From Candidatus Heimdallarchaeota archaeon (GTDB lineage: Archaea > Asgardarchaeota > Heimdallarchaeia > Heimdallarchaeales > JAJRWK01), in NCBI GenBank assembly GCA_027061945.1, contig JAMOVR010000213.1:1-33871 (forward strand): 33,871 nucleotides of DNA, read 5' to 3'. Shown one piece after another: positions 1 through 33,871 of the stretch. Position numbers and translations under genes: made by a program. Numbering within the stretch: the stretch's first letter is position 1; each line of letters opens with the position of its first letter. The notes below the pieces were generated by a model. The model made no database searches. It was not told the origin of the DNA and saw nothing but the letters and a program-made list of their open reading frames with translations.

Positions 1-198
1 AAAAATAATTGCAAATAAAAGGATATGCCCATATAAGTGATGGTTTATTCCAAACCATCCTCCAAAATCTATAAAGAAGTTCTTAAAACCTTCACTTTTT
101 TCTTTCATCGGCACAACGATTGCATTAAGTATTCCTAATAAAATTACTGATAAACTTGTAGAAACTACCCATCTATCCATTGTTGCATTTTCACTCAT
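1..198 (-). CDS. small membrane protein, partial (3' part beyond window)
   Basis: Only the first 66 codons are present; the gene runs off the left edge. The protein starts MSENATMDRW, has one hydrophobic segment at about residues 10-27, a charged loop with KEKSEG, then a histidine-containing stretch (GINHHLYGH) and the start of a second hydrophobic segment. An ATG at 213 also exists, but a GGAGG at 207-211 (minus strand) lies 8 bases before the ATG at 198, so 198 is preferred. It follows the membrane protein at 214-678 with no gap and is probably co-transcribed. I do not recognise the family. Confidence 0.6.
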   Translation of the reverse strand, partial: MSENATMDRWVVSTSLSVILLGILNAIVVPMKEKSEGFKNFFIDFGGWFGINHHLYGHILLFAIIF

Positions 199-213
199 TT
201 TATGTTCCTCCAT

Positions 214-678
214 TTATGTTGGGCTCCCTAAACCCATTCTTACACCTGTTGCAATTAAAGCGCCTGCACCTTCAAGAAGTAATACACCTAAAATGAAGAT
301 GATTAATAGTCCAATTGTAAATGTCTTCGCTTTTGGATTGGCTAATAGGTCAACTCTCCAGACTAAAAGCAAGACAATAATCATCATATAAAGTCCCATT
401 ATAGCAAAGTGTTCCTTAGTCTCCATGAAAAATGAATGTGTCCACCACCAGGGTCCATTAATGATAACTTGTTTGTCTGCACTATAGTCTTCCAAATAAT
501 AACTCAAACCAAATATTTCTCCTAAATAAGCACTAATTACTGCAAGCGTTGTTGACCATTTTGCTCTTTCAATATTCTTCTCAGATAGGTTTAGCAATTC
601 TACTAATGCCCATACAAAAAGAAAACCAGATAACACGCCAAAAAACGCGTGTAATAATACTTCAACATACTCCGTCAT
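214..678 (-). CDS. four-helix membrane protein of unknown function
   Basis: A 154-residue integral membrane protein with about four membrane segments (near residues 7-28, 42-60, 90-108 and 120-145). Polar residues that could bind a cofactor or metal sit in or beside the helices: H11, the WTHSFFMETKEH stretch before helix three, and an EGAGA motif in helix four. That pattern resembles heme or metal-binding membrane proteins, but I do not recognise the family and do not assign a function. A GGTGATC at 683-689 (minus strand) lies 4 bases before the start codon. The next gene downstream is another small membrane protein, so the two may form a complex. Confidence 0.7.
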   Translation of the reverse strand: MTEYVEVLLHAFFGVLSGFLFVWALVELLNLSEKNIERAKWSTTLAVISAYLGEIFGLSYYLEDYSADKQVIINGPWWWTHSFFMETKEHFAIMGLYMMIIVLLLVWRVDLLANPKAKTFTIGLLIIFILGVLLLEGAGALIATGVRMGLGSPT

Positions 679-1033
679 ATTAGATCACCATACTAGATAA
701 CTAGTTGATCACTAACTAATCTTTTTGTAAGTTATAAATTTTTTCGTATGAAATTTATAAAAGTATATGTAATATAGAAAAAAGTACCTATGGTCATAGT
801 TTATACTAATTTTATTTTAAAAGGTAGCTATTATTTCACCCAAATAAAAATAAACAAAGAAATAACCCTAAAAAGTATTTTTAAAACATAATATGTTTTT
901 ATAAGCACATTCGCTATATCTGAAACAATAATTTTTTAGGGGTTAAGAGATAATTTTTAATGAAAACATAAAAAAACAAGAAAGAGAAAAACGGAATATT
1001 TAGATAAAAGTATTTTCACGTATTAATTGTAGA
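679..1033. other. divergent intergenic region, AT-rich
   Basis: This 355-base gap separates the minus-strand membrane operon from the plus-strand DUF134 gene, so it should hold two promoters. Close to the minus-strand gene is an imperfectly palindromic patch (about 691-718) of repeated ACTAG, TGATCA and CTAACTA words, a possible operator. TATA-like words such as TTTATAAAAG (about 755-764) are present. No RNA gene or open frame is evident. Confidence 0.4.
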
Positions 1034-1483
1034 ATGTCCGATCCTGAAGATAAAAGTTTTTTCCCTCCAATGAGGAGGGGCAGAGGCAGAAGAAAAGGCT
1101 GGCGTCGTTGGGAAGAAACTCAGCCAGAAATAGGAAAAGAAGGATTTCCTAGAAGAAAAAGAATAGGTCGACCTAGAAGTAATCCATTGATTCATTTTCC
1201 ATGGGAAAATGTTTCTGGACATGTGACGCTTTTTCTTAATCCTCAAGAAGTAGAGGTTCTTCGATTTTTAGATGACGAAGAACTTACTCAGCAGCAAACA
1301 GCTGAAAAAATGGGTGTATCAAGAGCTACTGTGTGGAGACTTGCTCAATCGGCTCGTAAAAAGATAATTCAAGCATTATTATCTGGAGACGTTATTCATG
1401 TAGTGCTTACCCCCTACGAAAGTCAAAAAACAAATGAAGAAAAAAAAGACGAAAAAAGAGACAAAAAAGAATTAGATTATTAA
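1034..1483 (+). CDS. DUF134 (UPF0251) family HTH DNA-binding protein
   Basis: A 149-residue protein with a basic N-terminal third (RRGRGRRKGWRR) and a central helix-turn-helix. From about residue 66 it reads LNPQEVEVLRFLDDEELTQQ, then the recognition part AEKMGVSRATVWRLAQSARKK, which matches the DUF134/UPF0251 pattern of sigma-like HTH proteins in archaea and bacteria. Family members usually begin with cysteine-containing text that may bind a metal; here that part is replaced by the arginine-rich extension. The C-terminal 20 residues are a lysine/glutamate tail. It stands alone and diverges from the membrane operon at 214-678, which it might control; that link is inference. Confidence 0.85.
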   Translation: MSDPEDKSFFPPMRRGRGRRKGWRRWEETQPEIGKEGFPRRKRIGRPRSNPLIHFPWENVSGHVTLFLNPQEVEVLRFLDDEELTQQQTAEKMGVSRATVWRLAQSARKKIIQALLSGDVIHVVLTPYESQKTNEEKKDEKRDKKELDY

Positions 1484-1517
1484 CTTACTTTAAGCTTAAT
1501 TTTAATATTTACATTAT

Positions 1518-2321
1518 TTATTCTATAGAATAATCTGGTTTTAGTGCACCATTAGGATCGAACACTATTTTAATGATATAATAAGAAACAATTATATCTG
1601 CGATAAATCCAGATGATATAATCATTAGAAAAATGATTATTTGGTAAATGGCTGCGATGATTGGATTCATTCCCCCAATAATCATTCCAGACATTAACCC
1701 AGGAATTGAAACGATGCCAAGAATCGCCATTCTATTGGTAGAAGGTAACAAACTAGCTCGAATTGCGTCTCTTATTATTGAATTCATTGCTTTTCTTGGT
1801 GTTGCCCCTAAAGCAATTGCTGCCTCCACCATGCCTTTTTTATGTTCTAAGTCTGAATAAATTCTTTCCATTGCAATTAGAGAAAGTGCCATAGAGTTCG
1901 AGATCACCATTCCCCCTAATGGGATGACATACTCTCCTTTTACAGGAATAATACCAAGAACAATGACTATTGTCATTATTGTATAGCTAGCTACTGCAAT
2001 TCCTGCTAATTCTATTTCAAACACTTTAGGGTATTTATGGGTTCTTCTAGTAGAAGCCGCAGCAAATACGATCATTAATGATAAAATTATGTATAAAAGT
2101 AATAAACTTTGAAGACTAAAAATAATTACTAAAATAAATCCTAATAGAACTATTTGAACAAGTCCTCTTATAAATCCATATATAAAACTTCCCTCAAGAT
2201 CGGTATGTTGCCATCTTGAAAGGCCAAGCATTATTGCTAATAAGATAAGGGAAAGGATAATTCTTCTTCCAGCATCAATTAATAATGCAGAATCAATAAA
2301 ATTATTTAACCAATCAATCAT
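1518..2321 (-). CDS. ABC transporter permease, FetB/YbbM (UPF0014) family
   Basis: A 267-residue polytopic membrane protein, the permease of a two-component ABC transporter. The hallmark region is the C-terminal half: VISNSMALSLIAMERI, then the coupling-helix stretch with LGATPRKA, and SIPGLMSGMIIGGMNP, all typical of UPF0014/FetB. E. coli FetAB is linked to iron export; substrate here is unknown. The frame is open to 2432, but an ATG at 2321 is preceded by GGAGG 8 bases upstream and overlaps the ATPase stop codon by 8 bases, the usual layout of a coupled operon. The ATPase gene is immediately upstream on the same strand. Confidence 0.88.
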   Translation of the reverse strand: MIDWLNNFIDSALLIDAGRRIILSLILLAIMLGLSRWQHTDLEGSFIYGFIRGLVQIVLLGFILVIIFSLQSLLLLYIILSLMIVFAAASTRRTHKYPKVFEIELAGIAVASYTIMTIVIVLGIIPVKGEYVIPLGGMVISNSMALSLIAMERIYSDLEHKKGMVEAAIALGATPRKAMNSIIRDAIRASLLPSTNRMAILGIVSIPGLMSGMIIGGMNPIIAAIYQIIIFLMIISSGFIADIIVSYYIIKIVFDPNGALKPDYSIE

Positions 2322-3060
2322 TCTGATTTCCTCCATTAGAACTTTGTTTTTTGAAGTATAGTCTAATTTCTTCATCACTTCGCGAATGTAAAAATTCATC
2401 AATACTGATATGGTCAAGAATTCGTCCTGCATTCAAAACAAGTACTTCATCACTTATTCTCTTTGTTTGTTCAAGATTATGTGTTACAACAATTATCTTT
2501 AGGTCTTGTTTTTTAAGTTTTAAAATTAAATTTTCAATGATTTCAGTTGATAAAAGATCTAACGCACTTGTAGGCTCGTCTAATAATAACACTTCAGGCT
2601 TGTTTGCGAGGCTTCTTGCAATGTTTATCCGTTGCTTTTCTCCTTCTGATAAATTAATTACCTCTCGATCCAAAAACACGGGATCAAGATTTACAAGATC
2701 TAATAGAGCGTAAAGTTCTTCTTCATTGTATTTTATTCCCCAAAGTTTAGGGCCGTACAATAAGTTATCTCTTACTGTTTTTGGAAAAAGATATGGTCTT
2801 TGTTGCACATAACTAACTGTTTTACGGTATTTCTGAGGATTGTAATCCTTTAATGCAATTCCCTTATATGTTATTTCTCCTGAATATGGGGTTAATAAAA
2901 AGCTAAGTACTTTTAATAAAGTAGATTTTCCAGATCCTGAAGGGCCAATGACTCCAGTAATGTTATTTTTTTTCAAGTTAATACTTATATTATCAAGTAT
3001 TATTCGATTTTTTATTTTTACTTTAATATTTTTAAGGATAAAAAGAGACTTTTCTTCCAT
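2314..3060 (-). CDS. ABC transporter ATP-binding protein, FetA/YbbL type
   Basis: A 248-residue ABC ATPase with all motifs intact: Walker A GPSGSGKST at about 39-47, Q-loop near 86-87, signature LSEGEKQR at 137-144, Walker B VLLLDEP at 157-163, and H-loop histidine 194. It should power the permease encoded directly downstream, whose start overlaps this stop codon. Placement beside a UPF0014 permease makes it the FetA/YbbL partner rather than a phosphate or amino-acid importer ATPase, although its sequence alone would also fit those. No substrate-binding protein gene is adjacent, consistent with an exporter. Confidence 0.9.
   Translation of the reverse strand: MEEKSLFILKNIKVKIKNRIILDNISINLKKNNITGVIGPSGSGKSTLLKVLSFLLTPYSGEITYKGIALKDYNPQKYRKTVSYVQQRPYLFPKTVRDNLLYGPKLWGIKYNEEELYALLDLVNLDPVFLDREVINLSEGEKQRINIARSLANKPEVLLLDEPTSALDLLSTEIIENLILKLKKQDLKIIVVTHNLEQTKRISDEVLVLNAGRILDHISIDEFLHSRSDEEIRLYFKKQSSNGGNQND
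2330..2334 (-). promoter_or_regulatory. Shine-Dalgarno that sets the FetB-like start
   Basis: GGAGG on the minus strand, 8 bases before the ATG at 2321. It favours the short form over the longer frame reaching back to 2432, which would overlap the ATPase by about 120 bases. Confidence 0.75.
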
Positions 3061-3192
3061 GACATCAAGAAATTTTTGATTACGAGATTAAAGATTTTTT
3101 ATTAAAAAGGAAATTGGGGGTTATTATTTATTAGGAATAACGCTTTATTCTTTATTCTTTTTTGCTTTTACTTTTGTTTTTAGCTGTATTTG

Positions 3193-4860
3193 TCATTTTT
3201 CAGAAGGGGCTACAGAATTGAAGACTTCAATTTCCTTATTTTTTGTTGTTTCGTTTTTGTTTATATCTGTGTTTTTTTCATTTTTAACAAGAGACTTAGA
3301 AATTACTGTTGACGAGTTGTTATTCTTTGAATGGAGTTTCATTTTATTCATTAAGTCTGTTATATCTAAGCCAAAATGTTTAGCGATGCCGAGAATTTCA
3401 AGCATATTTTTAGGTATTAAGCCTAATGGGGAACCATTACCATTACTATTTCCATTAGCAAGATTGAACCAAGATATTTCTCCAACTTTAATGCTTTTTG
3501 CTATTTCTGGTAATTGTTTAATCAATTCGTGTAACAGCATTGCTTCGTTGATTTGTTGTTGTGCTCTTACTTTTTCTCTTAAACCTTCGGCTTCTGCTAA
3601 CAATAATGCTTTACGGCCTTCAGCTTCAGCTAATAGTCTTTTCCTTGTTGCTTCTGCTAATTTGAGTTCTTTCATTGCTTCTGCTTCCGCTAATTGTAAT
3701 TTACTTTGTGCTTCTGCTTCTGCAATTCTCCTTATTCTTTCAGCTTCTGCTTCTGCTTCTAGTTTTTTTGCTTCTGCTATAGCTGCGGCCTGAAGTTTTT
3801 TCTTTTCGGCTTCCACTTCTACTTGTGTCTTAATAATTTCTATTTTCTTTGCTTCTGCTGTTTTTGTTCTTCTAAGTAAATCTGTTTGAACTTGAATTTC
3901 TGTTCTTTGTTTTTCATATTTTGCTTGTGTAACTTCTCTTTCTTTTTCTAATCGTGCAAATTCAATTTCTTTTTGTTTTTCGATTTCACCAACTTGCTTT
4001 TGTTTTTCCTGTTCTAACTTATCAACTTCTAATTCTTTGTTTTTCTGCGCTAATGCAACTGCTTTTTGCATTTCTACTACTTTCCGGTCTCTTTCGAGCT
4101 CTTTTGCTTTTGCTTTTTCATCGAGCTGCGCTTTGTAAATTCTTAGCTCTTGTTCTTTGTCTGCCTTTTTCTTTTCAACTTCGTACATTAATTCTATTCT
4201 TTTTTGTTCAATTTCCATCTCAGAATATATAGTAATTTCTTGAGCCTTCTTTTTAGCTTCTTGTTCGAACTTTGCTTGAAGATTTTGAAAAAGCTCAGAA
4301 TTTGTTAGTTCAACTTGCACTACTTCTACTGTTTCAATACTAATACCCCAGTCATTAACTACGGAGATTAATTCTTTCATGATAGCTTCCACGATTAATT
4401 GTCTTTCTCTTAAAACCTCGTCCATAGAAAGCTGAGCTACGGTTGTTCTAATGATTGATTCCACTATTTGTTCAAGAGTCTGATTCAATCTTTTCATTGC
4501 ATCTACGCCATATTGCGAGCCAATAGCACGATATGCGGCTTCAGGGTCAGTAATACGCCAGACCAATAAACCCTTTACAATTACAGGTTGGTTTTCTCGA
4601 GTAATTACCTTGTCTTGAGCATGGATCTCTACTTGTTGAATTGCAGTACTCAATACAACATATCTATCAAATACAGGAATTAAGAAAAATGAACCACCAT
4701 AACTCTTATTTTTTAGTTTACCTGCACGGAAATGAAGAACAAAGTTACTGGTATCAAATACTTTATATCTTGATTTTATAATTAGTCCCATTAATATTAC
4801 CAATAATGCGAAAGTGATGCCTAATACAGCCCATAATGAATAATTTTCCAATAATATCAA
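3193..4860 (-). CDS. flotillin-like SPFH/band 7 membrane scaffold protein
   Basis: About 555 residues: an N-terminal membrane anchor (about 8-28), an SPFH/band 7 domain (about 30-205, including TTAIQQVEIHAQDKVITREN and QLSMDEVLRERQLI), then a coiled coil of some 250 residues. The coil's second half is built of AEA-rich heptads (repeated LAEAEA). The tail has a short globular part (HELIKQLPEIAKSIKVGEIS) and a low-complexity asparagine/lysine end. Flotillins form membrane-bound oligomers that organise lipid domains. The open frame extends to 4893, but a TTG at 4860 follows GAGGT by 7 bases and is the better start. The NfeD-like gene upstream on the same strand is the usual partner. Alternating GCTTCTGC words in the DNA are simply Ala-Glu codon repeats. 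Confidence 0.85.
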   Translation of the reverse strand: MILLENYSLWAVLGITFALLVILMGLIIKSRYKVFDTSNFVLHFRAGKLKNKSYGGSFFLIPVFDRYVVLSTAIQQVEIHAQDKVITRENQPVIVKGLLVWRITDPEAAYRAIGSQYGVDAMKRLNQTLEQIVESIIRTTVAQLSMDEVLRERQLIVEAIMKELISVVNDWGISIETVEVVQVELTNSELFQNLQAKFEQEAKKKAQEITIYSEMEIEQKRIELMYEVEKKKADKEQELRIYKAQLDEKAKAKELERDRKVVEMQKAVALAQKNKELEVDKLEQEKQKQVGEIEKQKEIEFARLEKEREVTQAKYEKQRTEIQVQTDLLRRTKTAEAKKIEIIKTQVEVEAEKKKLQAAAIAEAKKLEAEAEAERIRRIAEAEAQSKLQLAEAEAMKELKLAEATRKRLLAEAEGRKALLLAEAEGLREKVRAQQQINEAMLLHELIKQLPEIAKSIKVGEISWFNLANGNSNGNGSPLGLIPKNMLEILGIAKHFGLDITDLMNKMKLHSKNNNSSTVISKSLVKNEKNTDINKNETTKNKEIEVFNSVAPSEK

Positions 4861-4867
4861 ATAGTAT

Positions 4868-4872
4868 ACCTC
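4868..4872 (-). promoter_or_regulatory. Shine-Dalgarno supporting a TTG start
   Basis: GAGGT on the minus strand, 7 bases before the TTG at 4860. The upstream ATG codons at 4893 and 4884 have no comparable site, so the flotillin-like protein probably starts with TTG. Confidence 0.6.
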
Positions 4873-4908
4873 AATATATATCATATAACACATAAAAATA
4901 AAGTAAAT

Positions 4909-4932
4909 CTATATATGGAATATAGAATATAT
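4909..4932. promoter_or_regulatory. AT-rich promoter/operator-like element with GGAATATAGA
   Basis: CTATATATGGAATATAGA lies upstream of the flotillin-like gene, in the gap after the NfeD-like gene. The same core (TATATA, 1-3 bases, GGAATATAGA) recurs at about 5901-5919 before the AbrB-PhoU gene. It may be a TATA promoter, a shared operator, or both. Confidence 0.4.
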
Positions 4933-4970
4933 ATCATCATACTTTAAAAAATAAAAGCAAAGAAATAAAC

Positions 4971-5840
4971 CTAAAACTTAATTTTTTTTAGCTTACGTTT
5001 CTTATCTTTTTTAATTACTTCAGTATTTATATCTATAGATGCGGGACTAGAAGAAGTTATATTCTTAGTTATTTTAATTATTGATCCATTGCCATCCCAA
5101 ACAAGCGCATTGTCACCTTTATTAAAGTAATCATGAGGAAAAGCACCAATAGCAATAGCTTTCCTAGACGTACCGTCAGATTGCTTTACACTAACCAAAC
5201 CACTTTTTGTAGGGGTTACTTCAAAAAGTACAGTGGCAACGTTACCCCTTTTAATACCACTGACCGGATGCATATATCCCCTAGTGAGTTTTTGCATAGT
5301 TACGCTCATACCATACCCACTAACAAAACCAATTATTAACGAGAAAAGTACAGTCCCATCGGTAGGTGGATCTTTAAACCAAAGATATGTTCCACTTATT
5401 CCATATAGCATAAACCCTACACTTATAGAAAGCAATACTATCCTCCCGCCTTCAACTATTACGGTGTCAGGCGTGTTTATTGGTTCAATATAACCAGGGA
5501 AATCTTGTACATCGTGTGCAACTGAATATTCATGTTCAAAATCAGGTAATGTGTGTGAAACGTGAATGTCATGCTCATTAAAAATATAAACATCTTGATC
5601 AGCAACGTCATTCAAGTTAATACTGTTATTAGAGAAACCATTATTATGATTTATTAAACCATGATCATGATCTGATCCAATCACATCATGAGAATTAATA
5701 CTCTCTACTTCTGAAGTATTTGCTTCTATATTTGATGATAATGCTGAGTAAAAATAGAAGAATAATAAAATCCCTCCAAAAAAAAGCGCAAAAATTGCTG
5801 TACCTATCCAGATCTCGGCAGATATAAAATCCACTAACAT
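4971..5840 (-). CDS. NfeD-like membrane protein, partner of the flotillin-like protein
   Basis: About 289 residues: an N-terminal membrane helix (about 8-30), a long hydrophilic segment of about 90 residues rich in Asp, His and Asn (for example SDHDHGLINHNN), two membrane helices (about 130-185), then a beta-rich OB-like C-terminal domain (about 200-255) and a lysine-rich tail. NfeD proteins pair with flotillin/stomatin genes and carry a C-terminal OB fold, so order and neighbour support the call although similarity is loose. The His/Asp-rich segment is unusual and might bind metal. A GAGGTG about 9 bases before ATG 5840 favours this start over one at 5858. Probably transcribed before the flotillin-like gene. 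Confidence 0.65.
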   Translation of the reverse strand: MLVDFISAEIWIGTAIFALFFGGILLFFYFYSALSSNIEANTSEVESINSHDVIGSDHDHGLINHNNGFSNNSINLNDVADQDVYIFNEHDIHVSHTLPDFEHEYSVAHDVQDFPGYIEPINTPDTVIVEGGRIVLLSISVGFMLYGISGTYLWFKDPPTDGTVLFSLIIGFVSGYGMSVTMQKLTRGYMHPVSGIKRGNVATVLFEVTPTKSGLVSVKQSDGTSRKAIAIGAFPHDYFNKGDNALVWDGNGSIIKITKNITSSSPASIDINTEVIKKDKKRKLKKIKF

Positions 5841-5895
5841 AATTATATAACACCTCAACTTAGATTATATATAATAAATTATTAAGTGAATACTA

Positions 5896-5919
5896 TATAT
5901 TATATATAGGGAATATAGA
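5896..5919. promoter_or_regulatory. promoter/operator-like element before the AbrB-PhoU gene
   Basis: TATATATTATATATAGGGAATATAGA-type sequence (core GGAATATAGA at 5910-5919) in the short divergent gap between the NfeD-like gene and the AbrB-PhoU regulator. It is the second copy of the element at 4909-4932. TATA-box function is likely; regulation by the neighbouring AbrB protein is only a guess. Confidence 0.4.
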
Positions 5920-5935
5920 TCATAATGGGATAAAA

Positions 5936-7018
5936 ATGAGTATATCAACAGATACGAATGATAATGAAATTATTCGAAAAGTACAAATTGTTGGTAAAGG
6001 AACAATTGTTATTTCACTTCCCAAAAAATGGGCTGAAAGATTTAATGTCGGAAAAGGAAAAGGAAAACATGATCGAGTAAAATTAGAAATATTAGATAGT
6101 GGAGATATAATTATTAAACCTCCCAAAGCCGATGAAAAAATTGGGATAACTCCTTCAAAAGCGATAATAGCTTGTGAACAAGTTAAATCTAATCAACATC
6201 TTGCGCAGTTAATTGTAGCGGCTTATTTAAATGGTTATGAACAGATAAGAATCATTTCTAAAAAGTCAATAAAAATAGAGACAAGAAATTTCGTTGAAAG
6301 GCTTACTTCTGCAGTACTTAATGGTTACGAAGTTCTAGAAGAGACTGAAAAAACCATCACAATACAAGGGATAATGCATTTACAAGCATTTAATTTTCCA
6401 AATTTCTTTAAGAGTTATCAAACAAGGATAGAAGTTATGATCAAAGACTTAATTACGTTTATAAGTTCTGAAAAAAAAGAAAACAGAGAAGAAATATTTC
6501 AGAGGATAAAACATTATAATGTTGTTCTAAATAGAAATTATTTTCTTTTATTAAGAGCATTATATGGGGGAATAAATGATTTATCAGTAGCAAGAACAAT
6601 TGGGATTGAAGCATGGGAGATACTCGATTATTATTCAGTGATTTTTGTAGCTAAAAGAATTGGAGAAATAATCTATGATATTGCGACAGCATTAAAAAAT
6701 GAATTTTTTGATGAAAGTAAGAATACCGTTAAAATCAATCTTATTGAGAATTTAGAAGTAGGAAAAGAAAGGTTTGTTCAACTAATGAAAGCATTTCAAA
6801 ATAAAAATCACTCGTTGGCTTCTAAAATATATTCTGAATATTCTTCATACAAAATTGAAAGCATGAATAAATGGAAAAGATTAATTCAAATTTCAGACTT
6901 GAAACCTGAGGAAATAGAAGCTTTACAATTAGTTAGAAAACTTAGAGGTTATATTTATCAAATTGCGTTATTTGCAATTAATAGAAGTAGAAAAAAATTA
7001 GATAGTAGGCAACAATAA
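5936..7018 (+). CDS. SpoVT/AbrB-PhoU domain phosphate-uptake-type regulator
   Basis: A 360-residue protein with an N-terminal SpoVT/AbrB swapped-hairpin DNA-binding domain (about 11-61: IIRKVQIVGKGTIVISLPKKW then DSGDIIIKP) and a helical PhoU-like region (about 150-350), with a small alpha/beta linker between. This architecture is common in archaea, where such proteins are annotated as phosphate uptake regulators. No pst transporter genes lie nearby, so the regulated target is unclear. The gene diverges from the NfeD/flotillin pair across a 95-base gap containing a repeated GGAATATAGA element. Confidence 0.88.
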   Translation: MSISTDTNDNEIIRKVQIVGKGTIVISLPKKWAERFNVGKGKGKHDRVKLEILDSGDIIIKPPKADEKIGITPSKAIIACEQVKSNQHLAQLIVAAYLNGYEQIRIISKKSIKIETRNFVERLTSAVLNGYEVLEETEKTITIQGIMHLQAFNFPNFFKSYQTRIEVMIKDLITFISSEKKENREEIFQRIKHYNVVLNRNYFLLLRALYGGINDLSVARTIGIEAWEILDYYSVIFVAKRIGEIIYDIATALKNEFFDESKNTVKINLIENLEVGKERFVQLMKAFQNKNHSLASKIYSEYSSYKIESMNKWKRLIQISDLKPEEIEALQLVRKLRGYIYQIALFAINRSRKKLDSRQQ

Positions 7019-7114
7019 AAGAATAAATCTTAGAATTAATATCTCAAACAAAATAATTGTTGACAATATAACTATTTAGTAAAGCCTAATTAGGAGTAGA
7101 AAATAGGTACAAAT

Positions 7115-7176
7115 GCCCCTGTGATCCTACTGGTACCAGCCTGAAAGATGATGACTGAGGTTTCAAGGTGAGGGGC
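7115..7176 (+). ncRNA. possible degenerate box C/D-like sRNA
   Basis: A 6-bp terminal stem (GCCCCT 7115-7120 with AGGGGC 7171-7176) encloses a C-like box GTGATCC (7121-7127), D' box CTGA (7141-7144), perfect C' box ATGATGA (7148-7154) and a D-like GTGA (7168-7171). The two spacers are both 13 bases, the symmetry expected of archaeal C/D RNAs. The terminal boxes deviate from consensus, and the first spacer contains the self-complementary CTGGTACCAG, which could fold back instead of guiding. Its inner portion resembles the clear C/D RNA at 7367-7423. Confidence 0.5.
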
Positions 7177-7366
7177 GCTAAATTTAATTCTCCTTGGAAC
7201 TTGAAAAATATAAATAAATACATCGTTATGGACTGCTTGTCAAAAACACCTCACTTATAAACTACCCAAAATCATTCTTTACATGAATGTGATTTCAGGG
7301 CAAGTATTCTTTAAGAAGCAGGAAGCAACTTATGAAAGCAAGGGATAGTTTACTATCCTTAAAACA
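7177..7366 (+). other. noncoding stretch with two hairpins
   Basis: No open frame. Two inverted repeats stand out: AAATCATTC (7269-7277) with GAATGTGATTT (7285-7295), a stem with a 2-base bulge; and AGGGATAG (7341-7348) with CTATCCTT (7353-7360), an 8-bp stem with a TTTA loop just before the box C/D sRNA. I searched by eye for RNase P and SRP RNA signatures and did not find them. The hairpins may belong to a longer RNA or mark processing sites. Confidence 0.4.
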
Positions 7367-7423
7367 ACCCAATGATGAACATGCACCAGTCTGAATAAAT
7401 GATGACGTTCACGGTCTGAGGGT
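7367..7423 (+). ncRNA. box C/D guide sRNA
   Basis: All four boxes are perfect: C ATGATGA (7372-7378), D' CTGA (7391-7394), C' ATGATGA (7399-7405), D CTGA (7416-7419). The D' guide is 12 bases (ACATGCACCAGT) and the D guide 10 bases (CGTTCACGGT), with a 4-base D'-C' spacer. ACCC (7367-7370) and GGGT (7420-7423) close a terminal stem. This is the textbook layout of an archaeal 2'-O-methylation guide bound by L7Ae, Nop5 and fibrillarin. From memory of archaeal 16S rRNA, the D' guide can pair with UGGUGCAUG and the D guide partly with ACCGUGA about 30 bases downstream; the targets are inference. Confidence 0.85.
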
Positions 7424-7584
7424 GAAACGCTACGGAATCATATGTGAGAAGTAATTAGTAAATCTTAGGTCAATAATTTGAGAAGAGTTATTTTCATTTT
7501 ATTATTTATTGAGAAAACAAAAGTTAATTAGAACTGACGCACTTTAAAACAAAATAGGAAGAAGGATTCGAAAGGTAGGCTCTA

Positions 7585-9336
7585 ATGCCAGGAGAATATA
7601 AGCGGTTTTTATGTATAGGTTTAGATGACTCTACTGTTAATGATGTATTCCCCAGCTTAAAAGGTGTTGTAGAAAAATATGATCTGGGAGTTGAAGCCTT
7701 AGATATACATGTAAGAACCAGAACTGGTGCTCACTTATTTACATTGGAATATATGACACTTCAAAGATTTGAAAAAATGAAAAACACTCTTGTATTCACT
7801 AAAAAAAACATATGGGATGGAGTACTTGTATGGATGACTCCCGATATGAGAGAATTTGCAGACTCTGTTAAACAAATTTTTGAATGGCACCAGTTGTATC
7901 ATGGGGATTATCCATTAATGATGGTCTGGTATGAAAACGATTTAGAGGCGTTTGGTATAGATTTTCCTTCTCAAGGATTAGTTTCTGTTTTTGGTCCTGT
8001 TAAAGGTTTAGGGAATTTTTTTTTAATAATCATGCCACCAGAAGCAAAACCCGACGATTTGTGGTATAGAATTGCTGAATTATCAACAGACATGCCAATG
8101 ATCGTAAAAGGGGCGCATGTAGAAAAAAGAGAAATGTCTTTTACTAGACGAATATTTGTTAGAGCCCAAGGATTATTGGCTTCTGTATACATGCCAAAGT
8201 TTGTAAGCAAAAGATTACCCCCACTTCCACCTCACCCAATAACGGTAGAAAAAATAATTGAGAGAATAAAAGAGCCTAAAAAAAAGAAAAAAAATGTTAA
8301 TAGCAAACAAAAACAATTAATCAAATACCCTCAATTAAGAAAACCAGTCGTTAGTAAAAGAAGACCAAGAATCCCTAAAAAAGAAAGAATCGAAAATTTC
8401 AACATTATTGCAGATCTGTTCTCTTCGCTTGGGAGAACTGTTTATCAAGCTCAATATGTCAAACAGAAATTTATTAATGACTTAGAGAAAAAAGAGATCC
8501 CTTTTGAAATAAGGGGAAACTATGTTTTTGTGAAAATTCCTTTTGAAGAATGGGCCATAAATATGGTAACTGGAGAAGGATATTTAGCGTCAAATGTTAG
8601 AAAGAGAATATGGCGACTCCCATGGCAAATAAGAAAGAATTTCAAAGCAACTCAAAGTGACAATGAAAAATTACCTTTTGATGAATTACCATCCCGTTCT
8701 CAAGTTTGGAAGTCAATTACTCCAATTAGGTTAGATTTTATAGCGTATAATTGTATTCCCTACTGGAGGAAAATAGTTCAGACTGTGAAGAAAGGGCTTT
8801 CAATAATAAAAGAGTCAAGAATTATTGTAAACCCAGAAATAACAGATTTTGAAGAATTAGTTGGAATTAAAGACCAGGAATGTTATGCAAAATTTCCTGA
8901 GATGAAGTTTTTTGTAAAGATGTACTACTCAGAAATAATTAATGATGCTGCAAAGGGAGAATTAGAAAGCAGTATTCATGCTAAAGTATGGGAGCATGTC
9001 GCAAAAGACTATGTGAACATGATTTTGAATGAATTTAATTTAAAACATTCTTTTAAGGGAAGAAGAGTCATAATAAAAGGAAAATACCACGAATACGAAA
9101 TCGACGTTATTTCTGGTTCCGCCTATATTAAAGGAGCTAAAGAGCCTTTGTGTATTGTTCCACATTCTTCAATGGATAGGCAAGCCATATTAAAAGATCC
9201 ACTGATTGAAAAGCTAACAGGACTTCCGGTTCTTATTTTAACGGACAAACCAGCAATGGTACTGCCAACAATCTTTACACTCATTAATGATGATGAAATT
9301 ACAGATCAAGTTTTATTATCTCAAATAATTTGGTAA
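7585..9336 (+). CDS. large protein with an N-terminal small-GTPase-like domain lacking nucleotide-binding motifs
   Basis: A 583-residue soluble protein. Residues 5-180 read like an Arf/Ras-type fold: strand one KRFLCIGLDDSTVND occupies the place of a P-loop but has no GxxxxGK[ST]; FTLEYMTLQ stands where a DxxGQ switch would be; WDGVLVWMTPDMREFADSV matches the strand-four/helix-three pattern of Arf proteins; and MVWYENDLE stands in place of the NKxD motif. A basic linker (about 225-270) follows, then an unrecognised region of some 310 residues with two similar beta elements (near 320-345 and 495-515). The fold call is my reading of the pattern, not a search result. It may be a scaffold or regulatory pseudo-GTPase. 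Nothing nearby defines its role. Confidence 0.6.
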   Translation: MPGEYKRFLCIGLDDSTVNDVFPSLKGVVEKYDLGVEALDIHVRTRTGAHLFTLEYMTLQRFEKMKNTLVFTKKNIWDGVLVWMTPDMREFADSVKQIFEWHQLYHGDYPLMMVWYENDLEAFGIDFPSQGLVSVFGPVKGLGNFFLIIMPPEAKPDDLWYRIAELSTDMPMIVKGAHVEKREMSFTRRIFVRAQGLLASVYMPKFVSKRLPPLPPHPITVEKIIERIKEPKKKKKNVNSKQKQLIKYPQLRKPVVSKRRPRIPKKERIENFNIIADLFSSLGRTVYQAQYVKQKFINDLEKKEIPFEIRGNYVFVKIPFEEWAINMVTGEGYLASNVRKRIWRLPWQIRKNFKATQSDNEKLPFDELPSRSQVWKSITPIRLDFIAYNCIPYWRKIVQTVKKGLSIIKESRIIVNPEITDFEELVGIKDQECYAKFPEMKFFVKMYYSEIINDAAKGELESSIHAKVWEHVAKDYVNMILNEFNLKHSFKGRRVIIKGKYHEYEIDVISGSAYIKGAKEPLCIVPHSSMDRQAILKDPLIEKLTGLPVLILTDKPAMVLPTIFTLINDDEITDQVLLSQIIW

Positions 9337-9401
9337 CCCCTAAAAAAGTCGATGAAGGAAATTTAATTTATAGAAAGGAAAATAAATTTAAAACACGAGA
9401 T

Positions 9402-10922
9402 TTAGTGTTTAAATCCTCTGATTCTTGAAAAAATCAAGGCAATACCATGTTCGTTAGCTGCTTGAATAGATTCTGGATCACGAATACTTCCTTTTGGAGC
9501 CATTATCGCCGTAATTCCTCTACTTGCAGCATGATCAACAGAATCTCGGAACGGGAAAAACGCATCTGATGCCAAAACTGCTCCTTGACAACGGTCTCCT
9601 GCTTTTAGACATGCTTGTCTGACAGCATCTATTCTGGAAGTAGCACCTCCAGCAATACCATAAGCCCGTGTCCCTTTAGCTACTACAGCAGCATTGGATT
9701 TAACTACTTTGCATATCTTCCAAGCGAAGAATAAATCTTTAAGCTCTTCTTCCGTTGGCTTTCTTTCACTAACTATTTCTATATCTTCCAGTTTAAGTTC
9801 ATATTTATCTGCTTCTTGAATAATAAAACCGTTAGGTACTGTACTAACTTCATAATCAGGTAGATTAAATGGATAAGAAATCTCACATAACATTATTTTC
9901 TTCTTTTTTGCCAATAATTCAAATGCTTCTCTCTCAAATCTTGGAGCTAAAATCCCATCAACAAACATTGCATGAAGTTTTTCTGCCAAAGAATAAGTAA
10001 TTGGATGAGAAAAAACCATGATACTACCATAAGCACTTAGCTGATCTGTTGCGAATGCCCAGTTAAAAGCGGTCTCAATATCATCTGCTACTGCAAAACC
10101 ACAAGGATTAGTATGCTTCATAATTGCGCATGCTGGCTTATCAAACTGGTTTATCAACCGCAATCCTTGTGTAAAATCTAGTAAATTATTATATGAAACT
10201 TGTTTCCCATGTAATTGTTTAAAGAAACTGTTTTTTCCGGGATGTAGATAATACCATCCCTTCTGATGAGGGTTCTCCCCATACCTTAGTTTGCTTTCTA
10301 AAATCCCAGGAATTGAGAGTTTATCATTTTCACGCAAGCCACTCTTTTTAATAAAATCAGATGCAATTATAGAATCGTACCATGAAACATACTGAAAAGC
10401 CTTCGCTGCAAGCGATAAACGATACTCTATACTTATAGAATCCGTTTCAAGATTTTCAATAAATTCATCATAATCATCCGGATCCACTAAAATACTTACA
10501 CGCTTAAAATTTTTTGCGGCAGCTCTTATTAAAGCACTGCCACCAATATCTATGAAGTCAGTAGCGATCTCTTTTCCAGAATTTTCACGATAATCCCAGT
10601 AAGGATAAAGATTACAAGCAACTATGTCAATCAGAGGAATTGTTTCTTTTTCGTCTTCAGTTAAAGACTCTTCTGATGGCGCCAATATCCCTGAAAAAAC
10701 CTTTGGATGAAGAGTTTTTACTCTTCCATTTAATAATTCCTTAAAACCAGTTATGCTTTCTAATCTAGTTATTGGTAGTCCGTATTTTTCCAGATAATTT
10801 GCTGTTCCACCAGTTGCTAAAATACTATATCCTTTCTTTAAAAGAGCATTCGCAAGGGTTTCTAGTTTTTCTTTATCCCAAGTACTCAATAGTGCTGTTT
10901 TTTTCAACTTAAACCCCGCCAT
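9402..10922 (-). CDS. purH: bifunctional AICAR transformylase/IMP cyclohydrolase
   Basis: Catalyses the last two steps of IMP synthesis: 10-formyl-THF-dependent formylation of AICAR and closure to IMP. At 506 residues it has the full bacterial-type length. The N-terminal IMP cyclohydrolase part (about 1-190) shows ALLSTWDK, ILATGGTA and the GRVKTLHPKVFSGILA motif. The transformylase part carries MKHTNPCG with the catalytic Lys-His pair at 269-270, and SDAFFPFRDSVDHAA near the end. Many archaea use PurP and PurO instead, so a fused PurH suggests the bacterial-type route, possibly acquired by transfer. Transcribed alone, divergent from PEPCK. Confidence 0.95.
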   Translation of the reverse strand: MAGFKLKKTALLSTWDKEKLETLANALLKKGYSILATGGTANYLEKYGLPITRLESITGFKELLNGRVKTLHPKVFSGILAPSEESLTEDEKETIPLIDIVACNLYPYWDYRENSGKEIATDFIDIGGSALIRAAAKNFKRVSILVDPDDYDEFIENLETDSISIEYRLSLAAKAFQYVSWYDSIIASDFIKKSGLRENDKLSIPGILESKLRYGENPHQKGWYYLHPGKNSFFKQLHGKQVSYNNLLDFTQGLRLINQFDKPACAIMKHTNPCGFAVADDIETAFNWAFATDQLSAYGSIMVFSHPITYSLAEKLHAMFVDGILAPRFEREAFELLAKKKKIMLCEISYPFNLPDYEVSTVPNGFIIQEADKYELKLEDIEIVSERKPTEEELKDLFFAWKICKVVKSNAAVVAKGTRAYGIAGGATSRIDAVRQACLKAGDRCQGAVLASDAFFPFRDSVDHAASRGITAIMAPKGSIRDPESIQAANEHGIALIFSRIRGFKH

Positions 10923-11066
10923 TCATCTAATATACAATCCTATTAATAGAGTTTCTGGACAGCGATTGGAGAAAAAGAAATCCCCCACAATACTCTTTTC
11001 AACGAATCTCGTATGTAAAAAATGGATTCTTGTCGAACTATTTTTTGCGCTTTAAATAAAAAAACG

Positions 11067-11076
11067 TTTTATAAAC
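11067..11076 (+). promoter_or_regulatory. TATA box for the PEPCK gene
   Basis: TTTTATAAAC in the divergent purH/PEPCK gap. An archaeal start site about 25 bases downstream would give a leader of about 40-60 bases before the PEPCK start. Confidence 0.5.
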
Positions 11077-11155
11077 ATCTTAACCCAAAAATTTTTCTCA
11101 TCAAAATGTTTCGGCATACGTTACTTTCTTAAATCCTTATTTGAACAAACAAACA

Positions 11156-13027
11156 ATGAAAATAGACCGCTCTATTTTAAGCGAAGAGGACTACCAGAAA
11201 CTGGTAGCCCTGAACAATCCCAAAGTAATGGAGATTGTAGAGACTTATGCAAATTTATGTGAACCAGCGAAAATAAAAGTTATTACTGATAGTCCAGAAG
11301 ATATTGCCTACGTCCGTCAACTCGCTCTAGAGCAAAAAGAAGAACGACCATTAGCAATGGAAGGACACACGGTACACTTTGACGGTCCCAAAGACCAAGC
11401 AAGAGACAAAAAAAATACTAGAGTGTTACTTCCAAAAGGTAAGAAACTAAGTAAACATATTAACTCTATAGATAGAGAAGAGGGTCTAAAAGAAATTCTT
11501 GGATATATGAAAGGAGCAATGAAAGGAAAAATAATGCTTGTAAGGTTCTTTAGTTTAGGACCAAAAAACTCTAGATTCACCATTCCTGCCTTACAAATAA
11601 CTGATAGTGCCTATGTTGCGCATAGTGAAGATCTGTTATACCGACAAGGATATGAGGTTTTCCAAAAACTAAATGGTTCGCCAGAATTTTTCTATTTTGT
11701 ACATTCAGCTGGAGAGTTAGATGAGAATGGGAATTCTAAGAATATTGATAAAAGAAGAATATATATAGATTTAGAGGAAAATAGGGTATTTAGCGTAAAT
11801 AATCAATATGCCGGTAATAGCTTAGGTCTGAAAAAACTTGCTTTGAGACTTGCAATTAACAAAGCAGTCTATGAAGGATGGCTTACAGAACATATGTTTA
11901 TAGCTGGAGTACATAACCTTGATAAGACCAGAAAAACATATTTCTTAGGAGCTTTTCCAAGCGGATGTGGAAAGACATCTACAGCTATGATCCCAGGAAA
12001 TACAATTGTTGGGGATGACATTGCATATATTCGTTTAAACGAAAAAAATGAACCTCACGCAGTAAATATTGAAAGAGGAATTTTTGGGATAATTAAAGAT
12101 GTTAATCCTGTAGATGACCCATTGATCTTTAAAGTACTTACTACACCTCGAGAAATGATTTTCTCAAATGTGTTAGTTCATGATGGTAAACCATACTGGA
12201 CAGGTATGGGAATAGAAATCCCAGACAGAGGGATAAACTTCCAAGGAGAATGGTATAAAGGTAAAAAAGATGAAAACGGGAAAGAAATACCTCCTTCACA
12301 TGGAAATGCTAGGTATACAATAAGATTAGAAGACTTGGAAAATGTAGATCCAATGCTTCACGATCCTAATGGTGTGCCAATGAGGGCCATTATTTATGGT
12401 GGTAGAGATTCAGATACATCAGTACCCATATTTCAAACGTTTTCTTGGAATCATGGGGTATTTATTGGCGCAGCATTAGAATCTGAAACGACTGCTGCTA
12501 CTTTAGGTCAAGAAGGAGTGCGTAAACATAATCCAATGGCAAATCTTGACTTTATAGTTGTGCCATTATCGGACTATTTGAAAGCTCATTTCAAATTCGG
12601 AAAGAAATTCTCAAAGCCGGACTTAGTCCAAATATTTTCTACTAACTATTTCTTGAAAGATGAGAATGGTAAGTTTTTTGATGATAAGGTGGATAAAAAA
12701 GTTTGGTTGACATGGGCTGAAGGAAGAATACATGGAGAATACGATGCTATCGAAACACCAATAGGTTATATTCCAAAATATGAAGACCTAAAAGTTTTAT
12801 TTGACAAAATCTTTCAAAAAGAATATTCTAAAGAAAAATATGAAAAAGAATTTGCTATCAGAATAACTAAGTGGTTGGAAAAATTAAATCGTGTAGAAAA
12901 AAGCTTTGAAAGCGAGGAGAACATGCCACAAGAGTTCTACGACGAACTAAATGCACTTAGAAACAGGTTACTTGCGGCAAAAGAGAAATATCAAGCGGAA
13001 ATAATTCCACCGTCTAGTTTTGAATAA
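11156..13027 (+). CDS. pckG: phosphoenolpyruvate carboxykinase (GTP)
   Basis: Interconverts oxaloacetate and phosphoenolpyruvate with GTP/GDP, joining C4 acids to gluconeogenesis. About 623 residues, the usual size of the GTP class. The kinase loop motif FPSGCGKTS (about 267-275 in this numbering), followed by GDDIAYIRLNE, is diagnostic of GTP-dependent PEPCK (compare the FPSACGKTN form elsewhere). Other signatures include the metal-site stretch around LTEHMFIAGVHN, ERGIFGIIKDVNP and the C-terminal KFGKKFSKPDLVQIFSTNYF region. A TTG five codons upstream (11141) is an alternative start, but the ATG is preferred and neither has a strong ribosome binding site. Confidence 0.93.
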   Translation: MKIDRSILSEEDYQKLVALNNPKVMEIVETYANLCEPAKIKVITDSPEDIAYVRQLALEQKEERPLAMEGHTVHFDGPKDQARDKKNTRVLLPKGKKLSKHINSIDREEGLKEILGYMKGAMKGKIMLVRFFSLGPKNSRFTIPALQITDSAYVAHSEDLLYRQGYEVFQKLNGSPEFFYFVHSAGELDENGNSKNIDKRRIYIDLEENRVFSVNNQYAGNSLGLKKLALRLAINKAVYEGWLTEHMFIAGVHNLDKTRKTYFLGAFPSGCGKTSTAMIPGNTIVGDDIAYIRLNEKNEPHAVNIERGIFGIIKDVNPVDDPLIFKVLTTPREMIFSNVLVHDGKPYWTGMGIEIPDRGINFQGEWYKGKKDENGKEIPPSHGNARYTIRLEDLENVDPMLHDPNGVPMRAIIYGGRDSDTSVPIFQTFSWNHGVFIGAALESETTAATLGQEGVRKHNPMANLDFIVVPLSDYLKAHFKFGKKFSKPDLVQIFSTNYFLKDENGKFFDDKVDKKVWLTWAEGRIHGEYDAIETPIGYIPKYEDLKVLFDKIFQKEYSKEKYEKEFAIRITKWLEKLNRVEKSFESEENMPQEFYDELNALRNRLLAAKEKYQAEIIPPSSFE

Positions 13028-13198
13028 TAATTTTAATAAATATAAAATCATAAGAAATATTATTTAATAAACTAAAATAAAATCATTTTAAAGTGTGTAA
13101 ACATGTAAAAATATATTTTTATAAGAATTTATTTTTTACTCAAAGAAGCCATTAAATTAAGTAAAATTGAAAGAAAAAAATTCGCTTAATATTATACT

Positions 13199-14209
13199 TT
13201 ATACATTTTCAACAATAATTATTATATCAGAATAACTCATTTTTCCGTATAAATAAGATAAAAGCCCTGAAGAAATAATTAAGATGATTGCACCAATTAT
13301 CTGAATACTCTCAACGAATTGATTTTTAAATACAAGAGGAAGTATAACTAAGGCACTTAGTGGATAAGCTAGCTCCATTATTGCAGATACACTAGCATGT
13401 GTTGTTTTTAATCCATAATAGTATAAAATTAAAGACAGTAATCCGGGTACTAAAGCAATAAATAGTAACCGTCCAAAATTTATAGGGGATTCCCAAATTG
13501 TTCTAACAACAAAACTATTTCTTTGAATAAGATTGAACACTAAAAGAAAAATAAAAGCTATGAAAAATCGGTATGTTGTCATTTGATCATATGAAAACTT
13601 CGTTTTTCCGTGGGTTAATAAATATCTACCGAACACAGTAGAAGAACCCCAAAAGAAAGCAGCAATAAGTCCAAGTATCCCTGCAATAATGGCATCATTA
13701 CTTAAGTTAAAAAACACACTGAAAAGTTGTTTGATATCATTTGTAAAGTTTGTAAGAAAAGGAAAAAACATTAAAAATACTCCAAAAATAGCAAAGAAAG
13801 TTAAGGTATAATAATAAGAAGGTAATTTTTCTTTTAACCATAAATGAGCAAAACCAATGGCAATTATTGGCTGGGTTTGTTGCAATAAAGCGACAATGGC
13901 GATGAATGCTCCATTTTGGTAACTATATGCCGCAGTAATTGCTATCGTAGCCAAAGAACTACCACCAATAGCAATAAAACAAAGAGCAAACCATTCTTTT
14001 AAGTCAAGATCTTTAAGCCCACGAAAATACCTAATTAAGTAGGGCGAAATTACGAGGATAATAATTAAGTGCTCATAAAAAACTAGGACACTTGGATTTA
14101 CAACCTGACTTAATTGCCCTCTAGCAATAGCATCTAAAGTCCATAGAAACGCAGCAAAAGCAATAAAGAACGGCCCAAAATTTAGATGAGATATCTTATT
14201 TTCTTTCAT
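13199..14209 (-). CDS. EamA/DMT-family transporter
   Basis: A 336-residue membrane protein with about ten hydrophobic helices arranged as two similar halves, the architecture of EamA (drug/metabolite transporter) permeases. The first half contains FYEHLIIILV and ALLQQTQPIIAIGFAHLWLKEKLP; the second contains LVPGLLSLILYYYGLKTTHASVSAIMELAYPLSALVI, whose pattern of an aligned AxxxxLxPLxA helix is typical. Substrate cannot be told from sequence; relatives export amino acids or metabolites or import nucleotide sugars. It is transcribed toward the PEPCK gene and separated by an AT-rich 171-base gap that probably ends both transcripts. Confidence 0.85.
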   Translation of the reverse strand: MKENKISHLNFGPFFIAFAAFLWTLDAIARGQLSQVVNPSVLVFYEHLIIILVISPYLIRYFRGLKDLDLKEWFALCFIAIGGSSLATIAITAAYSYQNGAFIAIVALLQQTQPIIAIGFAHLWLKEKLPSYYYTLTFFAIFGVFLMFFPFLTNFTNDIKQLFSVFFNLSNDAIIAGILGLIAAFFWGSSTVFGRYLLTHGKTKFSYDQMTTYRFFIAFIFLLVFNLIQRNSFVVRTIWESPINFGRLLFIALVPGLLSLILYYYGLKTTHASVSAIMELAYPLSALVILPLVFKNQFVESIQIIGAIILIISSGLLSYLYGKMSYSDIIIIVENV

Positions 14210-14320
14210 TAAAACCCACTAAACAACAATTAATGATTACTAATTTTAATTCTTCTCTAAAAACAAAATCAGTAGTTAAAATTAAACAATAAAACAAGAT
14301 TATAATTTTTTTTAAGTTAA

Positions 14321-15505
14321 TTAAAGCTCTTGAATTATTTCTATCATTTCTCGATATCTAATTTTATGCGATAACTTTAAAGTATATTTCCCTTTTTTCC
14401 CTCCACCTTTACATTCAAAACGAGACGACAATACATCAAACAATTTTTCAGCTAAATAATAGCTTTTATTTGATGAAAAGTCAATATTCATATATCCATC
14501 CATACTGATTAAAATGTAGTTTTGGATGCCTTTTTCTTTTAATAACCGAATAACTTTATTCAGTTGCTTTTTATTAAATGGCAATTCTGGTAAAACCAAA
14601 ACATCATAAGAATGAATCTTTTGAGTGAAAATTTCTTTTTTACTCATTATTTGTTTTAAAAATTCTATGAATACCCGATCTTTACTAGAAATTTCTGCTT
14701 TCGTTTTTTGGTATAACAAGTCAAGTGTTTCGAATACTTGTTCTGGTGAAGTAGTTAGTTCTCTTGCTAAATTTATTTTCTTTGAATTTTCTTTGCTAAT
14801 TATTTTAAGTGATTTTTTGCCAGTAGAGATATGAATGAATTTTTTTCCATAAGAAAGAGGAAGAAGCAGACCGATTTTTGAGAGGGAATCAACATGAGTT
14901 CCACCACAAAAAGTTTGATCAATATTTTCAATATCGATTACTCTAATTATATTTCCTGCTTTTTTTAATGGTTTGCGCGTAGATAATTTCTGTTTTTCTA
15001 ACTCTTCGGGTGTAAAATAGCGTGAATGAACCTTGACTCCTCTGAAGATCGCATTATTGCTTTTATCAATAACATTTGTTAAAACCTCAAGCGATATTTT
15101 TTTGTCAGCTTCAACTATAAATTCATCGGGATGAATTTCTGCATGAACCGTTTCTATTCCTTCTTTTGATAGAAATGCAGATAATAAATGTTGAGCAGTA
15201 TGAGCTCTCATTAGAGAATTTCTTCTTTCAGAATCAATTTTAGCAATAACCATCTCTCCTTTTTTTAGTTCTCCATATATTTCCGCTTTTAAAGCGGATT
15301 TTTCTCCTTTCTTAAACACATGAATTATTTTAGCCTTTTTTTCGTTTCCAACAATTAAAAAACCGATATCACTTTCCTGACCACCACTTTCAGGATAAAA
15401 AATGTCATCTTCTAAAATTATTTCATTACCATTTATACTTAGAATCTTAGTTTCAATACTGGTTAGATAAGGATTTTTCCAATATATGGGTATTTTTATA
15501 TTCAT
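14321..15505 (-). CDS. alanyl-tRNA editing protein, AlaX type (long form)
   Basis: Hydrolyses mischarged Ser- or Gly-tRNA(Ala) in trans. The 394 residues show an N-terminal beta-rich part (YPESGGQESDIG at 38-48), then the zinc/editing site HTAQH (H102, H106) and CGGTH (C200, H204), equivalent to the AlaRS editing domain. Residues beyond 230 look like the C-terminal DHHA1-related domain, with CKGGGKKG near the end instead of the glycine-rich GGGGG loop of AlaRS. That marks it as the long AlaX form. A TATA box (15527-15535) sits about 26 bases before the ATG, so the mRNA is probably leaderless. Confidence 0.88.
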   Translation of the reverse strand: MNIKIPIYWKNPYLTSIETKILSINGNEIILEDDIFYPESGGQESDIGFLIVGNEKKAKIIHVFKKGEKSALKAEIYGELKKGEMVIAKIDSERRNSLMRAHTAQHLLSAFLSKEGIETVHAEIHPDEFIVEADKKISLEVLTNVIDKSNNAIFRGVKVHSRYFTPEELEKQKLSTRKPLKKAGNIIRVIDIENIDQTFCGGTHVDSLSKIGLLLPLSYGKKFIHISTGKKSLKIISKENSKKINLARELTTSPEQVFETLDLLYQKTKAEISSKDRVFIEFLKQIMSKKEIFTQKIHSYDVLVLPELPFNKKQLNKVIRLLKEKGIQNYILISMDGYMNIDFSSNKSYYLAEKLFDVLSSRFECKGGGKKGKYTLKLSHKIRYREMIEIIQEL

Positions 15506-15526
15506 ACTGTTTATTATGAAAAGTGA

Positions 15527-15535
15527 CTTTATAAG
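15527..15535 (-). promoter_or_regulatory. TATA box implying a leaderless alaX transcript
   Basis: CTTATAAAG on the minus strand, its centre about 26 bases before the ATG at 15505, places the expected start of transcription at the start codon. No Shine-Dalgarno is visible between. Confidence 0.55.
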
Positions 15536-15645
15536 AAAACATTTTTTATAACAGAATATTAAATCACTCAGAAAAGATAGCTATTACTAATCATTCCTAA
15601 TCTTTCGAGTAAAACGTAATTAAAAAACTAAAAAGAAAATTAATT

Positions 15646-15852
15646 TTAATGTGCTCCGCCTCGTACTTTTGGAAGGACTAGAACCCGATCTTTAGGCGTG
15701 ATCTTTGCATCTAGATCCGCTTTTTGGTCATTCACAAGCACAATATAATCGCTAGGATCTACTTCCAATTCTTCTAATACCGCTCTTAATGTGCGTTCTT
15801 GTTGAACCTCTATTTCTGAGATCACACCTTTTTGTTTAATGCTCGGACTCAT
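15646..15852 (-). CDS. MoaD/ThiS-like beta-grasp protein with internal diglycine
   Basis: A 68-residue ubiquitin-like beta-grasp protein. The segment RTLRAVLEELEVDPSDYIVLVNDQ and the later ITPKDRVLVLPKVRGG fit the ThiS/MoaD pattern of sulfur carriers and SAMP-type modifiers. The diglycine is followed by two more residues, AH, so the protein would need trimming before activation, or it may work without adenylation. No moeB/thiF-type activating enzyme is in the window. The ATG at 15852 is preferred; an in-frame TTG lies three codons upstream at 15861. Tandem TATA-like words (about 15860-15890) lie just before it. Confidence 0.8.
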   Translation of the reverse strand: MSPSIKQKGVISEIEVQQERTLRAVLEELEVDPSDYIVLVNDQKADLDAKITPKDRVLVLPKVRGGAH

Positions 15853-16026
15853 ACTTACCAATATAAACTACACTATAGCGGAATATAAACTTTCAGAAAA
15901 CGTGAGCGAATAACATTTTAAAGCAATGGTTGGATAGTACAAGCTTTATAATTTAAAAAAAGAAAATATTTTTTAAACCAATATTAATAGAGAATTTAAA
16001 ATAAAAACACATTTAACTATTAAATA

Positions 16027-16482
16027 ATGGGGCTTTCTGATCTCTATATTTTAGCATCAATTCTTGGGGATAAAACAAGGAACCAGATATTGGAATACTT
16101 GTTAGAATCACATAGAACCATTGACGAACTAGCGGAGAAAATTGGTGTTTCAAGAACTGCTATAGAAAAGCACATCAATATTTTACTAAGATATGGACTA
16201 GTAGAAAGAAGAGCCCCTTCAATTGGTAGGTTAAAATATTATTATTATATTAACGAAAGCGCCGAAACTTTCTTAGAGTCCTTTATTTTAACTGCCGAGA
16301 ATTATGTTTCATATCGTTTAGATGAGGTTATAGATACGATTAACAAATTAGAACAAGCAAAACAATTAGGATTACTTACTGATGATGAAATTAAACTTAG
16401 ATTAGAACAACTATATGAAATGAAAACAAAACTTGAGATGATGATGGGAAAAAAAGGAGGAGAGGAATTAAAGACAGATTAA
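16027..16482 (+). CDS. ArsR-like winged-helix transcriptional regulator
   Basis: A 151-residue protein: winged helix in residues 1-80 (ILGDKTRNQILEYLLE, TIDELAEKIGVSRTAIEKHIN, LLRYGLVERR and the YYYYIN wing) and a C-terminal helical part (about 90-145) that is likely a coiled-coil dimerisation segment. Conserved metal-binding cysteines of classical ArsR are absent, so the ligand is unknown. The convergent neighbour is the caspase-like protease, 20 bases away; there is no obvious operon. Confidence 0.85.
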   Translation: MGLSDLYILASILGDKTRNQILEYLLESHRTIDELAEKIGVSRTAIEKHINILLRYGLVERRAPSIGRLKYYYYINESAETFLESFILTAENYVSYRLDEVIDTINKLEQAKQLGLLTDDEIKLRLEQLYEMKTKLEMMMGKKGGEELKTD

Positions 16483-16501
16483 AAGTAATAAATTCCTGTT
16501 T

Positions 16502-17290
16502 TTAGAGATAGAAATCTCCAGTGTATAAGTCTACCATGAAAGCGTCTCCAGGGGTGTCTGCCTCAAAGTGTTCAATAGCATATTGTGTGACATCTTCCAT
16601 GATGTACATGGGTTTATAGAGAGCTTCCATTGCATAGTAGGTAAAGATACCATTTTGCATTGTGTCGTCTCCGTCATAGGTGTAAGTTGTCTCTTGGGAA
16701 CCAATTGCTAATAACCATCCAGGACGGGCAAGATCTCTAAAGGTTCCCTGATTGCATGCGTCATCAAAGAAGTAAACGTGTTGGGTTTCAATCTTATCGG
16801 TGATTGCTTTTACCTCGTCAGAGGTCACACCAGTTAATTCCCATGAGATAATCATTGAAATTTTGTCTCTTCTGGAGTAATATCCGTGTCCGGAGTAAGT
16901 AATTACTACTCCGTCTCCGGGTTTCTCAACGTCTACTAACCATTGAAGTGCGTCTAAAATATTTTGTTTGGTTGCATTGTCGTTTAATAATAATTTAACA
17001 GTGTATCCATGGTCTGTTAAGTATTTATACCAGTCCATTGCAGCATATTTTAGGTCGCTTGAGTCTCCAGAATAGTCGCTTATACCTATTACCACGGCGT
17101 ACCTGTTTCCAGTAATGTTTTCTCCGCCAGAGGTAAGGTCAGTAGTACCGTCGTCTCCGCCTACAGGTGGTCCTGCGCGGGAAACGCTGACTGCCCTCGC
17201 GTTGTTGTTATCCACTGCTAATGAAGGAGCAGTGAATGCTAACGGAATTAACAAGATTGCGATGAATAGTAGTGCTGTTTTTTTCATCAT
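16502..17290 (-). CDS. secreted caspase-fold (peptidase C14-type) protease
   Basis: A 262-residue protein with an N-terminal signal peptide (KKTALLFIAILLIPLAFTAPSLA), so it is probably exported. The caspase p20-like domain starts near residue 62 (NRYAVVIGISDYSG) and carries the catalytic pair: H135 in TYSGHG and C179 in DACNQG. Residues 195-262 are the shorter p10-like end (IGSQETTYTY, NGIFTYYAMEAL). Compared with cytosolic metacaspases, secretion and the small size are notable. GAGGTG lies 2-5 bases before tandem ATG codons (17290, 17287). Its codons are more GC-rich than those of its neighbours, consistent with high expression or transfer. Substrate unknown. Confidence 0.85.
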   Translation of the reverse strand: MMKKTALLFIAILLIPLAFTAPSLAVDNNNARAVSVSRAGPPVGGDDGTTDLTSGGENITGNRYAVVIGISDYSGDSSDLKYAAMDWYKYLTDHGYTVKLLLNDNATKQNILDALQWLVDVEKPGDGVVITYSGHGYYSRRDKISMIISWELTGVTSDEVKAITDKIETQHVYFFDDACNQGTFRDLARPGWLLAIGSQETTYTYDGDDTMQNGIFTYYAMEALYKPMYIMEDVTQYAIEHFEADTPGDAFMVDLYTGDFYL

Positions 17291-17504
17291 AACACCTCGA
17301 AATAATTTACACCTAATTTATATGTTTAGTGCAAATTATTTCACATAAACTTTTTACGAATAGTATTTAACTTTTTCGCGAAAAAGTGCATTTTTAAAAG
17401 TAAGATGAAAAAAAACTAATTATTTTTTTACACACTAAGTTTCCAATTTCCAAGAAAAGATGCGAGAATTTTTTTAACAACCAAAAAAAATACTGCATGA
17501 AACT

Positions 17505-17511
17505 GGTGATC
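17505..17511 (+). promoter_or_regulatory. strong Shine-Dalgarno deciding a GTG start
   Basis: GGTGATC, fully complementary to the expected archaeal 16S 3' end, 4 bases before the GTG at 17516 that opens the IPP isomerase gene. Confidence 0.7.
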
Positions 17512-17515
17512 CCTA

Positions 17516-18643
17516 GTGGCTAAAACAAAAGAAAAAAACAACAATGACAATGTGTTTCATTTGAAAAGTCGAAAAGCTCATCATGTTAAAATTGTTGTAG
17601 AGGAAGACGTTAGTGTCGAAGGGCAAACAAACTTTTTTGAGTATTTTGATATTATTCCTTCGGCAATCCCGGATATTGATTTTGAAGAAGTTTCTACTGA
17701 AACTAAATTTCTTGGAAAAACTTTTTCTGCACCCATATTAATTGCAGGAATGACTGGAGGCTATCCGGAAGCAAAAAAAATTAATCAAGCAATCGCAGAG
17801 GTATGCCAAGACTTAAACATTCCAATGGGTGTTGGTTCTCAAAGGGCAATGCTTGCAGATCCATCATTAGTGGAGACATTTGACGTCAAAAAATTTGCCC
17901 CAGATGTTTTTTTAATAGGTAATATTGGTCTTGTTCAATTAAACTATGGTTATGGTGTAGATGATGCACAAAGGGCTGTGGATCTGATTAATGCCGATGC
18001 AATAGCAGTTCATGTAAATGCCTTTCAAGAGCTAATGCAGCCAGAGGGAGACACCAATTTCAAAGGTCTTTGGGAAAAAATGGAAGAAATTTGTAAAACG
18101 TTATCTGTTCCTGTTATTGGTAAAGAAGTAGGTAGTGGAATGTCTTGGCAAGATGTTCTTAGAATGCAAGAAGCAGGATGCAGCGCAGTAGACGTAGGTG
18201 GGGCTGGAGGAACTAGTTGGCCTAAAATTGAAATTTTACGGCATGTAGAAGAGAAAACAAAGAAAAAAGCTGGAAAACCTTTACCATTAAATGACCCCTT
18301 ATTAAAATGGGGTGTACCAACTGCATTAGCAACTTGGGAAGCAACAACTAAAACAAATATACCAATTATTTCTACAGGGGGAATGTATCATCCATTATCT
18401 GCAGCAAAAGCATTGTTAATGGGAGCTAAAATGGTAGGCATTGCAAGACCAGTACTAAAAATATTGATAGAAAAAGGAAAAGAAGGAGTAAAAGAATATT
18501 TAGAGGAGTATATTTTGAATGTTAAAAGAATAATGTTTTTAGTCGGTGCGAAAAACATTGAACAGATGACTTCCATGAAGTGGAGACTGGTACCATGGGG
18601 CAGAGCAAAAGACTGGTTAGAGGTAAGAAAACTATTATTATAA
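17516..18643 (+). CDS. fni: isopentenyl-diphosphate delta-isomerase, type II (FMN-dependent)
   Basis: Converts isopentenyl diphosphate to dimethylallyl diphosphate, the starter for archaeal isoprenoid lipids. The 375 residues form the FMN/NADPH TIM barrel: GMTGGYPEAKKIN (about 80-92), GVGSQRAML, IGNIGLVQL, HVNAFQELMQPEGD (a conserved Gln/Glu metal and substrate region) and the C-terminal GGM and GAK phosphate-binding stretches. Length and motifs are those of type II enzymes, which archaea use in place of type I. The start is GTG with an excellent ribosome binding site; a solitary gene. Confidence 0.94.
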   Translation: MAKTKEKNNNDNVFHLKSRKAHHVKIVVEEDVSVEGQTNFFEYFDIIPSAIPDIDFEEVSTETKFLGKTFSAPILIAGMTGGYPEAKKINQAIAEVCQDLNIPMGVGSQRAMLADPSLVETFDVKKFAPDVFLIGNIGLVQLNYGYGVDDAQRAVDLINADAIAVHVNAFQELMQPEGDTNFKGLWEKMEEICKTLSVPVIGKEVGSGMSWQDVLRMQEAGCSAVDVGGAGGTSWPKIEILRHVEEKTKKKAGKPLPLNDPLLKWGVPTALATWEATTKTNIPIISTGGMYHPLSAAKALLMGAKMVGIARPVLKILIEKGKEGVKEYLEEYILNVKRIMFLVGAKNIEQMTSMKWRLVPWGRAKDWLEVRKLLL

Positions 18644-19148
18644 TTATATTTAATATTTTTTTAAACTATTTAAACAAAATTTAAAAAAATATTAAGTATT
18701 TAACAAGCATTATTTGAAAGAACGTAAATAAAAACAATTGATGACCAAAATGCGCTATTTAGAGATTGATTTTCAAGTAAAGATCTTTTTTCAACAGATC
18801 TTTTAATTAGTATCCCTTGCTTTTTAGGGGGACTTCTTTCTTAGTTCAAGAAAACAGGTCCAAAACCTTTTCTATATGTAATTTAGAAACTTTAGATCTA
18901 AGAGTGTATATTTTAGCGCCTAGAATAATAAAAAATTTCAAAAATTTAGAAAAATGTTGGAATTAATTGTTATTTTGAGCATTTATGACGTTGTTTTTAT
19001 GAAAATAATTGGTTTGTTTGTCCTATAAACGGGTTTATTGTTTAATTGCCAAAAAATTTTCTTAATGATTAACTTTTATCTCCAAAAAATAATGTTCACT
19101 TCCATAACCCTAATTGGTAAGTTCTCCGACTTTTATATGTGAGCAATC
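18644..19148 (+). other. 505-base AT-rich intergenic region
   Basis: Lies between fni and acdA, both on the plus strand. It holds no convincing open frame. A weak CCCT...AGGG hairpin (about 18812-18829) could aid termination, and the part after 19000 must hold the acdA promoter, with a GTGA (19139-19142) just before the ATG. A TTGATGA word at about 18739 is not followed by D boxes, so I do not call an sRNA. Confidence 0.35.
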
Positions 19149-20606
19149 ATGAGTAGTGATGCTAACATTTCAGAAATTAAAAAACTTGAAAATTTCTTTC
19201 ATCCAGAGAGCATTGCGGTTATCGGGGCATCAGCAAATCCTCATAAAATCGGTTTTAGGGTTTTAGGCAATATTTTGTTTGGAGAACTACCCACGGGTGA
19301 TGACTTCGAAGAAAAAATTAACCAAATGGTAAAAGAAGGCAAAAAAGCCTATCCGGGAAAAGTTTATCCTGTTAACATTAAAGGCGGGGAAATACTGGGA
19401 TTAAAAGTTTACAAAACAGTATTAGATATACCTGACAAAGTAGACATGGCAGTTATTTGTGTCCCACCTCAGTTCGTTAAAGATACCATTACTCAGTTAG
19501 GACAAAAAGGTTGTTATTCTGCAATTGTAATTACTGCCGGTTTTGGAGAAATTGGCAATAAAGATGCGGAAAGAGAAATAGTTGAAGAAGCAAGAAAATG
19601 GGGTGTTAGGATCATAGGACCAAACTGCTTTGGAGTGTTCAACACTTATCTTCCTCTAAATGCTACTTTCTCTAGAGACATACCAATTAAAGGCCCGATA
19701 TCTTTTATTAGCCAATCTGGTGCAGTAGGTGCTTCTGCAATTATTTACGGAAAAAGTGAAGCTATTGGGTTTAGATATTTTGTAAGTATAGGTAATAAAG
19801 CAGATGTTACGGATGCGGACTTGCTAAGAGTTTATGGGAGAGACCCTAAAACAAAAGCAATTGCGATCTATGTAGAGTCATTTCCTGATGGAAGAGAATT
19901 TTATGAAGCAGCTAAAGAAGTAAGTTGGCATGTGCCTATCGTGGCACTAAAAGCTGGAAGAACAGAAGCAGGTAAGAAAGCAGCGTCATCACATACCGGT
20001 GCAATTGCTACCTCAGATGTAGCAGTAGAAGCTGCTTTTAAGCAAGCAGGTATCTTTCGGGCATATACATTCTATGGTCTTTTAGATGCTGCGAGAGCAT
20101 TAGGATATCAGCATCCACCAACCGGAGAAAGGATTGCTATTTTAACTAATGCTGGCGGTGCAGGAGTAATTACTGCAGACTATATGTATGATTTAGGAAT
20201 GAAACTTGCGGACTTATCTGAGGAAACAATCGAAAAGATCAATGAAGTGTGTCCCCCAACATGGTCTCATGGCAACCCTGTAGATGTAGTTGGAGATGCT
20301 GATGATGAGAGATTTGCAAGGACATTGGAGATAATGACACAAGCACCAGAAATCGATGGAATAATTGTTCTTGTTGTGCCCACTGGAACACTAGATGTGC
20401 CCAAACTCTCAAAAAGAATAGTTGAGATAGCAAATCAGACTACAAAACCAATGGTTGCAAGTTTCGTAGGAGTAGTGACCGGAGAAGCAGATGACTACTT
20501 AGAACAACATGGTATCCCATCATATTCATTCCCTGAAAGGGCTGCTTACGGAATGTATGCATTAGTAGAAAGAGGTAGGTTCCTAAGAAAAATAGGAGTA
20601 ATGTAA
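19149..20606 (+). CDS. acdA: acetyl-CoA synthetase (ADP-forming) alpha subunit
   Basis: Part of the enzyme that makes acetate (or another acid), CoA and ATP from acyl-CoA, ADP and phosphate, the main substrate-level ATP step in many fermentative archaea. The 485 residues contain a CoA-binding Rossmann domain (FFHPESIAVIGASANPHKIGF from about 16) with an insertion around 48-70, a second domain with GPNCFG and FISQSGAVG, and the phosphohistidine H282 in SSHTGAIA. The C-terminal ligase domain ends near 485. The beta subunit gene follows immediately, matching the split alpha/beta arrangement of Pyrococcus-type enzymes. Confidence 0.95.
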   Translation: MSSDANISEIKKLENFFHPESIAVIGASANPHKIGFRVLGNILFGELPTGDDFEEKINQMVKEGKKAYPGKVYPVNIKGGEILGLKVYKTVLDIPDKVDMAVICVPPQFVKDTITQLGQKGCYSAIVITAGFGEIGNKDAEREIVEEARKWGVRIIGPNCFGVFNTYLPLNATFSRDIPIKGPISFISQSGAVGASAIIYGKSEAIGFRYFVSIGNKADVTDADLLRVYGRDPKTKAIAIYVESFPDGREFYEAAKEVSWHVPIVALKAGRTEAGKKAASSHTGAIATSDVAVEAAFKQAGIFRAYTFYGLLDAARALGYQHPPTGERIAILTNAGGAGVITADYMYDLGMKLADLSEETIEKINEVCPPTWSHGNPVDVVGDADDERFARTLEIMTQAPEIDGIIVLVVPTGTLDVPKLSKRIVEIANQTTKPMVASFVGVVTGEADDYLEQHGIPSYSFPERAAYGMYALVERGRFLRKIGVM

Positions 20607-20643
20607 GATGAGTGAAAATACTGCTGAATTGGAGGCAAATAAA

Positions 20644-21375
20644 ATGAGTGAAAACCCTGTAATTCAAAAAATTTTTGAAAAAGCAATTAAAAACCAAGAG
20701 CCATTCTTGGGTTATGAAGAGTCTAGAAGAGTACTTGCAGAAATAGGTATTCCTTTCAACAAAACAAAACTTGTAACTTCCGAAGATGAAGCCGTTAAAG
20801 TTGCTGAAGAATTTGGGTTCCCGGTAGTATTCAAAGTCGTTAGCCCAGATATCTCACACAAAACAGAAATTGGTGGTGTAAAAGTAGGTATTCAAAATCC
20901 TGAAGAAGCAAGAGCTGCTTATAAAAGTATTATGGAGTCTGTAAAAAAGCATAAACCCAATGCAAGAATCGAAGGGATAATGGTTGAAGAACAAGTATCC
21001 GGAAGCGAACTATTCGTTGGAGTTACTAAAGATCCTCAGTTTGGGCATATGATTGGTTTTGGTATGGGTGGTATATTCGTAGAAGTTTATAAAGACGTTA
21101 CTTTCAGACTGATCCCAATAGGGGTGTCTGATGCCTACGAAATGCTTCAAGAGATTAGAGGAAAAAAGATATATGAAGGGTATCGTGGAAGACCCAAAGC
21201 AGACCCCAAAGAATTAGTAAAAGTGCTTCTCTCAGTTTCTCAATTCATAGAAAACTATCCTATGGTCAAAGAAATGGATATCAACCCTCTAATGGTCACA
21301 TTTGATGGAATCAAAGCCATAGATGCAAGAATTATTCTAGATCTAGAATATGCAGAAAAAAATAAGAAAGATTAG
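20644..21375 (+). CDS. acdB: acetyl-CoA synthetase (ADP-forming) beta subunit
   Basis: The ATP-grasp half of the ADP-forming synthetase; transfers phosphate between the alpha-subunit histidine and ADP. About 243 residues with GFPVVFKVVSPDISHKTEIGG (a conserved histidine-containing ATP-grasp loop), GSELFVGVTKDPQFG, GFGMGG and EMDINPLMV near the end. Two starts are possible. The ATG at 20644 has GGAGG 8 bases before it. Another in-frame ATG at 20608, one base after the acdA stop, has a GGAG at longer spacing. Both begin MSEN, giving a curious repeated MSEN at the N terminus if the longer form is made. The shorter form is closer to family length. Confidence 0.94.
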   Translation: MSENPVIQKIFEKAIKNQEPFLGYEESRRVLAEIGIPFNKTKLVTSEDEAVKVAEEFGFPVVFKVVSPDISHKTEIGGVKVGIQNPEEARAAYKSIMESVKKHKPNARIEGIMVEEQVSGSELFVGVTKDPQFGHMIGFGMGGIFVEVYKDVTFRLIPIGVSDAYEMLQEIRGKKIYEGYRGRPKADPKELVKVLLSVSQFIENYPMVKEMDINPLMVTFDGIKAIDARIILDLEYAEKNKKD

Positions 21376-21447
21376 AATAATAATGTAAATTTAATTTAAA
21401 TTTAAAATTTAAAAAAATAAAAATAAATTTTATTTTTTTTTATTTTT
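21376..21447. terminator. T/A-rich bidirectional terminator between convergent genes
   Basis: After acdB the plus strand becomes TTTATTTTTTTTTATTTTTT (about 21428-21447), partly within the last codons of the convergent winged-helix gene, while the minus strand offers T-rich runs across 21390-21425. Archaeal termination relies on such T tracts. Confidence 0.55.
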
Positions 21448-22636
21448 TCTTATTCTGCTCCTCAGAATCTTCAAGAATTTTTACCTGCGTAGGATTAACA
21501 AGAAGTACTACTCTGTTCGTTCTTCCCATGCTTTCTTTTTTAATAACACCTTTTTGTTCTAATTTTTTAAGGTATATACTTATTGCAGCTTTACTAAATT
21601 GTAGACTATCTACTAGATCAGATTGTAGCATGCTTCCGCCATTCTTTTCTAGTTTCTTTATAATTTTATGCTCAGGAATTGTTAAGTGAACTGGGCGGAT
21701 AGGTTCCTCTTTTTCTTTTTTAGATAAAGAAATAAACCAAATAGTCGCCTTTTCTTTCTTAATTAGATAATAACCAATGATTAAGATTATAATAATTGTG
21801 GCGGCAACTCCTATTAAAAAGCCAATTAGATAAGTTAAAATTCCGGAGTTAGTATTTGTAACATTTAGATCAATCTTAGCCTGATAAAAACGTACTAAAA
21901 ATAACTGGTTTTTTTCAACATTTACTTGTTCCCAACCAAAAATTAGATGTTGCCCATCAGTATAGTTATTGTAATTAGCAGGAAAAATCACTGGTTCTGT
22001 CTGAGTTGTTTGATTTATCAAGACACACCCAATGGGCAAAGATATTTCTATAGATATAATAACAGGATTAGAAGTAGAATATTGAAAAATAAAAATGTAT
22101 TCGTTGTCTTCAAGAGGTTCTATAATATTATAAAGCTCTGCTTTAATTGTTAAAGACTGGTTAAATTCAGGCTCCAAAGCGGTAATTAAACCTATTTCAA
22201 GTTCGCAAGTGTCTTTATAATTAACTAATTTAATAGGTAAAGATGAAAAATTATTGCTTGAAACAATTACATTTTTCATTTGAAAAGGATAAATAATCTT
22301 AAAACTTTCTACTTCAATGTCACCATTATTCTTAACTATCAATATGTCTTGAAAAAAGCTTTTTTTTAGGCCCAAATCAAACCTAATATCTTCAGATAAT
22401 AGAACAACATCATTAGTAGAAACACTATCAATAATACTTAATCCTTGTTTTTCTGATGGCACTCCATAGCCAACAACAATAGTACTTGAATTACTTAGTA
22501 GTATAATTATAGATAATCCGAGAACAACCAAAAAAAGAATGATTCTTGAAATTCGAGATGCCATCATATAGGGTATTCTAAACTTCAAACATAATCTTTT
22601 CTTTAATGCATTTTTTGTATGGAAAATTATTTTCAT
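21440..22636 (-). CDS. membrane-anchored winged-helix regulator with an external domain
   Basis: A 398-residue protein: membrane helix at about 32-48, an extracytoplasmic beta-rich domain (about 55-265) with many NxS/T sites, a second helix (about 266-292), then a cytoplasmic winged helix (about 319-381: HKIIKKLEKNGGSMLQSDL, KAAISIYLKKLEQKGVIKK and a wing ending VVLLV). Such an arrangement would carry an external signal straight to DNA, as in one-component membrane regulators. Its likely operon mate upstream is the Ig/CARDB-like membrane protein (29-base gap), and a surface protein gene lies beyond, so it may regulate envelope genes; that is inference. An internal MM at 24-25 is an alternative start. 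Confidence 0.75.
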   Translation of the reverse strand: MKIIFHTKNALKKRLCLKFRIPYMMASRISRIILFLVVLGLSIIILLSNSSTIVVGYGVPSEKQGLSIIDSVSTNDVVLLSEDIRFDLGLKKSFFQDILIVKNNGDIEVESFKIIYPFQMKNVIVSSNNFSSLPIKLVNYKDTCELEIGLITALEPEFNQSLTIKAELYNIIEPLEDNEYIFIFQYSTSNPVIISIEISLPIGCVLINQTTQTEPVIFPANYNNYTDGQHLIFGWEQVNVEKNQLFLVRFYQAKIDLNVTNTNSGILTYLIGFLIGVAATIIIILIIGYYLIKKEKATIWFISLSKKEKEEPIRPVHLTIPEHKIIKKLEKNGGSMLQSDLVDSLQFSKAAISIYLKKLEQKGVIKKESMGRTNRVVLLVNPTQVKILEDSEEQNKKK

Positions 22637-22665
22637 GAGAAAAAAATTTTAGACATTAGAGTGCG

Positions 22666-23928
22666 TTATTCATTAATTTTTAATTTGTAATAATACAGAG
22701 GAGCTAAAACTAAAAAACCAAATAAAATACTTACTATTGGAAAAGGTAAGAAACTAGTACCATTTAAGTTATTATCTTGTGGATTAGTTGTTAGCACCAC
22801 GTGGACTTTTACTGTAAAAGTTGCTGATTCCTTATCTCCAGAAGTTGCAACAAATACAATATTGTAATCACCAGTCGTTTTTGCTTTAAAATTCCAAAGT
22901 AAAGATTTTGATTCTTTGCTATCAAGTTGCTCTAAAAATGCGCTACTGAAACCCGATATACATATTATGTCTTTAACATGGTAAGAGACTAAAGAGATAT
23001 TTAAAAGCAAACCACCGCCGATATTGGCGACCGTAGTGTTGATATTAAACTCCTTATTAATTTCTACAGTGATCTCTTTTGGTTCTACTGTTAATTCTAA
23101 GTCTGGACTTGCTTCTCCGATAACCCATTCACTTAGATGGGTTGTATAGACTGAAGCAATATTTTTATTTTCAGATAAATCAACATTCAGAGTTTTCCAG
23201 CTAGAAATGTTACTTTCTCTCCAATACGCTACTAATAGAACATCATCGTTTCTGTCGAGTTTCTTAATTAAAGTAAAATCAATAGTAGCATCAATAATCG
23301 CTTGGCTATCATTAACTATAAAACATACTGAATTTGAGTAAAGACGTATTTTAGAGTATGTAGTATTTAAAGAAGAAGGATCGGCAAACTGCACTGTAAG
23401 ATTTAGGCTTGCGGATAAGTTTAGTTTCATTGATATTTTAGCGTCTGTAATGTTTAAGTAATTCATTCCTTTTCTTAATGTCATGCTTTTATTCATAGTT
23501 GTACTCATATAATCTCCAGATCCAATCACTGTGAATGCTTGGTCTTCACTAAGTGGCCATCTAGCAGAATTACCCTGAACATCAAAAGCGATTATGTAAT
23601 ACTGAACAGTAATTCCTGCGGCTTGTCCAGGTATACTTGTTTTATAAGAGTCAGTCCCTTCTGGAACCATTATAGAGGCATTCCATTTATTACCGCTATT
23701 GACAGACCAGTATAGTGTTATGTTTTTGATAGAATTAACTGATATCACCTTTGCGTGTATATAGATAGTTTCTCCTTCTCTTGGTTGAGTAGGAACAATA
23801 TAGACAGTTTGAAACTGTATTGGTTGTTGGCCTTGAGCCTCGGAATAATAACTAGTATTAACATGGTTTACAGGGATAATGAGTATAAGCATGACGATAA
23901 TGAAGAATAATAAATCTAAATTTTTCAT
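22666..23928 (-). CDS. exported membrane protein with Ig-like/CARDB-like domains
   Basis: About 420 residues: a signal segment (about 5-22), a first beta domain (VYIVPTQPREGETIYIHAKV and the following YWSVNSG...) resembling Ig-like modules found in archaeal surface proteins, a middle beta domain, then a CARDB-like domain (from PDLELTVEPKEITVEINKEF to VKVHVV), and a C-terminal membrane helix (about 398-415) with a short basic end. It is therefore anchored with most of the chain outside. ATG 23928 follows GTGGTG by 6 bases, better than a GTG at 23940. It probably binds or supports envelope components; function unknown. Confidence 0.7.
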   Translation of the reverse strand: MKNLDLLFFIIVMLILIIPVNHVNTSYYSEAQGQQPIQFQTVYIVPTQPREGETIYIHAKVISVNSIKNITLYWSVNSGNKWNASIMVPEGTDSYKTSIPGQAAGITVQYYIIAFDVQGNSARWPLSEDQAFTVIGSGDYMSTTMNKSMTLRKGMNYLNITDAKISMKLNLSASLNLTVQFADPSSLNTTYSKIRLYSNSVCFIVNDSQAIIDATIDFTLIKKLDRNDDVLLVAYWRESNISSWKTLNVDLSENKNIASVYTTHLSEWVIGEASPDLELTVEPKEITVEINKEFNINTTVANIGGGLLLNISLVSYHVKDIICISGFSSAFLEQLDSKESKSLLWNFKAKTTGDYNIVFVATSGDKESATFTVKVHVVLTTNPQDNNLNGTSFLPFPIVSILFGFLVLAPLYYYKLKINE

Positions 23929-24026
23929 ATTAAACACCACATTATTTTTCTTTTTACGAACTATTAACAGATTTCTAATGATAGTATTATTATAATTTTC
24001 ATTTTATTATATTTAGCAATATAATT

Positions 24027-24170
24027 GTGGAGGGGATAGGAGGGGAGGATGTAGGCTCTTTCAACCGAGGAGGTCAGAACCACTTGTGGGGTGGGTGTGG
24101 GTGCTATTCAATTAACCATATATCATGGTTAGGAAAAGAGGAGGGGAGGGAAGGGAAGAGAGGGAGCGAG
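24027..24170. repeat. strand-asymmetric G-rich tract (C/T-rich on minus strand)
   Basis: A run of GGGG and GGG groups (for example GGAGGGGATAGGAGGGGAGG and GTGGGGTGGGTGTGGG) in otherwise AT-rich DNA, lying just past the 3' end of the surface protein gene. An inverted repeat AACCAT (24114-24119)/ATGGTT (24125-24130) sits in the middle. The plus strand could form G-quadruplexes; the minus-strand transcript would carry a pyrimidine-rich tail. Confidence 0.6.
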
Positions 24171-24172
24171 AA

Positions 24173-24195
24173 AATTACTTGACTAAGAAGTAATT
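24173..24195 (-). terminator. hairpin after the surface protein gene
   Basis: AATTACTT (24173-24180) and AAGTAATT (24188-24195) form a perfect 8-bp stem with a 7-base loop, 5 bases past the stop codon. On the minus strand it is followed by TTTTCTC and then a long C/T-rich tract, fitting a terminator or 3'-end stabiliser. Confidence 0.55.
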
Positions 24196-24199
24196 AGCA

Positions 24200-25906
24200 T
24201 TATCTTTGTTTTTTAATGACTTTAGCTACGGGGACTACAAGTAAAGCTAAGAAAGATGCAAGCCATGTCATTCCAGGTAGGGCCCCTGTGGTTGTCTCTG
24301 ATTCGCTTGATTCAGATGTTTCACTTGACGTACTAGTTGTTGTGCTGGTAGTTGATTCTGTTGATGCACTTAAAGAGATGGTTGGGTCGTAGAACATTGA
24401 TTGATTGAAGTATGGGAATTCATAACTAATGAACGTTCTAGTACCAGAGGCAATGTATGAAGTGGATATGTTTGTAGCTTGTTCATCTAAGATTGCGATA
24501 TCTTCATTGTTTATTAGCATGCTCAATCCTTCATCAGATTCAGCAGTAAACTTCCCTGTCTTAGAGTCATATTCCATCCTAGCCTTAACGTTGCTAATGA
24601 TTTCTACTTCTAATTGTAATGTGTTGTTGGTAGATTCAAATGGCCATGCGCCCATTTCAACGCTGTATTTGAAAGTTCCAGTAGTAACATCAATAGATTT
24701 GTTTGCATATTCAATGGTTGCGTTCCCTAAAAAGAAGTAGACATTAATCTTCATGGGTATCTGATATTCAACAGCAGGATTACCGACGAACAAGTCAATT
24801 GTGGTTGTAAAGTTGACATTGTAGACTGTTGAATTATCTATTGTTAGTTCTAATACTTCAGTATGATTCCATTGAGCAGTTTCTAATCTCCAGAATTTAA
24901 CTATATCCCCATCCTGAGTCGTTTCGTTTAGTGATGAAAACATTATTTTGTAATAAGTCGTGAAGTTTGTGCTCCCGTCATCAAAGTAGAACTTAACGTG
25001 GGGAGTTCCTCCTTCAAATACGATCCTTGTGTTTCCTCCTTTCATTTCTATGTCTTGGGTGGTTGTACCATCAGCATCCTGCTCAGTTCCTAAATCTACA
25101 ACGGGATCATAGTATAATGAAGCGTTGTATGCGGGGAATTCATATGTTAAGAAAGTAATACCACCATATTGTTTCAAGTCAGACATGATTTCTACGTTTA
25201 CACTATCTTCAACAGCAATTTCAGGATTAGAGATCTCCATGCGAATACCATCAGTTGTGTTTCCAGTTACTTCTCCAGTATCCTGATTTCTGTAGAATGC
25301 TGCGTCAGTATTGCTAATCAGTTTTACGCCAAAGACTAATGAATTGTCTGTGCTTTCAAATGGCCATGCACCAATACTTACAGAGTATTTGAAACTACCA
25401 GCAGGTACTTCAACTGTAGTGTTCCCTACAGGTAATATTTGTGTTGTTTCATACATGTATACTTCAATTTCCATTGGTACTTCAACAACGCCATTACTCG
25501 TAAGGATGTTCATTGTAGTAGTAAAGTTGACGTTTAAACCTGAATTCCCGTTCGCATCAGCAATATTTACTATATCCGTGTGGTTCCATGTTGCTTGATC
25601 CAGTTTGTAATATTTTACTACCGTACTATTAACGTCTGTTTCATTCAGCCATGAGAACATTAATTTGTAATATGTTGCCATTACAGAATCATTGTTTTTA
25701 TAATAAAATGCAACATGGGGTGTCGTGCCATCAAATTTTACTTGTAAGTGATCTGATTCTATGTACATGTTTCCAGACTGATCATATCCAGCTGAAAGCA
25801 TACCTTCATTGATTGCTACTGGTGATGTTAATGCATTTGTATAAATAACAGAGGCACCGATTAAGAATACTGCCAGTAACAATCCTGTGATTGCCGCCTT
25901 TTTCAT
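24200..25906 (-). CDS. surface protein with tandem duplicated domain and C-terminal anchor
   Basis: About 568 residues: signal peptide (MKKAAITGLLLAVFLIGASV), two homologous domains about 240 residues apart (roughly 55-270 and 295-510), a Ser/Thr/Glu linker (about 515-540) and a C-terminal membrane helix with basic end (GMTWLASFLALLVVPVAKVIKK). Shared marks of both copies include TPHVxFY, TYYK then MFSxLNET, WNHT, NFTTT, and FKYSV-GAWPFEST. Many NxS/T sites suggest glycosylation. The architecture suits an S-layer or other abundant surface protein. Codons are richer in GC than the surroundings, consistent with high expression. ATG 25906 follows GAGGTG by 6 bases; a GTG at 25915 overlaps that site and is rejected. 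I do not recognise the family. Confidence 0.8.
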   Translation of the reverse strand: MKKAAITGLLLAVFLIGASVIYTNALTSPVAINEGMLSAGYDQSGNMYIESDHLQVKFDGTTPHVAFYYKNNDSVMATYYKLMFSWLNETDVNSTVVKYYKLDQATWNHTDIVNIADANGNSGLNVNFTTTMNILTSNGVVEVPMEIEVYMYETTQILPVGNTTVEVPAGSFKYSVSIGAWPFESTDNSLVFGVKLISNTDAAFYRNQDTGEVTGNTTDGIRMEISNPEIAVEDSVNVEIMSDLKQYGGITFLTYEFPAYNASLYYDPVVDLGTEQDADGTTTQDIEMKGGNTRIVFEGGTPHVKFYFDDGSTNFTTYYKIMFSSLNETTQDGDIVKFWRLETAQWNHTEVLELTIDNSTVYNVNFTTTIDLFVGNPAVEYQIPMKINVYFFLGNATIEYANKSIDVTTGTFKYSVEMGAWPFESTNNTLQLEVEIISNVKARMEYDSKTGKFTAESDEGLSMLINNEDIAILDEQATNISTSYIASGTRTFISYEFPYFNQSMFYDPTISLSASTESTTSTTTSTSSETSESSESETTTGALPGMTWLASFLALLVVPVAKVIKKQR

Positions 25907-25907
25907 G

Positions 25908-25957
25908 TTATTCACCTCGAGATTTATTCTCGATTATAACTTGGAGGTGGTGAATAA
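25908..25957 (-). promoter_or_regulatory. leader hairpin that buries the ribosome binding site
   Basis: On the minus strand TTATTCACC (25957-25949) can pair perfectly with GGTGAATAA (25916-25908), the second arm containing the surface-protein Shine-Dalgarno. Inside, TCGAGA (25933-25928 region) and TCTCGA (25922-25917) form a further 6-bp stem with a 5-base loop. The site 2 bases before ATG 25906 would be closed when the structure forms, suggesting translational control. Confidence 0.6.
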
Positions 25958-25971
25958 AAGGTCCTTCTATT

Positions 25972-26001
25972 TAATTGTTTAAAAAACTAATAAAACAATT
26001 A
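25972..26001. repeat. inverted repeat in the surface-protein leader
   Basis: TAATTGTTT (25972-25980) and AAACAATTA (25993-26001) form a perfect 9-bp inverted repeat with a 12-base spacer, between the leader hairpin and the palindromes at 26042-26070. It may be part of the leader RNA or a binding site. Confidence 0.55.
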
Positions 26002-26041
26002 TTTAACTAAATAAATGAGGGCGTTAAAAACGGAAAAAATA

Positions 26042-26070
26042 AACGATATATCGTTCATAAACGTTTATGA
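26042..26070. promoter_or_regulatory. two abutting perfect palindromes, operator-like
   Basis: AACGATATATCGTT (26042-26055) and TCATAAACGTTTATGA (26055-26070) are perfect palindromes of 14 and 16 bases that share one base. Both contain AACG/CGTT half-sites. They lie about 140 bases before the surface protein start and just past the stop of the zinc protein gene, so they probably serve the surface protein promoter as regulator binding sites. Confidence 0.65.
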
Positions 26071-26129
26071 GTGCAAAAAAATTAATTAAAAACAGAAACT
26101 AACTATAGAGCATTTTATTTTTTAAAAAA

Positions 26130-26498
26130 TTACTCTTGAATAATTAATCTAGTTTTACAAACAGGACAGGTTCCTTCTTTCCTTACCCAACTATATAGAT
26201 GCGGAATATGAAAAGGATTTAAACAATTAGGACAAAAAGTCAAATCCTTTTTAATTGGCTTAAAGCAGATCTGGCAAATTTTTTGCTCGGCGTCAGGCGC
26301 AAGAAATACTGCAAAATGTTGTTCCTTATCTTTATTTATCGGAAAACCGCACTTATAACAAAATTTCTCATTATCACGAACTAAAGTCCCGCAATTTACA
26401 CATTTTATTAAATTTTGTTTTTCAGGAAGTTTTCTTCCACATTTAATACAATATTTAGCCCCTGGCATTACTATTGCATAGCAATAAGGACACCTCAT
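26130..26498 (-). CDS. zinc-ribbon protein with C-terminal RING-like finger
   Basis: About 122 residues with three zinc modules. Two short ribbons come first: C3/C6 with C17/C20, and C33/C36 with C47/C50. The third (from C75) reads C-x2-C-x10-C-x2-C-x4-H-x2-H-x10-C-x2-C (C75, C78, C89, C92, H97, H100, C111, C114) with FHIPHLYSWV and TCPVC, close to the RING-H2 ending FHxxCIxxWL...CPxC. RING domains act in ubiquitin transfer, but similar fingers occur in non-ligase proteins. TTG codons upstream (26525 and 26510) are alternative starts. It follows the unknown gene at 26612-27058 by about 110 bases on the same strand. Confidence 0.75.
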   Translation of the reverse strand: MRCPYCYAIVMPGAKYCIKCGRKLPEKQNLIKCVNCGTLVRDNEKFCYKCGFPINKDKEQHFAVFLAPDAEQKICQICFKPIKKDLTFCPNCLNPFHIPHLYSWVRKEGTCPVCKTRLIIQE

Positions 26499-26611
26499 TA
26501 TTTCAGACAATTTATCACCAAACAATATTAGGAGCTAATAATCTAATTAAATTATTTAATATAAGATAAGACGTTGTTATCTATCTAGAATGAGAATTAT
26601 TTTGATGCTCT

Positions 26612-27058
26612 TCATTTGGGACTTGGATTGGATGAAAAATTAATACGCTTTAATTTTGTTTCTTCAGGTTCAATCCATATGGGGGTCGGATTAGGAAATG
26701 GCTTTATTCTGATTGCATTTTCGTATGCTTGTTTATCTAATTCTGTTTCTGGAAATCTTAATTCTCCTCTTTTCCCAGCAAATAGAATGTCTACAATATT
26801 TGTTTTCTTGTTTTTATTTAATATTTCAAGATTGATGAATAGATCTCTTCCATGAAGACATTCTTGAAGATAAAAATCAGCATGCTCGGGAGATATTAGA
26901 TATATAATTTTATCCCATCCTGGAAATTCTGCCTCTTTTTTGAGAAAGTCAATTATGGGACCACAAGCAACAATTTTTATTTGTAATCGATGGGCGCAAT
27001 GAGCGATGCTTTCAATTATTGCCCAAGCATCGGTTTCTTCCATGACTTTTTCATCCAT
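26612..27058 (-). CDS. small cytosolic protein of unknown function
   Basis: About 148 residues, soluble, alpha/beta in pattern. It starts MDEKVMEETDAWAIIESIAHCAHRL, continues with hydrophobic strands (IKIVACGPII, KIIYLISPEH, VDILFAGKR) separated by helices, and ends in a proline-rich, charged tail (IKPFPNPTPIWIEPEE). The order suggests a small Rossmann-like fold, but no nucleotide-binding loop is visible and I do not recognise the family. A GTG five codons upstream (27073) is another possible start. Likely co-transcribed with the RING-like zinc protein downstream. Confidence 0.6.
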   Translation of the reverse strand: MDEKVMEETDAWAIIESIAHCAHRLQIKIVACGPIIDFLKKEAEFPGWDKIIYLISPEHADFYLQECLHGRDLFINLEILNKNKKTNIVDILFAGKRGELRFPETELDKQAYENAIRIKPFPNPTPIWIEPEETKLKRINFSSNPSPK

Positions 27059-27285
27059 CGATTGACTTTTCACTAACCCAGTATTAAAAGGATACAGTAT
27101 TGTAAGTGTTTTTATGCGATTTTTTTTGTTAGAGGGGATTTTTTTTGTTTAACTTGTTGTCAAAGCATTTTTTATCGGTAAAAATATACATTGATCCAGT
27201 TTTGTTACCCGAAGTCATTAAAAGAGTTTACATCCAAAAGGCTTAAACAAGAACCCAACTAATGCGTCATAGAAAAAAAACATAG

Positions 27286-27292
27286 GGTGATC
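27286..27292 (+). promoter_or_regulatory. Shine-Dalgarno deciding the pyrophosphatase start
   Basis: GGTGATC lies 6 bases before the ATG at 27299. It overlaps an in-frame GTG at 27287, which is therefore unlikely to be the start. Confidence 0.65.
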
Positions 27293-27298
27293 AAAGTC

Positions 27299-29557
27299 AT
27301 GACTGTCGCTAACGCTATATTCTGGACCGCGCCCTTAACAGCGTTGATCGCAATTTTTGCGGCTATTTATTTTGCCCTTTGGGTGAAAAAACAGCCTCGT
27401 GGAACACCAAAAATGATAGAGATTCAAGACGCTGTAAAGGAAGGATCCATTGCTTTTATTAAAAGACAATACAGCACTATCAGCATTATTGGACTAATAG
27501 TTGCTGTCATTTTGTGGCTCGCCATTGACCTTACAAGATACGGTGGAAGGCCCTACACATTCCTCGCATTTACTATCGGGTCTGCTACAAGTTTATCTGC
27601 AGGAGCTATTGCAATGCTAATGGCTGCAGAAACAAACGCTAGAACAACAGAAGCTGCGAGAAGATCAAAGCATGATTCATTAATCACAGCTTTCAGAGGC
27701 GGACTCGTCATGGGGCTTATCGTAGTTGCAATGAGCCTCTTAGGAATAAGCATTTTGTATGTTGTATATAGCTATTGGAGAGATGCCCCAACACCAAGCC
27801 CACAGGACATCATTGGTTTTGCTTTTGGAGCAAGCTTTGCAGCCTTGTTTGCTCAGCTTGGAGGAGGAATCTATACTAAGGCCGCAGATGTAGGTGCTGA
27901 CTTAGTAGGTAAGGTTGAAGCAGGTATTCCAGAAGACGATCCAAGAAATCCTGCAGTAATCGCAGATAATGTAGGAGATGCTGTAGGTGACTGTGCTGGT
28001 AGAGGTGCCGATCTCTTCGAATCAATTACTGGTGAGAATATTGGTGGAATGATCGTTGGTTTAACATTTTACTTAGCTTTAATCCATATGAATGTTCCTG
28101 CTGAAATCGCTGTAAACTTCATAATCTTTCCATTAGTAGCAAGAGGCTGGGGTCTAATTATTACGTTACTTGCCAGTTTCTTCGTAAAACTGGATGAAAA
28201 CGAAGAAGACCCCATGAGACCGCTAAGATTTGCTTATAACTTAAACGTGATCGGAGCAATCGTGGTCTTTGCAATATTAATCTACATAATGTTAGCTAAG
28301 CCATTAGCAGATAGCCTAGGAATTTCTGCGGGAATCTTCTGGGGGTTCATGTTTGGTGCTGCATTCCTTGGATTGGGCTTAGCATGGATCATCATGATTA
28401 TTACAGATTATTACACTAACTACCATTATAGGCCAGTTAAAGAAGTAGCTGCTGCTTCACAAACAGGTCCCGCAACAAACATTATTACGGGTCTTTCTGT
28501 TGGAATGGAAAGCACTGCATTACCAACAATAATGTTACTAATTGCACTTATTGGTTCCTTCATTTTTGGAGAACAATTTGGTTCAATATACAAAACTAAA
28601 TTCGCAGGAACTCCACTTGAAAATCCATTAGTATGGGGCATTTATGCAACGACCATTGCAACAATGGCTATGCTAAGTGTTACCGGTATGATTCTCGCCA
28701 TGGATGGCTATGGGCCAATTGCAGATCAAGCAGGCGGAGTTGCGGAAATGGCTAATGTTGGAGAAGATATCAGAAAGACAATGGAAGCCTTAGACGCCGT
28801 AGGTAACACAACAAAAGCCTTAGCAAAGGGATATGGTATGACCAGTGCTGGTTTAGCAGCACTACTCTTGTTCCAAGCATACTTAGAAGATTTGTATAGA
28901 GAAGCTGAAAAATTAGGCCTGGCCTCATGGTATGCACCAGATGGACATATTAAAGTAGACATCACAAGACCAGAAGTATTAATGGGTGCACTAGTTGGAG
29001 CATTATTACCATTTATCTTTACTTCTATGAGTTTAGGGGCCGTTGGACGGGCCGCTAAAGGAATGGTAGAAGAAGTAAGAAGACAATTCCGCGAAATACC
29101 TGGAATATTAGAAGGCACCGAAAAACCAGACTATGGTCAGTGTGTAGATGTAAGTACCAGAGCAGCCCTAAAAGAAATGGTTGTCCCCAGTTTACTGGTG
29201 ACTATTACACCTGTATTGGTAGGAATTATATTTGGAGCCGTAGCAGTAGCATCATTCATCATTGGAGCAACATTTTCAGGTATCATGCTAGGCTTCACAT
29301 TAAACAATAGCGGTGCAGCCTGGGACAACGCTAAAAAACTGATAGAAGCCGGTGCTTACGGTGGAAAAGGAAGTGAAGCACACAAAGCAGCAGTAGTTGG
29401 AGACACTGTAGGTGATCCTGCAAAGGACACTTCGGGACCAAGCATTCATGTATTAGTAAAACTAATTAACACTGTAGCATTAGTATTCATTCCAGTATTC
29501 ATTTGGTTTGATGCACACTTCCATATTTCTGATTTCTTCAAATGGTTAGGTTTGTAA
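27299..29557 (+). CDS. hppA: membrane-bound ion-pumping pyrophosphatase
   Basis: Hydrolyses PPi to pump H+ or Na+ across the membrane. About 752 residues with some 16 membrane helices. Catalytic motifs are all present: DVGADLVGKVE, DNVGDAVGDCAGRGADLFES (about 220-240), and GDTVGDPAKDTSGPSIH (about 700-716) before the C terminus. In GNTTKALAK the lysine at about 506 occupies the position that is alanine in K+-dependent enzymes, so the protein looks K+-independent and probably proton-pumping; the alanine three residues later is less typical of that class. Preceded by a 240-base gap that must hold the promoter. Confidence 0.95.
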   Translation: MTVANAIFWTAPLTALIAIFAAIYFALWVKKQPRGTPKMIEIQDAVKEGSIAFIKRQYSTISIIGLIVAVILWLAIDLTRYGGRPYTFLAFTIGSATSLSAGAIAMLMAAETNARTTEAARRSKHDSLITAFRGGLVMGLIVVAMSLLGISILYVVYSYWRDAPTPSPQDIIGFAFGASFAALFAQLGGGIYTKAADVGADLVGKVEAGIPEDDPRNPAVIADNVGDAVGDCAGRGADLFESITGENIGGMIVGLTFYLALIHMNVPAEIAVNFIIFPLVARGWGLIITLLASFFVKLDENEEDPMRPLRFAYNLNVIGAIVVFAILIYIMLAKPLADSLGISAGIFWGFMFGAAFLGLGLAWIIMIITDYYTNYHYRPVKEVAAASQTGPATNIITGLSVGMESTALPTIMLLIALIGSFIFGEQFGSIYKTKFAGTPLENPLVWGIYATTIATMAMLSVTGMILAMDGYGPIADQAGGVAEMANVGEDIRKTMEALDAVGNTTKALAKGYGMTSAGLAALLLFQAYLEDLYREAEKLGLASWYAPDGHIKVDITRPEVLMGALVGALLPFIFTSMSLGAVGRAAKGMVEEVRRQFREIPGILEGTEKPDYGQCVDVSTRAALKEMVVPSLLVTITPVLVGIIFGAVAVASFIIGATFSGIMLGFTLNNSGAAWDNAKKLIEAGAYGGKGSEAHKAAVVGDTVGDPAKDTSGPSIHVLVKLINTVALVFIPVFIWFDAHFHISDFFKWLGL

Positions 29558-29785
29558 TAATATAATAAACAAACCAAACATTAATCATTTCTTCTCCCCC
29601 TAAATTCAAAATAATCATTTCTTAAATTCATACAATTTTTTTTATAAAATGAACAAATTTTTTCCTAATTTTATGTGTAAACACATCCAAAAAACGATTC
29701 AAAAATATTTAAGATAGAATACCTTTTAAGTGGACTTACACATAGTAATGAATGCAGAAAACTTTTTTAGTAGAGGATGATTCGA

Positions 29786-30202
29786 ATGGCAATGCTTGGC
29801 TCTCCTACAGATTTTGATCTGGAGGAAAAAGGCTCTGGGAAATACGACGAAAGCCTCGAACGCGCAATTCTCCAATATCTTGAAAAAATTAATCATGAAC
29901 CAATAGATTACGAGACATTAGTTAAAGAATTTGGAGGATATCCGCAAGTAAAAGACAAATTAAAACAACTAATGTTTCAAAACAAAATAGTTGTAGAACA
30001 CTATAATGGTGAACCTAGAAAAATACGATTAGCACAAGTACACTTATCTACATGGGATACTTTAGATTCTATGCCCTGCTTCGCCTGTTCAAGAACTGAC
30101 GAATGTGGAATGGATAATCCCGTAAATCCAGTTACATGCAAAGAATTCAATGAATGGCTAGAAGATTCATTAATACTTATTGAAAATTCGTACGAGGCTT
30201 AA
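29786..30202 (+). CDS. Rpc34-like winged-helix protein with C-terminal Fe-S cysteine motif
   Basis: About 138 residues. A winged-helix segment (about 23-82) is followed by PCFACSRTDEC and a cysteine 11 residues on: C98-x2-C101-x5-C107-x10-C118, then an EWLEDSL helix. RNA polymerase III subunit RPC34/POLR3F ends in the same way, with identical cysteine spacing (C-x2-C-x5-C-x10-C, then an EWLE helix) that binds a 4Fe-4S cluster. Archaeal Rpc34 proteins exist in TACK and Asgard groups. It is probably a transcription factor or RNA polymerase-associated subunit. GAGG precedes ATG 29786 by 9 bases, while it abuts the ATG at 29777. Convergent with the S9 peptidase. Confidence 0.78.
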   Translation: MAMLGSPTDFDLEEKGSGKYDESLERAILQYLEKINHEPIDYETLVKEFGGYPQVKDKLKQLMFQNKIVVEHYNGEPRKIRLAQVHLSTWDTLDSMPCFACSRTDECGMDNPVNPVTCKEFNEWLEDSLILIENSYEA

Positions 30203-30318
30203 AAAACAAATATTTTATTTACTTCTTATTTTTTCAATAATTATAATAAAAAATTTTTTAATTTTATTTAATTCTAAAACTTTTTAGAAATAACTTGATT
30301 TATTTTTATCAAATTATT
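30203..30318. terminator. AT-rich gap ending two convergent genes
   Basis: T-rich runs occur on both strands (for example TTCTTATTTTTT at about 30222-30234 on the plus strand), fitting U-tract termination of the Rpc34-like gene and the S9 peptidase gene. Confidence 0.4.
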
Positions 30319-32178
30319 TTAAATGTTTTTTGATAAAATGTGCTTTTCTAAGAAATCAAGAATTTCTTCATAATAATTAAGTTTATTTTCAAATTTTTTA
30401 ATGCCATGTTTTTCACCAGGGTATTTTTTATAAAACACAGGAGCTCCCGCTTGTTTCGCAATATTAACAAATTCATCTACTTGTTTGATTGGAACTACAG
30501 GATCATCTTCTCCTTGAAAAATTAGTAATGGCTTTTTCACTTTTTGAGCGTGAAATATTGGGGAATTCTCACGATATTTTTCACCAGCGTCAGGTAAAGC
30601 ACCTACTAACATCTCAGAGTAATGAGATTCAAAATAATGTGTTGCTTTAGATAAATGGAACAAATCTGTTACAGGAGCTAAAGCAATTCCTCCAGTATAC
30701 ACATCTGGATATTTAGTCAAAACATTTAGAACTAAAAAACCACCGGCACTAGCCCCCATTATTACTGATTTACTAATATCTCCATATCCTTTATTATCTA
30801 AATATGAAAGTAAACTTATTGCATCTTCTGTATCTCTTTCACCCCAATATCCATTAAGAGACTGAGCATATTCCCTTCCATATCCTGTACTACCTCTATA
30901 GTTTAGTTCAATATATAAAAATCCTCGATTAGCAAAGAATTGAGCTTGTGGATTCCACGCAACTAGTCTTTGTGAGGTTGGTCCTCCATGTGCATTAACA
31001 ATTATAGGTGCCTTTTCAATGTCTTTTTTAATTGGTCTCCACATAATACCATAAGCAGTCTGTTTTTCCGTAGTAGGAAAACTAAAATGTGTAGGACGTA
31101 TACACTTGCTACTTAACCCAATGTGTGGATATGCTTGTTCAATAACTTTTAATTGATCTTTTTCGAAATCATACATACGAATTTGGGGTGGTGTCCCATA
31201 ATTAGAATAGATAAATAACATTAATGGCCTATTCGGGTGGACATATAGCCCTGAATAACTACCTGACGGCAAGGACAATTCTGAAATTTCACCACTTTCT
31301 ACGTCAACAACATTTAAAGAAACAATAGCATTCTTATTTTGTGTGAAAACAATTTTTTTATCATCATTAAGCCAAGCAAAGCTCCTAATACGTCCAATCC
31401 ATGTGGGAAATCCATGTTCTTCTTCACCAGAAACAAGTTGATGGGGGTCTTCATCAATATCTTCTAATAGCCATAGATTTAGCCAACCAGAAAAATCACT
31501 CAGAAAAGCTAATTTTTGTTTAGAATGAGCCCAACGTGGCTGAGCAACACTGGTATTTTCCCATTCAAGAAATCGGATCTTGTTTTTATTTAGGCTTTTA
31601 ACAGCAATTCTGCTCTTATCCCAAGCCATGTATGGGAAATCCCATTCATGCCAAGCTATAAATAACCCATCATGAGACACATCCGGATCTACAACAAAGT
31701 TTGGATTCCCACTTTCTTGAATGGGCCATTCTCTTTTCTTAATGTCAACTGACAAGAGTGCCATTGTGTTTGAAAGAAGAGTAGAAAAATAAACTCTTCC
31801 TTTGGGACTAGTTATTGGCATACTAGCATTAAGTTTAATACTTAACATAGGATTTGGAATATTACAGTCCATTGACTTACGCCATAAACCCTTTTTATTA
31901 GCAATAATGACACAGTCTTTTCCTTGATAGAGTCCCCAAGTGTATCCTCCGCCACCATATAGTGCAGTAGGTTGAGGGAACTGTGAAAAATTTATTACTC
32001 TACGCCCCCACTGATTGTCATCTAAGCCACGTACAATGATTCTTCCTTTACCATCTTCAGAATATAGAAAAGACACGTATTTACCAGAGATCGAAAAACA
32101 CGGTTCAGCCAGTTCAACAGACTGTGCTAATAGCTCAATTTTAAACTCAAATTCTCTTTCTTCCTTACCTACGAGCAT
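30319..32178 (-). CDS. S9-family (prolyl oligopeptidase/acylaminoacyl-type) serine peptidase
   Basis: A 619-residue peptidase with an N-terminal beta-propeller (about 1-350, repeated WD40-like blades such as ISGKYVSFLYSED and WAHSKQKLAFLSD) and a C-terminal alpha/beta hydrolase domain. The triad is S477 in GASAGGF, D559 in GEDDPVVP and H591 in GEKHGI; NAHGGPTSQR supplies the oxyanion-loop region. No signal peptide, so it acts in the cytoplasm on short peptides, removing acylated residues or cleaving dipeptides; the exact specificity cannot be told. Transcribed alone, downstream of the structured element at 32236-32425. Confidence 0.9.
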   Translation of the reverse strand: MLVGKEEREFEFKIELLAQSVELAEPCFSISGKYVSFLYSEDGKGRIIVRGLDDNQWGRRVINFSQFPQPTALYGGGGYTWGLYQGKDCVIIANKKGLWRKSMDCNIPNPMLSIKLNASMPITSPKGRVYFSTLLSNTMALLSVDIKKREWPIQESGNPNFVVDPDVSHDGLFIAWHEWDFPYMAWDKSRIAVKSLNKNKIRFLEWENTSVAQPRWAHSKQKLAFLSDFSGWLNLWLLEDIDEDPHQLVSGEEEHGFPTWIGRIRSFAWLNDDKKIVFTQNKNAIVSLNVVDVESGEISELSLPSGSYSGLYVHPNRPLMLFIYSNYGTPPQIRMYDFEKDQLKVIEQAYPHIGLSSKCIRPTHFSFPTTEKQTAYGIMWRPIKKDIEKAPIIVNAHGGPTSQRLVAWNPQAQFFANRGFLYIELNYRGSTGYGREYAQSLNGYWGERDTEDAISLLSYLDNKGYGDISKSVIMGASAGGFLVLNVLTKYPDVYTGGIALAPVTDLFHLSKATHYFESHYSEMLVGALPDAGEKYRENSPIFHAQKVKKPLLIFQGEDDPVVPIKQVDEFVNIAKQAGAPVFYKKYPGEKHGIKKFENKLNYYEEILDFLEKHILSKNI

Positions 32179-32235
32179 GTAATTGACCTCTCGATTAGAT
32201 TCAAGATCTGAATCTAAAATCTATTTTAATTTTAT

Positions 32236-32425
32236 CGGCGTGAAATCCTCTTCCTTCTGGAAAGATGAGGAATGGAAGCCGACTTATATTCGCATATGAC
32301 ATACATGTTTTTGTTTGAACTCCTCTGGAACAGAGGTCTTTGTGAAAGGATTCCGTGTTGGGAGCCTCCAATACCGTGAAAACACAGCTGGAGAATTCCC
32401 ATGCGAAAGCGAAGGGGTAATTCAC
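32236..32425 (-). mobile_element. orphan structured element resembling an IS200/IS605 right end (omega RNA-like)
   Basis: A GC-richer, highly structured 190-base stretch in AT-rich DNA. On the minus strand it begins with GAATTACCCC... pairing back to GGGAATTC (32393-32425), continues through CCTC...GAGG (about 32321-32337), and ends in a nested hairpin: CGGC/GCCG (32236-32239, 32278-32281), TCCTC/GAGGA (32246-32250, 32267-32271) and TTCC/GGAA (32251-32254, 32259-32262). The final GAGGATTTCA resembles the ends of IS1341-type TnpB elements. No tnpA or tnpB gene is near, so it is a remnant, a non-autonomous copy, or a retained RNA in the leader of the S9 peptidase gene. Confidence 0.5.
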
Positions 32426-32560
32426 TAACAAATCATTATTTAATAAGTCATTTTTATTTTTGTCAAAAAATTACATCGACATTTAAAAAATTTGCCGTGA
32501 ATATGTTGGAAAAAAATAACATGAATATTTTTTTCAAAAGATTATAAGTCAGAAAATAAA

Positions 32561-32908
32561 TTAATTTTTCTTGTATCCCTGTTTTTTTCGTTTGTAAAGT
32601 TTACTTTTATTTGTACTATATAATTTGCTATAATGCTTTTTTGTAATAAGGCCAGACTTTTTTTTCTTGATTTTTAAGAGTAGCATACTACCAGGTTCTG
32701 GAATTTTAGCATTAGAATTGAGAACTATTCCCACATATGGACTTTTAACAGGACCAAAAGGGTTCGTAGTTACACCTATTTTTTCCATATTTTCATTATA
32801 AACTATCATATCTTTACGCGGAATCTTACGTGATTTTAATTTTACAATTACTTCTTTACCTAAGATATGGAGAACAGTTCCTAAAGGTGCATAGGATTTA
32901 CCACTCAC
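32561..32908 (-). CDS. gar1: H/ACA ribonucleoprotein subunit Gar1
   Basis: A 115-residue Gar1-type protein of the H/ACA pseudouridylation complex, where it helps substrate handling by Cbf5. The core (about 8-85) is the small beta barrel: PLGTVLHILGKEVIVKLKS, DMIVYNENMEKIGVTTNPFGPVKSPYVGIVLN and PGSMLLLK. The C-terminal 30 residues are lysine-rich and probably touch RNA. Start is GTG overlapping the SRP19 stop codon (GTGA), with GGTGG upstream, so the two are translationally coupled. Confidence 0.9.
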   Translation of the reverse strand: MSGKSYAPLGTVLHILGKEVIVKLKSRKIPRKDMIVYNENMEKIGVTTNPFGPVKSPYVGIVLNSNAKIPEPGSMLLLKIKKKKSGLITKKHYSKLYSTNKSKLYKRKKQGYKKN

Positions 32909-33291
32909 TTCTTTTTCCCACCTTTGGTAGAAGAGGCTTTTTTACTTAATTGCTTTTTTGCTTTAGGTTTTTTAGACTTAGAAGTAATATCAGATTTCTT
33001 CTTTTTAAGTCTTCTAGCTATTTTTGCGACTTCTAAAAGTGTTCTTTGTTTGGACCATTCTTCTTTCTTATCTACTAAAACTCTCCCTTTTTTCTCCCAC
33101 CATCTTTTAGGATATGCTTTATCTTCTTGGATTTCAGGATTAAGTTCAAGATACTTAGCAGCAACCATTATTTTCTTTACTGTCGCCTCTGGGACAGCTA
33201 CATGTAACGGAATTCTTCTACCTTCAGAACGGGAAAGACTAGAATCAAAATATTCTGGATAAAGCACAAACTTTCTTTTTCTTCTAAGCAT
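32905..33291 (-). CDS. srp19: signal recognition particle protein SRP19
   Basis: A 128-residue SRP19. Conserved features are FVLYPEYFDSSLSRSEGRRIP (about 8-28), the invariant SRSEGRRxP RNA-binding loop, and the later PKRWWEKKGRVLV stretch. It binds the tips of SRP RNA helices 6 and 8 and readies them for SRP54. A Lys/Ser/Ala-rich tail of about 35 residues follows the domain. The ATG at 33291 is preferred to a GTG at 33300. It lies between S8e (about 140 bases upstream) and Gar1 (4-base overlap). Confidence 0.92.
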   Translation of the reverse strand: MLRRKRKFVLYPEYFDSSLSRSEGRRIPLHVAVPEATVKKIMVAAKYLELNPEIQEDKAYPKRWWEKKGRVLVDKKEEWSKQRTLLEVAKIARRLKKKKSDITSKSKKPKAKKQLSKKASSTKGGKKK

Positions 33292-33430
33292 TCTCTTCAC
33301 TTTTATGTTAGTAATTAATTTTTTTTAAGTCAACCGTTATTAGGGATATTAATAAATAGATACTGCCTATTTCAATTTGAAACATTAGAAAAAGGGAGGG
33401 ATTATAACGAAAGTTATTTAATTAATTAGT

Positions 33431-33838
33431 TTATTTTTTCCTCTTCTGTTCTTCTTCTTTTATTAATACTGCATTTACAATACCATGTTGCCCAGGTCTA
33501 CTTGTTACTCTTGCAAGTCCAAGTTCGGTCTTAATGATTGCTCCCTTAGTAACAATTCTTCTTCTGGTAAAATCTCTAGAAGCAGGGTTATGCTCAAGGT
33601 CTATGATCTCAACTCTTTTGGAAACTCCAGACTTAGGATCATAAACATTGGCGTAGTGAGCAAATATTAAGCGATACTTGAGGGAACCACCTCTTATCCT
33701 TTGTTCCTTTCTTTTATCATATTCAGCGATCTTTGTTTCTGCGGGATATCCTCCAAGTTCTCTTAGCTTCTTTTTTCTGTAAAGGTGATATCTTCCACCG
33801 GAGATTTTTCTTTTAGATAGTCTTTGCCAACGAGCCAT
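33431..33838 (-). CDS. rps8e: ribosomal protein S8e
   Basis: A 135-residue small-subunit protein found in archaea and eukaryotes, not bacteria. The start ARWQRLSKRKISGGRYHLYR is the conserved S8e N terminus, followed by RKKKLRELGGYPAETKI, RGGSLKYRLIFAHYANVYDP, NPASRDFTRRRIVTKGAII and GLARVTSRPGQHGIVNAVLI. It is full length for archaea. First gene of the S8e-SRP19-Gar1 set; the 33 bases upstream inside the window show no gene. Confidence 0.96.
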   Translation of the reverse strand: MARWQRLSKRKISGGRYHLYRKKKLRELGGYPAETKIAEYDKRKEQRIRGGSLKYRLIFAHYANVYDPKSGVSKRVEIIDLEHNPASRDFTRRRIVTKGAIIKTELGLARVTSRPGQHGIVNAVLIKEEEQKRKK

Positions 33839-33871
33839 ATGTCAAGCCCTTCTTTCAGTTTTTCTCTAAGT

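Follow-up and report, generated by a model that had tools for sequence, protein, structure and literature searches.

A predicted small-GTPase domain without its nucleotide-binding motifs, joined to DUF7737 in a genus of Heimdallarchaeota

Here we describe an intact and conserved gene of Candidatus Heimdallarchaeota archaeon whose 583-residue product, P0001, carries an N-terminal domain that matches small GTPases in predicted fold and has lost all of their nucleotide-binding motifs, followed by a C-terminal part that ends in the Pfam domain DUF7737; the same architecture occurs in two further families with Ras-type N-terminal domains. We infer that P0001 does not bind nucleotide, that it would contact a partner through helices alpha3 and alpha5, and that it may serve as a scaffold. 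Dead small GTPases put to new use as structural elements are known mainly from eukaryotes, and Asgard archaea encode many eukaryote-like small GTPases, the roles of which are mostly obscure.

The gene and its surroundings

The gene lies in a stretch of 33,871 nucleotides, the whole of which is called the window below.

7585 to 9336, plus strand: whole gene of P0001, an open frame of 583 amino acids with orthologues in two sister species and a signature of purifying selection.

The 583 codons run without interruption, and the opposite strand is rich in stops. Among 57 related genomes, orthologues were found only in two genomes of the same genus, representing two species; they are 586 and at least 535 amino acids long (the latter is cut by a contig end), and P0001 is 44% and 42% identical to them. 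The first-pass annotation, which had proposed a 583-residue protein in an Asgard-type archaeon, thus holds on both counts, with an intact frame conserved in two sister species and an orthologue in Candidatus Heimdallarchaeota archaeon. In the window the gene is convergent with purH; the orthologue in one sister genome (G002, L003) likewise adjoins a convergent purH, and in the other (G001) the C-terminal end of the orthologue adjoins purH on a second contig (L005). Comparison of the orthologues from the two sister species gives a dN of 0.02-0.07 and a saturated dS (at least 2), and therefore the P0001 family is under strong purifying selection. Relatives of P0001 were not found in viral contigs, a plasmid search with its C-terminus gave no match, and no defence-system model was matched by PADLOC.

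Several other features of the window deserve mention in their own right. The 566 bases upstream of the gene (7019-7584) hold no open frame of 80 amino acids or more and no Rfam match. A caspase-domain protein with an apparent N-terminal signal peptide (16502-17290, minus strand; Peptidase_C14, 8.6e-15) is encoded in this Asgard archaeon, as is an SPFH/Band 7 (flotillin-like) protein with a long, charged, coiled-coil-like region (3193-4893, minus strand), which adjoins the gene for a predicted membrane protein with no Pfam match (4971-5858). An HTH protein of the DUF134 or sigma-70 region 4 type is encoded at 1034-1483 (plus strand) of this archaeal genome. The product of 24200-25915 (minus strand), 571 amino acids with no Pfam match, is predicted to be secreted and membrane-anchored, with two apparent repeats of about 220 residues, then a stretch rich in Ser/Thr and, at the C-terminus, a hydrophobic segment.

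Loss of the nucleotide-binding motifs

Three segments of the N-terminal domain occupy the places of the classical GTPase motifs.

7618 to 7644, plus strand: lost P-loop (G1), GLDDSTVND, residues 12-20 (sequence, alignment and motif scan).
7744 to 7764, plus strand: lost DxxG (G3), LEYMTLQ, residues 54-60 (alignment and motif scan).
7927 to 7947, plus strand: lost NKxD (G4), WYENDLE, residues 115-121 (alignment and motif scan).

These are the replacements that had been read from the letters of the sequence at the outset, and they stand at the positions given for them. In G1 the first glycine is retained as G12, and by position the second glycine has become T17, the lysine V18 and the Ser/Thr N19; in the orthologues these three positions hold V, M and E, so that the phosphate-binding lysine and the Ser/Thr are lost and no conserved substitute has taken their place. 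The place of DxxG is occupied by E55-Y-x-T58, in which E55, Y56 and T58 are invariant across the three orthologues. The G4 place reads x-E117-x-D119-L, with D119 as the sole surviving residue of NKxD, and E117, D119 and L120 are invariant in the three orthologues. A motif scan of P0001 and five relatives found neither [AG]xxxxGK[ST] nor [NT]KxD anywhere in the chain, and hence no homologue with an intact P-loop elsewhere; DxxG is absent from P0001 and occurs in the five relatives solely outside the G3 position. By the same scan P0001 has none of the three motifs that characterise active members of the Ras superfamily (GxxxxGK[ST], DxxG and NKxD).

Pseudo-GTPases of class (i), which bind no nucleotide, include the pG1 and pG2 domains of p190RhoGAP, CENP-M and the fungal dynein light intermediate chain (PMC5593906). 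Because the P-loop residues are lost and not conserved, the N-terminal domain of P0001 is, judging by its sequence, most likely of this class, and would then be devoid of guanine nucleotide and fixed in conformation. A domain of class (ii), with non-canonical binding, for example through D119-L and an altered phosphate site, might instead act as a sensor of GTP or another ligand. The invariance of E117 and of D119-L120 in G4 would fit such a sensor, and atypical binding of nucleotide or cation is not excludable for all pseudo-GTPases (PMC5593906). We nevertheless consider this improbable, as the P-loop lysine and Ser/Thr have given way to variable residues (V/M and N/E), the segment comprising the P-loop and alpha1 is 25% identical against 44% overall, and the motifs are lost in both sister families as well.

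Fold of the N-terminal domain

7597 to 8094, plus strand: predicted pseudo-GTPase domain, residues 5-170, in the order b1-a1-b2-b3-a2-b4-a3-b5-(a4 region)-b6-a5 (AlphaFold2 models and Foldseek against the PDB).

Sequence profiles alone fail to tie residues 1-170 to small GTPases. The Pfam GTPase models PF00071, PF00025 and PF08477 match neither P0001 nor its orthologues, and phmmer finds no match to P0001 among PDB sequences. HHalign comparisons of the N-terminal profile with Rab-like, Arf-like and pseudo-GTPase profiles of the same genome stay at noise; against 14 GTPases of this genome the probability is 2%, with 2 of 100 shuffles scoring equally in local and 10 of 100 in global mode. Matches of the N-terminal part to Herpes_U5 and ABC_tran_Xtn in Pfam/NCBIfam were set aside as sub-threshold noise.

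The assignment comes from structure prediction. Template-free AlphaFold2 models were built from three aligned sequences, of which two are 93% identical. The model of residues 1-176, of moderate confidence (pLDDT 66, pTM 0.67), has the order b1-a1-b2-b3-a2-b4-a3-b5-b6-a5, and the same order from b1 to a5 is seen in the full-length model (pLDDT 58.7, pTM 0.47). The Arf/Ras succession of strands and helices suggested earlier is thus reproduced, except that helix alpha4 is short or absent, with a conserved stretch (117-144) in its place. Directly after alpha1 the model has b2 and b3 as consecutive strands forming a hairpin, an arrangement characteristic of Ras-like G domains and, to our knowledge, no feature of CheY-like folds.

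A Foldseek search of the PDB with the model of residues 1-176 gave 112 matches at E<=1e-3, and the best 50 of these 112 are all small GTPases; the best E is 2.3e-5, the target TM among the matches listed is mostly 0.5-0.64, and the rmsd is large, about 5.5-7 A in most matches. With the full-length model all 14 matches at E<=1e-3 are small GTPases. Among the matches listed the leaders are Cdc42, Rab21, Sec4, H-Ras, Rac and Ran, so that the closest folds are of the Rho, Rab and Ras type and the likeness to Arf in the first-pass annotation is not upheld; the Arf-like profile of the same genome also remains at noise, and we disfavour an Arf affinity. Neither Arf nor SRbeta nor Rag (Gtr) came out as the best-matching subfamily among the Foldseek matches listed and the Arf-like profile of this genome. 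The idea of a dead small-GTPase domain itself is supported by this match in fold together with the motif loss, and no unrelated fold appears among the 50 matches listed for residues 1-176.

One may ask whether a different three-layer alpha/beta domain could merely resemble a small GTPase, the link to Ras domains in the sister families being coincidental domain shuffling. The missing sequence-level similarity to GTPases and the moderate confidence of the models would allow for this, but we give it a low probability, since the matches listed for both models are all small GTPases, the b2-b3 hairpin after alpha1 departs from CheY-like folds, and in two sister families the same C-terminal 165 residues follow bona fide Ras-family N-termini. 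With the sister families taken into account, the models make a small-GTPase fold of the P0001 N-terminal domain very probable.

Conservation pattern and a candidate binding face

7846 to 7902, plus strand: helix alpha3, residues 88-106, strongly conserved; with alpha5 a candidate partner-binding face (identity per element, DSSP of the model).
7933 to 8094, plus strand: conserved block, residues 117-170, comprising the former G4/alpha4 region, beta6 and alpha5 (identity per element, alignment).

Constraint in an active GTPase is strongest in the nucleotide pocket. The conservation of P0001 is the reverse of this pattern: between P0001 and its orthologue P0002 the identity is 25% in the P-loop and alpha1, 20% in beta2 and 15% in DxxG and alpha2, against 44% overall, and it rises to 65% in alpha3 (over 85-107), 71% in residues 117-144, 57% in beta6 and 89% in alpha5. 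With alpha3, 117-144 and alpha5 conserved and the pocket diverged, the simplest reading is that selection acts on a candidate binding face made up of alpha3, the former alpha4 and alpha5.

The loss of every catalytic motif might also be expected of a pseudogene decaying from a GTPase fusion. We regard this as extremely improbable and have rejected it on the pattern of dN and dS reported above; the open frames in the related species are intact, and alpha5 is 89% identical between species that differ at more than half of their positions overall.

Linker, middle region and DUF7737

8095 to 8370, plus strand: basic linker, residues 171-262, predicted to be disordered and containing a conserved PPLPPxPIT motif (pLDDT about 20-33 over most of the stretch, alignment).
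8458 to 8604, plus strand: helix and beta-meander unit, residues about 292-340, a middle copy resembling the first half of DUF7737 (hhalign).
8833 to 9327, plus strand: region of residues about 417-581, also present in two further families of pseudo-GTPases from this genus (blastp of P0004 against P0001, 2.5e-17).
9004 to 9327, plus strand: DUF7737 (PF24879), residues 474-581 (hmmscan, E=3.1e-11, 43.6 bits against a cut-off of 27).

In the alignment the long linker shows basic patches of the RRxxxPKK type. The middle unit scores 30.3 against the C-terminal profile in hhalign, where the best of 200 column shuffles reaches 21.3 and the best other protein of the window 17.8. The domain partnered with the GTPase-like part had been called unknown; its function is indeed uncharacterised, but its C-terminal part holds a named Pfam domain. 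The DUF7737 of the Heimdall proteins is related to that of bacteria (hhalign, probability 95%), and the LCIVP and DxxLLxQI ends are conserved between P0001 and a bacterial member.

In the bacterial protein (Novosphingobium, L051) DUF7737 is likewise C-terminal, at 741-843, and is preceded by DUF4132 at 447-622. DUF4132 is a domain of YehI of E. coli, and yehI lies near the gene for a MoxR-type ATPase. These bacterial relatives of YehI share the C-terminal DUF7737 with P0001 and differ from it in having DUF4132 ahead of that domain, where P0001 has the pseudo-GTPase instead; no DUF4132 is detectable in P0001 ahead of DUF7737, and we do not place it among the DUF4132 (MolR/YehI) proteins. A DUF4132 remnant in the middle region was considered and dismissed, as there is no Pfam match and the hhalign score of 13.8 is noise. 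Across 228 genomes of the phylum, DUF7737 above the cut-off is restricted to this genus; weak matches in two other genomes (G048 and G050) were discarded as frames containing stops at unrelated loci.

Sister families with the same architecture

Two further DUF7737 families occur in the genus. One is represented by P0004 (560 amino acids; the same genome, contig C43, L058 646-2328), the other by P0005 and P0006 (379 amino acids each), which come from the two sister species. PF00071 matches the N-termini of these proteins (3.9e-12 for P0004, 4.3e-16 and 2e-16 for P0005 and P0006), which also show sequence matches to Rab structures in the PDB, and the nearest intact relatives in the window's genome are ordinary Rab-like GTPases (L024, 1.9e-27; L021, 2.6e-18). 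G1, G3 and G4 are lost in all three proteins, the segments in their places being GNVSLTLKND, WQVADG and VGVSPSL in P0004 and GSNIRSSNS, WNISSN and AETNNGP in P0005. About 165 C-terminal residues are common to the DUF7737 families. Pfam gives no match to the middle region of P0004, roughly residues 215-385; a comparison of residues 215-440 of this protein with the C-terminal profile was discarded because the two overlap.

Related genomes also encode fused or extended GTPases that have no DUF7737; the five considered all keep an intact P-loop (5 of 5), and hence, in the cases examined, the loss of the motifs accompanies DUF7737. That two sister families share the design of a dead switch with DUF7737 therefore points to a conserved non-enzymatic part and not to a decayed gene. 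The DUF7737 tree is short and its outgroup branch long, and fusion and motif loss may have happened once or more than once.

A separate observation concerns a 334-residue protein of the same genome (L036 805-1809, contig C286) with a C-terminal small-GTPase-like domain, the P-loop VGERSVGRST (Lys to Arg), no clear switch II and no DUF7737; it is possibly an atypical GTPase.

Proposed role

We propose, as a reading somewhat better than even, that P0001 is an adaptor in two parts. The first 170 residues would have a fold of the Ras/Rho/Rab kind that, with the motif residues lost, would be free of nucleotide and held in one fixed conformation. This head may act as a protein-binding module, making contact through the face of alpha3, the former alpha4 and alpha5, away from the old phosphate pocket. 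The basic, flexible linker would tether the head to the C-terminal unit, and this unit, ending in DUF7737, could provide a second contact.

The main rival to the adaptor is regulation within the same chain, in which the pseudo-GTPase would be an intramolecular lid controlling the DUF7737 part, and the activity of the latter would be the real function, as perhaps in the bacterial DUF4132-DUF7737 proteins. In its favour, DUF7737 is the one component common to the three families and the bacterial protein, the linker has considerable length and a basic character, with its RRxxxPKK-type patches, and p190RhoGAP is reduced in its own activity when its pseudo-GTPase domains are deleted (PMC5593906). 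However, a fixed packing of head on tail is unsupported by the full-length model, with its low pTM and disordered linker, and we think the lid rather unlikely, although less so than the other alternatives.

Relation to known systems and significance

The pG1 and pG2 domains of p190RhoGAP resemble P0001 in placing a small-GTPase fold with degraded G motifs within a larger multidomain protein (PMC5593906). p190RhoGAP is metazoan and has FF and RhoGAP domains, whereas P0001 is archaeal, with the domain as its N-terminal head and DUF7737 as partner, and its membership of class (i) is by inference. CENP-M and the fungal dynein light intermediate chain are like P0001, as proposed here, in having a GTPase fold without nucleotide binding (PMC5593906); the former is a centromere protein and the latter a dynein subunit, and P0001 is likened to them in fold and its use, not in sequence. 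For the same host group, the small GTPases of Asgard archaea have been surveyed by structure; roadblock, longin and unknown domains are among the fusion partners reported there, and the term pseudo is absent from the paper (PMC10933270). The Rab-like, Rag-like and MglA-like proteins of that survey are treated as GTPases (PMC10933270). P0004 and P0005 clearly descend from GTPases of this kind. In P0001, by contrast, all motifs are lost and the partner is DUF7737 instead of roadblock or longin. In a body of literature that takes in few of the subscription journals and no bioRxiv preprints, no paper combined 'pseudoGTPase' with 'Asgard' or 'pseudo-GTPase' with 'archaea', and none mentioned DUF7737.

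These proteins may represent lineage-specific multidomain pseudo-GTPases of Asgard archaea: a Rab-like GTPase would have been fused to DUF7737 and dropped nucleotide binding, and three descendant families would have diversified as scaffolds of fixed conformation. We put this history forward tentatively, at a little under an even chance. Its significance is tempered by the confinement of DUF7737 pseudo-GTPases to one genus among the 228 genomes of the phylum. For the uncharacterised DUF7737 the finding provides a GTPase-like context, and P0001 is a small, testable protein with which to look for partners. A conserved set of proteins that retain the fold and a binding face but not nucleotide binding would show the use of this fold for structural interaction outside eukaryotes, and, if the proposal is true, dead small GTPases have been reused as structural parts in the archaeal relatives of eukaryotes too.
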